Positions 1-64,000 of a stretch of 64,000 bases of DNA are shown piece after piece. The DNA is from Ferrimonas kyonanensis DSM 18153. Its GTDB lineage: Bacteria; Pseudomonadota; Gammaproteobacteria; Enterobacterales; Shewanellaceae. Both the position numbers and the translations under genes were made by a program. The stretch covers positions 1-64,000 of the forward strand of contig NZ_KE384366.1 in assembly GCF_000425405.1 (NCBI RefSeq), in the 5' to 3' direction. The notes beneath the pieces are model-generated. The model saw nothing but the letters and a program-made list of their open reading frames with translations, made no database searches and had not been told where the DNA came from. Positions within the stretch are counted from its first letter, which is position 1, and each line of letters opens with the position of its first letter.

Positions 1-62
1 TTGTGGCTCAGCGGGCAGAGCGCCACCTTGCCAGGGGGTTGAGGTCACACTCTCTATGGTGG
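1..62 (+). pseudogene. Decayed tRNA-Gly(GCC) remnant
   Basis: The first bases read as a tRNA body: a perfect D-arm (GCTC...GAGC around 7-21) and an anticodon loop TTGCCAG with a GCC anticodon, as in bacterial tRNA-Gly. The anticodon stem has two mismatches, the T-arm lacks the GTTCGA signature and no acceptor or CCA end follows. The 5' acceptor strand would lie outside the window. In E. coli the glyVXY tRNA-Gly cluster sits just upstream of the nnr block, so a broken last copy of such an array fits the position. It could also be chance similarity. Confidence 0.45.
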
Positions 63-453
63 AGACGGCACCTCTTGGGTCACGGCACATTCACCGTTTA
101 TGTCGGGTTGGGTTGATGTCATCAATGTCGACGAATGTGAACGCCGCTCCGCCCGTGGCAGTCCCATCGAAGTGAATGGGTATGTTTTTGATTTTGAAGC
201 GGGTTCTTCGTCTGCTCAGGGCATTTGCAGTGACGTTGTTGATCTGAAGGGCGTCGACAGAGCTCATCGAAGAGGGAATGCAGGTATCTGTTTTTATTAT
301 TTTATTCAGAAGGAGAGCCGGCTCACGGTGGTCGCAATAGCGAATGTGATCAAAGATCATTAAAGGGTGACTTTCTTCAAAATATCTTTTTTACAAAGTC
401 ACCATAATGGCGCTATACCTACTATCAAACGCTTGAATTTGCGGAGAGATTTT
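63..453. other. Intergenic stretch, no supportable gene
   Basis: About 390 bases between the tRNA remnant and the ferritin-like gene. Two mutually antisense open frames of about 88 codons (100-363 plus, 91-360 minus) cover it, but neither has a recognisable product, a good ribosome binding site or a conserved motif. Apart from the inverted repeat at 366-403 I see nothing definable. Confidence 0.5.
366..403. repeat. Inverted repeat upstream of ferritin-like gene
   Basis: GGTGACTTT (366-374) and AAAGTCACC (395-403) form a perfect 9-bp inverted repeat around an AT-rich 20-nt centre, about 50 bp before the start codon at 454. It could be an operator for a dimeric regulator or a weak hairpin. No family is assigned. 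Confidence 0.4.
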
Positions 454-909
454 ATGCGCTTCAAACAGATGCGAGAGCTTCTCGAGTACGTGGTTGAATG
501 CCGTATGGCCATGAGCAAGCTGTATGAACGGCTGAATAATCAGGCGGATTCATCACGGGTAAAACTGCTCTTGGATTACCTGAAAAACCATCAGATCGAG
601 GTGGCCGACAAGGTAAGCGAATACATCGATGATGCCCCTCAGGGAGTGTTGGATACCTGGTTTAAGCGTTTGGACTATGATGACATCGTGGCAGAGTGCA
701 CCGCCGTAACCTTGAATGCCGGCGTGGATGAGCATGATGTCATGAATCTGGCGCTGGAGTTGGACAACAAGGTGCTGGCGCTGCTGCACCTGGCCCTGGA
801 GCAGTCCGAGCATCAGGAGACTCGTCAGGCTTTGGAGTCGGTACTTCAGGCAGAGCGCATTCGTCAGCAACGATTCGTTCACAGCACCCTGCGCATGGAT
901 GATATTTGA
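454..909 (+). CDS. Ferritin-like helical protein, function unknown
   Basis: A 151-residue, almost entirely helical protein without signal peptide or membrane segment. The start is the ATG at 454, preceded by GGAGA; an in-frame start further upstream would add an unconvincing tail. The spacing of E, H and D residues in the helices (for example K-N-H-Q-I-E-V-A near residue 50, and E-Q-S-E-H-Q-E near 115) resembles ferritin-like or rubrerythrin-like four-helix proteins, but I cannot pick out a full EXXH pair set. It stands alone, followed by a terminator, in the place where E. coli carries queG beside nnr. The family assignment is an inference. Confidence 0.5.
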   Translation: MRFKQMRELLEYVVECRMAMSKLYERLNNQADSSRVKLLLDYLKNHQIEVADKVSEYIDDAPQGVLDTWFKRLDYDDIVAECTAVTLNAGVDEHDVMNLALELDNKVLALLHLALEQSEHQETRQALESVLQAERIRQQRFVHSTLRMDDI

Positions 910-1014
910 TACCGATCAAAACAAGGCCCGATAGGGCTAGCGGCTTGTGTGAGGATAGGTTACCTATCAATAACGATGAGCTGATTTAGATCACACACTG
1001 TGTGACTGCAATGA

Positions 1015-1040
1015 AAACGGCCGGGATTTCCTGGCCGTTT
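1015..1040 (+). terminator. Rho-independent terminator before nnr
   Basis: AAACGGCC (1015-1022) and GGCCGTTT (1033-1040) form an 8-bp stem ending in T residues. It closes the ferritin-like gene's transcript; nnr starts 33 bp downstream. Confidence 0.7.
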
Positions 1041-1072
1041 CTGTATGTGGAAGGGAGACGGGATAAAACACT

Positions 1073-2569
1073 ATGCGAAAAGCGACGGCCGAATTACCTG
1101 CGACGCTGTTTTCCGGCGCCACCGTGCGCCGGTGGGAACCCTTGCTGGCCAAGCAACACGGGGTGTTGATGTGGTCCTTGATGGAGGAGGCGGGCCAACA
1201 GGCATGGCAGGCATTTCATCAGCGCTGGCCCCAGGCGGTATCGCTGGCGGTGGTCTGTGGTCGTGGCAATAATGCCGGTGACGCTTATGTGCTGGCCCGA
1301 AGTGCCTTAAAAGACGGGTTGCAGGTACGGGTGCTGCAGATGCAGCCGGAGCGGCCGCTGAAAGGGGACGCCAAGATCGCTCAGCAGCAGTATCTGGACG
1401 CCGGTGGTCATATTGAGAATGCCGAGCCAGGCCGCCTGGCGGGAGTCAGCCACATTGTCGATGGCTTGCTGGGAACCGGTTTTGAAGGGGAGCTTCGCAG
1501 CGACTTTACGCGGATGATTGCCGCCATCAACGAGGCGCCGGCCCGGGTCATGAGTCTGGATCTGCCTTCCGGCCTCAACGGTGACAACGGCTTTGCCGGT
1601 GACGATGTCGTCAGTGCCGATCTGACCGTGACCTTCGTCGGCGTTAAATTGGGTCTGTTGACCGGAGCGGCCGCCAGTTGTTGCGGCGACATTCAGTTGG
1701 TGCCGCTGGTGATTGGCAGCGCCCTGGCCAGCCAGGTACGTCCGGATGCGATGAAGATCAGCTATCAGGACTATCGTCATCACCTCAAGCCGCGGCAAGC
1801 AGACTCTCACAAGGGCCACCATGGTCGCATTGCGGTGATCGGTGGCAACCATGGCATGCCCGGTGCGGTACGCCTGGCATCGGAAGCGGCGCTGCGCAGC
1901 GGTGCCGGGCTGGTGAGCATCATCAGTCGCTATGAAAACCTGCCCTTGATTCAGGCCGGTCGTCCGGAGTTGATGCTGTGGGGCAGCGACATCGCCGATA
2001 TGGAGGTGTATCAGCGTGTGGGTTGGGGCCAAGTGGTGCTGTGTGGCCCGGGTCTGGGCAGCGGCGACTGGGCATTCCATATGTGGCGGGTGGCTCAAAA
2101 CGCCGAGCGTCCGCTGGTCATGGACGCCGATGCCCTGAATATCCTGGCGAAAAACCCCTGCCGCCGCGAGGACTGGGTGCTGACTCCGCATCCTGGAGAA
2201 GCGGCGCGGTTGCTGGGTGTCGACAACGCCGACGTGCAGCGGGATCGGTTCAAGGCGGTGCGGGATCTGCAGAAAAAGTACGGCGGTGTGGTGGTCTTGA
2301 AAGGCCCGGGAACCCTGATCTTTGATGGAGAAACCATGCTGGTGGCGCCGGTGGGCAACCCCGGGTTGGCCACAGGAGGCAGCGGTGACGTTTTGTCTGG
2401 TATAATCGCCTCCTTGCTGGCCCAGGGCCTGTCTCTTCTGGATGCGGCGGCATGTGGCGTATGCCTGCATGGCGAAGCGGCGGACATGGCAGCCGAAGGG
2501 GGACAGCGAGGCATGCTGGCATCGGATCTGATGCCTTATATTAGGCAATTGGTAAACCCTGAAGACTGA
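1073..2569 (+). CDS. nnr: Bifunctional NAD(P)H-hydrate epimerase/dehydratase
   Basis: Repairs hydrated NAD(P)H (NADHX): the N-terminal YjeF_N domain (about residues 10-225) epimerises R/S-NADHX and the C-terminal ribokinase-like domain (about 230-490) dehydrates the S form using ADP. Visible motifs are GRGNNAGD at 63-70 (epimerase nucleotide loop, a slight variant of GPGNNGGD) and GGSGD at about 435-439 (anion hole and catalytic Asp of the dehydratase). The length of 498 residues is normal for the fused form. GGGAG precedes the ATG. It heads the block nnr-tsaE-amiB-mutL-miaA with 4-8 bp gaps, the same order as in E. coli. Confidence 0.97.
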   Translation: MRKATAELPATLFSGATVRRWEPLLAKQHGVLMWSLMEEAGQQAWQAFHQRWPQAVSLAVVCGRGNNAGDAYVLARSALKDGLQVRVLQMQPERPLKGDAKIAQQQYLDAGGHIENAEPGRLAGVSHIVDGLLGTGFEGELRSDFTRMIAAINEAPARVMSLDLPSGLNGDNGFAGDDVVSADLTVTFVGVKLGLLTGAAASCCGDIQLVPLVIGSALASQVRPDAMKISYQDYRHHLKPRQADSHKGHHGRIAVIGGNHGMPGAVRLASEAALRSGAGLVSIISRYENLPLIQAGRPELMLWGSDIADMEVYQRVGWGQVVLCGPGLGSGDWAFHMWRVAQNAERPLVMDADALNILAKNPCRREDWVLTPHPGEAARLLGVDNADVQRDRFKAVRDLQKKYGGVVVLKGPGTLIFDGETMLVAPVGNPGLATGGSGDVLSGIIASLLAQGLSLLDAAACGVCLHGEAADMAAEGGQRGMLASDLMPYIRQLVNPED

Positions 2570-2575
2570 CAATTT

Positions 2576-3031
2576 ATGAGCGACAAAACTCTGAATCTGC
2601 AGAGCGAAACCCAGACTCTCGAGCTGGGGACGGCTTTGGCGGCCATCGTGCGGCCGCCCCTGGTGATTCACCTCGAAGGCGAACTGGGGGCCGGAAAAAC
2701 CACCTTGTCTCGGGCGCTGGTGCAGGGACTGGGGCACCAAGGCCATGTAAAAAGCCCGACCTATACCCTGGTTGAGCCCTATGAGCTGGATGAAATCAGT
2801 GTCTACCACTTCGACCTGTATCGGTTGGCCGATCCAGAAGAGCTTGAATTTATGGGGATTCGGGATTATTTCAGTGACCAGTCCCTGTGTCTGGTAGAGT
2901 GGCCGAGTAAAGGGCAGGGTGTATTGCCCCCGGCGGATCTTACCATTACCCTAAGCTATCAGGGTGAAGGGCGATGCGTGACTCTCAGTAGCCATTCCAC
3001 CAAGGGCGAGGCCATACTGGAACAGCTTTAA
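2576..3031 (+). CDS. tsaE: tRNA t6A biosynthesis ATPase TsaE
   Basis: TsaE (YjeE) is the ATPase that works with TsaB and TsaD to place the threonylcarbamoyl group on A37 of ANN-decoding tRNAs in the cytoplasm. The Walker A loop GELGAGKTT is at residues 35-43, and the family motif SPTYTLVEPY follows near 60-69, then HFDLYRL and LVEWP. At 151 residues it is full length. It begins 6 bp after nnr and ends 4 bp before amiB, so translation within one operon is likely. Confidence 0.97.
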   Translation: MSDKTLNLQSETQTLELGTALAAIVRPPLVIHLEGELGAGKTTLSRALVQGLGHQGHVKSPTYTLVEPYELDEISVYHFDLYRLADPEELEFMGIRDYFSDQSLCLVEWPSKGQGVLPPADLTITLSYQGEGRCVTLSSHSTKGEAILEQL

Positions 3032-3035
3032 ATCG

Positions 3036-4364
3036 ATGATAAAGTTTTGGGGATTCAAGGCGACCACCCTGATGGGGTTGTTGCTGTCAGTACTGATGCT
3101 GCCCATGGCGGCGCAGGCCACCACGGTGGATAAGATCCGGGTATGGCCCGACAAGGAGCGCACTCGAGTGGTGCTGGATCTGTCGGCGGCCCCCAGTTAC
3201 GGTGCCTTTCGACTCAGCGATCCTGAACGTCTGGTGGTGGATCTTCGCAGCAGCACGCTGAAAACCAAGTTGTCCTCGGTCAAGGCCGACTCGAAACAGC
3301 TGAAGCGGATTCGGGTCAGTACGCCGCCGGAAAAAGGCACCTTGCGCCTGGTATTGGATCTGAAGCAGGCGTCCTCCTACAAGGTGTTCAAACTTGGGCC
3401 TAAGGGCAACTATGGGCACCGGTTGGTGATTGATCTGCTGGCGGGGGCCGCGCCCTCGGCCAAAGCCAAGTCGAAGCCGGCCTCGTTATCGACCCCGGGA
3501 CGAAATGTGGTGATCGCCATTGACGCTGGCCATGGCGGCAAGGATCCCGGCTCCATTGGCCCCTCCGGCACTTACGAGAAAAACGTGGTGCTGCCCATCG
3601 CCCGCAAGTTGCGGGATAAGATCAATAAGACGCCCGGCTTCGAAGCGTTTATGGTGCGCAGTGGCGACTACTTTGTGTCGCTGGACCGGCGTTCCGAACT
3701 GGCCCGGGAAAAGAAAGCGGATCTGTTGCTGTCCATCCACGCGGATGCCTTCACCTCGCCTCAGCCTCAGGGGGCGTCGGTGTGGATTCTGTCCAAACGC
3801 CGCGCCAATTCCGAGATGGGTCGTTGGCTGGAGAAAGACGATAGGCTGTCGGAGTTACGGGGGATCGGTGAGGTGATTTCCGCCTCCGGTGGCGATGATC
3901 CTCATCTGCAACGCACCTTTTTGGACCTGGCCAGGGAGAACTCCATGGTCGAAAGCCAGGCCATTGCCGAGAAGATGCTTCGTCGTTTAGGACGAATTGC
4001 CAAGCTGCACAAGAAAACGCCTCAGCACGCCAGCCTGGCGGTTCTGAAATCACCGGATTTTCCCAGTCTGCTGATTGAGACCGGCTTTATCTCTAACCCC
4101 AGGGAGGAGAAAAAGCTTCGCAGTAGCAGTTATCAGAACAAGATGTCCGACGCCATCTATCAGACGGTGAAGACCTACTTCTCTGACAATCCCCCCCGAG
4201 ACGCCTTGTTGGCCCAAACCCGGCAGCACACCGTCAGCCGAGGTGAATCCCTGTCGCGGATAGCCCAGCGTTATCAGGTCAGTGTCAGTGCCATCCGTCA
4301 GGCGAACCGGTTAAAGACCGACACCCTGCAGGTGGGACAGAAACTCACCATTCCTCGCCTATAG
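3036..4364 (+). CDS. amiB: N-acetylmuramoyl-L-alanine amidase with AMIN and LysM
   Basis: A periplasmic amidase that cuts the stem peptide from septal peptidoglycan during daughter-cell separation. Domains in order: signal peptide (1-29, ending A-Q-A), AMIN septum-targeting domain (about 30-130), Ala/Lys/Pro linker (137-152), zinc amidase_3 domain (about 157-380, with AIDAGHGGKDPG from 161, the SIHADA motif and a late ETGFISN glutamate), and one C-terminal LysM repeat (about 398-441) for glycan binding. The LysM is as expected of the AmiB branch. Its position between tsaE and mutL is conserved in gammaproteobacteria. AmiB-type enzymes are activated by EnvC, which is not in the window. Confidence 0.96.
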   Translation: MIKFWGFKATTLMGLLLSVLMLPMAAQATTVDKIRVWPDKERTRVVLDLSAAPSYGAFRLSDPERLVVDLRSSTLKTKLSSVKADSKQLKRIRVSTPPEKGTLRLVLDLKQASSYKVFKLGPKGNYGHRLVIDLLAGAAPSAKAKSKPASLSTPGRNVVIAIDAGHGGKDPGSIGPSGTYEKNVVLPIARKLRDKINKTPGFEAFMVRSGDYFVSLDRRSELAREKKADLLLSIHADAFTSPQPQGASVWILSKRRANSEMGRWLEKDDRLSELRGIGEVISASGGDDPHLQRTFLDLARENSMVESQAIAEKMLRRLGRIAKLHKKTPQHASLAVLKSPDFPSLLIETGFISNPREEKKLRSSSYQNKMSDAIYQTVKTYFSDNPPRDALLAQTRQHTVSRGESLSRIAQRYQVSVSAIRQANRLKTDTLQVGQKLTIPRL

Positions 4365-4372
4365 GACCGCCA

Positions 4373-6169
4373 ATGACGATTCAGATATTACCGGCGCAGC
4401 TGGCTAACCAGATTGCCGCCGGCGAGGTGGTGGAACGCCCCGCCTCGGTGGTCAAGGAGTTGGTTGAGAATTGCCTGGATGCCGGCGCCAGTCGAGTCGA
4501 CGTGGAGATAGAGCGGGGCGGCAGCAAGCGGATTCTGGTTCGCGACAACGGCCTGGGCATCGATAAGCAGGAGTTGGCACTGGCGCTGTCTCGCCATGCC
4601 ACGTCCAAGGTGGCCAGCCTGGAGGATCTGGAGTCGATTCTGAGCTTCGGCTTTCGGGGTGAAGCCCTGGCGTCCATCAGTTCGGTTTCGCGGCTGACCC
4701 TGACCTCCAAAACTCAGGCGCAGTCTGAAGCCTGGCAGGCCTATGCCGAAGGTCAGGAGATGGCGGTCAAGGTGCAACCCGCCGCCCACCCGGTCGGCAC
4801 CACGGTGTTGGTGGAGGACCTGTTTTTCAATACCCCGGCCAGACGACGTTTCCTGCGGGCGGATAAAACCGAGTTTAACCACATCGATGAGCAGTTGCGG
4901 CGCATCGCCCTGGCTAAGCCGACGATCCATTTTACCCTCAGCCATAACGGCAAGCTGGTGCGTCAGTACCGTGCAGCCCGCACCGACAAGCAGCATCAGC
5001 AGCGACTGGGCGCGATCTGCAGCCATCGGTTTGCGGAAGCGGCGGTGACCCTGTCCACCGGCAATGAGCAGCTGCAGCTGCATGGATGCCTGGCCATCGG
5101 CGATGGTCATCAGGGCTTCAGTGACGTGCAGTATTTCTATGTTAATGGCCGAGTGGTTCGGGATCGGTTGGTCAACCATGCCCTGCGCCAGGCGCTGGAG
5201 ATGCATGGCCAGAACAGTGACGCCGGCTATGTGCTGCACTTGGACCTTCCGCCCCAGGAGGTGGACGTCAATGTTCATCCGGCCAAGCACGAGGTTCGCT
5301 TTCATCAGGCCCGCTATGTGCACGACTTCATTCTGCAGGGTCTCAGCGATGCCGTCAGCCAGTTGGCGGGCGCCAAGGCGACCGGCGTCGATGGCGAACC
5401 GGCGCCATTCCAACCGGCCCCGCTGACCGTCTCGTCCCATTCGACTCCGGCGCCCGTCGCCGGGTCGACCGCTGTGGCCCGCAGTGCGGTGCACTCACAG
5501 CCGGGACAGTCTCGAGAACCGGCGGCCGCCTATACGCCGCCGCCTCTGCAGCCACGGCCGAGAGTCGAGGCGGTCACTAATTACGGCGATCTAATGCAGG
5601 CCGCCGAGGTGACTCCGTCAGGGCGTGATTCTGTCGAGGCAGACTGGCATTGGCTGACGCAGTTGGATGAAACTCACGCTTTGATCGGCAAAGGTGATCA
5701 ACTAAGATTGCTGCCCCTCGTCGCCTTGTTGCGCTGTGGGGGCCAACAGCAGTTGCTGGATCGGCTGCCTCAAGGGTTGGTCAGTCAACCTTTGTTGCTG
5801 CCGGTCAGTGTGGCGCGCCTGCCCGACTGGGAGCCGGTGCTTCGGCAGCAGCAAGGGCTGTTGAAGCGACTGGGGTTTGAGCTGGCGGAACAGAAGCAGC
5901 GGCTGATTATCCGTAAAGTTCCCTCGGTGTTGCGGCAAGCCAATCTGGCTCAAATCGTGCCAGAATTGTTGCAGTGGCTGTTGTCCTGCCCACAGGGCGG
6001 GGCACCGGAGCCGGAAGCGATGACGGCCTGGCTGGCCGACCACGGTGATTTCTCTGCCGCCGCCGCCGATGTCTGGCAGCAGCTGCAGCGCAGCGCGCCG
6101 GAGCGAATCACCCTATTGATACAGACACAGGCCGTGACGCTGAATTGGCGTACGGCCCTGGAGCAGTAA
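4373..6169 (+). CDS. mutL: DNA mismatch repair protein MutL
   Basis: A GHKL ATPase linking mismatch recognition by MutS to downstream incision and unwinding. The N-terminal ATPase motifs are clear: ENCLDAG at 32-38 (Mg-binding Glu/Asn), DNGLGI near 58 and GFRGEAL near 92-98. A Pro/Ala-rich linker spans about 345-410, and the C-terminal dimerisation domain runs to 598. I do not see the DQHAx2Ex4E metal site of endonuclease-type MutL, which fits organisms that use MutH. It overlaps nothing: amiB ends 8 bp upstream and miaA starts 2 bp after its stop. Confidence 0.97.
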
Positions 6170-6170
6170 T

Positions 6171-7097
6171 ATGAGTAACGTCTTGCCACCGGCGATCTTC
6201 CTGATGGGGCCGACGGCATCGGGGAAGACCGATTTGGCCATGGAGCTGTGTCAGCGCCTGCCTTGCGACATCATCAGTGTTGATTCGGCGATGATCTATA
6301 CCGGTATGGACATTGGTACCGCCAAGCCCACCGCCGAGGAGTTGGCTCGCGCGCCCCATCGGTTGATTGACATTCTGGATCCGGCCGACGCTTACTCGGC
6401 GGCGGATTTCCGCCTCGATGCGTTGCGGGAGATGGCGGCGATCACCGCCGCCGGTCGCATTCCCCTGCTGGTTGGGGGCACCATGCTGTATTACAAAGCC
6501 TTGCTGGAGGGGTTGTCGCCCTTGCCATCGGCGGATCCGAAGGTGCGCAAACAGATAGAATCCGAGGCGTTGGAACTGGGCTGGGGTGATTTGCACCGGC
6601 AATTGTCAGAAATTGACCCGATATCGGCTGAGAGAATCCACCCTAACGATCCACAACGATTGTCGCGGGCTCTGGAAGTCTATAGAATCAGTGGTGAAAC
6701 TCTGACAGAGCTGACAAAAAGAAAGAGTGAGCCTTTACCTTATCTGGTCAGTCAGTTTGCCATTGCACCGGAACAGCGACAGCAATTGCATCAGCGTATC
6801 GAACGCCGATTTGCAATGATGTTAGATGCGGGTTTTGAGCAGGAAGTGCTCCGTTTGTTCCGAAGAGGGGATTTACACCCCAATTTGCCGTCAATCCGAT
6901 GCGTTGGATATCGCCAGATGTGGTCTTTTCTGGCTGGTGAAGATGACTATGAAGGAATGACCGCAAAGGGCATTGCTGCTACCAGACAGCTAGCGAAAAG
7001 ACAGATTACCTGGTTGCGGAGTTGGCCCGATTTGCAGTGGTTACTCTCTGAAAATACAGGTAATGTAGATAATATGTTACAAAGGCTCGCCATCTAA
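6171..7097 (+). CDS. miaA: tRNA dimethylallyltransferase
   Basis: Transfers a dimethylallyl group to A37 of tRNAs reading UNN codons, the first step of ms2i6A. The P-loop GPTASGKT is at 13-20, followed by [16 protein letters not shown] and HRLIDI, and the tRNA-contacting segment RCVGYRQ near 243. Length 308 is normal. From about position 6600 the gene becomes visibly richer in A/T than the neighbouring genes, although the protein reads as a standard MiaA to the end. It is followed at 96 bp by hfq, as in E. coli. Confidence 0.97.
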
Positions 7098-7183
7098 CTT
7101 TACATAGGCTATAACTACCAACAAGCTCAGTTAGATGTTGCTTGCAGGCTGGTTTTTAAAAGCAATTAGAATATTTTAGTTAA

Positions 7184-7468
<285 letters not shown>

Positions 7469-7485
7469 CAGCTAGGAGAGTCTGC

Positions 7486-8772
7486 TTGTTTGAGCGGTAT
7501 GAGGCAGGCGAAAGGGCTGTACTGGTACATCTGAACTTTTCCCGAGAAGGGGAACGCGAAGATCTGGAAGAGCTGCACCTACTGGTGTCATCCGCAGGCG
7601 TGAGTGCCTGCGGAGTCGTTACTGGCGCTCGTTCCTCCCCACACCCCAAATACTTCTGTGGCGCCGGCAAGGCGGAAGAGATTGCGGCACTGGTCCAGGC
7701 GGAGCAGGCGGACGTGGTCATCTTCAACCATGCCTTGTCCCCGGCCCAGGAACGTAACCTTGAAGCCATTTTCCAATGCCGGGTATTAGACCGTACCGGT
7801 CTGATCCTGGATATTTTTGCCCAGCGGGCACGAACTCACGAAGGTAAATTGCAGGTTGAGCTGGCGCAGTTGCGGCACCTCTCGACCCGGCTGATCCGTG
7901 GCTGGACCCACCTGGAACGTCAAAAGGGCGGCATCGGCCTGCGCGGGCCGGGTGAAACTCAGCTGGAAACCGATCGGCGTTTGCTGCGTGAACGTATAAA
8001 AACCATCCTTCGTCGTCTGGAGAAGGTCGAGAAGCAGCGAGAGCAGGGGCGTCGTTCCCGCCAGCGTCGAGAGATACCGACGGTGTCTCTGGTGGGTTAC
8101 ACCAACGCCGGTAAGTCGACTCTGTTCAACTTGGTGACAGATTCCGGGGTGTATGCTGCGGATCAGCTGTTTGCCACTCTGGATCCGACCTTACGGCGGA
8201 TTGAAATCGATGAGGTTGGTCCGACGATCCTGGCTGACACCGTGGGGTTCATTCGGCATCTTCCCCATGATCTGGTGGCGGCCTTTAAGGCCACACTGCA
8301 GGAAACCCGTCAGGCGGATTTGCTGCTGCATGTGGTCGACGCCAGCGATGAACGGGCCGGAGAGAACATCGAAGAGGTGCAGAAGGTTCTCAAGGAGATC
8401 GATGCCGATGAGATACCACAGCTGCTGGTTTACAACAAAGTGGATCTGCTGGACGATGCCGAACCCAGAATCGACCGGGACGATAGCGGTAGACCGATTC
8501 GAGTGTGGGTGTCGGCCCAGGAGAACCGCGGCCAACCGCAGTTGTTCCGCGCCTTGTCGGACTTACTCGGTCGGCAAATAGTTGAACTATCATTAAAACT
8601 GCCGCCGTCGCAACAACGTTGGGTAAACGTGTTTTTTGAACTCAGCGCGGTGAAAAGCAGTCAATATGATGACGAAGGCAACTGCCTGATGAAGATTGTT
8701 CTGCCCGAGCCGGAGTGGCTTCGGCAATTAAAAGCGTCTCAGGGAAGGTTAAGCGACTTTATCATCCACTAA
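7486..8772 (+). CDS. hflX: Ribosome-associated GTPase HflX
   Basis: A GTPase that splits stalled or heat-damaged 70S ribosomes. The N-terminal HflX domain has the usual R-T-H-E-G-K-L-Q and GPGETQLE motifs, and the G domain carries GYTNAGKST (from about residue 204), DTVGFI and YNKVD. Length 428. The start is a TTG at 7486, supported by TAGGAGAG at 7473-7480 and by alignment to the usual N-terminus (M-F-E-R-Y-E-A-G-E). It lies 17 bp after hfq, so the two are probably cotranscribed. Confidence 0.96.
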   Translation: MFERYEAGERAVLVHLNFSREGEREDLEELHLLVSSAGVSACGVVTGARSSPHPKYFCGAGKAEEIAALVQAEQADVVIFNHALSPAQERNLEAIFQCRVLDRTGLILDIFAQRARTHEGKLQVELAQLRHLSTRLIRGWTHLERQKGGIGLRGPGETQLETDRRLLRERIKTILRRLEKVEKQREQGRRSRQRREIPTVSLVGYTNAGKSTLFNLVTDSGVYAADQLFATLDPTLRRIEIDEVGPTILADTVGFIRHLPHDLVAAFKATLQETRQADLLLHVVDASDERAGENIEEVQKVLKEIDADEIPQLLVYNKVDLLDDAEPRIDRDDSGRPIRVWVSAQENRGQPQLFRALSDLLGRQIVELSLKLPPSQQRWVNVFFELSAVKSSQYDDEGNCLMKIVLPEPEWLRQLKASQGRLSDFIIH

Positions 8773-8878
8773 TTGCCTGATAAATTAGCGTTAAACCTCT
8801 TATCATCGGAGGGGATGCCCTGGCGGGACTGTTCAGGGGCCCCATTAACTCATCCGATACGTTAAAACGGAGTACTAC

Positions 8879-10000
8879 ATGGCCTGGAATGAGCCTGGAA
8901 ATAAGGGTAAAGACCCATGGGGGAACCGGGGTGGCAACGATCAGGGGCCACCGGACCTGGATCAGGTGTTCCGCAAGCTGTCCGGCCGCTTTGGCGGCGG
9001 CAAAGGCGGTGGTGTCAGCGCCGGCATGATATTGGGTGTGCTGGTGTTGGCGGCCATCACCTGGTTCCTGTCGGGCATCTACAAGATTGAGGAAGCGGAG
9101 CGCGGCGTCGTGCTTCGGTTCGGTGAGTTTTACGAGTTGAGAGAGCCCGGCCTGCACTGGAAAGCCACCTTTGTGGATCAGGTGTACCCGGTGAACATCA
9201 ACAACATTCGTGAACTGCCTGCGTCCGGCATGATGCTGACCATGGATGAAAACGTGGTCGCCGTCGAGATGAAGGTGCAGTACCGGGTCGTGGATCCTCG
9301 CGCCTATCTGTTTAACGTCACCAATCCCGATGAGTCTCTGAATGAGGCGATGGACAGCGCCCTGCGCTACGTCATCGGCCACACCGTGATGGATGACATT
9401 CTGACTACCGGTCGTGAGCAGGTCCGTCAGGATACTCGTGCAGAGCTGGAGGGGATCATCGAACCTTATGGTCTGGGCATCCAGGTGGTGGACGTCAACC
9501 TGTTGCCGGCGCGTCCGCCGGAAGAGGTGAAAGACGCCTTTGATGATGCCATCTCGGCCCAGGAGGATGAAGAGCGTTTCGTTCGTGAGGCGGAAGCCTA
9601 TGCCCGTGAAATCGAGCCTCGTGCCCGCGGTCAGGTGCAACGGATGGAACAGGAAGCCAACGCCTATCGCGACCGGGTCACCCTGGAAGCGGAAGGTGAA
9701 GTCGCCCGCTTCGTTCAGTTGCTGCCTCAGTATCAGGCGGCCCCAGACGTCACCCGTGATCGTCTCTACCTGGAGACCATGGAAAAAGTCTACGGCAGCA
9801 CCTCTAAAGTGATGGTGGATACCGAAGGCAATGGCTCCATGTTCTACCTGCCGCTGGATAAAATTGTTGGTCAAAGCGCAGGTCAGGCTCCGAATCGAGC
9901 CGCGGCACCGCAGATGAACGACAGCAGTTCGCTGCCGAGCAACAATTTTAACAACCGCCGTAATGTTCGCAGCGACAGCGTGCGCCAGGGGAGGAATTAA
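8879..10000 (+). CDS. hflK: FtsH modulator subunit HflK
   Basis: An SPFH/band-7 protein that forms the large HflKC cage around the FtsH protease in the inner membrane. A Gly-rich cytoplasmic N-terminus (GNRGG, GGGKGGG) precedes one membrane segment (about residues 43-63) and the periplasmic SPFH domain, followed by a long helical region and a Gln/Asn-rich tail. The length of 373 is typical. It ends 3 bp before hflC, its obligate partner. Confidence 0.97.
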   Translation: MAWNEPGNKGKDPWGNRGGNDQGPPDLDQVFRKLSGRFGGGKGGGVSAGMILGVLVLAAITWFLSGIYKIEEAERGVVLRFGEFYELREPGLHWKATFVDQVYPVNINNIRELPASGMMLTMDENVVAVEMKVQYRVVDPRAYLFNVTNPDESLNEAMDSALRYVIGHTVMDDILTTGREQVRQDTRAELEGIIEPYGLGIQVVDVNLLPARPPEEVKDAFDDAISAQEDEERFVREAEAYAREIEPRARGQVQRMEQEANAYRDRVTLEAEGEVARFVQLLPQYQAAPDVTRDRLYLETMEKVYGSTSKVMVDTEGNGSMFYLPLDKIVGQSAGQAPNRAAAPQMNDSSSLPSNNFNNRRNVRSDSVRQGRN

Positions 10001-10003
10001 GTC

Positions 10004-10888
10004 ATGAAACCCATTTCTATTGGCGTCATTGTCGTCATTCTGTTCCTGGGCCTGTCCTCACTGTTTGTGGTCAGCGAAGGCGAGCGTGGCATCGTTAAAC
10101 GCTTTGGTAAGATTGCCAAAGACGCCGACGGTGTGACTCTGGTGTATGAGCCTGGTATCCACTTCAAGGTACCGGGTATCGACACCGTGATTCGCCTCAA
10201 TGCTCGTATCCTGACGCTGGATGCCCCGGCGGATCGTTTTGTGACCTCGGAGAAGAAAGATCTGATGGTGGATTCCTACGTTAAGTGGCGAATTACCGAC
10301 TTTGAGCGCTACTTCCTGTCTACCTCAGGCGGTAACCAGTTGCAGGCGGAAGCCCTGCTGCAAAGTAAGATCAACAACGGCCTTCGCAGTGAATTTGGTA
10401 CTCGAACCATCTCCGAAATCGTTTCCGGCAGCCGCGATGAGTTGCAGCAGGAAGCCCTGAAAGGCGCGGCCGAAAGTGCGCTGGAGCTGGGCATCAAGGT
10501 GGTAGACGTGCGGGTGAAGCAGATAAACCTGCCTCGTGAGGTCAGCTCTTCCATCTACGATCGTATGCGCGCCGAGCGTATCGCCGTTGCCAAGGAGCAC
10601 CGCTCCCAGGGTAAGGAAAAGGCCGAAGTACTGCGGGCGAATATCGACGCTAAGGTGACCGTGATGGTGGCTGAGGCAGAGAAAAATGCGCGGACCATTC
10701 GAGGCCAGGGGGACGCACAGGCAGCCAAGATCTACGCCGACGCTTATACCAAGGCGCCGGAGTTTTTCTCCTTCCTGCGCAGCCTGGATGCTTACTCGAA
10801 GTCCTTTAACAGCAAGCAGGACGTGTTGGTGGTGTCGCCAGACTCGGAGTTCTTCCAGTACATGAAGAGCACCACTAAACCGCAATAA
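10004..10888 (+). CDS. hflC: FtsH modulator subunit HflC
   Basis: Second subunit of the HflKC complex. It has an N-terminal membrane anchor (about residues 5-24), an SPFH domain from V-S-E-G-E-R-G-I-V-K-R-F-G onward and a helical segment rich in Ala and Glu (A-E-A-E-K-N-A-R-T-I-R-G-Q-G-D-A). It is 294 residues, slightly shorter than E. coli HflC (334). A strong terminator follows. Confidence 0.97.
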   Translation: MKPISIGVIVVILFLGLSSLFVVSEGERGIVKRFGKIAKDADGVTLVYEPGIHFKVPGIDTVIRLNARILTLDAPADRFVTSEKKDLMVDSYVKWRITDFERYFLSTSGGNQLQAEALLQSKINNGLRSEFGTRTISEIVSGSRDELQQEALKGAAESALELGIKVVDVRVKQINLPREVSSSIYDRMRAERIAVAKEHRSQGKEKAEVLRANIDAKVTVMVAEAEKNARTIRGQGDAQAAKIYADAYTKAPEFFSFLRSLDAYSKSFNSKQDVLVVSPDSEFFQYMKSTTKPQ

Positions 10889-10904
10889 TAGTATTGCTTA
10901 AATT

Positions 10905-10928
10905 AAAGCCCGGCAACCGCCGGGCTTT
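10905..10928 (+). terminator. Terminator after hflC
   Basis: AAAGCCCGGC (10905-10914), loop AACC, GCCGGGCTTT (10919-10928) with further T residues. It ends the hfq-hflC transcript, yet the small yjeT-like gene starts only 20 bp later, so that gene needs read-through or its own promoter. Confidence 0.85.
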
Positions 10929-10947
10929 TTGTATGGAGCGGACGAAA

Positions 10948-11139
10948 ATGAGCACCCAGAGCTGGCTGATTGCCCTTGGTATGGTATTGGTTTTAGAGGG
11001 TATTGGGCCCATGCTGTTGCCGGAACAATGGCGTAAAATGGTCACCGAGATGAGCCGGCAACCGGATCAGTTGTTGCGTCGGTTAGGGGGGGTACTGGTC
11101 ACAATTGGTGGGGTAATTCTGTATATTTTTTCCAGATAG
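10948..11139 (+). CDS. yjeT: DUF2065 small membrane protein (YjeT-like)
   Basis: A 63-residue protein with two hydrophobic segments (about 5-22 and 43-60) and the family signature LVLEGIGPMLLP followed by LLRRLGGVLVTIGGVIL. The start at 10948 is chosen because GGAG lies 9 bp upstream and the product then aligns with YjeT end to end; an upstream ATG at 10933 would add five residues. It sits between hflC and purA as in E. coli. The function of the family is unknown. Confidence 0.85.
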   Translation: MSTQSWLIALGMVLVLEGIGPMLLPEQWRKMVTEMSRQPDQLLRRLGGVLVTIGGVILYIFSR

Positions 11140-11181
11140 CTGCTGTTTTGAGCATTTTGTTCTGGTAGAATCCTGCTTTAA

Positions 11182-12498
<1,317 letters not shown>

Positions 12499-12511
12499 TC
12501 ATTGAGTGTAA

Positions 12512-12533
12512 AACGGGGCCTTCTGGCCCCGTT
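12512..12533 (+). terminator. Terminator after purA
   Basis: AACGGGGCC (12512-12520), loop TTCT, GGCCCCGTT (12525-12533). The stem is strong but the following T-run is weak, so termination may be partial. Confidence 0.65.
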
Positions 12534-12582
12534 ATGCTATGGTGGACTTTAGTTTTTTCAGGCTGGGTCGATACGTTAGAGT

Positions 12583-13212
12583 ATGAATCGCTTTTATCTG
12601 CTGTTGACAACATTGCTGATGATTGCCCCTGCCCAGTCGGAACTGCAGGTGGTGGAGCTGTATTCACAGGACGCGCTGTTGCAGATGATTCGCGACAACA
12701 CCCATCTGATGCAGATGCGTCGTGATGACTGCCAGTTAGTGGAAGACGTGCAGGCTCACGCTAAAATATTGAAAGAGCCCGCCTACCAGATGCTGTGGGC
12801 CGACATGCTGATGTATGGCGTGTGCGTCGACAAAAACGTCAAAGAGGGGTTCTATTACCTCGAGACTGCTTCGGAGTCCGGATTGCCCGACGCCCTGGAG
12901 CAGTTGGGACGCTACTACCGTATCGGCAAGTTCACCCTGGTGAACGAAGAATTGGCGATACACTACTACAAATTAGCATCTGAACAAGGGCATTTGCGTG
13001 CCCGCTTTGATCTCGTGCGAATGTACGTTCGAGGCTACGGCGCGCCGCGGGACTACCCGCAGGCGTATCGATGGCTGTTCGAAGAGGTGTACGAGCACGG
13101 CGAAGATCAGGCTACGGCCGATGAGCTGCTGAGCCAACTGGCCCGCCTTATTCCCAATAGGGAGGTGGAAGCCATCGAAGCCAGCCAGAAATTTCAGGAT
13201 AAGTATCGCTGA
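12583..13212 (+). CDS. motX: Sodium-type polar flagellar protein MotX
   Basis: A periplasmic T-ring component needed to seat the Na+-driven stator PomAB at the polar flagellar motor. It has a signal peptide (about 1-19), then V-V-E-L-Y-S-Q-D-A-L-L and two or three Sel1-type helical repeats (for example A-L-E-Q-L-G-R-Y-Y-R-I-G-K and A-R-F-D-L-V-R-M-Y-V-R-G-Y-G), matching MotX in composition and length (209 residues). Location just before rnr is also seen in Shewanella. It implies a polar, sodium-driven flagellum encoded elsewhere. A generic Sel1 protein is the alternative; the N-terminal match makes MotX much more likely. Confidence 0.88.
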   Translation: MNRFYLLLTTLLMIAPAQSELQVVELYSQDALLQMIRDNTHLMQMRRDDCQLVEDVQAHAKILKEPAYQMLWADMLMYGVCVDKNVKEGFYYLETASESGLPDALEQLGRYYRIGKFTLVNEELAIHYYKLASEQGHLRARFDLVRMYVRGYGAPRDYPQAYRWLFEEVYEHGEDQATADELLSQLARLIPNREVEAIEASQKFQDKYR

Positions 13213-13265
13213 CAGTCAGTATACTTTTCCGGTAACCCCATTTTTATCTATCGAGTAAATCACTA

Positions 13266-15731
13266 TTGAGTAATCAAGATCCCCATTTTCAGCGGGAGGC
13301 TGAAAAGTACGAAAATCCGATTCCCAGCCGGGAGTTTCTGCTGCAGTTGATCGCCGACGGCCGCGGCCTGATTGGTCGCGATGAGCTGGCTGAACAGTTG
13401 GGCCTGGAAGGGGACCAGTACGTGGCCCTGATGCGCCGCTTGCGCGCCATGGAGCGCGATGGCCAGCTGGTGTACACCCGCAAAGGGCGCTATGGCATTC
13501 CGGAGAAGATGGATCTGCTCACCGGCACCGTACTGGGGCATCGCGATGGCTTTGGCTTCTTCCGTCCTGACGATGGTGCCGGTAAAGACATGTTCCTGAC
13601 CGAACGCACCATGCAGAGCGTACTGCATGGCGATCGGGTGATGGCCCAGGGGGATCGACACGATCGCCGTGGCCGTCAGGAAGCCCGGATCGTTCGGGTC
13701 CTTGAGCCCCGCAGCGCCAACATCATTGGCCGCTACTTCACCGAAGATGGCATTGGCTTCGTGGTACCGGACGATCGCCGCATCAGCCAGGACATCCTGA
13801 TACCGGCGGAACACCGACTGGGCGCCCGCCTGGGGCAGGTGGTGAATGTTGAGCTGACCCAGAGACCGGGTCGTCATACCCACGCCAAGGGCAAGGTGAC
13901 CGAGGTGCTGGGAGACGAAATGGATCCGGGCATGGAGATCGAGATCGCCCTGCGCAATCACGATCTGCCTCACCAATTCCCTCAAGCGGTGCTGGACCAG
14001 GTGGCTCGAATCGACGACGAGGTGACCGAGGCCGATAAGCAGGGCCGGGTGGACTTGCGACAGTTGCCGCTGGTGACCATCGACGGTGAAGACGCCCGAG
14101 ACTTCGATGACGCCGTCTACTGCGAGAAGAAGAAGAGCGGCGGTTGGCGCCTGTGGGTAGCCATTGCCGACGTGAGCCATTATGTGCGCCCCGGCACGCC
14201 ATTGAACGACGAGGCCCTGAAACGGGGTAACTCAGTGTATTTCCCGGCGCAGGTGATTCCGATGCTGCCGGAGAAGCTCTCCAACGGCCTCTGTTCATTG
14301 AACCCGGGTGTCGACCGTCTGTGCATGGTGTGCGAAATGACGGTATCGGCCTCCGGAAATTTGTCTGGTTATAAATTTTACCCGGCAGTGATGCACTCCC
14401 ACGCCCGGCTGACCTACACCAAAGTGGCGGCGATGCTGGATGGGGATAAGCGACTGATCGAGCGATACCAGTCGGTGTTCCCGCACCTGCAACAGCTGCA
14501 CAAGTTGTACGCTGCTTTGGACGGTGCCCGCCTCAAACGCGGCGCCCTGGTGCTGGAGACTACCGAGACTCAGTTTATCTTTAATAGCCAGCGACGCATC
14601 GAGCAGATTGTGCCTCGGGAGCGTAACGTGGCGCACAAGATGATCGAAGAATGCATGATCCTGGCTAACGTTGCGTCGGCTCGATTTGTGAAGAAGCAGA
14701 AAGGCGAAGTGTTGTATCGGGTCCACGAGGGTCCGGGCGACGCCAAGTTGAAGTCCTTGCGCGACTTCCTTGGTCAGCAAGGGCTGCAACTCGGTGGTGG
14801 CGATGAGCCGTCGCCGACCGACATCGCCAAGCTGCTGGCTTCGCTGAGTGGCCGCGCCGATGCCGAACTGGTGACCACCATGGTACTGAGATCCATGAAG
14901 CAGGCGGTCTACAGCCCAGACGATGAGGGCCACTTTGGTCTGGCGCTGCAGGGTTACAGCCACTTTACCTCACCCATTCGACGTTACCCCGATCTGATTT
15001 TGCATCGGGTGATTCGAGGCTTGCTGGCCAAAGACAGTGAAGGTGGCATGCTCAAGCGGGCCATCGGCAGCCTGCTGAATCGCGAGGCTGCCAAGGCCGA
15101 CGATGCCGGGGTGTTGTACACCACTCAGGAACTGGTGGAGCTGGGTGAGCACTGCTCGATGACCGAGCGCCGTGCCGATGATGCCACTCGGGATGTGTCG
15201 GATTGGCTCAAGTGTGAGTTCATGCAGGATCACGTCGGCGACACCTTTGAGGCGGTGATCAGTGGTGTTACCAGCTTTGGTCTGTTTGTGCGTCTGAACC
15301 AGTACCACATCGACGGCCTGGTGCACATCTCCAGTTTGGAAAACGATTATTTCCATTTTGATGCGGTGCGTCAGGGACTGTACGGCGAGCATAGCGGCAA
15401 GCGTTATCGCCTCGGCGATGCGGTTGAGGTGAAAGTGATGTCGGTGAAGCTGGACGATCGTCAGATCGATCTGGGCCTGGTTCAGGAGCCGTCCAAAGGG
15501 CGTAAAGGGAAGCCCAAGTCCGGCCGCAAACCGGCGGACAGCAATGCCCCCTACAAAGCCAAACAGGGCAAACCCAAGTCCTCGGGTCGAAGTGGTGGCG
15601 GCAAGCGCAGTGGTGGTTCACAGGCCAAGTCCGGGGCAGCCAAAGGCAGCGGCAGTGCCAAGCCGGACGGCAAAAAAACAGATACCCGCGGCGGTGCGGG
15701 CAAGAGCAGTTCTAAGCGGAAAAATCGTTAA
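13266..15731 (+). CDS. rnr: Ribonuclease R
   Basis: A processive 3'-5' exoribonuclease that degrades structured RNA and takes part in rRNA quality control and trans-translation. Domains in order: N-terminal HTH (about 20-85), two cold-shock OB folds, the RNB catalytic domain ([12 protein letters not shown] near 275), an S1 domain (about 655-740) and a basic tail of about 80 residues made of Lys, Ser and Gly. The start is TTG at 13266, which gives the usual N-terminus [14 protein letters not shown]. It overlaps rlmB by one base (TAATG). Confidence 0.97.
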
Positions 15732-16468
15732 TGAAACAAGAGATGGTATTTGGCCTGCACGCCGTTGAGGCGTTGCTGGCGTCGGAGCCTGAACGGGTAA
15801 AGTCCATTTGGATGCTGAAGGGGCGTGACGACGATCGTCTGCAACGGATTCATCAACTGGCGATGCAGCATGGCATCAGCTGCCAGCCTGCCGCCAGAAA
15901 GGCCCTGGATGACAAGGCCAAGTCGCCGCAGCACCAAGGGGTGGTGGCCGCCGCCAAGGCGGCGCCGGTAAAAGGTGAAGCGGAGCTGGATGCCTTGCTC
16001 AACGGCGTGGAGACGCCGCTGCTGCTGATTCTGGACGGCGTGACTGACCCTCATAACCTCGGCGCCTGCCTGCGCAGTGCCGATGCTACCGGTGTTCACG
16101 GTGTGATTGTGCCCCGGGATCGGTCTGCCAGTCTGGGCCCTGTGGTACGCAAAGTGGCAGTGGGTGCCGCCGAGAGCGTGCCGCTGTTTCAGGTGACCAA
16201 CCTGGCGCGCACCATGCGGGAACTGCAGGAGCGGGGGGTGTGGATCGTTGGCACCGCCGGCGAAGCCGATCACGACCTGTATCAGGCCAAGCTTACCGGC
16301 CCGCTGGCGCTGACCATGGGGGCCGAAGGCAAAGGGATGCGCCGCCTGACCCGCGAACATTGCGATGAGCTGATTTCGATTCCAATGGCCGGGGTGGTCA
16401 CCAGCCTCAATGTGTCGGTGGCGACCGGCGTGTGCTTGTTCGAAGCGGTGCGCCAGCGGCGGAGTTGA
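15731..16468 (+). CDS. rlmB: 23S rRNA Gm2251 2'-O-methyltransferase
   Basis: A SpoU-class methyltransferase acting on G2251 in the peptidyl-transferase centre. The three SPOUT motifs are present: [20 protein letters not shown] near 101, [11 protein letters not shown] near 197, and [18 protein letters not shown] near 217, which form the trefoil knot and SAM site. The substrate-binding N-terminal domain is intact. Length 245. Coupled to rnr as in E. coli. Confidence 0.97.
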
Positions 16469-16483
16469 TTCTCAAGACACAGC

Positions 16484-16510
16484 AAAAAGGCGCCGTTGGC
16501 GCCTTTTTTT
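16484..16510. terminator. Bidirectional terminator rlmB / DUF481 gene
   Basis: AAAAAGGCGCC (16484-16494), loop GTT, GGCGCCTTTTTTT (16498-16510). With an A-run on one side and a T-run on the other, it can serve rlmB on the plus strand and the convergent DUF481 gene on the minus strand. Confidence 0.9.
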
Positions 16511-16524
16511 GTTCCTGGAGGGGA

Positions 16525-17268
16525 TTAGAAGCTGTACAGCAGGTTGACGGTGGAGATGATGTCGGTCTTCTCGCTGTTTTCCGGCACCTTTTCGGTGTAT
16601 TTGACGTCGGTGCCTATCTTTAGAGCCAGATCGGCCCATAACTGATTCCGAATCGACAGTTTCAGGGTGGCGATGGTATTGCGGTTACCGGTTTCCACCG
16701 CACCTTCGGCATTGAAGGTGGTGTATTCGTGCAACCGCTGTTCCAGTTTGCCGGCGAAACGGGCAATGCCTTCGTCGGTGGAAGAACCGTCGCTGTCGGT
16801 ATCGCTGTCGCTGAGATTGGGTTTGTTGTAACGGTAACCGGCACCGGCTTCCAGCGACAGCTTGGTGTGGCGATGATCAATGGGGGAGTAACCGTAACCG
16901 AAGGAGTAGATCTGCTGCTGGGTAAAGGAGCCGAATCGATCCCAGATCAATTCACTCCGGCCATAGACGTACTGGGTTCCTTTGAGCTTGTAATCCAGCT
17001 GGTACTGCACCGTGTATTGTTCGGCGGTGGTACTCTGGTTGTCAGAGGCAAAGTAGGCGTGCAGATTGGTTTCGTGGCGGGCTGCTTCCGCATCGTAAAC
17101 AATTTTACCGCGGCTGTTGAAGTTGCTGGATTCGGTGTTGCCTGAGGTGTACTGCAACCCCAACTCCACTTCGGCGTCCAATCTGTCTTCAGGCTCTTTG
17201 TACTCCGGTGGCACCAAGGCCCACACCGACGGAGACAACAGCGCGGCGACCATCATCAATCGTTTCAT
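16525..17268 (-). CDS. DUF481 outer-membrane beta-barrel protein (YdiY-like)
   Basis: A predicted outer-membrane protein of 247 residues. The start at 17268 gives a signal peptide (M-K-R-L-M-M-V-A-A-L-L-S-P-S-V-W-A); an in-frame start six codons upstream is less likely. The mature part consists of alternating strands (E-V-E-L-G-L-Q-Y-T-S-G-N-T-E-S, a hallmark of DUF481) and ends in an aromatic residue (L-L-Y-S-F) as barrel proteins do for BAM recognition. A Ser/Asp-rich loop (S-D-S-D-T-D-S-D-G-S-S) sits near 160. Convergent with rlmB. Physiological role unknown. Confidence 0.85.
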   Translation of the reverse strand: MKRLMMVAALLSPSVWALVPPEYKEPEDRLDAEVELGLQYTSGNTESSNFNSRGKIVYDAEAARHETNLHAYFASDNQSTTAEQYTVQYQLDYKLKGTQYVYGRSELIWDRFGSFTQQQIYSFGYGYSPIDHRHTKLSLEAGAGYRYNKPNLSDSDTDSDGSSTDEGIARFAGKLEQRLHEYTTFNAEGAVETGNRNTIATLKLSIRNQLWADLALKIGTDVKYTEKVPENSEKTDIISTVNLLYSF

Positions 17269-17449
17269 AATACCTACTGCTATCACTGCGTATTTTTGTT
17301 TGATTTCTTCTCAGTCCCGGCAAGGTGGCGGGCTTAGGGTGCAGGGCGTTATCTTACCTCAAAGCGATTCAAAACGGCGATCAACTGAGGGAATTTCTCT
17401 GCCGCCGCTGCGCCAAGCCGGCTGGAGCCAGAGTGGCGGTGAGAATCGC

Positions 17450-17478
17450 TTGCTCACCCTGCGGGAATCCTGTAATAT
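17450..17478 (+). promoter_or_regulatory. Sigma-70 promoter of the S6 ribosomal operon
   Basis: TTGCTC (17450-17455) and TAATAT (17473-17478) are spaced by exactly 17 bp, 89 bp before the rpsF start codon. The spacing and the -10 element are close to consensus. Transcription would begin near 17485 and leave a leader of about 80 nt. Confidence 0.7.
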
Positions 17479-17518
17479 GCGCCGGCTAATCAGCCGAAAC
17501 CCTTTTGTTCCTTGCCTC

Positions 17519-17566
17519 CAGGTATGGCTGAGCCTGAAAGAGGCTGAATAACCGTAAGGATCAATA
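17519..17566 (+). promoter_or_regulatory. Candidate S6:S18 autoregulatory mRNA leader
   Basis: Just before rpsF, AGCCT (17531-17535) pairs with AGGCT (17541-17545) around a GAAAG loop. An ATGG lies upstream (17524) and a CCG follows (17552-17554) next to the AAGGA ribosome binding site. A leader hairpin with a CCG element bound by the S6:S18 complex is known for rpsF mRNAs in many bacteria. The match here is by position and elements only; I have not aligned it to the family model. Confidence 0.4.
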
Positions 17567-17977
17567 ATGCGTCATTACGAAATCGTATTTATGGTTCACC
17601 CTGATCAGAGTGAACAGGTTCCAGGCATGATCGAGCGTTACACTGCTACCATCACTAAAGATGGTGGTTCTGTAAACCGCTTGGAAGACTGGGGCCGCCG
17701 TCAACTGGCATACCCAATTGAGAAGCTGCACAAAGCACACTACGTGCTGGTTAACGCTGAAGCGACTGCTGAAGCCGTTGCTGAACTGGAAACCAACTTC
17801 CGCTTCAACGATGCCGTTATCCGTAGCATGGTAATCCGTACCAAGGGTGCTGTTACCGAGCCATCTCCAATGGCTAAAGCTAAGGAAGAGCGCCGTGAGC
17901 GTGATGATCGTCGTGACGATCGTCGTGAAGCACAGCCAGCTCCAGCTCCAGCTGCTGAGGAAGCCAGCGCCGAGTAA
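17567..17977 (+). CDS. rpsF: 30S ribosomal protein S6
   Basis: Binds 16S rRNA with S18 in the platform of the small subunit. The N-terminus [16 protein letters not shown] is diagnostic. At 136 residues it carries the usual charged C-terminal extension, here Arg/Asp-rich and then Pro/Ala/Glu-rich, where S6 is polyglutamylated by RimK in E. coli. First gene of the rpsF-priB-rpsR-rplI operon. Confidence 0.98.
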
Positions 17978-17982
17978 GAGCT

Positions 17983-18530
<548 letters not shown>

Positions 18531-18572
18531 GTTTAGGCATTAGGTTAACCCTTTTAAGTAGAGGAAAAGGTA

Positions 18573-19025
18573 ATGGAAGTTATTCTGTTGGATAAGATTG
18601 CCAAGCTTGGCGGTCTGGGTGACAAAGTTAGCGTTAAGTCTGGTTACGCTCGTAACTACCTGCTGCCACAAGGCAAAGCAGTATTCGCTAACGCTGCTAA
18701 CGTAGCTGAATTCGAAGCTCGTCGCGCTGATCTGGAAAAGAACATCGCTGACAAGCTGGCTGCTGCTCAAGCTCGCGCTGAGAAGCTGGCTGCTCTGGAA
18801 GGCGTTTCCATCGCTTCCAAAGCGGGTGACGAAGGCAAGCTGTTCGGTTCCATCGGTACTCGCGACATTGCTGACGCGATCACCGCTGCCGGCGTTGAAG
18901 TAGCCAAGTCTGAAGTACGTCTGTCCGAAGGCGCTCTGCGCAACACCGGCGAGTACGACATCGTTGTTGCTGTACACAACGAAGTGACTGCTACTGTTAA
19001 GCTGACCATTGTTGCTGGTGAGTAA
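18573..19025 (+). CDS. rplI: 50S ribosomal protein L9
   Basis: Elongated large-subunit protein of two domains joined by a long helix (about residues 41-74, visible as an Ala/Glu/Lys-rich run). The N-terminal signature [16 protein letters not shown] and the [13 protein letters not shown] motif are intact; 150 residues. Codon use is biased toward highly expressed codons, as in rpsF and rpsR. Confidence 0.98.
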
Positions 19026-19070
19026 TCACTAAGCTGACACCGGTCGCTTAATCCGGGAAACCGGAGCAGA

Positions 19071-19099
19071 AAAACACCGCCTCAGGGCGGTGTTTTTTT
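19071..19099 (+). terminator. Terminator of the S6 operon
   Basis: AAAACACCGCC (19071-19081), loop TCAG, GGCGGTG with a seven-T run (to 19099). A classic strong terminator. Confidence 0.92.
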
Positions 19100-19123
19100 A
19101 TGCCAGTCTCGGCAGTGGCAACC

Positions 19124-19149
19124 AAAAAAGCCGCCATATGGCGGCTTTT
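19124..19149 (-). terminator. Terminator of the peptidase gene
   Basis: AAAAAAGCCGCC and GGCGGCTTTTG flank an ATAT centre and form a palindromic stem just after the minus-strand peptidase stop. On that strand the stem is followed by a T-run. Confidence 0.85.
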
Positions 19150-19164
19150 GTCGTTAGTAAGCGT

Positions 19165-21369
19165 TTACTTGATCAGGGTCAGCTCGGTCAACAGGTTGTC
19201 GGCGCTGTCGACATTTTCCATCATCCACAACACGTAGCGGAAGTCGACGTGTACGGCCCGGGTGATGCTGGGGTTGAAGTACCAGTCCTTGGTGATCGAC
19301 TCATAGGTGGAGTCGAAATTCAGACCGACCAGATCGCCGTCGCCGTTGAGGATCGGCGAACCGGAGTTGCCCCCTGTGGTGTCGACGCTGGAGAGGAAGT
19401 TCACTGGCACCGAGCCAAAGTGGCCGTCATTGGCCTCGGCACAAGGCAAAATGCCGCAGTACCAGGATTGGGTCTGCGCCTTGATGCTGTCCACCGAGTA
19501 GCTGCCATAGCGTTTGGCCTTGATGGCCTCGAGGATCTTTTGCGGTGCATTGAACGGTTCGACGCCGGTGTGCTTCTCGACAATGCCCTCCAGTCGGGTA
19601 AACGGCTGTTTGTACAGGGCATCGGCGGCCTGGTAGCCATCGACCACACCGTAACTGATGCGCAGGGTGCCGTTGGCATCCGGGTACACCGGCTGGTTAC
19701 GGCTGTCGTACCAGTCCAGCAAGGCCGCCATCATAGCGGGACGCACGGCGGTGATGTCACCGGCCAGGGTCTGACGTTGCTTGCGATTGGCTTCGTTGGC
19801 GTCGTACAGGGCCACCGCCATCTTAATGAAGGGATCATCGCTGGCTTTGAACGCCGACACCGGCTGGGTCATCCACTTGAGGCGCTGGCCGCTGTCATTG
19901 AGGCCGGTGTTGGCATAGGCCTGATCCAGGTCCAGGGTTTCCAGTACCTTGTCCAGGGCCGCAGTCCGGTGCGACTGAGCCAGGTAGGCGTCGATGTCCA
20001 TCTGCCACAGGCCCCGATCCATACGAGTATGGAAGCTGCGGGTCAGGCGGTTGAGACGGCCCTCGAGCATCTTCATGTCCCGCTCCTGATAGCCTTCCTC
20101 GCGCTCGGCATCGGGTTTTTGGCGCTCATTGGCCAGTTTATACAGTCGGTTGGCGGTGTTAAGCAGGGCACTGGACTGGGCATTTTCGAAGTAGAACGCC
20201 CGCTGCTTGTAGTTTCGTTGCTCGGCCAGCTTTTTCTCCAGCTGTTCAACCTTGGCCAGGGCGTCGGCACGGCTCGGATCGGCTTTCAGCCAGTCTTTGA
20301 AGGCGTGTTCATTGCTGCCCTTGATGGCGGGAATGTCGGTTTTACGAAAGCCATCCAGCAGGCCGTTCATCTTCTTCATGCGGTTGGCAAGGCTGGCTTT
20401 GGTGCCGGCGTAGGCGATCTTGATGACGCCGTCTTCGAGGCCGTACTGGTCGATGAGATCGATGCGCTGCTGATAGCGGCTGGCACCGACCGGATACTGC
20501 CAGTTACTGGCAAATTCCAATTCGCTCAGTAGCTTGTGTCTGCTGGTTCGGCCCGGGTAGCCTGCCACCAATACCCCGTCTCCCTGCTTCACGCCACTGG
20601 CGTTGACCTTAAGGAAGCTCTTGGGCTGGTAGGGGACGTTGTCTTCGCTGTAGGCGGCCGGCGATCCATCCGGAGCAACGTAGGCCCGCAGGAAGGTGAA
20701 GTCACCGCTATGGCGGGGGTACTCGAAGTTATCGATGTCACCGCCGAAGGAGCCGACACTTTGAGGCGGCGCGTACACCAGACGCACGTCGCGAATCATC
20801 AACTGACGCAACAGGTAGTACTTTTTGCCGCCATGAAAGCTGCGCACATGGCAACGGTAGTTGTCGTTGGACTCGCACTGCTTCAGCAGCGCCTTACGGT
20901 TGCCCTGGATGGTATGGTAGCGCTGATAGCCGTCCATGTCGTCGCTGACACCGGCGTACACCTGCTCGGTAACGTCTTCGATCTTGTCGGTGACGTACAG
21001 GCGTTCCTGAGGGCCAGCAGAAGGCTCTTTATCCAGGCTGGTGGCCAGGAAGCCATCATCCAGGTAGTTGTGTTCTTCATTGCTGTTGAACTGAATGCCC
21101 CGGTAGGCACAATGGTGGTTTGTGACAACCAATCCTTTGGGAGAAACGAAGGAGGCAGTACAATACCCCAGTCCTACCACCGCATTCATTGGATATTGAT
21201 TCAGGTCCGCCAGCTGTTCGGCTGGCAGACGGATGCCGGCTTGCTGAAGCTCATCGCTCAGTTGCGGCATCTGCATGGGGAGCCACTGGCCTTCATTGGC
21301 GACAGCGGGCAGGGCCACGGCCAGGCTTAACGCCAGGACGGAGACCGAAGAAGAAACTTTGGTTGGCAT
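19165..21369 (-). CDS. S46 dipeptidyl peptidase, DPP11-type
   Basis: A periplasmic serine exopeptidase releasing N-terminal dipeptides. The start at 21369 gives a signal peptide (1-25, ending A-V-A-N); the longer in-frame start adds an implausible 22 residues. The chymotrypsin-like triad is visible as TNHHC (His near 85) and TTGGNSGSP (Ser669). In family S46 the residue 18 positions after the catalytic Ser separates DPP7 (Gly) from DPP11 (Arg or Ser); here it is Ser687 in G-L-N-F-D-S, which predicts preference for Asp/Glu in the P1 position. Length 734 fits. Divergent from dnaB, monocistronic. Points to peptide scavenging. Confidence 0.93.
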   Translation of the reverse strand: MPTKVSSSVSVLALSLAVALPAVANEGQWLPMQMPQLSDELQQAGIRLPAEQLADLNQYPMNAVVGLGYCTASFVSPKGLVVTNHHCAYRGIQFNSNEEHNYLDDGFLATSLDKEPSAGPQERLYVTDKIEDVTEQVYAGVSDDMDGYQRYHTIQGNRKALLKQCESNDNYRCHVRSFHGGKKYYLLRQLMIRDVRLVYAPPQSVGSFGGDIDNFEYPRHSGDFTFLRAYVAPDGSPAAYSEDNVPYQPKSFLKVNASGVKQGDGVLVAGYPGRTSRHKLLSELEFASNWQYPVGASRYQQRIDLIDQYGLEDGVIKIAYAGTKASLANRMKKMNGLLDGFRKTDIPAIKGSNEHAFKDWLKADPSRADALAKVEQLEKKLAEQRNYKQRAFYFENAQSSALLNTANRLYKLANERQKPDAEREEGYQERDMKMLEGRLNRLTRSFHTRMDRGLWQMDIDAYLAQSHRTAALDKVLETLDLDQAYANTGLNDSGQRLKWMTQPVSAFKASDDPFIKMAVALYDANEANRKQRQTLAGDITAVRPAMMAALLDWYDSRNQPVYPDANGTLRISYGVVDGYQAADALYKQPFTRLEGIVEKHTGVEPFNAPQKILEAIKAKRYGSYSVDSIKAQTQSWYCGILPCAEANDGHFGSVPVNFLSSVDTTGGNSGSPILNGDGDLVGLNFDSTYESITKDWYFNPSITRAVHVDFRYVLWMMENVDSADNLLTELTLIK

Positions 21370-21464
21370 GGGAGGTCCCTTTATTATTATCATTCCTGTT
21401 TGGGCAATGCGCCCAGAAAGGGGAAATCTTACCAATTTAACGCATTGAGTGTAACGGGTTTAAC

Positions 21465-22865
21465 ATGGCAGAAACGCGCCAGCGCGACGACAAACGGCAA
21501 AAGACAGTGGATCAGCTGAAGATTCCTCCTCACTCTCTGGAGGCGGAACAGTCGGTCCTCGGTGGCTTGATGCTGAATAATGACGTCTTCGATCAGGTGG
21601 CGGAACGGGTTGTCAAAGAGGACTTCTACAGCCGCAGTCATCAGTTTATCTACGCCGCCATGTCACAATTGCTGGAAAACGGCCACCCGTTGGATCTGGT
21701 GACCGTTTCCGAAGAGCTCAATCGTCTCGGCGAGCTGGATAACGTCGGCGGCATCGCCTATCTGTCCGACATCTCCCGCAACACCCCCAGTGTGGCCAAC
21801 ATCGTCGCCTACGCCGAGATCGTCCGCGAGCGCGCGGTGGTGCGCGAGATGATCAAGGTGGCCAATGAGATCGCCGACGCCGGCTTCAATCCCGACGGGC
21901 GCGACTCCGGGGCCCTGCTGGATCTGGCGGAAACCAAGGTGTTTAAGATCGCCGAAAGCCGCACCAGTGCCAATGAAGGCCCGGAAAACATCAAGAGTAT
22001 CCTGGAAAAAACCGTGGATAAGATTGAGGAGCTGTACAGTAACCCTCATAACGGTGTGACCGGGGTTTCCAGCGGCTTCTCGGATCTGGATAAGATGACC
22101 GCCGGCTTCCAGCCTTCGGATTTGATCATCGTGGCCGCCCGACCTTCCATGGGGAAAACCACCTTTGCCATGAACCTGTGTGAGCAGGCGGCCATGAATG
22201 AAGACAAGCCGGTGCTGATCTTCTCTCTGGAGATGCCCTCGGAACAGATCATGATGCGTATGTTGGCGTCGCTGGGCCGGGTAGACCAGACCAAAATCCG
22301 TACTGGCCAGCTCAATGATGAAGACTGGGCTCGAGTGTCCGGCACCATGGGGCTGATGATGGAGCAGGGTAAGATGTACATCGACGATGGCTCCGGCCTG
22401 ACCCCCACCGATGTGCGTTCCCGCGCCCGCCGGGTTGCCCGGGAGTATGGCGGCCTGTCGATGATCATGGTGGATTACCTGCAGTTGATGCAGGTGCCTG
22501 CGTTGTCGGACAACCGGACACTGGAGATCGCCGAGATCTCCCGCTCGCTGAAGGCGCTGGCGAAAGAACTGAACGTGCCGGTGATCGCCCTGTCGCAGCT
22601 GAACCGCTCGCTGGAGCAACGGGCCGACAAGCGGCCGGTGAACTCGGATCTGCGTGAGTCCGGCTCCATTGAGCAGGATGCCGACTTGATCATGTTTATC
22701 TATCGGGATGAGGTCTATCATCCCGACACCGCCGAAAAGGGCACCGCTGAAATCATCATCGGTAAACAGCGTAACGGCCCCATTGGTAAGGTTCCTCTGA
22801 CTTTCCAGGGCATGTTCTCCCGCTTTGACAACTACGCCGGCGGCGGTTTCGAATACGACGAATAA
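21465..22865 (+). CDS. dnaB: Replicative DNA helicase DnaB
   Basis: The hexameric 5'-3' helicase at the replication fork. The N-terminal domain begins at P-P-H-S-L-E-A-E-Q-S-V-L-G-G, and the RecA-like domain carries AARPSMGKTT (about residues 224-233), the DYLQLM Walker B segment and the SQLNRSLEQR motif. Length 466, no intein or insertion. The start at 21465 is an ATG with no strong ribosome binding site. alr follows 10 bp after the stop. Confidence 0.98.
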   Translation: MAETRQRDDKRQKTVDQLKIPPHSLEAEQSVLGGLMLNNDVFDQVAERVVKEDFYSRSHQFIYAAMSQLLENGHPLDLVTVSEELNRLGELDNVGGIAYLSDISRNTPSVANIVAYAEIVRERAVVREMIKVANEIADAGFNPDGRDSGALLDLAETKVFKIAESRTSANEGPENIKSILEKTVDKIEELYSNPHNGVTGVSSGFSDLDKMTAGFQPSDLIIVAARPSMGKTTFAMNLCEQAAMNEDKPVLIFSLEMPSEQIMMRMLASLGRVDQTKIRTGQLNDEDWARVSGTMGLMMEQGKMYIDDGSGLTPTDVRSRARRVAREYGGLSMIMVDYLQLMQVPALSDNRTLEIAEISRSLKALAKELNVPVIALSQLNRSLEQRADKRPVNSDLRESGSIEQDADLIMFIYRDEVYHPDTAEKGTAEIIIGKQRNGPIGKVPLTFQGMFSRFDNYAGGGFEYDE

Positions 22866-22875
22866 GGAATCTGCT

Positions 22876-23958
22876 GTGCGATTCTCCCCTGTGGCTGAGA
22901 TCAGCCGTCATGCCTTGCTGCATAATCTGGAGCGGCTGCGCAAGCTGGCTCCGCACTCGAAAATCATGGCGGTGGTGAAAGCCAACGCCTATGGCCATGG
23001 ATTAACCACCCTGGCCCGCTGGCTGGATCAGGCCGGAGTCAATGGCTTTGGTATGGCCCGGTTGGAGGAGGCCCTGTGCCTTCGCAATGAGGGCATCTGC
23101 GCCCGAATGTTGCTGCTTGAGGGCGTGTTTTCGGAAGAGGATCTGGAGCTGGCCGCCGCCAATAATCTGGAAGTGGCGATTCATGATGTCGAGCAGGTGG
23201 CGATGCTGGAGCGGGCGGTGCTCAGTCGTCCGATTCGAATCTGGTTGAAACTGGATACCGGCATGCATCGCCTCGGGATTCAGCCTGAGCAGTTTGCGGC
23301 CATCTACCAACGGCTCAGGGCCCTGACGCACCTGCAGGGGGACATTAACTTTATGACCCATTTCGCGGTGGCCGACGAAGCCGAAAACCCGGAAACAGCA
23401 CGCCAGATCGCCCTGTTTAATCAACTGACCCGAGACCTGCCTGGCGAACGCACTTTGTCTAACTCGGCCGGCGCCCTGGTGTGGCCGGCGGCGCACGGCA
23501 ACTGGGTGCGAACCGGGCTGGCGCTGTACGGTGGATCACCGATGATCGCCGGGCGACCTCAGGATTTTCAGCTGCAGCCGGTAATGACCATGAAAACCGC
23601 GGTACTGGCGGTTCGGGAGCTTAAGGCCGGAGAGCCTGTGGGTTACGGTCAGAGTTGGCGCAGCGGTCGGGATACCCGCCTAGCGGTCATCGCCATGGGC
23701 TATGGTGATGGCTACCCCAGGCACGCGGTCAGCGGCACCCCGGTGCTGATCAATGGTCGACGCTTTCCATTGGCGGGTAGGGTATCGATGGACATGATGA
23801 CGGTAGACATCGGTGACGCCGAGGTAAGCGTCGGCGATCCGGTGGTGCTGTGGGGAAGGGGCCTGCCGGTGGAGGAGATTGCCGAGTGCGCCACCACCAT
23901 CCCCTATGAGCTGTTGTGCAGTACCACCGCCCGGGTACAGTATCAGTATGTGGAATAA
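22876..23958 (+). CDS. alr: Alanine racemase
   Basis: A PLP enzyme making D-alanine for peptidoglycan. VKANAYGHG holds the PLP lysine at residue 35, and the second catalytic residue, Tyr257, is in P-V-G-Y-G-Q-S-W. RTGLALYGG and GRVSMDMMTVDIG are also present. The start is set at GTG 22876, with TAAGGAA overlapping the dnaB stop; longer readings overlap dnaB by 40 bp and have no binding site. Length 360 is typical. Coupled to dnaB as in E. coli. Confidence 0.96.
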   Translation: MRFSPVAEISRHALLHNLERLRKLAPHSKIMAVVKANAYGHGLTTLARWLDQAGVNGFGMARLEEALCLRNEGICARMLLLEGVFSEEDLELAAANNLEVAIHDVEQVAMLERAVLSRPIRIWLKLDTGMHRLGIQPEQFAAIYQRLRALTHLQGDINFMTHFAVADEAENPETARQIALFNQLTRDLPGERTLSNSAGALVWPAAHGNWVRTGLALYGGSPMIAGRPQDFQLQPVMTMKTAVLAVRELKAGEPVGYGQSWRSGRDTRLAVIAMGYGDGYPRHAVSGTPVLINGRRFPLAGRVSMDMMTVDIGDAEVSVGDPVVLWGRGLPVEEIAECATTIPYELLCSTTARVQYQYVE

Positions 23959-23985
23959 AAAAAGCGGCCTGCGGGCCGCTTTTTT
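23957..23985. terminator. Bidirectional terminator alr / chalcone-isomerase-like gene
   Basis: AAAAAAAGCGGCC, loop TGCG, GGCCGCTTTTTT (23974-23985). The stem overlaps the last codons of alr and serves the convergent minus-strand gene as well. Confidence 0.9.
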
Positions 23986-24000
23986 GCAGAGGCTGAGACC

Positions 24001-24561
24001 TTACTCTCCCAGCATCGCTTCTTTCAGGTCATCATCAAGCGGGTCATCACCGAGCCAGATCCCCAGCAGCACTTCGCGGAAGGTTTCACCTTCGATGGTC
24101 ACCAGTGATTTGCCATTTTTTCGCAGTTCAACACCACTTTCTGGCAGAGAGACGATGCGGAATCGATCCCCTTCTTGAACCGGTTCGCTAAAGGCGGCGG
24201 TGAACTGATCGACCTTATCCTGAATCTGCGGTAGGCGGTCACCGGCGGACTGCTCAAAGCCCTCCTCCATGCTGGCGGTCATCTTTTCTGAGGTGATCAT
24301 CGAAGAGATGATGTCCAGCTGAATGGCGGCGGCGGATTTGCCTTTCATCAACTCCTCTGCCGGCAGGTTGTCCTGGTTATACAGGCTACTGACATACAGC
24401 TTCATAAAGAACTTTTTACGAATACCGGCACCACGGTGTGGCATTTCAATGCCCTGAACATTCAGGGAGTCATCAATATTAACGTCGGCCACGGTCAATG
24501 CCCAGCTGGGCGCACTCAGGCACAAAGATAAAGGAAGAATCGCAGTTAACAATTTACGCAT
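24001..24561 (-). CDS. Secreted chalcone isomerase-like protein
   Basis: A 186-residue exported protein with a signal peptide (about 1-21, ending P-S-W-A) and a chalcone-isomerase-like fold as in Pfam Chalcone_3: M-K-L-Y-V-S-S-L-Y-N near 55-64, then a late G-E-T-F-R-E-V-L-L-G-I-W-L-G-D-D-P. Bacterial members are periplasmic, not plant-type flavonoid enzymes, and their ligand (perhaps a fatty acid) is unknown. The start is the ATG at 24561; an in-frame GTG three codons upstream is possible. A 20-bp palindrome lies 31 bp before the start and recurs before the divergent membrane-protein gene, which suggests shared control. Confidence 0.82.
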   Translation of the reverse strand: MRKLLTAILPLSLCLSAPSWALTVADVNIDDSLNVQGIEMPHRGAGIRKKFFMKLYVSSLYNQDNLPAEELMKGKSAAAIQLDIISSMITSEKMTASMEEGFEQSAGDRLPQIQDKVDQFTAAFSEPVQEGDRFRIVSLPESGVELRKNGKSLVTIEGETFREVLLGIWLGDDPLDDDLKEAMLGE

Positions 24562-24591
24562 GTAAGCCACCGATTGATTGGGGGAGATTCG

Positions 24592-24611
24592 ATTAGAGTA
24601 TATGCTCTAAT
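24592..24611. promoter_or_regulatory. Palindromic operator, copy 1
   Basis: ATTAGAGTATATGCTCTAAT is a near-perfect 20-bp palindrome (one asymmetric base pair per arm), 31 bp before the chalcone-isomerase-like gene on the minus strand. On that strand it contains TATACT, a possible -10 element, so a bound dimer would probably repress. The regulator is unknown and no regulator gene is adjacent. Confidence 0.65.
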
Positions 24612-24860
24612 TTGTTTTTTTTCTGACCTGGATCAATTTTATGTCCGGTGTTGGTATCGCTTGTGTTTGAATTGTTATCAAAAAGCACGCTTTGGCTGTG
24701 TTGGCAATCTATCGTGGTGATTGCTTCTGTTTGAGAGACTCCATTTAGCCTTTTTGATTGGCCCTGTGTTAAAGAATGTGGTTCGATTCACATTGCGTTT
24801 ACCTTTTTAATGAATAAATCCATAGCATGATCTTAGTCACGTTATCTGGTCAGACCTCGA

Positions 24861-24880
24861 ATTAGAGTAAATACACTAAT
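24861..24880. promoter_or_regulatory. Palindromic operator, copy 2
   Basis: ATTAGAGTAAATACACTAAT repeats the architecture of copy 1: the left half-site ATTAGAGTA is identical, and the right half-site ends in CACTAAT against CTCTAAT. It lies 36 bp before the start codon of the first DUF5692-like gene, nearly the mirror position of copy 1. Confidence 0.65.
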
Positions 24881-24915
24881 TTTGTTTGGGATAATAAAAA
24901 GAGGACGGGTTGGTT

Positions 24916-25863
24916 ATGGGCATACCAATTTCCACCTACATCGTTTCGATGGTTGGCTACATAGTATTTCTACTTGTATTAGTAGAGATGATGAGAAGAA
25001 CACCAAGATTCACTTTCGCATTTTGGATGCTCTCTTTACTTACAGCTCCATTATGGGCTGATAACTTAGACGGCTGGTTCCGCTGGGCTAAAACCGTCAG
25101 TGTTTTGATTCCAACTGCCATTATTGTTGGTAGTGCGAGATTGGCTTATCTTTATTACGATAATCCAAACAGAATTCTCAAGTTTTTCCGAAAAGACTGG
25201 GTGCTGTGGTGTCTGTACGGCGTCCTGTTCCTGAATATTGCCGAGGCGACAGTTAAGGATCTGGTTACTCAGAACTACTTTAACTTTATTGCCGGTTGTG
25301 TGCTGCTGGCCACCATGCCGCTGCCAAAATACAAAAACGGCAAGCGTCAGTACTGGCTGATTGGTAAAGATGCACCCAACGATCTGCTGTTTTTCTCTAC
25401 CGCTGCCTGGAACTTCCTCTACACCACCTGGAACATGGCATTTGTGTATGGCGAAAACCCCGGTTACTTCGCCAGCTCCTTCTGTATTCTGATGGCCGCC
25501 GAGCTGTATCCGCTGATCAAAGGCCGACCAGAGCTGTACATCATTGCTCGAGTCTACACCCTGGCGTTCCACATCCTGGTGCGCGCCATGGGCGACCCGT
25601 TTGCCGAGGTGATGGACTCCACCCACTGGGCCAACGACAACGTGTTGATGTTCTGGGGTGTGGCCAACGCCGTACTGCACATCGCCTACCTGATTTACTA
25701 CTTCAAGAAATTCCGTCAGCCCAATGCTGAAGGGGGTAAGGAACCGCCCTATGGCAATCGAACACCGCCGCTGGTGGTGGATGCCAGAACCGAGGAGAGC
25801 AGTCCGCTGCTGGAGACCCAAAAGCCTTCGATGGCCTCTGGTCAGAAACCCGTAACGGCGTAA
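24916..25863 (+). CDS. Polytopic membrane protein, DUF5692-like paralogue A
   Basis: 315 residues with about nine hydrophobic segments and a polar C-terminal tail of about 50 residues. It shares with the two downstream membrane proteins W-F-R-W-A-K (54-59), N-I-A-E-A-T-V-K-D (107-115), W-N-M-A-F-V-Y (172-178) and R-V-Y-T-L-A-F (212-218), so the three are paralogues; it is the most divergent. The start is the ATG at 24916, 11 bp after GAGG; a TTG at 24910 is the alternative. The first 280 bp are AT-rich and use rarer codons (AGA, ATA), unlike the rest of the gene. Function unknown; charged residues inside membrane segments suggest transport or ligand sensing. Confidence 0.7.
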   Translation: MGIPISTYIVSMVGYIVFLLVLVEMMRRTPRFTFAFWMLSLLTAPLWADNLDGWFRWAKTVSVLIPTAIIVGSARLAYLYYDNPNRILKFFRKDWVLWCLYGVLFLNIAEATVKDLVTQNYFNFIAGCVLLATMPLPKYKNGKRQYWLIGKDAPNDLLFFSTAAWNFLYTTWNMAFVYGENPGYFASSFCILMAAELYPLIKGRPELYIIARVYTLAFHILVRAMGDPFAEVMDSTHWANDNVLMFWGVANAVLHIAYLIYYFKKFRQPNAEGGKEPPYGNRTPPLVVDARTEESSPLLETQKPSMASGQKPVTA

Positions 25864-25874
25864 CCGGTAAGGAG

Positions 25875-25896
25875 CGGGGTGGTTACCACCACCCCG
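25875..25896 (+). promoter_or_regulatory. Intercistronic hairpin A/B
   Basis: CGGGGTGGT (25875-25883), loop TACC, ACCACCCCG (25888-25896): a perfect 9-bp GC-rich stem in the 49-bp gap between paralogues A and B, with no T-run. More likely an mRNA processing or stability element than a terminator. The SD of gene B (AGGGA, 25899-25903) lies just 3' of it. Confidence 0.55.
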
Positions 25897-25912
25897 TCAG
25901 GGAATCGATAGC

Positions 25913-27085
25913 ATGAACAGATTAGTGAAAGCATTTCAGGCGATGATGCTGATGTTGCTGCTGACCCCGGCGGCCATGGCAACCGATCTGGAAGGAGTTG
26001 ATTTTCAAGACCAGTTGGTTGGTCAGATTTGGCAAGGAACCATGGATGGAGATCCTGGACAAGGAAGTCTTTTTTTCCGCATGGAGTTTGCCGCTGACAA
26101 CCAGGTTACTGTGACCAAGCAGTACGGTGGTCATAACGTCGTCGAACAGAAGCGCTGGCAGGTCCAGGATCAGCAATTGACCATTACCAGCAGCAGCGGC
26201 CAGATCATTGATGATTTCGATGATGTGTCGATGCCAATGGTTGCGGTTGACCGCTTCCTGTATGAGAAGGGCAACAAGAAGTTTACCGGCCATAAATGGG
26301 TACAGGTGCGAGCCTACGCTCATGTGTTGTTCGTTCTGATTGGCCTGATGGTGATGAACGAAATCTGTCGCCGCTATAAATGGCCAACTGTGGTGATCTT
26401 CTTTGTTCTGCCGATTGTGCTGATTCCCCTGTGGGCCAGCTATGGCGTCAGCTACTGGTTCAAGTGGGTGAAGCTGTATTCGGTCGTGGGTGCCTGTGTG
26501 CTGTTTACATTGATTCGGTACACCAAGGTCGGAGAGATGAAGTGGGCGAAATTCTGTGCGGCAGGTTTCCTGGCCTTGAATATTTCTGAAGCGGTACTTC
26601 AGGATTTCAGCATGGGTTATACCGCCAACGTATTGAACGCCATTGGTGGTATTTTCTCCATTATCACACTGACCGGGTGGGCACAAATTCAAGCCGCGAA
26701 AACCAAAGACAAAGATATGGTTTGGCCGGCCATGACCACCTTCTGGATCATCGCCTACGACGTTTGGAACTTTGCGTTTGTATATTTGAACTTCCCAGGT
26801 TCCGCTACCGCTCAGTTCATGGTGTTAACCGCAGCGACCATTCCTTCTCTGCTTATTACTAAGGGAACTTGGTTGCAGGCCCGGGCGTTTACTCTCGCCC
26901 TGTCATTTATGTATTACTTCACCAACCCCGCGATGTACGAAAGTAATGTTGTGATGTTGCCACGTAATGATGAACTGATGCTGGCAATTGGTTTCTTGAG
27001 TTTCCTGCTGAACACTATTTTGTTCATCCAGGTATATGGAGCGAAATGGCGTAATTACAGACTACAACAAGAAATGGTTAGTTAG
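25913..27085 (+). CDS. DUF5692-like membrane protein B with periplasmic domain
   Basis: 390 residues in two parts. A signal peptide (1-23, A-M-A) is followed by a small beta-rich extracytoplasmic domain (about 24-128: I-W-Q-G-T, F-F-R-M-E-F, V-T-V-T-K-Q-Y-G-G). Then comes a nine-segment membrane domain with M-N-E-I-C-R-R (148-154), W-F-K-W-V-K (182-187), N-I-S-E-A-V-L-Q-D (223-231), A-Y-D-V-W-N-F-A-F-V-Y (281-291) and R-A-F-T-L-A-L (324-330). The extra domain is unique among the three paralogues and may bind a ligand or touch the outer-membrane partner. Function unknown. Confidence 0.75.
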   Translation: MNRLVKAFQAMMLMLLLTPAAMATDLEGVDFQDQLVGQIWQGTMDGDPGQGSLFFRMEFAADNQVTVTKQYGGHNVVEQKRWQVQDQQLTITSSSGQIIDDFDDVSMPMVAVDRFLYEKGNKKFTGHKWVQVRAYAHVLFVLIGLMVMNEICRRYKWPTVVIFFVLPIVLIPLWASYGVSYWFKWVKLYSVVGACVLFTLIRYTKVGEMKWAKFCAAGFLALNISEAVLQDFSMGYTANVLNAIGGIFSIITLTGWAQIQAAKTKDKDMVWPAMTTFWIIAYDVWNFAFVYLNFPGSATAQFMVLTAATIPSLLITKGTWLQARAFTLALSFMYYFTNPAMYESNVVMLPRNDELMLAIGFLSFLLNTILFIQVYGAKWRNYRLQQEMVS

Positions 27086-27134
27086 TTTTATTAGGCACTG
27101 ATTATATAAATACAAAATCTCGATGGAGTTTATG

Positions 27135-27983
27135 ATGAAAAAGACAATTGCTCTCACCTTAGCCGCAATGAGTTTCTGTGCACTGGCTGCGGACGACGCC
27201 GTGGAAGATGCTCCTAATATGGGTAGCCCCACCGAAGTGTATACCTACCTGGGTGCCTCTTACGGTACCGAAGGGGCCAACCTGAAAGGGATGATGGCGC
27301 TGTCGGAAGACAAGGGGGAGTACGCGCAGAAGTCCGGCATCCTGTTTGAGGTGAAAAACATCTTTAACGAAGGCGATAAAAATGACAAGTTTGGCGGCAT
27401 CGAGTACGGCCTGTACCCGGATGGCAGTGTCGGCCCGGTTGGTACCAAGACCAAGGGCAAGGCCAGCAACCGCTCCTATCGTCTGCGTTACGGCACCATC
27501 AACACCAAGAACGGCCTGGGTTTCTCGGTCGACGCGGTGTTTGCGGATCACCCCTTCTTCGGTTCCACCTCGGTGATTCAGGCCGGTCCGGTGGCCACCA
27601 TTCCGGTGGGCGATAAGATTCTGATCTGGCCCATCCTGTATGTGGGTGGCGTGATCATGGACGACAACATTCAGGATCTGAACCCTGAGTGGCCCGACAG
27701 CAGCAGCAGCGGCGTCGACATCGCCTCGACTATCGGTACCGCCATGGTGTACGTCAACTGGAAGTTCACCGACAAGTGGTGGATGCTGGCCAGCTACCGC
27801 TACACCATGGAGCTGAACGGTAAGTCCTGGGATGACGACGTGGCGGATGGCGGCCTGCAGATGGATGCCACCGAGTTTGAAGTGTCCGTCGCTTACCAGC
27901 TGACCAAGAAGCAAAATGTGCGTACTTACTACTCGACTGCCAAGAACGACAGCTTCTGGGTTGAGTACAACTACGCCTTCTAA
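27135..27983 (+). CDS. Outer-membrane beta-barrel protein of the DUF5692 island
   Basis: 282 residues: signal peptide (about 1-18, M-K-K-T-I-A-L-T-L-A-A-M-S-F-C-A-L-A), then alternating strands rich in Gly and aromatics, ending F-W-V-E-Y-N-Y-A-F, the terminal Phe pattern of barrel proteins. It may form a channel or a receptor; I do not recognise a family. The start at 27135 is preferred because GGAG lies 6 bp upstream; ATGs at 27123 and 27132 are also in frame. It sits 49 bp after paralogue B and is the natural outer-membrane partner of the island. Confidence 0.75.
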   Translation: MKKTIALTLAAMSFCALAADDAVEDAPNMGSPTEVYTYLGASYGTEGANLKGMMALSEDKGEYAQKSGILFEVKNIFNEGDKNDKFGGIEYGLYPDGSVGPVGTKTKGKASNRSYRLRYGTINTKNGLGFSVDAVFADHPFFGSTSVIQAGPVATIPVGDKILIWPILYVGGVIMDDNIQDLNPEWPDSSSSGVDIASTIGTAMVYVNWKFTDKWWMLASYRYTMELNGKSWDDDVADGGLQMDATEFEVSVAYQLTKKQNVRTYYSTAKNDSFWVEYNYAF

Positions 27984-27992
27984 TCCACCCCT

Positions 27993-28161
27993 GTGGGATC
28001 TTTGCCGGCTCGGGAGTCACCGTCTCCTGAGTGCCTGGGCTGGCAAAGAGACCCACGCTCCTTTTCGGTCAATGTCGGGTTCATCCTCACCCGACGAGTA
28101 CTGAAATGGGTGACCGTCGTTATTAGCGTCCCGGCGGTCACCCCCTACCTTGACGAGGTAG
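27993..28161 (+). promoter_or_regulatory. Structured leader of four hairpins before paralogue C
   Basis: The 182-bp gap holds four consecutive stems. First, GTGGG-TCTTTGCC (27993-28006) with GGCAAAGAgaCCCAC (28042-28056), enclosing an inner CTCGGGAG/CTCCTGAG helix. Second, GTCGGGT/ACCCGAC (28074-28080, 28089-28095). Third, GGGTGACCG/CGGTCACCC (28108-28116, 28135-28143). Fourth, CTACCT/AGGTAG (28145-28150, 28156-28161), which contains the GAGG ribosome binding site of the next gene. A riboswitch, a translational control element or an attenuator is possible. Hand-folded only. Confidence 0.5.
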
Positions 28162-28165
28162 CATT

Positions 28166-29083
28166 ATGTTTCTGTTTGAACCCATTCCCTGGTACTCCTG
28201 GGCGGCCTTTCTGGGCGTGCTGGTGGCGTTGATTATTCTGAATGAGATCTCCCGCCGCAGCATGTGGGCCGGCATTGCCTGTTTCATTGTCCTGCCATTG
28301 ATTCTGACCTTTACCGTGTGGCCGAAAACCACCTCGGCAGAAGGTTCCAGTGTCGGCACCTGGTTCCATTGGGCCAAGGTGTATTCCTCGCTGGCGGGCT
28401 GCGTCGGCTTTATGGCCATTCGGTACATCAAGGGGGCGGCGGACAAGAAGTGGGTGCTGATGTTTCCACCTGCGATCCTGGCGATCAACATCGCCGAGGC
28501 GGTGGTCCGTGACTTTCAGTGCTTCAGTTTTAACGGCATGGTCGATGGCATCATGATCACCGGCGGTGTCTGGAACATCATGAACGGCGTGGCCGGCATT
28601 CTCAATATCATCGCCATCTGTGGCTGGGCCGGCATCTTCATCAGTAACGACAAATTCAAAGACATGCTGTGGCCAGACATGCTGTGGTTCTGGATCGTCG
28701 CTTACGATCTGTGGAATTTCGCTTACGTCTACAACTGCGTCGGCGATCATGCATTTTATGCCGGAGGAGCCTTGCTCCTGTCTTGCACCATTCCGGCTTT
28801 CTTCATGCGTAAAGGCGCGTGGTTGCAGCACCGGGCCCACACGCTGGGATTCTGGATGATGTTCGTCATGTGCTTCCCGAGTTTTGTGGATACCTCGATG
28901 TTTGCGGTCAAGGCCTCCAACAACCCGCAAGCCCTGTGGTGGGTCTCCGCCATTGCGCTGGCGTCCAATGTGGCCCTGGTGGTGTACCAGTTCCGTCGCA
29001 TCGCTCAGGCTAAGCTTCATCCTCTGAAAGATGAGTTGTATCAGCATCTTCCTGCCTATCAAAAGGTGGCGGCGTCCCGTTAG
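28166..29083 (+). CDS. DUF5692-family membrane protein C
   Basis: 305 residues, about eight or nine membrane segments, no signal peptide. It carries the shared set L-N-E-I-S-R-R (25-31), W-F-H-W-A-K (66-71), N-I-A-E-A-V-V-R-D (108-116), A-Y-D-L-W-N-F-A-Y-V-Y (179-189) and R-A-H-T-L-G-F (223-229), and resembles the DUF5692 family most closely of the three. The ATG follows a GAGG held inside a hairpin. The 3' end overlaps the convergent histidine kinase gene by 74 bp. Function unknown; last gene of the island. Confidence 0.78.
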   Translation: MFLFEPIPWYSWAAFLGVLVALIILNEISRRSMWAGIACFIVLPLILTFTVWPKTTSAEGSSVGTWFHWAKVYSSLAGCVGFMAIRYIKGAADKKWVLMFPPAILAINIAEAVVRDFQCFSFNGMVDGIMITGGVWNIMNGVAGILNIIAICGWAGIFISNDKFKDMLWPDMLWFWIVAYDLWNFAYVYNCVGDHAFYAGGALLLSCTIPAFFMRKGAWLQHRAHTLGFWMMFVMCFPSFVDTSMFAVKASNNPQALWWVSAIALASNVALVVYQFRRIAQAKLHPLKDELYQHLPAYQKVAASR

Positions 29084-31421
29084 CGGTTCGCTTCCCTTTT
29101 CGCTGTACTGCGGCCGGCTCTCCTTGCATTGGTCCCATCGGGCCGGCCGCTCCCTCCCCGTCGATGCGGTGCCGATCCTGAGTATCCAGCAACCCAGGCA
29201 CGATCCTGGATAAGCCGGACAACAGGTGTTCCCGGGTGATGGGTTTGGTGATGCAGCCTTCAAAGCCGGACGCCAGTAGGTTTGGGTCCCGCTGCGACAG
29301 TACATTGGCGGTCAGGGCAATCACCGGGGTGCCGTGGTGCTGAGGCAGTTGACGGCGAAGGGCCTGGCAGGTTTGGTAGCCGTCCATGCCCGGCATTTGG
29401 ATATCCAGCAGAATCAGATCAAACCCCTGGGTCTGCAATAACTCAATTGCCTGTTTCCCCCCGTCTGCCACCGTGGCGGTGGCCCCCATTTTGGTCAGTA
29501 TCTGCTTAGCCACCAGCCGATTGGTCATGACGTCATCGACCACCAAAATCCGCCTGTCGCGCAACGGGTGACCATTGTCCCGAAGGACAGGTTGCGATTC
29601 GGCCGGTGCCTGTTGGTGCAGCAGTTGCTGCAGGTCTTTGGCGGAGACCGGAAGGCTAATGGCGGTGAACTCCGGTGTCGGTGTGCTCCCTTCGGAGTCG
29701 ATGCTGTAGAGTTTCCACTTCCTCCGTCGCGGTGACAGGGTTGGTTTCAGTTGCCGCCACTGTTGTCGCCCTTGTGCGTCGGCCAGGATAACGTGAAGCA
29801 GTCCCGGCTCGTCGGTGTGGCTCAGCATGGCGGGATTGTCGCTGGCATCGAAATGCTGGCGGCGAAGAATGTCCAGCAGGGCGGGAACGGCCACCCGGTC
29901 CTGCCCGAGCACCAGCACCTGTCCCAGGCTGGGGCGGGATTGAGGAACGGTGTCGTCAATGGGCAGTGAAAATCGAAACGTGGTCCCGGCGCCCGGCGTA
30001 CTGGTGACCGTCAGTTCTCCCCCCAGCAAGGTTGCCAGACTGTGGCTGATGGCCAGTCCCAGGCCGGTGCCTCCGAAGCGGCGGGAGATGGAGGAGTCGG
30101 CTTGGGTGAAAGCATCGAACAGGTGCTTCTGGGCCTCAGGTGAGATGCCGATGCCGGTGTCGGTCACCGTGATCAGCAGGGAGTCGGCGTTGGTGCGACT
30201 CAGTCGCAGTTCGACATGACCCTGTGTGGTGAATTTGCAGGCGTTGCTGAGCAGGTTGCACAGTATCTGATGCAAGCGGAAGCGATCGCTGTGTATTACT
30301 TCCGGCGCACTGGGATCGCAATGCACCCACAGGGCCAGGGATTTATCGCGGCAATGCTTGGCGAACAAGTGGTGCAGTTCCTCCAACAGCTCGTCGACGG
30401 CAAAGTGGCGTTTGTCCAACACCAGTTTTCCGGCTTTGAGCTTGCTGTGGTCCATGATGTCATTGACCAGGGTCAGCAGGGTGCTGGAGGCCTGACCGAT
30501 GTGGCTGACCTGCTCTCGCTGCTGAGGACTCAAGGAGCTTTGACTCAATAGGTCGGTAAAACCGCTGATGGCGTTCAGCGGGGTGCGCATCTCGTGACTC
30601 ATGGTGGCCAGGAAAAAAGTTTTTAGCTCAGAGATTCGGGCCAGTTCGTTGTTGAGTTTACTGATGGAGCGCAGTTTTCGTATCAGTTCGATGGCAGACA
30701 GGGCGATCAAGGTGAGTACCAGCATCACGAAAGCCAATGCCTGTTGATTATCGTAGTGCTTGGCGGTGCGGTGGTTGGTTTGTATCGCTTGAGCCAGAGC
30801 CTCCGGCGTGCGCGTTTGCTGCAGCGCCGTCAGGTGGTATTGATGTGCGGCTTGGGAGCGCGCTAGCGCTTGGCCGTGAACGTTAATCTGACTCTGGTTT
30901 CCTGGCGGAAGTGACGCGAGCCATCGTGGTGAGGGTTTCGCAATTGCGGCAGAGTCCCGGTGTCTACTGAGGTAGTGGCGTTCCAGCCAAGCGGCATTGA
31001 GCTTCTGCGTCGGGGAGCCGCGGTGCTCTATCTGGAGAAACTGGGCCCGCAGTGCTCGAGCACTGACGGCCATGGCGACTTGGTGTTGTTGCAGGGCGTG
31101 GTAGTGGCGAGCAAACTGGGTCAGTTTCAGTTTCAGTGTTAGCTGTTGATGCTGTGGGGCACTGTACACCTCGTCACGGCTGTTATTGATGAGGTAGTGA
31201 TGCAACCAGCCCGAGTAGTCCTGGTTGCGCCGATTCTCCTGCCCCTGAGTCATCAGATCATTGAGGGCGGCGGTGATCAGGTATTCTGCCTCGGTCAGGC
31301 TGGTTTGTTGATGAGTCAGTTGCTTCAGTTGCAGGCGGCCGTAGACGATGATGGCGATCATGGCCGCGCTGACGATCAGTGCAACGGCAGCCAACGGCTT
31401 CAGGCGGGTGGCGAATGTCAT
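29010..31421 (-). CDS. Hybrid sensor histidine kinase
   Basis: 803 residues. Two membrane segments (about 9-28 and 228-246) bracket a 200-residue periplasmic sensor rich in Gln and His, with no recognised sensor fold. Then come HisKA with the phospho-acceptor His276 in M-S-H-E-M-R-T-P-L-N, an ATPase domain (N-L-L-S-N-A-C-K-F, D-T-G-I-G-I, G-T-G-L-G-L-A), a degenerate middle receiver-like stretch (about 515-610) and an intact receiver with Asp673 in L-L-D-I-Q-M-P-G-M-D-G. A polar tail of about 55 residues overlaps paralogue C antisense. The ATG overlaps the stop of the peroxidase gene by four bases, so the two are translationally coupled. Confidence 0.92.
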   Translation of the reverse strand: MTFATRLKPLAAVALIVSAAMIAIIVYGRLQLKQLTHQQTSLTEAEYLITAALNDLMTQGQENRRNQDYSGWLHHYLINNSRDEVYSAPQHQQLTLKLKLTQFARHYHALQQHQVAMAVSARALRAQFLQIEHRGSPTQKLNAAWLERHYLSRHRDSAAIAKPSPRWLASLPPGNQSQINVHGQALARSQAAHQYHLTALQQTRTPEALAQAIQTNHRTAKHYDNQQALAFVMLVLTLIALSAIELIRKLRSISKLNNELARISELKTFFLATMSHEMRTPLNAISGFTDLLSQSSLSPQQREQVSHIGQASSTLLTLVNDIMDHSKLKAGKLVLDKRHFAVDELLEELHHLFAKHCRDKSLALWVHCDPSAPEVIHSDRFRLHQILCNLLSNACKFTTQGHVELRLSRTNADSLLITVTDTGIGISPEAQKHLFDAFTQADSSISRRFGGTGLGLAISHSLATLLGGELTVTSTPGAGTTFRFSLPIDDTVPQSRPSLGQVLVLGQDRVAVPALLDILRRQHFDASDNPAMLSHTDEPGLLHVILADAQGRQQWRQLKPTLSPRRRKWKLYSIDSEGSTPTPEFTAISLPVSAKDLQQLLHQQAPAESQPVLRDNGHPLRDRRILVVDDVMTNRLVAKQILTKMGATATVADGGKQAIELLQTQGFDLILLDIQMPGMDGYQTCQALRRQLPQHHGTPVIALTANVLSQRDPNLLASGFEGCITKPITREHLLSGLSRIVPGLLDTQDRHRIDGEGAAGPMGPMQGEPAAVQRKGKRTANGTPPPFDRQEDADTTHLSEDEA

Positions 31422-32404
31422 GGTGCCTCCCGCAAAATGGCTGGCGGCGGCGCGGTAAGGCTGTGAAGAAATGCACCGATGTCGTGGGTCTGGTTAGCCG
31501 TCAGGGTGATGCCCAGTTGCGACATCGCCATGATCTCAATGGCCTGGTCGAGGTGGGTCACCGAACCGTCATGGAAATAGGGGGCTGTTTGCGCCACATT
31601 GCGCAGGCCTGGAACCCGGAATACATGGGCGTCCCGTTTGTCGCCGCTGTTGTCGCCAAGGCCCCGATCGGCGCTGGCGCTGGCGGGCCTTTGGGTCAGG
31701 CCGAAGGTCTGTTGCAGGTTGCCGCCCAGGTTGACCCCCTGATGACACAGGATGCAGCCCAGGGACTGAAACTGCGACCAGCCGGCGGACTCTGATGCGG
31801 TCAGGGTTAACTCTCCCTGAAGGTAGCGATCAAAGCGTGAGCCCGGCGTCAGCAGTTGCCGTTCAAAATGACTGATGGCCGCCTTGATGCTGTGTTCGCT
31901 CAGGGGCTGGCCGCTGGCATCGACAAAGGCGTCGTGAAAGGCGGCATCGTTCGATAACCTGGCCACCACCGCGGGCCAGTCGCTGTCCATCTCCAGTGGG
32001 TTGTGCAGCGGGCCGTCGATTTGAGTTTCCAGGGAGTGAGCGCGGCCATCCCAGAACTGGCTCGGATTCAGGCTGGTATTGAAGACCGTCGGGCTGTTGC
32101 GGGGGCCGCTGCCAGCAACTCCCGGGGACAGGGCGCTGGGCTGAGCACCGTATTGATTCAGCGGATGGCAGGTGGCACAACTGACCTTGCCATTGCTGGA
32201 CAGGCGCGGATCCATAAACAGCGCCAGGCCGATGCGGGTCAGTGCCGGGTTGTCATCAACAGCGACGGGAATGGGGACGACGGGCCGATTCTGGTGAGTC
32301 TTCAGTGGCTGCAAATCCGCCACGATGTTGGGATGCAGGTGCGGTTGTTCGAGGCTGCATCCATGCAGCAACAGGGCGATCCAGGCACCCCAGAGCGGTC
32401 TCAT
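31418..32404 (-). CDS. Lipoprotein di-haem cytochrome c peroxidase (MauG/CCP family)
   Basis: 328 residues with a lipoprotein signal (L-L-H-G-C, Cys16) and two haem c sites, CATCH at 76-80 and CILCH at 217-221, as in bacterial di-haem peroxidases. The F-W-D-G-R motif near 117-121 and the C-terminal Y-F-H-D-G-S-V region with distal Met (I-M-A-M-S) also fit. Such enzymes reduce hydrogen peroxide in the periplasm or modify proteins. The start is the ATG at 32404, after AAGGA. It is the first gene of a two-gene operon with the hybrid kinase, which suggests a redox input to the sensor. Confidence 0.9.
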   Translation of the reverse strand: MRPLWGAWIALLLHGCSLEQPHLHPNIVADLQPLKTHQNRPVVPIPVAVDDNPALTRIGLALFMDPRLSSNGKVSCATCHPLNQYGAQPSALSPGVAGSGPRNSPTVFNTSLNPSQFWDGRAHSLETQIDGPLHNPLEMDSDWPAVVARLSNDAAFHDAFVDASGQPLSEHSIKAAISHFERQLLTPGSRFDRYLQGELTLTASESAGWSQFQSLGCILCHQGVNLGGNLQQTFGLTQRPASASADRGLGDNSGDKRDAHVFRVPGLRNVAQTAPYFHDGSVTHLDQAIEIMAMSQLGITLTANQTHDIGAFLHSLTAPPPAILREAP

Positions 32405-32655
32405 ACTCAATCCTTGAGTGTGTTTATCTCCTTGTAACCTATAGGTGCCAAGATAGCCATTGTCCAAAAAAACACCAAAAAATGGCCTGTTGCAGGGTCA
32501 TTGTTGGCAAGAAATAGGGTAAAGTGACAAGTGTAACTGGTTGACCCTGGTTCAGGTTCTGCTTGAGCTGGCCGGCATTAGCCGATAGCTTAAAAGCTGC
32601 TGTAGTGAACCCCGGAGATCAAGTGATTGATTCAGTGGGAGCGAAGGATTGCGAG

Positions 32656-33291
32656 ATGACTACAAAATTTTCCAAAGTGTTGTTTATACAGGGAGATGAC
32701 AGCGCCAACTCCCTGCCAATGCTGTGCAAGACCCTGGAGGTGGAGATCGAGGTCCGCAACCAGCCCGGGGACGTGCGTGCATCGGAACTGAACCGGCCGG
32801 ATCTGTTGCTGCTGGTGTCACAGGACTCCTGTGGTTTAAACCGCAATGGCGTGCCGGTGTGGGTGCAGCGGTTGCTGCCAGAGCAATCGGTGGCGTTGTT
32901 CGGCGTCACCGAAGACAGTGTCGATCCGGTGCACCTGCTGACTCAGGGAGTGAAGGGGGTGCTGTACCACAACGATCGGGTCGACATGAGCCTGTCGGCG
33001 CTGCGGGCGCTGATTCAGGGGGAGCTGTGGTTTTCACGGGCGACTCTGGAGCAGGCGGTGTGCCAGATGATCGGTGCCCAGGCGCAACAGAGCAGTCGCC
33101 AGGAGCAAGACAAACTGACCAATCGTGAGCAGAGCGTGGTACGACTGGTGGCCCTTGGAGCCAGAAACAAAGAGATAGCCCGCAAGTTGTTCATCAGCGA
33201 GTACACGGTTAAGGCTCACCTGGCCTCCATCTTTCGTAAAACCGAAACCCGCAACCGGGTTGAGCTGGTGAGTAAGCTCGGCCTGGCCTGA
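32656..33291 (+). CDS. csgD: CsgD-like LuxR-family curli regulator
   Basis: 211 residues: an N-terminal receiver-like domain without a clear phospho-acceptor set, and a C-terminal LuxR helix-turn-helix (about 150-211; L-T-N-R-E-Q-S-V-V, K-E-I-A-R-K-L-F-I-S-E-Y-T-V-K-A-H-L). CsgD in enterobacteria has the same architecture and activates csgBA. The start is the ATG at 32656, 7 bp after AAGGA; an upstream TTG would add 31 residues. It is convergent with csgA and divergent from the peroxidase operon. The curli context makes CsgD the best name. Confidence 0.85.
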   Translation: MTTKFSKVLFIQGDDSANSLPMLCKTLEVEIEVRNQPGDVRASELNRPDLLLLVSQDSCGLNRNGVPVWVQRLLPEQSVALFGVTEDSVDPVHLLTQGVKGVLYHNDRVDMSLSALRALIQGELWFSRATLEQAVCQMIGAQAQQSSRQEQDKLTNREQSVVRLVALGARNKEIARKLFISEYTVKAHLASIFRKTETRNRVELVSKLGLA

Positions 33292-33310
33292 GCGGCGTAA
33301 ACGGACGTAA

Positions 33311-33336
33311 AAAGGGAGACCTCAGGGTCTCCCTTT
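33311..33336. terminator. Bidirectional terminator csgD / csgA
   Basis: AAAGGGAGACC (33311-33321), loop TCAG, GGTCTCCCTTT (33326-33336): an 11-bp stem with A and T flanks usable from both sides between two convergent genes. Confidence 0.85.
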
Positions 33337-33353
33337 GTTGTTCAGGGCGCCGG

Positions 33354-35162
33354 TTATGGATTCATCTGTACCACAGTGGCGCTGTTGTACATGCCACCCT
33401 GCATCACAGTGGCGGTGTTCCCCATGCCACTCTGATCAATGGTGGCGGTGTTGAATGAACCGGTTTGAGTCAGGTCGATGGTGTTGCCATCGCCAATCTG
33501 GCTGCCGTACAGGGCGTTGTTGTTTCCGCCAGTTTGGCTGACCAGCAGGGTGTTGCCGTTACCGTTGGACTCATAAGCACCGCCGGACTCGTTGGCGGCG
33601 ATGACGTTGCCATTGCCTTCCTGCAGCAGGGTGGCGGTCAGGCCGGCGCCAGACGTCAGCAGAGACAGGCTGTTCATCTCACCATCCTGGGTGGTAGAGA
33701 TGGTGCCGCCACTGCCTTTGGCATTGACCTTGGCGTAGTTATCGTTGCCGCTCTGGCTCATGGTGATGCCGTGGCCGTCGCCGGTCACGTCCACATCGAA
33801 CTCCTGCAGGCTGCCGCTTTGAGTCAGAGTCAGAGTATTGCTGTCGGCATAGACGTCGACGTCGGCGCGATGATCGCTGCCGGTTTGGCCCAGAGTCAGG
33901 GTGTTGCCGTCGCCGTCGGCTATGACATTGGCGTAGTTACGATCGCCCAACTGGTCGATGGTCAGAGTCGAGTTGGTCGAGCCCCAGGAGCTGGCGTAAT
34001 CGATCTGGTTGCTCTCGCCTGTCTGAGTCAGGGTGTAATCCACGTTCTCTGACCAGCGCACGTCCACGTCGATCTCGTTGCTCTGGCCGGTCTGGTTGGT
34101 GACCAGTTCACTGTCGGTCAGGTCCACGGCGATGAAGTCAACGTCGTTGCCGTTGCCTTCGGCCAGGTCGCCCTGAGTGGCCGACAGAGTGGAGTTGCTG
34201 ATGTTGCTGACGGTACCGGTAACGATGTTGCCATTGCCCGCCTGGTCGGCCGTGATGGTCGAGCCGTTGATGCCATCGGCATCGGAGAAGTCGATGCTGT
34301 TGCCACTGCCGGCCTGTACGCCCTTAATGGTGGAGGCGCTGACGTCGTTGACACCGGACAGGTTGAAGCTGTTGGCGCTGCCGTTCTGGTCGCTGGAGAT
34401 GGTGGCACCGCTCAGGTTGGTGACGCTGAGCAAGTTAACACTGTTGCCCTGGCCATTTTGGAAGGCGTCGATGCTGCCGCCTTCGACATTTTCGACGTCG
34501 CTCATGTCGATGATGTTGCTATCGCCGTTCTGCAGGGTGGTCACGCCGACGCCCTGCAGGTTGTTGACGTCGGACATGTCCAGGTTGTTGTTGTCGCCGC
34601 TTTGACCGGCAGTCACGGTATTGCCGGAGGCGTTTTCGGAGTGGAAGCTGATGACGTTGCTGTCGCCGCTCTGATCCAACATCAAGGTGTTGTCGACGCC
34701 GGCGGCGCTCATCATGATCTGGTTGCCGACGGCGGCGCCTTCGACATCCTGGCCATCGCCATAGGTTTGAGTGGCCGTCACGTCGTTGTTACCGCCAAAC
34801 ATGTCGATGGCAATCTGCTGGCCCTGTGCCTTGTCAAGTAGGCCGGTGCTGCCGTTCTGAGTCAGGTTGTAGTCGCTGCCGGCACCTGTGGTGGTGCTGG
34901 TTTCATTCAGACTGATGGCGTTGCTGTCGCCACTCTGGCTCAGGATGGCGGTGTTGCCGCCATCGGCAAACAGGCCGGTGGCGATGTCGTTATTGTCGCC
35001 GCTCTGAGTCATGGTCGCGCTGTTGCCACCATTGGAGTGGTAGTTGGCGGCGTTGTCATTGCCGGTTTGGGTAATGGAGACGGTGTCTTCTGCCGTCGCG
35101 GCAAAACCCACACTGGCCAGAGCAACGGCCACCAGTGATAACTTAATTCCGTGTTTCATCAT
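33354..35162 (-). CDS. csgA: Very long curlin, major curli subunit CsgA-like
   Basis: 602 residues with a signal peptide (about 1-24, A-T-A-E) and a body built of curlin repeats. I count about 26 turns of the type [hydrophobic]-x-Q-x-G-x-x-N (for example I-T-Q-T-G-N-D-N, L-D-Q-S-G-D-S-N, L-T-Q-T-G-S-F-N), spaced about 20-25 residues apart. E. coli CsgA has 151 residues and five repeats, so this is about four times as long. The middle (190-330) is less regular and Asp/Ser-rich. Two adjacent start codons exist (35162, 35159). The protein should be exported by CsgG and assemble on CsgB as an amyloid. Low Lys/Arg, high Asp. Confidence 0.9.
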   Translation of the reverse strand: MMKHGIKLSLVAVALASVGFAATAEDTVSITQTGNDNAANYHSNGGNSATMTQSGDNNDIATGLFADGGNTAILSQSGDSNAISLNETSTTTGAGSDYNLTQNGSTGLLDKAQGQQIAIDMFGGNNDVTATQTYGDGQDVEGAAVGNQIMMSAAGVDNTLMLDQSGDSNVISFHSENASGNTVTAGQSGDNNNLDMSDVNNLQGVGVTTLQNGDSNIIDMSDVENVEGGSIDAFQNGQGNSVNLLSVTNLSGATISSDQNGSANSFNLSGVNDVSASTIKGVQAGSGNSIDFSDADGINGSTITADQAGNGNIVTGTVSNISNSTLSATQGDLAEGNGNDVDFIAVDLTDSELVTNQTGQSNEIDVDVRWSENVDYTLTQTGESNQIDYASSWGSTNSTLTIDQLGDRNYANVIADGDGNTLTLGQTGSDHRADVDVYADSNTLTLTQSGSLQEFDVDVTGDGHGITMSQSGNDNYAKVNAKGSGGTISTTQDGEMNSLSLLTSGAGLTATLLQEGNGNVIAANESGGAYESNGNGNTLLVSQTGGNNNALYGSQIGDGNTIDLTQTGSFNTATIDQSGMGNTATVMQGGMYNSATVVQMNP

Positions 35163-35177
35163 CAGTTCCTTTTCGGA

Positions 35178-35669
35178 TTAGTAAAAGCCTATCAGGAGAT
35201 CACGGCCGTATCCGGTCTGCTGGATGGTGAGCGGCGATTCCATCGGCGTCACTGAATAGATCCCGACATCGAGGAGGTTGGCGTCCCCCTCCTGGTGAAT
35301 CTCAAGTTTGCTGCCATTACCCCCCTGAAAGATGTGGGCCTGGTTATCGTTGCCGTACTGGCTGAGCGTTAGCTCGTTGTTAGTGCCATACTGCAGCGCC
35401 GCAACCCGGTTGCCCTCTCCCTGCTGTTGGATAATGCTGTCTTGGTGTTCGCCATTTTGTAAAAGGGCGATGAGGTTGTCGTTGCCCGACTGATACAGAG
35501 CGGCGCGGTTAAAGGCGCCGGTTTGTTGCAGCGAGATCCTGTTCGGGTTTTCCTGCGCCAGCAAATCCGCTACCGAGCGAGAGTCCATCAAGGCCTGCAG
35601 AGGCAAAGACAACTCATTCGCCAGCAGTGGCGTGCAGAGTAATAGAAAACTCAGAAGCAGCGATTTCAT
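35178..35669 (-). CDS. csgB: Curli nucleator CsgB-like protein
   Basis: 163 residues: signal peptide (about 1-18, L-L-A-N) and about eight curlin repeats (I-S-L-Q-Q-T-G-A-F-N, L-Y-Q-S-G-N-D-N, L-S-Q-Y-G-N-D-N). CsgB anchors and nucleates CsgA fibres on the cell surface. It lies 15 bp before csgA, csgB first, the order of the enterobacterial csgBA operon. GAGG precedes the ATG at 35669. The C-terminus (G-Y-G-R-D-L-L-I-G-F-Y) departs from the repeat, as in CsgB. Confidence 0.88.
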   Translation of the reverse strand: MKSLLLSFLLLCTPLLANELSLPLQALMDSRSVADLLAQENPNRISLQQTGAFNRAALYQSGNDNLIALLQNGEHQDSIIQQQGEGNRVAALQYGTNNELTLSQYGNDNQAHIFQGGNGSKLEIHQEGDANLLDVGIYSVTPMESPLTIQQTGYGRDLLIGFY

Positions 35670-35874
35670 AACAACCTCATCAGAAAGTAGCTCCATGCTA
35701 CCTATCCCATTTGAGGGCCTCTATAGCCGTTATGGGGGGTTTTCTGGTTCTGACAATTTTATGCTTAAGTTGCTGATTAATAGCTTATTGTCTAGGTATT
35801 GTTCGGTCCTTGCTGGTGTGGGCTAGTTCATCGGGGTTAGGCTGTTTTTCGGGGGGTTAGCTCTGTTTTCAGGC

Positions 35875-35900
35875 AAAAAAAAGGCAGCCCGTAGGCTGCC
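35875..35900 (-). terminator. Terminator after csgG
   Basis: GGCAGCC (35883-35889), loop CGTA, GGCTGCC (35894-35900), next to an eight-A run that reads as T on the minus strand. It ends the csgEFG transcript and separates it from csgBA, which must have its own promoter in 35670-35874. Confidence 0.85.
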
Positions 35901-35936
35901 CGAGGCAAGCGTTGAAACAGGAACGGTGCTGGAGGG

Positions 35937-36692
35937 TTAACTGCTGCTCCAGAAGCCCTTCTGTTTGCCCTGTTCGATGATCTCCGCCACCGCGGTTTCC
36001 AGGGCCTGGCGAACGCAGAGTTGCACCGGCTCGTTGGTGGTGTAGCCGGTTTCTGCTTCCGCCAACCGGTTGAGGCTGATGTAGCGGAAAAAGCCGGCTC
36101 GCAGTTCCTGTGAGAAGATGTTCTTGGTGGCAGAAACCGACAGCAGCACCTTGCCGCTGTGGACGTCGACCGCCCGCAGGTACAGGGTGACCTGATCCTT
36201 GCGGAACAGTTCGGAGATGCCGATGCCGTAATACTCCAGACCGATGCCGCCGGTAGAGGTGTCGGTATCGTAGGAGATGATGCCGCCCTCAAACAGCAAC
36301 CTGGCATCCGCCAGTGACGGCAGAGATTCCTCTTTGCTTTGTCGCTGGCGAATGATCTTGCGTTCGGTCAACAGGTTCTGCAGCCCTTCACGTTCCACCG
36401 GATCAAACCAGCCGGTCTCCAGCAGTGTCTGTATCAGCATCGAGGTGGCGCCCTGAGTCACCGCGGTGGAGAAGGAGCTGACATTGGCCTGAGGCTTATA
36501 TTGTCCGGTCTGGTCTCGAAAGGCGTACACCGCCACCGGTATCGGGTATTGTGGCGTCGGTGCCTGCTGCATCGACAACATCAGCTCGCTGACCGGATCG
36601 ATCTGTGCCTGCTCGGTAAACAGGTCAGGTTTGGGCATGGCCGCGCAGCCGGACAGCAGCATGAGCATCAGCAGAATCAGTGGCAGTCTCAT
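35937..36692 (-). CDS. csgG: Curli secretion channel lipoprotein CsgG
   Basis: Forms the nonameric outer-membrane pore that exports CsgA and CsgB. Lipoprotein signal with Cys16 (L-L-S-G-C-A-A), then the CsgG domain: V-A-V-Y-A-F-R-D-Q-T-G-Q-Y-K-P near 53-67, the constriction-loop region S-S-F-S-T-A-V-T-Q-G-A near 72-82 and E-Y-Y-G-I-G near 154. 251 residues, slightly shorter than E. coli CsgG (277). Follows csgF by 2 bp. Confidence 0.96.
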   Translation of the reverse strand: MRLPLILLMLMLLSGCAAMPKPDLFTEQAQIDPVSELMLSMQQAPTPQYPIPVAVYAFRDQTGQYKPQANVSSFSTAVTQGATSMLIQTLLETGWFDPVEREGLQNLLTERKIIRQRQSKEESLPSLADARLLFEGGIISYDTDTSTGGIGLEYYGIGISELFRKDQVTLYLRAVDVHSGKVLLSVSATKNIFSQELRAGFFRYISLNRLAEAETGYTTNEPVQLCVRQALETAVAEIIEQGKQKGFWSSS

Positions 36693-36694
36693 GG

Positions 36695-37084
36695 CTACAA
36701 CTCCACTCGAGGCATGACGATCTCGGTGATCTCACCGGTGGTGATGTCGGTAATGCGGACGATGATGTTATTGGGATCGCTGTCAAGCACCTCGACGATG
36801 TAGTCGCCGGTGTTGTAAGTGCCGGCGGTAAACTCGCCGTTGGAGATGCTGCGGGTCAGGCTGTACAACAGGTTGCGCTCCAGCGACTCCTGGAACCGCT
36901 CTACGAAGCTGGCTTCGGTGCGATCGGCGGTATGGTCATTCTGAGACTGAGCCTTGCCAAGCAGGAAGCTGCCGTTAAGCGGATTGCCGCCAAAGCTGGG
37001 GTTGATGGGTTGGTAGCTGAGCTGAGTGGCGCCGACGGTAAAGCTCAGCAGCGGGGTCAGTAGCCAGAGAAATCGGATGCGCAT
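36695..37084 (-). CDS. csgF: Curli assembly factor CsgF
   Basis: Surface-exposed factor that sits in the CsgG pore and couples secretion to CsgB nucleation. The mature N-terminus carries the family signature Q-P-I-N-P-S-F-G-G-N-P after the signal peptide (about 1-19). The start at 37084, directly after GGAGGTGAAC, is preferred to a longer in-frame reading. 129 residues, typical. Confidence 0.95.
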   Translation of the reverse strand: MRIRFLWLLTPLLSFTVGATQLSYQPINPSFGGNPLNGSFLLGKAQSQNDHTADRTEASFVERFQESLERNLLYSLTRSISNGEFTAGTYNTGDYIVEVLDSDPNNIIVRITDITTGEITEIVMPRVEL

Positions 37085-37100
37085 GTTCACCTCCATGTGA

Positions 37101-37487
37101 TCACCAGTGGTCATCGTGCTGGCCCAGCATGATGTTGGCTTTCACCTGTGTTACGTGGTCGATGGTGACCAACATGGCCTGATCCGCGCGCTCCTTCATG
37201 TTGTTGTGGCGGCGGCCAAAATAGGTCTCATATATTTTTGTTTGATTGACCTCTATCCACAGTCGAGTCCCGGCTTGCGGGTAGACGGTTTCACTGACGG
37301 TGACGATGAACCCTTGAGTGCCAGGCAGATCCCGCCAGTAGCCGGAATAGTAGTAGAGAAAATCTTTGCCAAACCGGGTCAGGGTCCGATCCACCAGCAG
37401 GCCATCCAGTTCGATGTCGTCTTCCTGAGCCCAGGCGGGGGCTGACAGGAGCAGCGGTAGGGACAGCAACAGCGCTCGCCACATCAT
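37101..37487 (-). CDS. csgE: Curli secretion specificity factor CsgE
   Basis: Periplasmic cap of CsgG that directs curlins to the channel. Signal peptide (about 1-20, A-W-A), then the CsgE domain (E-L-D-G-L-L-V-D-R-T-L-T-R-F-G-K-D-F). 128 residues. First gene of csgE-csgF-csgG; adjacent ATGs at 37487 and 37484 are equally possible starts. Confidence 0.95.
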   Translation of the reverse strand: MMWRALLLSLPLLLSAPAWAQEDDIELDGLLVDRTLTRFGKDFLYYYSGYWRDLPGTQGFIVTVSETVYPQAGTRLWIEVNQTKIYETYFGRRHNNMKERADQAMLVTIDHVTQVKANIMLGQHDDHW

Positions 37488-37713
37488 GGTCTACGGCCTT
37501 AGGTATCTGAAAAAAGGTGAGTTGTCGGTCAAACCCATGGACGTAACTTAGGGATAATCACTCGGGCTTCCCATCACCCAAAAGTTTAGTTTCTGAGCTG
37601 TTTTGGTGCCAATGGGCTAGCCCATTCATGCCTGTGGTGCCGTCGGAGGGACTTGCCCTGACCGGCGCTTGTGGCCATCATGCCGGAAATGAGAATTACG
37701 ATGGAGCGCCACC

Positions 37714-38124
37714 ATGAACCAGCGCATGCTGACCCTGTCCCCGCGCCCGCGGGGGTTTCACCTGATCACCGATGAGATTGAGGCGGCGTTGCCGCTGGCG
37801 CAGTTGCCCAGTGGCCTGCTGCATCTGCAACTGCAACACACCTCTGCCAGCCTGACCCTGAATGAGAACTGTGATCCTACCGTGCGTGGTGACTTCAGCG
37901 CCTTCTTTGATCGTCTGGTGCCCGATGGCAGCGCCTATTTTCGCCATGATTATGAAGGCGATGACGACATACCGGCCCACATTAAGAGCAGTCTGCTGGG
38001 CACCAGTTTGTTGCTGCCGGTTCGACAAGGGCGACTGGGGCTGGGGCAGTGGCAAGGGATCTATCTCGGTGAACACCGGGATCACGGCGGAGCACGACGG
38101 CTGCTGACTACCCTGATGGGCTAA
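37714..38124 (+). CDS. yjbQ: YjbQ/UPF0047 family protein
   Basis: 136 residues of the YjbQ family: R-P-R-G-F-H-L-I-T at the start, [14 protein letters not shown] near 46-59, and the C-terminal [17 protein letters not shown] with the conserved His residues. Members bind metal and weakly complement thiamine phosphate synthase mutants; the true role is unsettled. Stands alone between the curli and dusA loci. Confidence 0.92.
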
Positions 38125-38337
38125 CGAGGCGTTGTTCAGGGTAAAGCCAGTACCGGCAGGGAGTTAGGCCGGGTGGTGTCGAGGCACCCTCGACCGAGGG
38201 GCGATTGGCTTTTTTCAGTGCCGCCTGGCTCTGCTATACTGCCGCCCCTGGCCCGTTAGGGCCTTAGGTTGCCCAAGCTGGGCGGCCGGGTTGACCATCC
38301 GCGACCGAATGGTCTGAGTGAATTTGTAAAAGGTGTC

Positions 38338-39339
38338 ATGCTCTTGAGTCAGGTTGAACACAACTGCCGGTTTTCCGTTGCCCCCATGCTGGATTGGACC
38401 GACCGCCATTATCGCTATTTTGCACGGCTGATGTCCCGTCACACCCTGCTGTATACCGAGATGGTTACCACCGGTGCCATCATTCACGGTAAGGGCGATT
38501 ATCTTGGCTACAACGAGCAGGAACATCCGTTGGCACTGCAGCTGGGTGGCAGCGATCCCGCGGATCTGGCCCTGTGTGCCAAGCGGGCCCAGGAGTTGGG
38601 TTATGACGAGATCAACCTCAACGTCGGCTGCCCGTCGGATCGAGTGCAAAATGGCCGTTTTGGCGCCTGCCTGATGGCAGAGCCGACGTTGGTGGCCCGC
38701 TGCGTGGACGCCATGAGACAGGCGGTGGATCTGCCGGTGACGGTGAAGACCCGCATCGGCATCGACGATCAGGACAGCTACGAGTTTTTGACTCAGTTTA
38801 TCGATACCGTGTCGGCGGCGGGGTGCGATAGCTTTACCATCCATGCTCGAAAAGCCTGGTTGTCGGGGCTCAGTCCGAAAGAGAACCGTGAGATTCCACC
38901 GCTGGATTATGAGCGGGCCTATCAACTGAAGCGGGATTACCCGGCGCTGACCCTGGCCCTCAACGGCGGCATAAAAACCCTGCAGGAGTGTCAGACCCAC
39001 CTGCAGCACCTGGATGGGGTGATGGTCGGTCGCGAGGCCTATCAGAACCCTTACCTGCTGGCGGCGGTGGACAGAGAGATCTACGGCTGTGATACCCCGG
39101 CAGTGGATCGCCGCGCAGTGGTGGAGATGATGGTGCCCTACGTGGAGCGCCATCTTGCCGGTGGCGGCCGGGTAAACCACGTGACTCGCCATATGCTGGG
39201 TCTGTTTAACGGGCTGCCCGGCGCCCGCACCTGGCGCCGCACCCTGTCCGAGCGAGCCCATCACGCGGATGCCACACCGGCATTGCTGCTGGAGGCGATG
39301 GCCCACGTGGGCGAGCCCCTCGAGGACGCGGCGGGTTGA
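38338..39339 (+). CDS. dusA: tRNA-dihydrouridine synthase DusA
   Basis: FMN enzyme reducing uridines 20 and 20a in the tRNA D-loop. [10 protein letters not shown] opens the TIM barrel, [17 protein letters not shown] holds the catalytic Cys, and H-A-R-K-A-W-L-x-G-L-S-P-K-E-N and [10 protein letters not shown] are typical of DusA rather than DusB or DusC. The ATG at 38338 follows AAGGT; an upstream TTG is not needed. 333 residues. Confidence 0.95.
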
Positions 39340-39369
39340 TCACTGGTCACCCGGGATAGCGAATAAGCC

Positions 39370-39394
39370 AACGCCGCCCTATCGGGGCGGCGTT
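39370..39394. terminator. Terminator between dusA and Crp/Fnr-type gene
   Basis: AACGCCGCCC (39370-39379) pairs with GGGCGGCGTT (39385-39394) around TATCG. The T-rich tail is interrupted (GTTGTTGTTT), but it is the only stem between two convergent genes. Confidence 0.7.
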
Positions 39395-39399
39395 GTTGT

Positions 39400-40059
39400 T
39401 TACAGGTCCAGAAAGGCCGTTAACTTGTCTTGGCTGACGATCTCCAGCCGCCCCCCACGCTTTTCCAACAGCCCCAATTCGGTTAACTGGGCCACCACGC
39501 GCCGGTAGACCCGTTCGGAGCAGCCGAAGCGGGCCGCTTCCTGATAGAGCTTGAGGTCCGGCTCGCCCCGGGCTCTGCGCTGCATCAGATCCAGGGCGAT
39601 GTTGTGCGCCAGAGGATAGAGGCTCAGCGTCATGGAACGTTGCATCTGTTGCTGGTAATAACCCGCCAACTGTTGGCTGAGCCACAGGCCGATTTTGGGG
39701 TGTTCGATGAGCAAGGATTCCAGTTTGGCTCTGGGCAGTTGCCGGACAATGACGGGCGCCAGCGGCACCACGTCAAACTGGCAGGGAAGGCCGGTTAGCA
39801 GTTCCACTTCGCCGAATAGCCGCCGATTCCCCTGCCAGATCCCCAGACCAAACTCTTTGCCGTTGGCGGCGGCGTAGTGCAGGGTGAACTCGCCTTTCTC
39901 CACCCAGTAGAGGGCGTTGACATGCTCTCCCTGGTGCAACAAGGGCTGTCCCTCCTCCAACTGCCATTGCTTCAAAGGCAGGGCGTGGATGGCGTCCATC
40001 AACTGTTGATGGCCCTCGCTAATGGCACTGCTTAAAGGGCGGGACGCTGACGCAGGCAT
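39400..40059 (-). CDS. Crp/Fnr-family transcriptional regulator
   Basis: 219 residues: an N-terminal cyclic-nucleotide-like beta-roll (about 25-115, E-G-Q-P-L-L-H-Q-G-E) and a C-terminal winged helix (K-L-Y-Q-E-A-A-R-F-G-C-S-E-R-V-Y-R-R-V-V-A-Q-L, about 170-192). No N-terminal Cys cluster, so not an Fnr iron-sulphur sensor, and the cAMP-contact residues of Crp are not evident. Divergent from deoD with 89 bp between, so it may control deoD or itself; inference only. Confidence 0.85.
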   Translation of the reverse strand: MPASASRPLSSAISEGHQQLMDAIHALPLKQWQLEEGQPLLHQGEHVNALYWVEKGEFTLHYAAANGKEFGLGIWQGNRRLFGEVELLTGLPCQFDVVPLAPVIVRQLPRAKLESLLIEHPKIGLWLSQQLAGYYQQQMQRSMTLSLYPLAHNIALDLMQRRARGEPDLKLYQEAARFGCSERVYRRVVAQLTELGLLEKRGGRLEIVSQDKLTAFLDL

Positions 40060-40148
40060 TTCTGACTCCCCTGGCGGACAATTGTCCTCATGCTGATCTC
40101 AAACCTCTTTTTACACTGTCCCCGACACTGAAAAAAGAGGAAATCAAA

Positions 40149-40859
40149 ATGACTCCCCATATCAACGCTAAGCCTGGTGATTTTGCCGAATTGCTGTTGT
40201 TTCCCGGTGACCCCCTGCGGGCCAAGTACATTGCCGATACCTTTCTCGAGGATGCGGTGGAAGTGACCAATGTGCGCAACATGTTGGGCTTTACCGGCAC
40301 CTGGAATGGCCATAGGGTGTCGGTGATGGGACACGGCATGGGCGTCCCGTCGATCTCGATCTACGCCGAAGAGTTGATTCGCGACTATGGGGTCAAAACC
40401 CTGATCCGCGTCGGCAGTTGTGGCGGGGTGGCCGAGGACCTCTCGCTCAGGGATGTGGTGGTGGCCACCGGAGCGGGCACCGCCTCACTGACCAATCGTA
40501 CTCGTTTTGCAGGCTATGACTACCCGGCGGTCGCGGATTTCGACCTGGCGATGGCCTGTCAGCAGCAGGCGCAGCGGCTGGGAATGGCCGCCCGTTTTGG
40601 CACTGTGTTTACCAATGACCTTTTCTACGGCAGCGATCCGGCTTTGTTGCCCGCGCTGCAGAAAATGAAGGTGCTGGCGGTGGAGATGGAGGCATCGGCC
40701 CTCTATGCCATCGCCGCAGAACATGGGGTGCGTGCCCTGACCATTCTCACCGTCTCCGACCACCTGTTGAAGAGCGAGGAGACCACCGCTGAAGAGCGCC
40801 AGAAAAGCTTCGGCGACATGGTCGAGCTGGCTCTGGCCACAGCGGTGCAGCCGGTTTGA
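40149..40859 (+). CDS. deoD: Purine nucleoside phosphorylase DeoD
   Basis: Splits purine (deoxy)nucleosides with phosphate in salvage. The hexameric DeoD signature is clear: M-T-P-H-I-N-A-K-P-G-D-F-A at the N-terminus, F-P-G-D-P-L-R-A-K, G-H-G-M-G-V-P-S-I-S-I-Y, R-V-G-S-C-G-G, E-M-E-A-S-A-L-Y and the catalytic Asp in V-S-D-H. 236 residues. It stands alone here, not with deoCAB. A terminator follows. Confidence 0.97.
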   Translation: MTPHINAKPGDFAELLLFPGDPLRAKYIADTFLEDAVEVTNVRNMLGFTGTWNGHRVSVMGHGMGVPSISIYAEELIRDYGVKTLIRVGSCGGVAEDLSLRDVVVATGAGTASLTNRTRFAGYDYPAVADFDLAMACQQQAQRLGMAARFGTVFTNDLFYGSDPALLPALQKMKVLAVEMEASALYAIAAEHGVRALTILTVSDHLLKSEETTAEERQKSFGDMVELALATAVQPV

Positions 40860-40867
40860 TTTAGACC

Positions 40868-40892
40868 AAGGGGCAGCTGCTGTCCCTTTTTT
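40868..40892 (+). terminator. Terminator after deoD
   Basis: AAGGGGCAG (40868-40876) and CTGTCCCTT (40880-40888) pair with one G-U around CTG, followed by TTTT. Confidence 0.85.
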
Positions 40893-41068
40893 GACCAATT
40901 TCGCCAAGGGGTGGTGAAAATCACCATTTCCCCGGCAATCTCCTTAAATCGGCACACCACACCCTCCTCGGTTTTTAACAACTCCCTTTAGTATCAATGA
41001 AATAAAAGTTGGCACGCTGATTGAATAACCATCAGTGTCATTAACCAACATCCTAAATGGAGCAACTC

Positions 41069-41356
41069 ATGGAAGGTTCAATCAAAGTGAAGTCCCTGCT
41101 GGCGGTATCCCTGGTCACCCTGATGATGGTGTCTGGCGCTGCGGTTGCAAACCCACAAGATGAGATTGAACAGGGAGTCGAGCAGTTCGTGTCTTCCAAG
41201 ATCTCATCCCTGCGGCTGGACATCGCCGCTCAACTCGATGGTGAACTGAAGTCCGATGCATCCCGCGGCATTGCCGAGATGCGTACCGAGCTGGTGCTGA
41301 TCACCGATGACAGCAACTTGACCGCTTCCAACGGCCAATTCGGAGACGATGAATGA
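41069..41356 (+). CDS. Small exported protein of the PspC operon
   Basis: 95 residues with a signal peptide or membrane anchor (about 8-27, L-L-A-V-S-L-V-T-L-M-M-V-S-G-A-A-V-A-N) and an acidic helical remainder (Q-D-E-I-E-Q-G-V-E-Q-F, then D-D-E at the end). I do not recognise it. The start at 41069, 6 bp after GGAG, is chosen over an in-frame ATG four codons upstream. Its stop overlaps the start of the next small gene (ATGA), so they are translated together. Confidence 0.7.
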   Translation: MEGSIKVKSLLAVSLVTLMMVSGAAVANPQDEIEQGVEQFVSSKISSLRLDIAAQLDGELKSDASRGIAEMRTELVLITDDSNLTASNGQFGDDE

Positions 41357-41451
41357 TCGCCGGCTGGACCCCCGTGCTGCTGTGCATGTTACCGGTAGCC
41401 GGGTGGGGCGTCAGCGCCCTGGGCGTATGGTGGTATCAATCTCGACACTAA
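41353..41451 (+). CDS. 32-residue single-span membrane protein
   Basis: M-I-A-G-W-T-P-V-L-L-C-M-L-P-V-A-G-W-G-V then a short W-W-Y-Q-S-R-H end: one hydrophobic segment with a basic C-terminus. The ATG overlaps the previous stop as ATGA, and the next gene starts 11 bp later after AGGAGAG, so it is placed exactly like a real cistron. It has the size and position of a PspB-like partner of PspC but is shorter; no homology is claimed. Confidence 0.6.
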   Translation: MIAGWTPVLLCMLPVAGWGVSALGVWWYQSRH

Positions 41452-41461
41452 GGAGAGCGAC

Positions 41462-41662
41462 ATGAGCAGTCGATTAATGCGGGACCCCGCAAAGGGGTGG
41501 GTGGCTGGATTATTTGCCGGCCTGTGTGAGCACTGGGGCCTGAATCTGTTTTGGTGCCGGGTGGTGTTCGCGGTCTATCTGATGATAGAGCCTGTTTCCG
41601 CAACCCTGATCTACATTGTGGCCTCTTTGCTGATGCCAAAGCGGCGATGCCGGTATTACTGA
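41462..41662 (+). CDS. PspC-domain membrane protein
   Basis: 66 residues: a short basic N-terminus (M-R-D-P-A-K-G-W) followed by the PspC motif (V-A-G-L-F-A-G-L-C-E-H-W-G-L-N) and a hydrophobic helix pair (V-V-F-A-V-Y-L-M-I-E-P ... L-I-Y-I-V-A-S-L-L-M-P). PspC proteins sense envelope stress and act with PspB on the PspF/PspA switch in enterobacteria. No pspA or pspF is nearby. Overlaps the next gene by 16 bp. Confidence 0.85.
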   Translation: MSSRLMRDPAKGWVAGLFAGLCEHWGLNLFWCRVVFAVYLMIEPVSATLIYIVASLLMPKRRCRYY

Positions 41663-41808
41663 TTATCCTGTTGGTGGTGTGCCTGATTATGGTCACCATC
41701 GCAGACGCCACCGCCATGGTGTGGTGGTGGCAGGACTATGGCACGCCGTCACTGCTGTTGGTGGCGGTTTTGCTGCTGGCTTGCTGGGTGTGGCAGAGAA
41801 GCCGGTAA
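41647..41808 (+). CDS. 53-residue two-span membrane protein
   Basis: M-P-V-L-L-I-I-L-L-V-V-C-L-I-M-V-T-I-A then a polar D-Y-G-T-P turn and L-L-L-V-A-V-L-L-L-A-C-W-V-W-Q-R-S-R: two membrane segments and little else. Start ATG at 41647 inside the end of the PspC gene; no separate binding site is obvious, so it would depend on coupling. Function unknown; last gene of the four-gene operon. Confidence 0.55.
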   Translation: MPVLLIILLVVCLIMVTIADATAMVWWWQDYGTPSLLLVAVLLLACWVWQRSR

Positions 41809-41873
41809 TGTCAGTTTCGGCGGAGTCCCTATCGCCCTCTCAGGGGCTCCGCCACCTTACTGCAGCGTTGGCG

Positions 41874-42614
41874 CTATTTGTTGTTGATCAGCGCGCCGAT
41901 CACCTGACGAGTCTCATTACTGCTCAGCCGCTCGGCCAGCGCCGCAAACTCCGCCTGCATCACCTGACCCAACTGAGGTTGAGACAACTTCAGCAGCGCC
42001 TTGGCTTGCTGCATCGCTTCGGGCGGTCGGGCGGCAAACTTCTGGGCGTACTCCATGGCCAGCTTCATCAGCTGGTCAGCCGGACAACTGTGATTCACTA
42101 ATCCCACGGCCTTGGCTTTTTCGACACCGAAGGGTTCGCCCAGCAGCAGCAACTCCGAGGCCAGAGGGCCGCCACACATCTGCGGAATTAAGGTGCTGGA
42201 GGCGGCTTCCGGAACAATGCCGATATTGACGAAGGGCAGGACAAATTTGGCGTTGTCGGCGGCGATGACCATGTCACAGTGGGGGAGCAGGGTGCTGCCG
42301 ACGCCCACGGCGCTGCCGGCGACCGCGGCGATCAGCGGTTTTTTCAGGGTTGGCAGCGTCTTGATGAAGCGCACCGCTTCATTGTCTTCGCCAAAGCCGG
42401 TATCGAGAAAAGAAGACAGATCGTTGCCGGCGGTAAAGCAGTCTTCCTGGCCGCGGATCAGGTAGGCACGCACCTCGGGATCGTCATCAGCCTGTTGCAG
42501 GTGTGTTGTCAGACTGCAATACATCTCTTGAGTCAGTGCGTTACGCTTGTCCGGGCGATTGATGGTCAGTACCATGACATGACCGTCACGGGACAATTCT
42601 ATGCTGGATGCCAT
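41874..42614 (-). CDS. Enoyl-CoA hydratase/isomerase family protein
   Basis: 246 residues, crotonase fold: I-N-R-P-D-K-R-N-A-L-T, D-C-F-T-A-G-N-D-L-S-S-F (first oxyanion strand), A-V-A-G-S-A-V-G-V-G (second) and a Glu in G-I-V-P-E-A-A-S-S at the position of the catalytic acid. Having one acid is more like isomerases of the PaaG/ECI type than hydratases; substrate unknown. AAGGAACTGAA precedes the ATG at 42614. The much longer open frame upstream is antisense to the copper chaperone gene and is not used. Confidence 0.9.
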   Translation of the reverse strand: MASSIELSRDGHVMVLTINRPDKRNALTQEMYCSLTTHLQQADDDPEVRAYLIRGQEDCFTAGNDLSSFLDTGFGEDNEAVRFIKTLPTLKKPLIAAVAGSAVGVGSTLLPHCDMVIAADNAKFVLPFVNIGIVPEAASSTLIPQMCGGPLASELLLLGEPFGVEKAKAVGLVNHSCPADQLMKLAMEYAQKFAARPPEAMQQAKALLKLSQPQLGQVMQAEFAALAERLSSNETRQVIGALINNK

Positions 42615-42674
42615 TTCAGTTCCTTTCCGTGGAGGTGAGTATTTTTTATACCAAGGAAGTGTAAGGTAAGCCAT

Positions 42675-43121
42675 ATGAAATTCAAACAACTGTTTGCTTG
42701 GTCGGCATTGCTGCTGGCGACACCGCTGTTTGCTCAGGTTGAGATTGTCCAGGGAATGGTCAGAGAGATGCCACCGGGTGTGCCCAATACCGCCGCCTAT
42801 ATGACACTGATCAATCACGGTGAAGACACCGCCCTGGTGGGGGCGAGCTGTGACCTGGCCGCTAAGACCGAGATCCACACCATGCTGACCGAAAATGGCA
42901 TGATGAAGATGCGGCGCATTGAAAAGGTGGCGTTGCCGAAAGAGAAAGAAGTTAAGCTTCAGCAAGGTGGCGATCATTTGATGTTGCTGGCCATACACCA
43001 CACGCCCAAGGCAGGCCAGCAGGTGACCTGTCAGCTGTCCTTTGACAATGGCAGCAGCCAACAGCTGCAGCTGCCGGTGGTCGCTATGAAGGCACATGGG
43101 GCCCACCACCACAATCACTGA
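42675..43121 (+). CDS. Periplasmic copper chaperone PCu(A)C
   Basis: 148 residues: signal peptide (about 1-20, P-L-F-A-Q) and a PCuAC cupredoxin-like domain with H-T-M-L near 74, M-M-K-M-R near 81-85 and the later D-H-L-M-L-L-A-I-H motif, matching the H(M)x10Mx21HxM copper site. A His-rich end (A-H-H-H-N-H) adds metal ligands. Such proteins load Cu into cytochrome c oxidase. 11 bp before the DUF2333 gene. Confidence 0.92.
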   Translation: MKFKQLFAWSALLLATPLFAQVEIVQGMVREMPPGVPNTAAYMTLINHGEDTALVGASCDLAAKTEIHTMLTENGMMKMRRIEKVALPKEKEVKLQQGGDHLMLLAIHHTPKAGQQVTCQLSFDNGSSQQLQLPVVAMKAHGAHHHNH

Positions 43122-43132
43122 GTAGGGAGTTA

Positions 43133-44104
43133 ATGATGGTTGCACTGAATCGCAAGTGGGTTATCGGGTCCACATTGGGCCTGGTCGTTTTGGGCTGGCT
43201 GATCGCCGTATGGTGGAGCATTGAGCCGGATGCCATCGAGTACGCGCAGCTGCGCAGTGAACCACAGGTCACCGGGTATGCGACGACCACCGCCGCCATT
43301 TTGATCACCGAAACCCTGCTGGATAAACCCGGAGGTTTTCTGTCCAACGACAAACTGCCACCGTCGGTGTTGATGGATAACATGCCGGCCTTTGAGTTTG
43401 GTGCCCTGGAGCAGGTGCGGGATCTGACCTTGGTGATGCGCAAGGACCTGTCCCGGTCTCAGTCGCAATCTACCGCCGATCCGGATCTGCAGAAGGCGCA
43501 GCCTAAATTCAACATCGATCATCGCAGCTGGGTGATTCCCAGCGCCGAGTCCCAGTACCGGGAAGGAGCTGCATCGCTGCGTGCCTATCGGGACCGAATC
43601 AGCGATCCGACTCAGCCAACGGCCCAATTTTACGCCCGAGCCGATAACCTGGTGGCACTGCTGGACCAGGTGGATAAGCGTCTGGGCAGCCTGTCACAGC
43701 GATTGTCAGCCAGTGTCGGCCAGAGTCGTTTGAATACCGATCTGGCCGGAGACAGCTCCGCCAGCAGTTCCACCCTCACCGTCAGCGATCAGATCGTCAA
43801 AACCAGCTGGTGGAAGATCGATGACGTGTTCTACGAGTCTCGCGGCAGTTGCTGGGCCCTGCTGGGGATCATGCGGGCAGTGGAGCTGGATTTCGAACAG
43901 GTACTGGAAAAGAAAAATGCCACCGTCAGCCTGCAGCAGATCATTCGTGAACTGGAGGCCACCCAGGAAACCGTCTGGAGTCCGATGGTGCTCAATGGCA
44001 GTGGCTTTGGAATTGTGGCCAACCATTCGTTGGTAATGGCCAACTACATCAGTCGGGCTAATGCCGCACTGATTGACTTAAAACAGTTGTTAACTCAAGG
44101 GTAA
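43133..44104 (+). CDS. DUF2333 membrane-anchored protein
   Basis: 323 residues with one N-terminal membrane anchor (about 10-28) and a large soluble domain rich in Gln and Arg. The signature segments of DUF2333 are visible: Y-A-T-T-T-A-A-I-L-I-T-E-T-L-L-D-K-P-G-G-F-L-S-N-D, M-D-N-M-P-A-F-E-F-G-A-L-E-Q-V-R-D, and D-D-V-F-Y-E-S-R-G-S-C-W-A-L. The function is not known. Starts 11 bp after the copper chaperone gene and ends 7 bp before the barrel gene, so the three are likely one operon. Confidence 0.88.
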   Translation: MMVALNRKWVIGSTLGLVVLGWLIAVWWSIEPDAIEYAQLRSEPQVTGYATTTAAILITETLLDKPGGFLSNDKLPPSVLMDNMPAFEFGALEQVRDLTLVMRKDLSRSQSQSTADPDLQKAQPKFNIDHRSWVIPSAESQYREGAASLRAYRDRISDPTQPTAQFYARADNLVALLDQVDKRLGSLSQRLSASVGQSRLNTDLAGDSSASSSTLTVSDQIVKTSWWKIDDVFYESRGSCWALLGIMRAVELDFEQVLEKKNATVSLQQIIRELEATQETVWSPMVLNGSGFGIVANHSLVMANYISRANAALIDLKQLLTQG

Positions 44105-44111
44105 ATAGACA

Positions 44112-44777
44112 ATGCGTGTAAAACTAAGCCTGGCTGCCGCCGCAATTGCTTCGTTGATCTCCGTGGGCGCTCATGCCGATGTGCTGGGAGTGAAACTGGG
44201 CCTGGATCTTCAGCAGAACAGCGTTGATGGCAATGTGCGTGGCAGTGGTGCCGGCTGGGACGATAGCTACCGCTTCAGCGGCTATGTGGCGTTTGAGCAC
44301 TTCATTCCGTTGCTACCAAACCTGATGGTGCGTCATAACCAGCAGGAAGCCGACGGCAACGGTTCATTGAGTGCGGATCTGACCAACACCGATTTCATTG
44401 CCTATTATGAGCTGCTGGACAACGGCGCCGTCGAGCTGGATCTGGGTGCCAACTACCGCATCTACAGCGGTAAACTCAATGACGGTGGCTTTAACAGCGA
44501 TGATCTCGATGACGGCATTTTGCTGGCGTACGCCAAAGGCCAGGTGAACCTGGTTGGCACCGGTCTGTTTATCTATACCGACGTGTCTGTGGGCAAATAC
44601 GACGACAAGGACATCAGTGATTATCAACTGGGTTTGGGCTGGGAGCTGGACATGCTGCCCCTGAATCTGGCGGTCAAAGGCGGCTATCGTCAGCACAGCT
44701 TTGATGTCAGCCGTTGGGGCACCAACGCCGATCTGGAGTTCTCCGGTGTGTTTGCCGGTGTCGAACTCAGCTTCTGA
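44112..44777 (+). CDS. TIGR04219-type outer-membrane beta-barrel protein
   Basis: 221 residues: signal peptide (1-22, A-H-A-D), then eight or so amphipathic strands (Y-R-F-S-G-Y-V-A-F-E-H-F-I-P, D-L-G-A-N-Y-R-I-Y-S-G) ending G-V-E-L-S-F. The overall pattern, P-L-L-P-N-L and the length match the TIGR04219 family of the Alteromonadales. Function unknown. Confidence 0.82.
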   Translation: MRVKLSLAAAAIASLISVGAHADVLGVKLGLDLQQNSVDGNVRGSGAGWDDSYRFSGYVAFEHFIPLLPNLMVRHNQQEADGNGSLSADLTNTDFIAYYELLDNGAVELDLGANYRIYSGKLNDGGFNSDDLDDGILLAYAKGQVNLVGTGLFIYTDVSVGKYDDKDISDYQLGLGWELDMLPLNLAVKGGYRQHSFDVSRWGTNADLEFSGVFAGVELSF

Positions 44778-44794
44778 GTCCAGATACAAAGCAT

Positions 44795-44822
44795 AAAAAA
44801 ACCGCCCGAGGGCGGTTTTTTT
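44795..44822. terminator. Bidirectional terminator barrel gene / tolC
   Basis: ACCGCC (44801-44806), loop CGAG, GGCGGT (44811-44816) with a seven-A run before and a T-run after; serves both convergent genes. Confidence 0.9.
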
Positions 44823-44840
44823 GTGGCCGATGAACGCGGG

Positions 44841-46154
44841 TTATTTCAGACCCTTGTTGATCATCTGCACGTCTTCTTCACTCAGGGTACCGGCCGCTTG
44901 TTTCAGCGACAGCACCGCCAGAATGTAGTTGTAACGGGCGTCGGCAAGTTGCTGCTTGGCGCTGTACAACTGACGGGTGGAGGTCAGTACTTCAACAATG
45001 GTACGGGTGCCCACCTCAAAGCCGGCTTCGGTGGCTTTCAGGGCGCTTTCCGCCGAGACCACGGATTGCTCATAGGCTCGGATGGTGCTCATGGAGGCGT
45101 TGACGTTGTTGAGGCTGTTGCGCAGGCTGCGTACCACCGAGCGGTGAGACTCTTCCAGTGCCTGGGAGGAAGCCACGAAGTTGTACTTCGCTTGTTCAAC
45201 CTGGCTGCTGACGGAGAAACCCTGGAAAATCGGCACGCTCAACTGCAACGCCACATTACCCGTGGTGTCATTGCTGATGCTGCCGACCCGATCGTCCTCG
45301 CTGAACGACTTGGTCACGCCGGCACTCAGGCCCAGGCTTGGCAGATGTCCGGTTTTGGCCAGATTGATCCGCTCTTTGGCGATATCCACACCCAGGCGAC
45401 GGCTCAACAGCTCCAGGCTGCTCTCTTCACCCAGGGCAAGCCAGGCTTCGTGAGTGGACGGCGTCGGCGTGGAAGGGCTGAATCGTTGAGTGTCCAGCAC
45501 CGCCAGGTCGGTGTGCGGAATGCCGGTGATTTCACGCAGGCCTTCGTAGCTGTTTTCCAGCGTATTCTGAGCGTTGATCTCTTCGGCGACCGCCAGATCG
45601 TATTGCGCCTGTGCTTCATGCACATCGGTGATGGCGGTCAGGCCGACGGCGAACCGCTGCTTAGTCTGCTCCAACTGTCGCTCAATGGCGCGTTTGTTGG
45701 CCTGCACGAACTCCAGGGCATCCTGAGCCGACAGTACGTCGAAATAGGCCTGAGACACGCGAACCACCAGGTTCTGCACCGCCAGAGCGTAGTTGGCATC
45801 GGATTGAGAGGCACTCTTCTCTGACAACGCCAGATTGACGTAGTTGGCGTGGTCGTAGATGCTTTGGTTCAACGACAAGCCAGCGCTGCCGGCGCCGCCG
45901 TCGTCGGTCTGTTCGCCCAAATCATCGAACCAGTTAACGCCGTAGCCCAATGAACCACTGATTTGTGGCAGCAGAGAGGCTCGACTCTGATCGATGGCTT
46001 CGAACGCCGCATCCCGGGTGGCTTTGGCTTGCAGCAGTACCGGGTCCTTGGTAAGTGCTTGCTGGTAGATCTGGTACAGATCGTCCGCTTGGGCTGGCAG
46101 GGTCGCACTGGCCAGGCCAAGCGCAATGGTCATTGCACGAAATTTGAATCGCAT
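44841..46154 (-). CDS. tolC: Outer-membrane efflux channel TolC
   Basis: Trimeric export duct used by type I secretion and RND efflux pumps. 437 residues: signal peptide (about 1-23, A-Q-A-D), Y-Q-Q-A-L-T-K-D-P-V-L-L, and the two repeated outer-membrane efflux domains, with helical-barrel segments such as A-I-T-D-V-H-E-A-Q-A-Q-Y-D and G-T-R-T-I-V-E-V-L-T-S-T-R. Slightly shorter than E. coli TolC (493), lacking part of its C-terminal tail. Divergent from nudF as in E. coli; 213 bp lie between. Confidence 0.95.
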   Translation of the reverse strand: MRFKFRAMTIALGLASATLPAQADDLYQIYQQALTKDPVLLQAKATRDAAFEAIDQSRASLLPQISGSLGYGVNWFDDLGEQTDDGGAGSAGLSLNQSIYDHANYVNLALSEKSASQSDANYALAVQNLVVRVSQAYFDVLSAQDALEFVQANKRAIERQLEQTKQRFAVGLTAITDVHEAQAQYDLAVAEEINAQNTLENSYEGLREITGIPHTDLAVLDTQRFSPSTPTPSTHEAWLALGEESSLELLSRRLGVDIAKERINLAKTGHLPSLGLSAGVTKSFSEDDRVGSISNDTTGNVALQLSVPIFQGFSVSSQVEQAKYNFVASSQALEESHRSVVRSLRNSLNNVNASMSTIRAYEQSVVSAESALKATEAGFEVGTRTIVEVLTSTRQLYSAKQQLADARYNYILAVLSLKQAAGTLSEEDVQMINKGLK

Positions 46155-46367
46155 TTCAAATCCTTAAAGTAAATACAAAGCTAGCCTGCACCTATGGCAA
46201 GCTATATTTCCGGGCTGGGAAAACCCGTTATTCCCAAGACGACCTTGACTTTGACAGGCTTAGTAAACTGAATTGAGCCTAGGTAAGTCAATCATTTTAC
46301 TTCGATAAGTGTAACAGGTTATGGAATCAGACAGCTTGCAACAATTCATCAAACACAGGGGACTGCG

Positions 46368-46997
46368 ATGAATAACGACGTTCCAACTCAGTTATCTGTT
46401 GAAAACATTGATATTTTAAATAGAAAAGTCGTCTACCAGGGCTTTTTCAAGGTGGTGGAGCTGACTTTGCGCCATCCGTTGTTCGAGGGCGGCCAGAGTG
46501 GCACGGTGACCCGAGAGGTGTTTGAGCGCGGCAATGCGGTGGTGGTGCTGCCCTATGACCCGGTTCGGGATCGGGTGGTGCTGATTGAGCAACTGCGGGT
46601 GCCGGCCATCGGTAATGCCGATTCGCCCTGGCTGTATGAGTTGGTGGCCGGAATGATGGACGATGAGCAGTCGGTGCTCGAAGTCGCGGCCAGGGAGTTG
46701 ATGGAGGAAACCGGCCTTAGCGCCCGCCGTCTGACTCAGGTGGGCAGTCACTTGTCTTCGCCCGGTGGCAGTTCGGAGCGGCTGTTCCTGGTATTGGCGG
46801 AAGTGGACAGCGAGCGGGCATCCGGCGTGCACGGGTTGGACCACGAACATGAAGACATTCGAGTGCTGGTGTTGCCCCGCGCCGACGCCTATCAGTGGGT
46901 GGAGCAGGGAAGAATCGACAATGCCAGCAGTGTGATTGGGCTACAATGGCTTGAGCTGAATCATCATAAACTGGAGCGTCGGGTCGATCATGGCTAA
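46368..46997 (+). CDS. nudF: ADP-ribose pyrophosphatase
   Basis: Hydrolyses ADP-ribose to AMP and ribose-5-phosphate. 209 residues. The Nudix box reads G-M-M-D-D-E-Q-S-V-L-E-V-A-A then R-E-L-M-E-E-T-G-L: the catalytic R-E-x-x-E-E is intact, but the first conserved Glu (G-x5-E) is Gln. The late S-P-G-G-S-S-E-R and the G-L-D-H-E-H-E-D-I loop also fit NudF. Overlaps yqiB by 8 bp. Confidence 0.93.
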   Translation: MNNDVPTQLSVENIDILNRKVVYQGFFKVVELTLRHPLFEGGQSGTVTREVFERGNAVVVLPYDPVRDRVVLIEQLRVPAIGNADSPWLYELVAGMMDDEQSVLEVAARELMEETGLSARRLTQVGSHLSSPGGSSERLFLVLAEVDSERASGVHGLDHEHEDIRVLVLPRADAYQWVEQGRIDNASSVIGLQWLELNHHKLERRVDHG

Positions 46998-47424
46998 AGG
47001 CCGCCACTCGCTGGCAAAGCTGCACGCACTTTATGGCCGCAACTATTTGCGGCTGCTGCCCCTGGTGCCGGAGACCGTCTCTCAGGGCCAACACTGGCAC
47101 CTGAATCTGGCACCCAATGTGGAGCTGGGGTTCTGTCTGCTGGAACAAACTCGCTACACCCAGGTGTTACAGATTCAACGCTGGTTGCCTTCCAGTGCCT
47201 GGCTGACTCTGCCGACAATGTCGGTTAGGATGTACCACGATGCTCAGCTTGCAGAAGTGTTAAGTGGTCAACAGATCTCTGGACTGTGGCCGGTATATGA
47301 TTGGAAGACTGCCAAATTGTTACTTGCTCGGGACAGGTTTCAGACGAACTTGTTTCTGGCTGAGATATTGGAATGTTTAGCGCCCCACCGGCTGAAATCG
47401 ATGGCGGCTGTAGTTAGGGAGTAA
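46990..47424 (+). CDS. yqiB: DUF1249 protein YqiB
   Basis: 144 residues. L-Y-G-R-N-Y-L-R-L-L-P-L at 14-25 and the C-terminal D-R-F-Q-T-N-L-F-L-A-E-I-L-E-C-L are hallmarks of DUF1249. Function unknown. Conserved position between nudF and cpdA. The last third is AT-richer than its neighbours. Confidence 0.9.
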   Translation: MAKGRHSLAKLHALYGRNYLRLLPLVPETVSQGQHWHLNLAPNVELGFCLLEQTRYTQVLQIQRWLPSSAWLTLPTMSVRMYHDAQLAEVLSGQQISGLWPVYDWKTAKLLLARDRFQTNLFLAEILECLAPHRLKSMAAVVRE

Positions 47425-47432
47425 ACCGGCCC

Positions 47433-48257
47433 TTGAGTGTTCGAGCCAAGGCATTGACGTTCCCTGCCCACAGGCAGGATGTTTGCATCGCACAAATTTC
47501 TGATCCCCACCTGTTTGCCGATAAAGGGGCGGAGTTTCTGGGCCTGAATCCCTGGGACAGCTTTGAGACGGTGTTGAAGCAGGTGGCGCAGGAGCCGATC
47601 GACATGGTGATCGCCTCCGGAGACATCAGCCAGGATCACAGCATCGGTGCCTACCGCAATTTTGCCGATGCCGTGGGTCAACTGGGCCTGCCGGCCACCG
47701 CCCTGCCAGGCAACCACGATGCCTTTGACCGCATGGAGCAAGGTCTGGCGGGCAGTGGCATCATGCTTGACCGGCGCATCATCCTCGGACGTTGGCAGTT
47801 GTTGCAGCTCGACAGCACCGTGCTGGGGCTGCCGGGTGGTCACCTCAACCATCATCGGCTGGAGTGGTTGGAAGCGGTGCTGACCCACTCTGCGGCTTAC
47901 CACACCTTGATCGCCCTGCATCACCACCCACTGGATACCGGCTGTACCTGGCTGGACCAGCATCGTCTCGACAATGGACCTGAATTCAATGCATTGATTC
48001 AGCGGTTCGACACCGTTAAAGGGGTGATCTGGGGACACGTGCATCAGCAGATGGATCAGCGCATTGGGGGGATTCGAATGATGGCGGCGCCTTCGACCTC
48101 GATTCAGTTTCGTCCCCACTGCCATGACTTTACCCTGGATCATCTGCAACCGGGCTACCGTTTGCTGACCCTGGGTGCCGATGGTAGCATCGACACCCAA
48201 GTGAAACGATTGCCTGGTGACCAGTTCCAACCGGACAGGACTGCATCGGGCTATTAG
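47433..48257 (+). CDS. cpdA: 3',5'-cyclic-AMP phosphodiesterase
   Basis: Metallophosphoesterase that lowers cAMP and so damps Crp activity. I-S-D-P-H-L at about 25, S-G-D-I-S-Q-D near 66, P-G-N-H-D near 91 and G-H-V-H-Q supply the two-metal site, and H-H-H-P is intact. The start is TTG 47433 (M-S-V-R-A-K-A-L-T); GGGAG lies 11 bp upstream, which is loose. 274 residues. Confidence 0.93.
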   Translation: MSVRAKALTFPAHRQDVCIAQISDPHLFADKGAEFLGLNPWDSFETVLKQVAQEPIDMVIASGDISQDHSIGAYRNFADAVGQLGLPATALPGNHDAFDRMEQGLAGSGIMLDRRIILGRWQLLQLDSTVLGLPGGHLNHHRLEWLEAVLTHSAAYHTLIALHHHPLDTGCTWLDQHRLDNGPEFNALIQRFDTVKGVIWGHVHQQMDQRIGGIRMMAAPSTSIQFRPHCHDFTLDHLQPGYRLLTLGADGSIDTQVKRLPGDQFQPDRTASGY

Positions 48258-48268
48258 GCAAGGGACCT

Positions 48269-48844
48269 ATGCTGCTCTATATCCACGGTTTCAACAGTTC
48301 CCCCCAATCTGAAAAGGCGATGCAGGTACGGCGCTATCTGGCGCACCACCATCCGCACGAACCGCTGGCGGTGCCCAGATTGGCGACCACCCCGACGGAG
48401 GCCATGGCCCAGTTGCAGGCGCTGGTGGCCCCGGCGGTCGCGGCCGGAGAGCCCCTGAGAATGCTGGGCAGTTCCCTGGGGGGATACTTTGCCAGTTACC
48501 TGGCTCAGAAGTACGGCGGTAAGGCGGTGTTGATCAATCCGGCGGTGCGGCCCTATGAGTTGCTGCGGGATTATCTGGGGCCGCAACAGAATCCCTATAC
48601 TCAGGAGCACTTTGAGGTGCTGCCTGAGCACATGACTCAGCTAAAGGCGCTGGATACGCCGGTGATCAGCGAACCGCAACAGTTCTTGGTGCTGTTGCAA
48701 AGCGGCGATGAAGTGCTGGATTATCGTCAGGCTGTCGACAAGTACCACCACTGCCAGATGGTGGTGGAGGCGGGCGGTGACCACAGTTTTGTCAATTTCG
48801 AGCGGCAGTTGCCTGACGCCTGCCGGTTCCTGGAACTGGCTTGA
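48269..48844 (+). CDS. yqiA: Esterase YqiA
   Basis: Small alpha/beta-hydrolase, 191 residues. Y-I-H-G-F-N-S-S opens the protein, the nucleophile elbow is G-S-S-L-G-G near 71-76, and G-G-D-H-S-F holds the catalytic His near the end. Conserved between cpdA and parE. Substrates are short acyl esters in E. coli; the natural one is unknown. Confidence 0.93.
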   Translation: MLLYIHGFNSSPQSEKAMQVRRYLAHHHPHEPLAVPRLATTPTEAMAQLQALVAPAVAAGEPLRMLGSSLGGYFASYLAQKYGGKAVLINPAVRPYELLRDYLGPQQNPYTQEHFEVLPEHMTQLKALDTPVISEPQQFLVLLQSGDEVLDYRQAVDKYHHCQMVVEAGGDHSFVNFERQLPDACRFLELA

Positions 48845-48901
48845 TTGCCGGTGATCACACTCGGTACTATGACCCTTAGTAAAATCGAATTGGACCCCTA
48901 G

Positions 48902-50794
48902 ATGACAACTCAATATACCTCTGATGCCATTGAGGTTCTGAATGGACTGGAGCCGGTTAAACGGCGCCCGGGAATGTACACCGACACCACCCGCCCCAAT
49001 CACCTCGGGCAGGAAGTGATCGACAACAGCGTCGATGAGGCCCTGGCGGGTCATGCCAGCTCCATTCAGATCATCCTTCATAAAGACCAGTCTTTGGAAG
49101 TGATCGACGATGGCCGGGGGATGCCGGTGGACATTCACCCGGAAGAGGGGGTCCCGGGAATCGAATTGATCATGTGCAAGCTGCACGCCGGCGGTAAATT
49201 CTCCAACCAGAACTACCAGTTTTCAGGTGGTCTGCACGGGGTGGGCATCTCGGTGGTGAACGCCTTGTCCTCCCGGGTGGAAGTCAGTGTTCGCCGCGAC
49301 GGCCAGGTGCACGAGATCGCGTTTGAACACGGGGATAAGGTTCAGGATTTGCAGGTGACCGGCACCTGTGGCCGCCGCAACAGCGGCACCCGGGTTCATT
49401 TCTGGCCCGATCCCAGCTACTTCGATTCCGCCAATTTTTCGGTGGCGAGAATGACCCACCTGCTGCGGGCCAAGGCGGTGCTGTGCCCGGGACTGAGGAT
49501 CAAGTTTGACAACAAGGTCGCCGGTGAAGTCACCGAATGGTATTTCGAGGATGGCCTCAAAGACTATCTGTATGACTCGGTCAAGTCGTGGCCGATGCTG
49601 CCTGAGGTTCCGTTTACCGGTGCGTTTTCCGCAAACAATGAAGCGGTTGACTGGGCCCTGGTATGGCAGCCGGAGGGCGGCGAATCGATCACCGAGAGTT
49701 ACGTCAACCTGATCCCCACCGCGCAAGGGGGAACTCACGTCAACGGTCTGCGCCAGGGGCTGCTGGAAGCGTTGCGGGAGTTTTGCGAGTTCCGCAACCT
49801 GATGCCCAGGGGCATCAAGCTGGCACCAGAAGACATCTGGGACAAGGTCAGCTACATCCTCTCCACCAAGATGCAGGATCCCCAGTTCGCCGGCCAGACC
49901 AAGGAGCGGCTGTCGTCCCGGCAATCTGCCGCGTTCATCTCCGGCGTGGTTCGGGACGCGTTCAGCCTGTGGCTCAATGAGCATACCGAGCAGGCCGAGG
50001 CGATCGCCGAGTTCTGTATCTCCAGCGCTCAAACGCGTCTGCGCAAAGCCAAAAAAGTGGCCCGCAAGAAAATCACCTCGGGGCCGGCCCTACCCGGTAA
50101 ACTGACCGACTGCACCACCACCGAGCCGATGCGCGGTGAACTGTTCCTGGTGGAGGGCGACTCCGCCGGTGGCAGTGCCAAGCAAGCCCGGGATCGGGAT
50201 TTCCAGGCGATCATGCCGCTGCGAGGAAAAATTCTGAATACCTGGGAGGTGGACGCCTCTCAAGTGCTGGCGTCTCAGGAGGTGCACAACATCTCCATCG
50301 CCCTGGGCATGGATCCGGATTCCGAGGATCTGTCCGGGTTGCGTTATGGCAAGGTGTGCATCCTGGCCGATGCCGACTCCGACGGCCTCCACATCGCCAC
50401 CTTGCTGTGTGCCCTGTTTGTGAAGCACTTTCGCACCCTGGTGGAGCACGGACACGTGTACGTTGCCATGCCACCGCTGTTCCGCATCGATGTGGGTAAA
50501 GAGGTGCACTACGCCCTGGATGACAGTGAGCGCCAAGGCATTCTGGATCGCATCGCCGCCGAGAAGAAACGCGGAAAAGTCCAGGTCACCCGATTCAAGG
50601 GCCTGGGTGAAATGAATCCGGGGCAACTGCGGGAAACCACCATGGACCCCAATACCCGTCGCCTGGTGCAGTTAACCGTGGACGATCAGCAGGCCACCGA
50701 GGCCTTGATGGACATGTTGCTGGCGAAAAAGCGGGCCAGTGATCGCAAAAGCTGGTTGGAAAGTAAGGGCGACCTGGCGGCACTGGAAAACTGA
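48902..50794 (+). CDS. parE: DNA topoisomerase IV subunit B
   Basis: ATPase subunit of the decatenase. GHKL motifs: D-N-S-V-D-E-A-L-A-G near 41, D-D-G-R-G-M-P-V near 69, G-G-L-H-G-V-G near 110. The transducer is followed by the TOPRIM E-G-D-S-A-G-G-S-A-K near 419 and D-A-D-S-D-G-L-H. 630 residues. Ends the nudF-yqiB-cpdA-yqiA-parE run; parC follows 2 kb later rather than adjacently. Confidence 0.98.
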   Translation: MTTQYTSDAIEVLNGLEPVKRRPGMYTDTTRPNHLGQEVIDNSVDEALAGHASSIQIILHKDQSLEVIDDGRGMPVDIHPEEGVPGIELIMCKLHAGGKFSNQNYQFSGGLHGVGISVVNALSSRVEVSVRRDGQVHEIAFEHGDKVQDLQVTGTCGRRNSGTRVHFWPDPSYFDSANFSVARMTHLLRAKAVLCPGLRIKFDNKVAGEVTEWYFEDGLKDYLYDSVKSWPMLPEVPFTGAFSANNEAVDWALVWQPEGGESITESYVNLIPTAQGGTHVNGLRQGLLEALREFCEFRNLMPRGIKLAPEDIWDKVSYILSTKMQDPQFAGQTKERLSSRQSAAFISGVVRDAFSLWLNEHTEQAEAIAEFCISSAQTRLRKAKKVARKKITSGPALPGKLTDCTTTEPMRGELFLVEGDSAGGSAKQARDRDFQAIMPLRGKILNTWEVDASQVLASQEVHNISIALGMDPDSEDLSGLRYGKVCILADADSDGLHIATLLCALFVKHFRTLVEHGHVYVAMPPLFRIDVGKEVHYALDDSERQGILDRIAAEKKRGKVQVTRFKGLGEMNPGQLRETTMDPNTRRLVQLTVDDQQATEALMDMLLAKKRASDRKSWLESKGDLAALEN

Positions 50795-50815
50795 GTGCAC
50801 CACGCCACCCTCAGA

Positions 50816-50843
50816 AAAAGGGTCGCCATCAGGTGGCCCTTTT
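50816..50843. terminator. Terminator after parE
   Basis: AAAAGGGTCGCC (50816-50827) pairs with GGTGGCCCTTTT (50832-50843) across ATCA, all 12 positions paired with two G-U. It also lies next to the convergent small gene's stop. Confidence 0.85.
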
Positions 50844-50857
50844 CGATCGGGCGGAGC

Positions 50858-51196
50858 TTACCAGGCGGTGCGCTTTTTGCAGTCCATAAAGTTAAGGGCA
50901 CTGACAACGCCGCTGGACCAGTCTTCTGCCAGTTCACGTTTTTCATGGGCGACCTGCACCACGCATTTGGAAAAGCTGCCGCCCAGTTCGCTGCGCAGAG
51001 ATTTTGCCGGGTAGGACAGACGGGCAGCCACCACCTGGTGGAGAGGCATGCGCCAATGCACCAGGCTGCCATCGGGTTCCTGGGTAACGGCGGTGGTTTC
51101 ATTGATCCAGCCGCTGTCTTTGACCAAATCTTCCAGTTTTGGGCGGCGCGGCGTTGAAGGGCTGTTTTTATCCAATGTATTGATTACGCTTTGCAT
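50858..51196 (-). CDS. Hypothetical protein, 112 residues
   Basis: Soluble, no signal peptide; not recognised. Features: a basic N-terminal third (P-S-T-P-R-R-P-K-L-E-D-L-V), W-I-N-E-T, H-W-R-M-P-L-H-Q and two lone Cys. The start is the ATG at 51196; a longer frame would add 14 residues. It is convergent with parE and has a 460-bp gap upstream. Coding bias matches the neighbours, so it is probably real. Confidence 0.6.
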   Translation of the reverse strand: MQSVINTLDKNSPSTPRRPKLEDLVKDSGWINETTAVTQEPDGSLVHWRMPLHQVVAARLSYPAKSLRSELGGSFSKCVVQVAHEKRELAEDWSSGVVSALNFMDCKKRTAW

Positions 51197-51656
51197 GGTT
51201 TTTACCCACCTTGTTGAGTGCTGGCGTATTAATAGCAAACCGTGATTGGTGGATTCTGTGACCAGTTCACACTAATGGATCTGCGGTTTTTTTAACCTCT
51301 CTTTCTGTGCTTGCGGTCACTAATGAGGTGCTGGTGTGGTGATGGTTGTCGCGTTTCTGTTTGGTTTTGTGATCTCCGGAATTTGCGAAATAATCACAAA
51401 TTATTGATGTTAACCATCCGATTATAATAAATATTGAAGATCTGCTGGTCGGGAAACGCAAAGCTGGTTATCTGCCGGTGGTTTTTTCTTAACATTCGGG
51501 CAAACAACAGCCACCAGAGGGTTCAGTCTGTCTGTGAGTGCATATTCAGCCAATGCGCCGATTAATGCACTGTTTTTCTGAGCTCACAGTGTAGATGGCT
51601 TTCTTTGGCTGGCTGGTTGCACTAGGTTGGTGACAGTGACAAAAGGAGATTGTTGG
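51197..51656. other. 460-bp AT-rich intergenic region
   Basis: No gene is supportable. The part from 51260 to 51450 is AT-rich, with a TATAATAA stretch near 51424 that could be a -10 element. A TGTGA half-site lies at 51368 without a matching second half. No repeat or clean hairpin was found. Promoters for both divergent neighbours probably lie here. Confidence 0.5.
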
Positions 51657-52748
51657 ATGCGGATAGTGGCGATGGTGAGTCTGTGGTTGTTGCCTGCCTG
51701 GGTGTGGGCGGTGCAGTTGCCGCCGGGATTTTCTCTGCAGACAGTGTCGGATCGGGTGCCCGACGCCCGGCAGATGGCCTGGGGAGCACAGGGGACCCTG
51801 TTTGTCGGTAGCCGCAAACAGGGCAAGGTGTATGCCTTGCGCGATCTCGATGGCGATGGCCACTATGAAACCCGCGACATCATTGCCAAAGGGCTGTTTA
51901 TGCCATCCGGCATCGCGTTTCGTGACGGCGCCTTGTACGTGGCGGCGGTGAACCGCATTCTGCGCTTCGATGACATCGAAGCCAACTTGATGGACCCCAC
52001 CTATGAGGTGGCATTTGATGGCTTACCCAGCGATTCCCATCATGGTTGGAAGTTCATCCGTTTCGATTCGAGCGGTCGGTTGATTGTCCCCGTGGGGGCG
52101 CCCTGCAACGTCTGCAATCGGGGGCGGCCTTACGCCAGTCTGCTGGCCCTGCATCTGCAGAAGGGGCACTATGAGGTGTTGGCCACCGGGGTGAGGAACA
52201 GCGTCGGTTTTGACTTCCATCCCCGTACCGGTGAGCTGTTTTTTTCCGACAACGGCCGCGATCACCTGGGGGACGATTCACCACCGGATGAGATCAATCG
52301 CCTGAGCACGGCCGGAGCCGATTTTGGTTTTCCCTTTGTCCATGGTAACTCGGTGTTGGATCCGCAGTTTCGTACTTCCGAGGATCGGCTGCGGGCAGTT
52401 CAGCCGCCGTGGTTTGAACTGCAGGCTCACGTTGCCCCCCTGGGGGTGCATTTCTATCGAGGAACACAGTTTCCTGCTCCGTATCGGCAGGCGTTGTTCA
52501 TCGCCGAACACGGCAGTTGGAATCGCAGCAGCAAGGTGGGTTACCGGGTGACCATGTTGCGAGAGGATGAGCAGGGAGCGCCTCAATATCAGGTGGTTAT
52601 TGACGGTTGGCTTGATGGAGAACAACCTTTGGCCCGTCCGGTCGCTTTTCTTGAGCACCCAGACGGTTCGCTTTTGATTTCTGACGATTATAATGGTGCC
52701 GTTTACAAATTGACGTACACCGACTCGCCGGCCCACGCGGATAGATAA
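51657..52748 (+). CDS. Periplasmic sorbosone/glucose dehydrogenase-like protein
   Basis: 363 residues: signal peptide (about 1-18, W-V-W-A), then a six-bladed beta-propeller of the GSDH type, with repeated G-x-L-Y/F-V motifs, [11 protein letters not shown], a C-N-V-C pair typical of L-sorbosone dehydrogenase-like proteins, [21 protein letters not shown] near 191-211 and A-E-H-G-S-W-N-R. Such enzymes oxidise aldoses with PQQ; the cofactor and sugar here are not proven. AAAGGAG precedes the ATG. The stop overlaps the first base of parC (TAATG), so the two may be cotranscribed. Confidence 0.85.
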
Positions 52749-55009
52749 TGACAATGAGTGATGCAACTGAAATGAGCCTGGAAGGGATTGAGCAGCGGCC
52801 GCTGCACGCTTTCACCGAAGAGGCCTACCTGAACTACTCCATGTACGTGATCATGGATCGTGCTCTGCCCCACATTGGTGATGGCCTCAAGCCGGTACAG
52901 CGGCGAATCATCTATGCCATGAGTGAGCTGGGACTGTCGGCCACCGCCAAATACAAGAAGTCCGCCCGGACCGTGGGGGATGTGCTGGGTAAGTACCATC
53001 CCCACGGTGACAGCGCCTGCTACGAAGCCATGGTCTTGATGGCCCAGCCTTTCAGCTATCGCTACCCGCTGGTGGATGGCCAGGGCAACTGGGGCGCCGC
53101 CGACGATCCTAAGTCGTTTGCCGCCATGCGGTATACCGAGTCCCGCCTGTCTAAGTTCTCTGAGGTGTTGCTGGGAGAGCTGGGGCAAGGCACCGTCGAC
53201 TGGGGCGTCAACTTTGATGGCACCATGAAGGAGCCGAAAACCCTGCCGGCTCGATTGCCTCACATCCTGCTTAATGGCATCACCGGCATTGCGGTCGGCA
53301 TGGCCACCGACATTCCACCCCATAACGCCCGCGAAGTCGCCAACGCTTGTGCGCACCTGCTGGACAACCCCAGGGCCGAGCTGGAGCAACTGATGACCTT
53401 CGTTAAGGGGCCGGATTACCCGACCCGGGCGGAGATCATTACCCCCCAGGCCGACATTGCCAAGTTGTACGCCACCGGTAAGGGCTCCATCAAGATGCGG
53501 GCGGTCTACCGCATCGAGCAGGGAGAGGTGGTGATTACCGAGTTGCCGCACCAGGTGTCCGGCGCCAAGATTCTGGAGCAGATCGCCGCCCAGATGCAGG
53601 CCAAAAAACTGCCGATGGTCACCGATCTTCGCGATGAGTCCGACCATGAAAACCCCACTCGCCTGGTGGTGGTGCCTCGTTCTAACCGGGTCGATCTGGA
53701 CCAGGTCATGGCCCACCTGTTTGCGACCACGGACCTGGAGAAAAGCTACCGGGTGAACCTTAACATGCTGGGGCTGGATCAGCGCCCGGCGGTGAAGGGA
53801 CTGAAAACCATCCTGTCCGAATGGCTGGAGTACCGGCTGGAAACGGTGCGGCGGCGGTTGCAATTCCGTCTGGATAAGATTCTGGCTCGGTTGCACATCC
53901 TCGATGGTTTGCTGATTGCGTTTCTGAACATCGACGAAGTGATCGCCATCATTCGCAACGAGGATGAGCCCAAACCGGTGCTGATGGCCCACTTTGGTCT
54001 CAGCGAGAAACAGGCCGAAGCGATTCTGGATCTGAAGCTGCGCCACCTGGCCAAGCTGGAAGAGATGAAGATTCGCGCCGAGCAGGATGAGCTGGCGACC
54101 GAGCGCGATAAGTTGCAGCTGATTTTGTCTTCCGAGCGACGGATGAAGACACTGGTCAAAAAAGAGCTGCTGGCGGATGCCGAGACCTACGGTGACGAAC
54201 GTCGCAGCCCGTTGCAGGAGCGGGGAGAAGCCAAGGCCCTGAGCGAAACCGAGCTGATGCCCACCGAAGCGATCACCGTGGTGATGTCTCAGAAAGCCTG
54301 GGCCCGTCAGGCCAAAGGCCATGAGGTGGACCCTGAGACGCTCAACTACAAATCCGGCGACAGCTACCTGTCTCATGCTCGAGGCCGCAGTAATCAGCCG
54401 GTAATTTTCCTGGAAAGTTCCGGTCGCAGCTACACCACCGACAGCCACACCCTGCCGTCGGCGCGCAGCCAGGGCGAGCCGTTGTCCGGCCGCTTTAACC
54501 TGGTGGCGGGCGAGGTGCTGGAACACACTATGATGGGTGACCCGGAGGCCTTGTATCTGCTGGCAACCGATGCCGGCTACGGGTTTGTCTGTGCCCTGAA
54601 GGACATGATCAGCCGCAATAAGGCCGGTAAGGCGTTGCTGACGGTGCCGTTGGGTGCCCGGGTTGTGGCGCCGACGCTGGTGGCGGATCAGGCCAGTGAT
54701 CGCTTGCTGGCGATCACCACCGAAGGGCGGATGTTGTTGTTCCCTATCGCTCAACTGCCGGTGCTGAGCAAGGGCAAGGGCAACAAGATCATCGGCATCC
54801 CCACCGAGCGAGTGAAAAACCGCGAAGAGTTCGTCAAACACCTGATGGTGGTGCCGGAAACGGCCGCAGTGACCTTGTGGGCGGGCAAGCGCAAACTGAC
54901 CCTGAAGCCGGACGACCTGGCCCACTATCAGGGCGAGCGTGGCCGTCGCGGCAACAAGTTGCCCAGGGGGCTGCAGCGGGTGGATAACCTGGAGCTGGTT
55001 CAGGGCTGA
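52748..55009 (+). CDS. parC: DNA topoisomerase IV subunit A
   Basis: DNA cleavage and religation subunit. [16 protein letters not shown], the quinolone-resistance region [15 protein letters not shown] near 80, and the active-site Tyr in A-M-R-Y-T-E-S-R near 125. The C-terminal pinwheel is complete; 753 residues. Start 52748 overlaps the previous stop; an ATG at 52754 is also possible. Confidence 0.97.
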
Positions 55010-55017
55010 TAACACAC

Positions 55018-55046
55018 AAACGGAACCGCAACGGTTCCGTTTTTTT
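55018..55046 (+). terminator. Terminator after parC
   Basis: CGGAACCG (55021-55028), loop CAA, CGGTTCCG (55032-55039), extended by AAA/TTT and a seven-T tail. Confidence 0.92.
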
Positions 55047-55136
55047 ATGGCGCAGTGGCTACTCGTGGCCACGATGGTGGTAGCATAGGTGCGCCGTTAT
55101 TGCTGGCTTTGGTCAGCCCGATTCAGACAGGGATAT

Positions 55137-55778
55137 ATGAAGTACCTCGACATGGAAACCTGGCCTCGTGCTCAGCAGTTTCATTTTTTCAATCAATTGG
55201 ACCAACCCTATTTTAGCCTCTGCGCCGACGTTGAGATCACCGCCTTGCATCAGTTGGGGCAGTCCGGTCGAATCTCGGTGTACCACGCCATCAGCCATGC
55301 CATCATGACCGTGGCCAATGAACTGCCCTGGATGCGTTGGCGCATACGGGGCCAACGGGTATTGGAGCACCCCAGGCTCAATGCCGGTCTGACGTCCCTG
55401 GGCGAGGATCAGCAGGTGCGGTTTACCCGGGTGGCATTCAGTGAGGATTTTCAGGCGTTTTCCCAGGCGATGACCGAACAGTCACTGGCCTCGGTACGGC
55501 GCTCAGAGTTGTTCTCCGACCAGGATGACAGCGACGATGACGCCATTTTCATGTCCTGTCTGCCCTGGGTTCGCTTTACCCAGATGACCAACCCGATGCC
55601 TTTGAGTCCGGCCGATTCGGTACCGAGGATCACCTGGGGCCGATACGACATACAGCCCGATAAGGTGGTGTTGCCGCTGGCATTTCAGATTCATCATGCC
55701 ATTGCCGATGGTTTGCATGCCGGTCAGTTTTATCAGCAATTACAGCAACGTCTCGATGACTGCCACAACTGGGTATAA
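55137..55778 (+). CDS. Chloramphenicol acetyltransferase-like acyltransferase
   Basis: 213 residues of the CAT fold. The catalytic motif H-H-x-x-x-D-G is present as Q-I-H-H-A-I-A-D-G-L-H-A near 187, the N-terminal W-P-R-A-Q-Q-F-H-F-F matches CatA, and a Ser-rich substrate loop is absent. The start is the ATG at 55137, after AGGGA. Chromosomal CAT-like proteins outside mobile elements often have other acceptors, and nothing here points to a resistance cassette; the substrate is unknown. Confidence 0.85.
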   Translation: MKYLDMETWPRAQQFHFFNQLDQPYFSLCADVEITALHQLGQSGRISVYHAISHAIMTVANELPWMRWRIRGQRVLEHPRLNAGLTSLGEDQQVRFTRVAFSEDFQAFSQAMTEQSLASVRRSELFSDQDDSDDDAIFMSCLPWVRFTQMTNPMPLSPADSVPRITWGRYDIQPDKVVLPLAFQIHHAIADGLHAGQFYQQLQQRLDDCHNWV

Positions 55779-55869
55779 AATTTGAGCGCACAGTTGTAAC
55801 GAATTCGTTGTTTCGATGAGGGGAGTTGCCTATACTGGGCGCCCCTGATTTGAGGAGAAAGATTCGCCG

Positions 55870-56607
55870 ATGTTGCTGCTGTTGCGTTCTTTGATTTTAT
55901 CGGTGCTACTGGTGGTGGTGTCCCTGATGGGAATGCTGTTGTGCCTGTTGCGCCCGTTTCACCGGAATAATGTCCACTATACCGCCAAGGTGTTTTCCAG
56001 CGTCGCGCCGGTGCTGGGCATCAAGGTGATCCACCGTGGTCACCAGTCTGACAGTGACGAGCCGGTGGTGTACGTCAGTAATCACCAGAATAACTACGAT
56101 CTGTTTACTCATACCGGTTCGGTGCCTCCGGGAACCGTGTCCATGGGTAAGAAGAGCCTCAAATGGATTCCATTTTTCGGCCAGTTGTATTGGTTGACCG
56201 GCAACATTCTGATCGATCGCGCTAATCGCTCCAAAGCGGTACGAACCCTGCAGCAGGCGGCGGAGAAGATCACCGCCAAGTCGCTGTCGGTGTGGATCTT
56301 TCCCGAAGGTACCCGTTCCCGTGGCCGCGGCTTGTTGCCGTTTAAGACTGGCGCCTTCCACACTGCCATTCAGGCTGGGGTGCCCATTGTGCCGGTGGTG
56401 GCCTCCAACCAGCAGGGCATACACCTGAACCAGAAAAACAATGGCGTGGTGATTGTCGAGACTCTGGAGCCGATTCCCACCAAGGGCTATGGCCGGGAGC
56501 ACGTTCGCGAGTTGGCCGAAGAGGTGTATCAGCGGATGCAGCAGCGCCTCAATGAATTGAATCAGGAAGCATTGAGCCTGGCTGGAGCTAAGGCGACGCC
56601 AGCCTGA
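55870..56607 (+). CDS. plsC: 1-acyl-sn-glycerol-3-phosphate acyltransferase
   Basis: Makes phosphatidic acid at the inner membrane. One N-terminal membrane helix (about 2-27), the catalytic H-x4-D as N-H-Q-N-N-Y-D near 72-78, and the F-P-E-G-T-R-S-R-G motif near 141. 245 residues. PlsC is often next to parC, as here. Confidence 0.94.
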   Translation: MLLLLRSLILSVLLVVVSLMGMLLCLLRPFHRNNVHYTAKVFSSVAPVLGIKVIHRGHQSDSDEPVVYVSNHQNNYDLFTHTGSVPPGTVSMGKKSLKWIPFFGQLYWLTGNILIDRANRSKAVRTLQQAAEKITAKSLSVWIFPEGTRSRGRGLLPFKTGAFHTAIQAGVPIVPVVASNQQGIHLNQKNNGVVIVETLEPIPTKGYGREHVRELAEEVYQRMQQRLNELNQEALSLAGAKATPA

Positions 56608-56644
56608 TATAATTGGCTAAACTTGTTTATTAGTGGAGATGGCG

Positions 56645-56998
56645 ATGACCATTGAAGAGTTGGTTCAGGAGCAGTTGCAAGAGAATCAGGATATTGTCGA
56701 GGCGCTGTTGGAAGACGGCTCCAATCCCGATGCCGACTACACCATTGAGCACCATTTTTCCGGTGCCAATTTTGACAAACTGGAGAAGGCGGCGGTGGAT
56801 GCCTTTAAGGCCGGTTTTGAGGTGGATGACGCCGAAGAACTGGAGTTGGATGACGGTGCCACCGTGTTTGCGTTTGATGCCATCATCGAACATAAGCTCG
56901 ATATCGAACGCCTGAACAGCGATGCCAAAACTTTGATTGAACTTGCCGAAAAACACGGTGTTCAGTACGACGGTTGGGGAACCTATTTTGTAGAGTAA
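56645..56998 (+). CDS. rraB: RNase E inhibitor RraB
   Basis: Binds the C-terminal part of RNase E and reshapes degradosome composition. 117 acidic residues: [21 protein letters not shown] and the C-terminal [10 protein letters not shown] are RraB signatures. The start at 56645 has GGAG 6 bp upstream; a GTG and an ATG upstream are in frame. Confidence 0.92.
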
Positions 56999-57061
56999 CC
57001 ACTCAGGTGGTATTCTGATGCGCTGATGAAGGCGCTTAGGTTTAGGCGCCAGGGAGGGCGA

Positions 57062-57583
57062 ATGAACAAAGGGTTTACATTAATCGAGCTGGTGGTAGTG
57101 ATCATCCTGCTCGCCATTCTGGCGGTTGTCGCCGCACCTCGCTTCATCGATCTTAACTCCGAATCCGAAACCGCCGTGTTTGAAACCACCTTTGCCGCGT
57201 TTCGTCAGGCCGTGAATCAGAGCCATTTGTGCTGGCGCCTCCGTGGTGGCGGCAGCGATCAGGAAAACCTGAGTTGCTCCAACGAGGCCCTGTACAACAG
57301 CGTCGATTATAACGCCGAGGGCTTTCCAGTAGGTACCCTGGAGGGCGGCGGCACCAAGTCGGTGGGCAACGAACACGACTGCCTGCTGCTATGGGATGCC
57401 ATTCTTGATACCGAACAGGGGGTCTGGAGTGCCTCCGACAACCGCGCTCCGGCCGTTTCCAAAGAGTTGGCCACCTATCAGTCTGAATACATCGGCAGCC
57501 AGAGTTGTCGCTATACCCTGCTATCAGACACCAGTCTAAGATTTCGTTACAACAGCCTTTCTGGAGAGGTGGTGCGTTTGTAG
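57062..57583 (+). CDS. Type IV/MSHA-like prepilin
   Basis: 173 residues with a short leader M-N-K-G, the prepilin peptidase site G|F-T-L-I-E-L-V-V-V-I-I-L-L-A-I-L and a C-terminal globular domain holding four Cys, probably two disulphides. The processing site resembles MshA/MshB and pseudopilins. No other pilus gene is nearby. GGGAGG precedes the ATG at 57062. It could be a stray minor pilin or have its own role. Confidence 0.88.
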   Translation: MNKGFTLIELVVVIILLAILAVVAAPRFIDLNSESETAVFETTFAAFRQAVNQSHLCWRLRGGGSDQENLSCSNEALYNSVDYNAEGFPVGTLEGGGTKSVGNEHDCLLLWDAILDTEQGVWSASDNRAPAVSKELATYQSEYIGSQSCRYTLLSDTSLRFRYNSLSGEVVRL

Positions 57584-57627
57584 CTATAGTGAGTGGCTCA
57601 ACAACCTGACTGTTGAGGGGTGGGGCC

Positions 57628-57786
57628 ATGGCAGAGCATCAATCCGGCGTCGAACGCCGCAGCATCCATCGTCGCCAGACGGTAGATCGTCGTCAGTACA
57701 TTCGCTGGGAACCCGGCAAGGCTGAGCGGCGTCACGGGGGCGGCAGGCGTCGTGAAGACGGGCCCTTCAGCTATCCGAATCAGTGA
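57628..57786 (+). CDS. Small arginine-rich protein
   Basis: 52 residues with 15 Arg: M-A-E-H-Q-S-G-V-E-R-R-S-I-H-R-R-Q-T-V-D-R-R-Q then I-R-W-E-P and R-R-R-E-D. A GAGGGGTGGG binding site lies just before the ATG. It has no hydrophobic segment and could bind nucleic acid or acidic lipid. The last 7 bp overlap the convergent GGDEF gene. Not recognised; it may also be chance. Confidence 0.5.
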   Translation: MAEHQSGVERRSIHRRQTVDRRQYIRWEPGKAERRHGGGRRREDGPFSYPNQ

Positions 57787-58742
57787 GCATCCAGGGTGTC
57801 GCTGTAGAGGATGCAGCGGTTGCGACCACTGCGTTTGGCTTCGTACAAGGCCTTGTCGGCAGCCCTGAACCACTGTTTATCGTCACTGAATCCCGGCTCA
57901 AACATGGCGTAACCGATGCTGACGGTGAAGCGGGCTAAACCGCTTTCAGTGCTGACCTCTTGCGCTTCCATGGTACTTCGAATCCGCTCGGCCAACAGGG
58001 CCGCTTGTTCGGGCCCGGTTTCCGGCAGCAGCAGGGTAAACTCTTCACCGCCATACCGGGCGGCAATGTCACTTTTTCTGAGCAGCTTACGCAGTTGCTG
58101 TCCGACCTGGGCCAGGACGGTATCGCCGGCACTGTGGCCCAGGGTATCGTTGATGGATTTGAAGTGGTCGATATCCAGTACCATCAGTGTTGCAGGGTGC
58201 TGGTAGCGACGGCTGCGTTCAAACTCTTTATCCAGGTGTTCCTGCCACAGGCGCCGGTTAGCCAGTCCGGTCAAGGTGTCGATTTGGCTCATTCTCGCCA
58301 GGGCCATGCGGTGATTGGCCTCGACGGTGACATCGTAAACGACCAGCGCCACATGGTTAACCTCGCCCAGACGGTTGCTCAGAGGCTGAATGGTGAGGTT
58401 CTGATACATATAAGGGCTTTGCCCGGTAACCGGCCGCGAGTTGGGAAACTCAAAAATAAACGGCCGTTGCTCCCAGGTGGTAAAGGCGCGGTTATTGAGC
58501 AGAAAGGCGGTTTCCAGCTTGCTGGTCAGCCAGCGCTCCGGCAATTCGGCAAAGACATCAAAGATGCGTCTGCCACGCAGTTGCGATGCACGCTTGCCAC
58601 TGTGGTTTTCCATGAAACTGTTCCACAGGTGCACTCGACAATCCCGGTCGAGTACCACCAGCCCCACTTCGATGGTTTGCACCAGTTGGGTGAGCAGGTG
58701 CAGGGCATCCAGTTCGGGATTGGGACTGATTTTATTGGACAT
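57780..58742 (-). CDS. PAS-GGDEF diguanylate cyclase
   Basis: 320 residues: a PAS-like sensor (about 12-135, with L-D-R-D-C-R-V-H-L-W-N-S-F) and a GGDEF domain with the active motif G-G-E-E-F at 231-235. An R-K-S-D inhibitory site lies five residues before it, so the enzyme is probably active and feedback-controlled. No EAL domain, no membrane segment. It begins 7 bp after the receiver-CheC gene, so the two are likely cotranscribed and may share a signal. Confidence 0.93.
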   Translation of the reverse strand: MSNKISPNPELDALHLLTQLVQTIEVGLVVLDRDCRVHLWNSFMENHSGKRASQLRGRRIFDVFAELPERWLTSKLETAFLLNNRAFTTWEQRPFIFEFPNSRPVTGQSPYMYQNLTIQPLSNRLGEVNHVALVVYDVTVEANHRMALARMSQIDTLTGLANRRLWQEHLDKEFERSRRYQHPATLMVLDIDHFKSINDTLGHSAGDTVLAQVGQQLRKLLRKSDIAARYGGEEFTLLLPETGPEQAALLAERIRSTMEAQEVSTESGLARFTVSIGYAMFEPGFSDDKQWFRAADKALYEAKRSGRNRCILYSDTLDAH

Positions 58743-58749
58743 GGTGGGC

Positions 58750-59730
58750 TCAGACGAGGTCTTTTAGTTGAACTTGCAACAGTTGCCAGCTGGGTTGGGG
58801 CAGCAGGAGCAGCAGGTCGCAATTGAGCTTGTGCTGCTCCTGACGGTAACTGATTTCGATGGCGTACACCTCGCCGGAGAGCCGGGTGTCTTCGCTGGAG
58901 TGTCGCCAGATCAGTGGCGGGCTCTGACTGAAGGCAACGTTGAGCTGTTCTGACAGGCTGTTGAGGAAGGCACCAAACAGCAGGTTGGCGGCGTCCATCA
59001 GTACCTCTTCCTGCTGGTCGATGCTGCACCCCTGGAAGCCAAACAGCTGGCCCAGATCGGTTTCATTGATGTCATGGAACAGCAGCAGTGCTTCACCGGC
59101 GATGCCGGCGCCGATAAACCCCTGGGACAGAATCTGAGTGCCGTTGTCCTGGCGAGCACCGGTCAGCATCATCTCCAGATCGTTGGCGCTCCAGTGAGAG
59201 ACTTTGGGGACCGGCAGGTGCACAAAGTCATCGATCACCTTCGCCAGTAGCGACGCGGTACGCCCCATGGCGACGTTGCAGATCTCCCGCAGCGCGTCTT
59301 CCAGGCTGACGTTTTGGGCGTCCACCCGGGTTGGTGGGCTGTCGTCGTGCAACTGATAGCGGGCCAGGGCACTGGCCAGATCCGAGGCACTGAGGGGCTT
59401 TTTCAGGAAGTCCAACGCGCCGAGTTCTTTGACTCTTTGCAGTGCCCGGGCTTGGATATCGGCGGAAACCACGATAGTCTGAGGCTTGGAGGTCTGACCA
59501 GATAGCGTTTCTAACACCTGATAGCCGTCGATTCCTGGCATATTCAGGTCGAGAAACAGCAACTGATAATCAGATTGGCTCAGCATTTCCAGCGCTCGCT
59601 CGCCACTTTCGGCGAACGCAATGTCGCTGCAGAGGCCAGACGGCAAGGTCCTAGCCAGCTGCTTTCTGGCCAGTGCTGAGTCATCGCATATTAGAACCTT
59701 GATAGTGGTGCCTCCGTGCCCTTGGGTCAA
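58750..59730 (-). CDS. Response regulator with CheC-like phosphatase domain
   Basis: 326 residues from the TTG at 59730. A receiver (about 10-125; D-D-S near 16, Asp61 in L-F-L-D-L-N-M-P, Lys in F-L-K-K-P) is followed by a CheC-like domain (about 140-320). That domain keeps both active-site signatures, D-A-L-R-E-I-C-N and V-L-M-D-A-A-N, of CheY-P phosphatases. Homologues usually start at the K-V-L-I-C-D-D of this protein. A perfect GGAGG lies 7 bp before an ATC codon at 59703 at just that place, whereas TTG 59730 has AGAAGG only 4 bp upstream; the true start is uncertain. Operon with a diguanylate cyclase. Confidence 0.85.
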   Translation of the reverse strand: MTQGHGGTTIKVLICDDSALARKQLARTLPSGLCSDIAFAESGERALEMLSQSDYQLLFLDLNMPGIDGYQVLETLSGQTSKPQTIVVSADIQARALQRVKELGALDFLKKPLSASDLASALARYQLHDDSPPTRVDAQNVSLEDALREICNVAMGRTASLLAKVIDDFVHLPVPKVSHWSANDLEMMLTGARQDNGTQILSQGFIGAGIAGEALLLFHDINETDLGQLFGFQGCSIDQQEEVLMDAANLLFGAFLNSLSEQLNVAFSQSPPLIWRHSSEDTRLSGEVYAIEISYRQEQHKLNCDLLLLLPQPSWQLLQVQLKDLV

Positions 59731-59831
59731 AAGACCTTCTTATTCAGTGGTATTAGTGAACATTCTATTGAATTAATTCGAGAATGTCATGATCCTGACG
59801 GTGATGAATTTCTGACGGCAAAGGAGTGGTC

Positions 59832-60620
59832 ATGTCGGAAAAAGTAAAATTGGCAGTAAAAGATGGTGTTGCCTGGGTGTCATTGAATCGCCCGGATAAA
59901 TGCAATGCGTTGGATTATGCGTTGTTCAAGGCCTTGGTATCCGTGCAAAAACAGCTGCATCGACGTCGAGATGTGCGAGTGGTTATTTTGTCCGGTGAGG
60001 GGCGAGATTTTTGCTCGGGCATCGATATTAAGTCGTTGTTTAATTCTCCCTCTTCGGCAATGAAATTGTTGTTTAAGGTGTTTCCCTGGCGGGCTAACCT
60101 GGCTCAGAGGGTCAACACCGGTTGGCGGGATCTGCCGGTGCCGGTGATTGCCGCCATCGAGGGTCGTTGCTGGGGCGGTGGCATGCAGATTGCCCTGGGG
60201 GCCGATTTTCGCATCGCTGCGCCCGACGCCAGCCTGGCGGTGATGGAGGGGCGCTGGGGGCTGATTCCTGATATGGGCGGCACATTGGCCCTGCGGGAAC
60301 AATTGCCCCAGGATCAGGCGCTGATGTTGTCGATGCTGGCGGAGCCGGTGGAAGCGGAGCGGGCACGGCAGCTGAACCTGGTCACCGAAGTGGCCGAACA
60401 GCCCAAACAGCGCGCCGAGATATTGGCGCAGGCCCTGATGGAGCGTTCTCCGAATGCCCTGGCGGAAGTGAAGCGTTTATATCGACGGCGGGGCTTTGCC
60501 TCAAATGGCCGAATTCTGATTGGCGAAACCTGGGGCCAGATTAAAATGATGCTGTCTAAAAACCAGCGAATAGCGGTGGCCAAACAGATGGGGAAAGAGC
60601 GAAATTATTTACCCAGATAG
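59832..60620 (+). CDS. Crotonase-family protein (enoyl-CoA hydratase/isomerase)
   Basis: 262 residues. S-L-N-R-P-D-K-C-N-A-L-D, F-C-S-G-I-D-I-K-S-L-F (first oxyanion segment), E-G-R-C-W-G-G-G-M-Q-I-A-L-G-A-D and G-L-I-P-D-M-G-G are present. The first acid of hydratases is replaced (E-G-R-W-G-L), and P-D-M-G-G carries Asp at the isomerase acid, so it is more likely an isomerase-type member. A different branch from the other crotonase in the window. AAGGAG precedes ATG 59832. Substrate unknown. Confidence 0.88.
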   Translation: MSEKVKLAVKDGVAWVSLNRPDKCNALDYALFKALVSVQKQLHRRRDVRVVILSGEGRDFCSGIDIKSLFNSPSSAMKLLFKVFPWRANLAQRVNTGWRDLPVPVIAAIEGRCWGGGMQIALGADFRIAAPDASLAVMEGRWGLIPDMGGTLALREQLPQDQALMLSMLAEPVEAERARQLNLVTEVAEQPKQRAEILAQALMERSPNALAEVKRLYRRRGFASNGRILIGETWGQIKMMLSKNQRIAVAKQMGKERNYLPR

Positions 60621-60635
60621 TGGTTGGTTGATATA

Positions 60636-60666
60636 AAAAAACGCCCTGCAATGGCAGGGCGTTTTT
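60636..60666. terminator. Bidirectional terminator crotonase gene / rpoD
   Basis: AAAAAACGCCCTGC and GCAGGGCGTTTTT around AATG (60650-60653): a strong stem with A and T runs for both convergent genes. Confidence 0.92.
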
Positions 60667-60687
60667 ATTGTTTCGGTAACCGAAATC

Positions 60688-62520
60688 CTATTCGTCCAGG
60701 AAGCTTTTCAGAATCTCTGAACGGGAAGGGTGACGCAGTTTACGCAGCGCCTTGGCTTCGATTTGACGAATCCGCTCCCGGGTTACGTCAAACTGCTTGC
60801 CCACTTCTTCCAGGGTATGGTCGGTATTCATGTCGATACCGAAACGCATACGAAGCACCTTGGCTTCGCGGGCGGTCAAGCCTTCCAACACCTCATTGGT
60901 GGCCACTTTCAGACTTTCGCTGGTGGCGGCATCAATGGGTTGAGCCAGGGTGGTGTCTTCGATAAAGTCGCCCAGATGGGAGTCTTCATCATCGCCGATG
61001 GGCGTCTCCATGGAGATCGGTTCTTTGGCGATCTTCAGTACCTTGCGGATCTTGTCTTCCGGCATCATCATCCGTTCAGCCAGCTCTTCCGGGGTGGCTT
61101 CTCGACCCATCTCCTGCAGCATCTGACGGGAGATGCGGTTCAGTTTGTTGATGGTTTCGATCATGTGCACCGGAATCCGAATGGTTCGGGCCTGGTCCGC
61201 AATGGAGCGGGTAATGGCCTGACGGATCCACCAGGTGGCGTAGGTGGAGAACTTGTAGCCGCGACGGTATTCAAACTTGTCCACCGCCTTCATCAGGCCG
61301 ATGTTACCTTCCTGAATCAGATCCAGGAACTGCAGGCCCCGGTTGGTGTATTTCTTGGCAATGGAGATCACCAGACGCAGGTTGGCTTCCACCATCTCCT
61401 TCTTGGCGCGACGGGCCTTGGCTTCACCAATGGACATGCGACGGTTGATGTCTTTGATGCGGCCGATGGTCAGGCGGGTTTCCTGCTCCACCAGCTTCAG
61501 CTTGCCCATGCAGCGGTTCAGTTCTTCCTGCACCAGCGCCAGGGCGGGGCTGTAGCTCTTGCCGGCGTCACACTCTGTGGTCAGCCAGGCAGGATCGGTT
61601 TCGCTGCCGGCGAACGCCTTCATGAAGTTTTTCTTCGGCATCTTGGCTTGTTCGACACACAGTTTCATGATCAGACGTTCCTGAACACGAACTCGGTCCA
61701 TCATGGTGCGCATGTTGCCGACCAGATGATCAAACTGCTTAGGAACCAGACGGAACTGCTTAAACAGTTCGGACAGCCGGGTAACGATCATTGCCACTTC
61801 CAGAGAGTCGTGGCCGTGCTCGGCGATCGCCTGCTGAGCCAGCTCATAATGGCGGCGCAGTTCGGCGAATTTCTCACGGGCTTCCTCTGGATCCGGACCG
61901 GACGGGGTGTCGTCGTCGTCATCCTCGTCGTCTTCGTCTTCGTCTTCCAGCTCCTCTTTCGACAGCTCAGAACCCACGTGGGTGGCGGTGGGGGCCACGT
62001 TCGCTTCGTCTTCGTCGTCGGAGATAAAGCCGGAGATGATCTCCGCCAGGCGAATCTCATCGGCTTCGTATCGGTCCCATTGATCCAGCAGGAACGAGAT
62101 GGCTTCCGGATATTCGGCAACGGAACATTGAACCTGGTTAATGCCATCTTCAATGCGCTTGGCGATCAGGATTTCACCTTCACGGGTCAGCAGTTCCACG
62201 GTGCCCATTTCACGCATGTACATGCGGACTGGGTCGGTGGTACGGCCAAGCTCACCTTCGACGCTGGCCAGCGCCTGGGCTGCCGCTTCGGCGGCATCTT
62301 CATCCGTTGCGTCTTCCGACATCATCAAGGTGTCACCGTCAGGTGCGGTCTCGAAGACCTTGATGCCCATGTCGTTAATCATCTGGATAATATCTTCGAT
62401 CTGATCGGAATCGATCATATCCGCCGGCAGGTGATCGTTCACCTCGGCGTAGGTCAGGTAGCCCTGCTCTTTGCCTTTTGCTACCAGAAGCTTAAGTTGT
62501 GACTGCGGAGTTTGATCCAT
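60688..62520 (-). CDS. rpoD: RNA polymerase sigma-70 factor RpoD
   Basis: Primary sigma factor. Region 1.1 (residues 1-90), region 1.2 ([14 protein letters not shown]), an acidic non-conserved region with an Asp/Glu run near 190-200, then 2.1-2.4 ([23 protein letters not shown]), 3 and 4.2 ([20 protein letters not shown]). The start at 62520 aligns with other RpoD proteins; ATG 62529 would add three residues. 610 residues. Follows dnaG as in the rpsU-dnaG-rpoD operon. Confidence 0.98.
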
Positions 62521-62599
62521 AGATATCATCCACTTACGGTTGTGAATACGGGTATTTGGCGATTGGCGCGCAAATAGCCAATTATAGCTTTTTGCATGT

Positions 62600-64000
62600 T
62601 CAATCGCTAGCCTTTCGGGACGCTTTCAGCCCCTGTAATAACAGATTCATCTCTTGTAACTGCCTAAGCTCCTCGGTGGTTATCGAACCATCACGCGCTT
62701 TACGCTGCAGTTGCTCTGACATCTGCTCAAAAAATCGTTGATTCAACCACAATAAACAATCGGTAAACTCTTGTTCGAAAAGAGATTCGTCTTCGATCTC
62801 CAGTTTCCAGCCAAGGAGTTTACTCAGGGCGCCATATTCCGGGCGCCCGCGGAACCGTTCCATCAACTGCCCTGTGGTCAAAGGCTCTGGACGGCACAGC
62901 TCCAACATCTCCCTCAGCAGTGGCAGACCGGCCAGGTCCAGGTGAGCTAACTCCTCCTGGGCCGGCAGCTGGTAACCCAACTGAGGGTGTTGTTGCAACA
63001 AGGCGATGGCCCGGCGAACCGGTGTGCCTCGGCCTTGCACTCCCTTAGGTTGAGACACCGCGGGAGTGGATTGGGTTCGAAGGGAGCGGGCTCCCCAGCC
63101 CAGAGAGCGCTCCAGCTGTGAGAATAAACTCTCTTTCAGCAGCCCCTCCGGGATTTGATTCAACAGTGGCACCATGCTGGTGGCTAACTTGGACTTGCCT
63201 TCCTGGCTGGAGAGGTCCGCCTGTTTCAACATGGTGGAGAACAGGTAGTCCGACAACGGCGTGGCGTCGTCCACCAGGGCTTCAAAAGCCTGTTGCCCCT
63301 GCTGGCGCACCAGGCTGTCAGGGTCTTCGCCGTCCGGCAGGAACATAAACTTCAGCTGCACGCCATCGCGCAGGTGCGGCAATGCGGTTTCCATGGCGCG
63401 CCAGGCCGCTTCCCGACCGGCATTGTCGCCGTCATAGCAGCAGATGATCTGGCTGCTGGTGCGCAGCAGCAACTGCATCTGATCCGAGGTGGTTGAGGTG
63501 CCCAGAGACGCCACCGCGTAAGGGATGCCATGCTGGGCCAGGGCCACCACATCCATGTAGCCTTCCACCACCAGGATTCGCTGCGGATTGCGTTGGTGCT
63601 GTTTCAGTTCATACAGCCCATACAGCTCCCGTCCCTTGTGAAAGATAGGGGTTTCCGGCGAGTTCAGGTATTTCGGGGTGCCGTCACCCAGTACCCGGCC
63701 ACCAAAGGCCACCACCCGGCCGCGACGGTCGCGGATGGGAAACATCAGCCGGTCGCGGAAGCGGTCGTAGCTGCGGCCGCCGCCCTCTTTGGCGATCAGC
63801 ATGCCACACTCGGTGAGCGTCGCCAGGCCGCTGGGGTTGTGCTTGTGTTGCGATTGCAGGTTGTCCCAGCCATCGGGGGCAAAGCCGATTCCGAAGCGTT
63901 TGACCGTGTCACCGTCCAGCCCACGCTGCTGGATGTACTCAATGACGGCTTGGCGGCTGGGGTGTTTTCTCAGCTGCAATTGAAAAAATTTGGCTGCCCA
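62600..64000 (-). CDS. dnaG: DNA primase DnaG, 5' end outside window
   Basis: The C-terminal 467 residues are visible, reading from W-A-A-K-F-F-Q-L at the window edge; the zinc-binding N-terminus lies beyond. The TOPRIM catalytic core is present: [18 protein letters not shown] and C-Y-D-G-D-N-A-G. The C-terminal DnaB-binding helical domain follows and ends in [10 protein letters not shown]. 79 bp before rpoD on the same strand; dnaB, its partner, is also in this window. Confidence 0.96.

Follow-up and report, generated by a model that had tools for sequence, protein, structure and literature searches.

DUF5692 membrane proteins of Ferrimonas kyonanensis as candidate unsaturated-lipid isomerases, two of them in a conserved unit with a barrel-like protein

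Described systems and the Ferrimonas locus

The family DUF5692 (Pfam PF18948) has no assigned function. The described systems closest to the locus reported here are the membrane-bound linoleate isomerases, the isr operon and the oleABCD long-chain olefin cluster. Bifidobacterium breve, a species known to accumulate CLA, has a linoleate isomerase of the c9,t11-CLA forming type (BBI), which is a membrane protein, as the DUF5692 members are. One study reports that B. breve CCFM683 showed 0% conversion after its linoleate isomerase gene bbi was deleted, and that L. plantarum carrying this bbi reached 78.64% conversion (PMC11812354); a review counts B. adolescentis, B. bifidum, B. longum and B. catenulatum as CLA producers (PMC11723137). 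In the isr operon of Acetobacterium and relatives IsrA is accompanied by HypA and HypB, and a published network often places DUF5692 next to IsrA homologues, with a co-occurrence of 0.40 in 988 (PMC10134865).

The window analysed here is a stretch of 64,000 nucleotides of the F. kyonanensis DSM 18153 genome (contig NZ_KE384366.1, positions 1 to 64,000). A sequence-only reading had described in it three polytopic proteins sharing four motifs around a barrel-like protein, and we confirmed this arrangement and its four open reading frames, which are listed with a divergent neighbour and one domain.

24001..24570, minus strand: chalcone-isomerase-like protein, N-terminus signal-like; its gene is divergent from P1 and accompanies the P1-P2-barrel unit
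24916..25863, plus strand: P1, polytopic membrane protein of its own DUF5692-like clade (profile comparison; clade support 100/100)
25913..27085, plus strand: P2, with a signal-like segment, a small beta-barrel (possibly lipocalin-like) domain and then the DUF5692 membrane domain
25994-26302 (about residues 28-130 of P2), plus strand: small beta-barrel domain of P2, from structural matches
27123..27983, plus strand: barrel-like signal-bearing protein, probably outer membrane (sequence pattern; neighbour of P1-P2 in module genomes)
28166..29083, plus strand: P3, DUF5692 proper, a stand-alone gene in other organisms (Pfam, 460.9 bits)

The barrel character was read from the signal-like N-terminus and the strand pattern; the sole Pfam match of this protein was OMP_b-brl (PF13505) with 15.3 bits, under the cut-off of 28.7. 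The protein encoded at 24001-24570 matched Chalcone_3 (PF16036) with 164.4 bits, above the cut-off of 27. A promoter and terminator scan gave sites no more numerous than in shuffles.

P1, P2 and the barrel gene form one conserved unit. They were contiguous in all 15 module genomes examined, with the chalcone-isomerase-like gene at most 0.4 kb from the unit in 14 of the 15, and nine of 148 order-level genomes contained a close barrel orthologue (E<1e-30), every one with a P2-type gene no more than about 0.5 kb away. The neighbour genes were taken from a custom ORF script that sometimes took antisense ORFs for genes in G+C-rich loci, and the tallies are rough; the barrel, the chalcone-isomerase-like protein and P1 were rechecked with tblastn. 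The barrel was missing beside P1-P2 in Clostridium sp. CF012.

Relationship and conserved residues of the three proteins

The four motifs were read directly as WFRWAK, NIAEATVKD, WNMAFVY and RVYTLAF in P1, as WFKWVK, NISEAVLQD, WNFAFVY and RAFTLAL in P2, and as WFHWAK, NIAEAVVRD, WNFAYVY and RAHTLGF in P3. The assignment of the trio as DUF5692-like held for P3 (460.9 bits) and P2 (190 bits), both far over the Pfam cut-off of 27. P1 gave no DUF5692 match at E<=1, and because the Pfam model misses its clade, P1 can be called DUF5692-like by other comparisons only. Through profile comparison, the P1 and P2 families matched with a probability of 99.5% (E 2e-22) when no rows were shared, and the P1 family matched the P3-led profile A3 with 100% (E 6e-52), a figure inflated because A3 includes three P1 rows and four P2 rows. 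By BLASTP the window P1 matched the window P3 at 2e-6, and P3 matched the P2 orthologue of F. sediminum, which is 99% identical to the window P2, at 2e-44. Judged by these comparisons, the resemblance among the three proteins exceeds chance.

In the phylogeny, which was drawn with a midpoint root and with long branches flagged, P1, P2 and P3 fell into three separate clades supported at 100/100, 97/92 and 92/96. Plain recent or local duplication is ruled out by these clades, in agreement with the sequence-only reading, and the sequences support old, diverged copies.

Twenty-two columns were invariant across 72 aligned members, including (P3 numbering) W66, F67, W69, K71, N108, I109, E111, A112, W183, N184, R223, T226 and L227. 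Fifteen of the 22 positions were present in all 47 of a further set of actinobacterial loci, in which at least one genome was already part of the 72-member set (L138 = L077). W69 (14/47), S74 (20/47) and E111 (20/47) were less kept there, and all 22 bifidobacterial rows carried I for E111, Y for W69 and A for S74; the motifs were on the whole conserved in the wider alignments, with exceptions in the bifidobacteria. The conserved polar residues sit in predicted helices, as had been noted before.

The model of P2 had a mean pLDDT of 70.3, with about 50-76 in the N-terminal domain. Fifteen of the 16 structural matches shown at Z>=8 fall on residues 1-132 and only some of them are lipocalins; with lipid-binding lipocalin-like proteins among the matches, this domain may be lipocalin-like. 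Foldseek gave no match at E<=0.001 for the domain or for the AlphaFold2 model of P3 (mean pLDDT 85.6). Sequence searches against solved structures gave no match at E<=1 for the DUF5692 profile A2, an Antarctic rhodopsin (0.55) and an outer surface protein (0.89) for the P2 profile, no useful match for the barrel, and none at E<=0.1 for the chalcone-isomerase-like protein.

Candidate function

The analysis establishes homology, conserved residues, module composition, phylogeny and neighbourhoods. At about even confidence we predict that DUF5692 proteins are intramembrane isomerases of polyunsaturated fatty acyl chains, whose double bonds they would shift by a chemistry of the linoleate isomerase type. 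We infer the activity, substrate, mechanism and membrane side, and the roles of the barrel, the lipocalin-like domain and the chalcone-isomerase-like protein, as follows. The acyl chain would lie inside the DUF5692 helix bundle with its carboxylate held by the invariant Arg and Lys, and a proton would be moved along the pentadiene by the invariant Asn, Tyr and Trp and a nearly invariant Asp, in a cofactor-free reaction. P3 would be a stand-alone isomerase, acting in some organisms before a conjugated-diene reductase. P1-P2 would be the paired version for the Gram-negative envelope and act on lipid in the inner membrane; the barrel would let lipid in, and the lipocalin-like P2 domain and the chalcone-isomerase-like protein would hold it or pass it on.

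This isomerase function is favoured by the neighbourhood of P3-type genes with IsrA-type conjugated-diene reductases, both in the published network and in our loci, where IsrA-like genes adjoin P3-type genes in six of the 80 best loci among 309 relatives; in a seventh case, Moritella dasanensis, the distance is about 7 kb. Reductases of the downstream type beside some P3 genes are also a likeness to the membrane-bound linoleate isomerases. Five of the six adjacent loci are Chloroflexota, so the independent cases are few, and this counts against the proposal, as does the absence of IsrA from seven of the 15 module genomes and from this genome (no IsrA-like oxidoreductase at E<=1e-100). In this the locus differs from the isr operon, P1-P2-barrel being another context.

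One genome, which we take to be B. breve from 16S primers (a 288-bp pair), contained exactly one DUF5692 gene, a tentative likeness to B. breve BBI, and IsrA was not found in it. Both points favour an isomerase, since bbi is genetically proven in B. breve according to the study cited above and the lack of IsrA is expected of a CLA accumulator. Against it stand the identity of only 42% between this DUF5692 protein and P3 and the altered E111, W69 and S74 of the bifidobacterial members. The bifidobacterial labels are tentative because more than one genome can carry a given 16S signature: G462 and G477 also match the first B. breve primer (the second is absent from the G462 stretch examined), the B. 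bifidum and B. longum signatures as read here recur in larger DUF5692-positive genomes (G486, G495; G520, G546), and G484 is presumably B. dentium, a tentative label with operon number among its grounds. DUF5692 over the cut-off was absent from the genomes tentatively taken as B. adolescentis, B. bifidum, B. longum and B. catenulatum. With these labels and mixed literature reports, DUF5692 presence and CLA production showed no clean separation among the species, which also disfavours an isomerase.

Further support comes from the small beta-barrel domain of P2 with its lipocalin-like matches, from the invariant polar residues in predicted helices, and from two Moritella genomes in which P1/P2-type genes stand immediately upstream of oleA-B-C-D, the likeness of this family to the olefin cluster. 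The ole neighbourhood is limited to two of the 11 genomes with OleC over the cut-off, which weakens the case. OleC and PfaD were over the cut-off in none of 13 Ferrimonas genomes, the former being a difference from the oleABCD cluster; an endogenous PUFA or olefin substrate is ruled out in Ferrimonas, and any such substrate would have to be external, which counts against the proposal. In genus g10, seven genomes had PfaD over the cut-off and DUF5692 was over its cut-off in one of them (G131); PUFA synthesis is no predictor of DUF5692.

In 37 of 76 loci the gene immediately upstream of P3 encodes a regulator (TetR 28, LysR 5, MarR 4); the P3 neighbour tallies exclude the Ferrimonas loci L009, L010 and L060, and the downstream tally was reduced from 74 to 71 by removing three tandem DUF5692 copies. 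The upstream regulator favours the isomerase and fits an inducible detoxification gene; it also fits a transporter. The main rival, unlikely in our estimate, is transport or flipping of an amphipathic molecule (an unsaturated fatty acid, an isoprenoid or the like) by DUF5692 proteins, with P1-P2-barrel as import or export route and P3 as a pump under its own repressor. The polytopic nature of the proteins and the tie of P1-P2 to the barrel agree with it, but no nucleotide-binding or energising partner recurred among the top 25 neighbour families tallied, and lipid enzymes are neighbours in several cases.

A role as lipid receptors or sensors that signal to a partner is quite improbable. A chemoreceptor gene comes after the chalcone-isomerase-like gene in five loci, two of them with a confirmed MCP domain, and a second structural search with P3 returned receptor- and rhodopsin-like bundles as its nearest rows; these reach Z 6.6 at best, below 7, a level that common arrangements of helices also attain, so that any helical bundle might give them, and the top 25 families tallied held no signalling partner common to P3 loci. 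Slightly less probable still is P3 as a membrane partner handing electrons or substrate to IsrA, which would explain the adjacency in six of 80 loci and the published network, but P3-type genes occur without IsrA in G315 and in Ferrimonas G000, G005, G008, G011 and G012. Transport, proton coupling or sensing had been suggested from the sequence; the neighbourhoods point instead to unsaturated-lipid chemistry.

A wider form of the isomerase proposal is tentative and somewhat doubtful: DUF5692 would be the general family of membrane-bound polyunsaturated-fatty-acid isomerases and would supply the missing gene for the classical linoleate isomerase of anaerobes. Ferrimonas, Moritella, Shewanella and relatives would then possess a form of it dedicated to the envelope, in which two dissimilar isomerase subunits (one of them fused to a lipocalin-like domain), together with an outer-membrane barrel and a lipid carrier resembling chalcone isomerase, would conjugate polyunsaturated lipids that come from outside. 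If true, a domain of unknown function present in several phyla would gain an enzymatic function, membrane-bound linoleate isomerases a testable gene family and Gram-negative bacteria a new envelope module for unsaturated lipids, and the position of DUF5692 beside conjugated-diene reductases would be explained.

Distribution of P3

The sequence-only reading had joined all three proteins and the barrel in one multi-part envelope complex. Two of the copies, P1 and P2, do form a conserved unit with the barrel. P3 is not supported as a part of it, because only one of eight P3-type matches in the 148 order-level genomes adjoins the barrel, P3 is absent from four of the nine barrel genomes (and lies elsewhere in four more), and its relatives are common in Gram-positives and organisms without outer membrane, where homologues without a barrel speak against the complex. 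A four-part complex is therefore highly improbable, although all four genes are contiguous in the five Ferrimonas genomes named above, the only ones in which P3 adjoins P1-P2-barrel; the gap between barrel and P3 in the window is 182 bp, against 37-49 bp inside the unit. P3 is an independent, widespread gene, with 309 relatives found over several phyla and, among the best 80 of these, 61-72% identity outside Ferrimonas.

Gene organization of the locus and the P1-P2-barrel module

The locus was composed of three membrane proteins (P1, P2 and P3), one barrel-like protein, one chalcone-isomerase-like protein and three downstream genes.

Genes of the window locus
24001-24570, minus strand: chalcone-isomerase-like protein
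24916-25863, plus strand: membrane protein P1, missed by the Pfam DUF5692 model, homologous to the P2 family through profile comparison
25913-27085, plus strand: membrane protein P2, scoring as DUF5692
27123-27983, plus strand: barrel-like protein
28166-29083, plus strand: membrane protein P3, scoring as DUF5692
29010-31421, minus strand: hybrid histidine kinase (803 aa)
31418-32467, minus strand: MauG-type di-haem cytochrome
32563-33291, plus strand: LuxR-type regulator

The gaps were 49 bp (P1/P2), 37 bp (P2/barrel) and 182 bp (barrel/P3), and 345 bp separates P1 from the divergent chalcone-isomerase-like gene. The 3′ ends of P3 and the histidine kinase gene overlap convergently by 74 bp (29010-29083).

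Among 148 order-level genomes, 24 contained barrel matches, nine of them close (E<1e-30) and the other 15 with a best match of only E 5e-9 or weaker; in all nine close-barrel genomes a P2-type gene located within about 0.5 kb of the barrel. With the other Ferrimonas genomes added, fifteen distinct module genomes were collected (the window; L009; L010; L060, identical to L093; L094; L096; L098; L097; and L123-L129), and P1, P2 and barrel were contiguous and in constant order in all of them. The chalcone-isomerase-like gene was found within 0.4 kb of the module in 14 of the 15, being not found at L125; it is divergent from P1 in the seven Ferrimonas genomes, whereas in 7/8 of the others it lies downstream of the barrel in the same orientation. 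At L123, L126, L127, L128 and L097 a chemoreceptor-like gene (cluster c9) comes after it; at two of these loci, L123 and L127, Pfam recognised its MCP domain.

The sequence-only reading had noted three related membrane proteins sharing four motifs, and all four were read in P1, P2 and P3; its observation of related membrane proteins beside a barrel is sound. The single four-part complex it drew from them is not, and the genes form two units: of eight P3-type matches (>400 bits) in the 148 genomes, only the window P3 adjoins a barrel. Within Ferrimonas, P3 adjoins the module in five genomes (the window genome G000, G005, G008, G011 and G012), and the F. sediminum P3 is 99% identical to that of the window. 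Four of the 13 P2-type matches in the 148 genomes had no barrel. In Clostridium sp. CF012, P1-type (50% identity) and P2-type (48%) genes are adjacent, with no barrel match in the 17 kb of sequence covered. A bile-acid-symporter-family gene (L089:6657-7670) located upstream of the second, barrel-less P1-P2 pair of its genome.

Family spread and conserved residues

Seven DUF5692 matches over cut-off were revealed in G000, and 7/13 Ferrimonas genomes contained at least one. Among the best 80 of 309 P3 relatives, those from outside Ferrimonas showed 61-72% identity and came from Chloroflexota, Spirochaetota, Bacillota, Actinomycetota and others. In a midpoint-rooted maximum-likelihood tree of 44 rows, with long branches flagged, the window P1, P2 and P3 fell separately into three clades (support 100/100, 97/92 and 92/96), and Clostridium CF012 had members in all three. 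P1, P2 and P3 are old subfamilies brought together. Tandem P3-type pairs were seen in Peptostreptococcaceae (L034:8001-9947, L039:8001-9951, L040:8001-9947).

The alignment of 72 members contained 22 invariant columns. A second set comprised 47 more loci from Actinomycetota and shares at least one genome with the first; it kept W66, F67, K71, N108, I109, A112, N137, N140, G144, Y180, W183, N184, R223, T226 and L227 (P3 numbering) in 47/47, all fifteen in regions that the P3 model (mean pLDDT 85.6) predicts as helical. D116 was kept in 46/47, E27, R30 and D166 each in 41/47, E111 and S74 in 20/47, and W69 in 14/47. In all 22 bifidobacterial rows (L146-L188), I111, Y69 and A74 replace E111, W69 and S74; judged from this alignment, the rows form a coherent subfamily.

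Putative function and lipid-related neighbours

Full-text search of a library of non-subscription papers yielded a single paper for DUF5692, with no function given to it in the passage concerned. The likeliest putative function, which we consider about evenly balanced between right and wrong, is to isomerise polyunsaturated acyl chains; P3 would act on its own as an enzyme, and P1-P2 would form a paired variant for the envelope, helped by the barrel and by lipid-binding proteins. As the main rival, DUF5692 proteins would transport such polyunsaturated lipids.

Fatty acids can be bound by chalcone-isomerase folds, and P2 residues about 28-130 are modelled as a small beta-barrel, for which the best structural rows included lipocalin-like proteins and lipid-binding proteins, but designed barrels and ToxS as well. 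In two Moritella genomes, L130 (G080:C14) and L131 (G129:C1), a P2-type gene directly precedes an oleABCD-type cluster, in the order OleA-like synthase, alpha/beta hydrolase, OleC and OleD, with the synthase, OleC and OleD models over cut-off; oleABCD leads to long polyunsaturated olefins in such bacteria. The P2-type gene had a P1-type partner at L130 and none was found at L131. This neighbourhood occurred in 2/11 genomes having OleC over cut-off. In the Moritella loci, an enoyl-CoA hydratase-type gene and P1 are divergently oriented (family confirmed in L127). An endogenous substrate in Ferrimonas is disfavoured, because PfaD and OleC were over cut-off in 0/13 genomes each.

Bifidobacteria and P3 neighbours

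DUF5692 was found in 31/297 Actinomycetales genomes, five of which contained a bifidobacterial 16S primer site. Among 112 genomes of the bifidobacterial genus, 37 had a match (33 over cut-off) and 56 the 16S signature pattern. G315, presumably B. breve by both B. breve 16S primers (288 bp as a pair), contained a single DUF5692 gene with 42% identity to P3. Under tentative species labels, B. dentium (G484) and B. pseudocatenulatum (G513) were positive, B. catenulatum (G476) had one match below cut-off, and no match was found in B. adolescentis (G460), B. bifidum (G470), B. longum (G497) or B. angulatum (G465).

According to PMC11812354, deletion of the linoleate isomerase gene bbi in B. breve CCFM683 reduced linoleic acid conversion to 0%, and its introduction into L. 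plantarum gave 78.64%. Producer reports are mixed: B. breve and B. dentium are named efficient producers (PMC13365329), rumen B. adolescentis produced mainly the 10-hydroxy acid (PMC7339423), and a review also includes B. adolescentis, B. bifidum, B. longum and B. catenulatum among the organisms forming the c9,t11 isomer (PMC11723137). The genomes tentatively given these four names contained no DUF5692 match over cut-off.

IsrA, a conjugated-diene-reductase-type enzyme, is described as a putative isoprene reductase, and its homologues showed a DUF5692 neighbour co-occurrence of 0.40 in 988 (PMC10134865). IsrA (E<=1e-100) was detected in 8/15 module genomes and in G161 and G162, in 0/6 Ferrimonas genomes lacking the module, and in neither G000 nor G315. 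Among 80 P3 loci, an IsrA-like gene adjoins P3 at L019, L020, L024, L051 and L055 (all Chloroflexota) and L071, and lies about 7 kb away at L029 (Moritella dasanensis). The gene directly upstream of P3 encoded TetR_N in 28, LysR in five and MarR in four of 76 loci, and that directly downstream cobW/HypB in 5/71.
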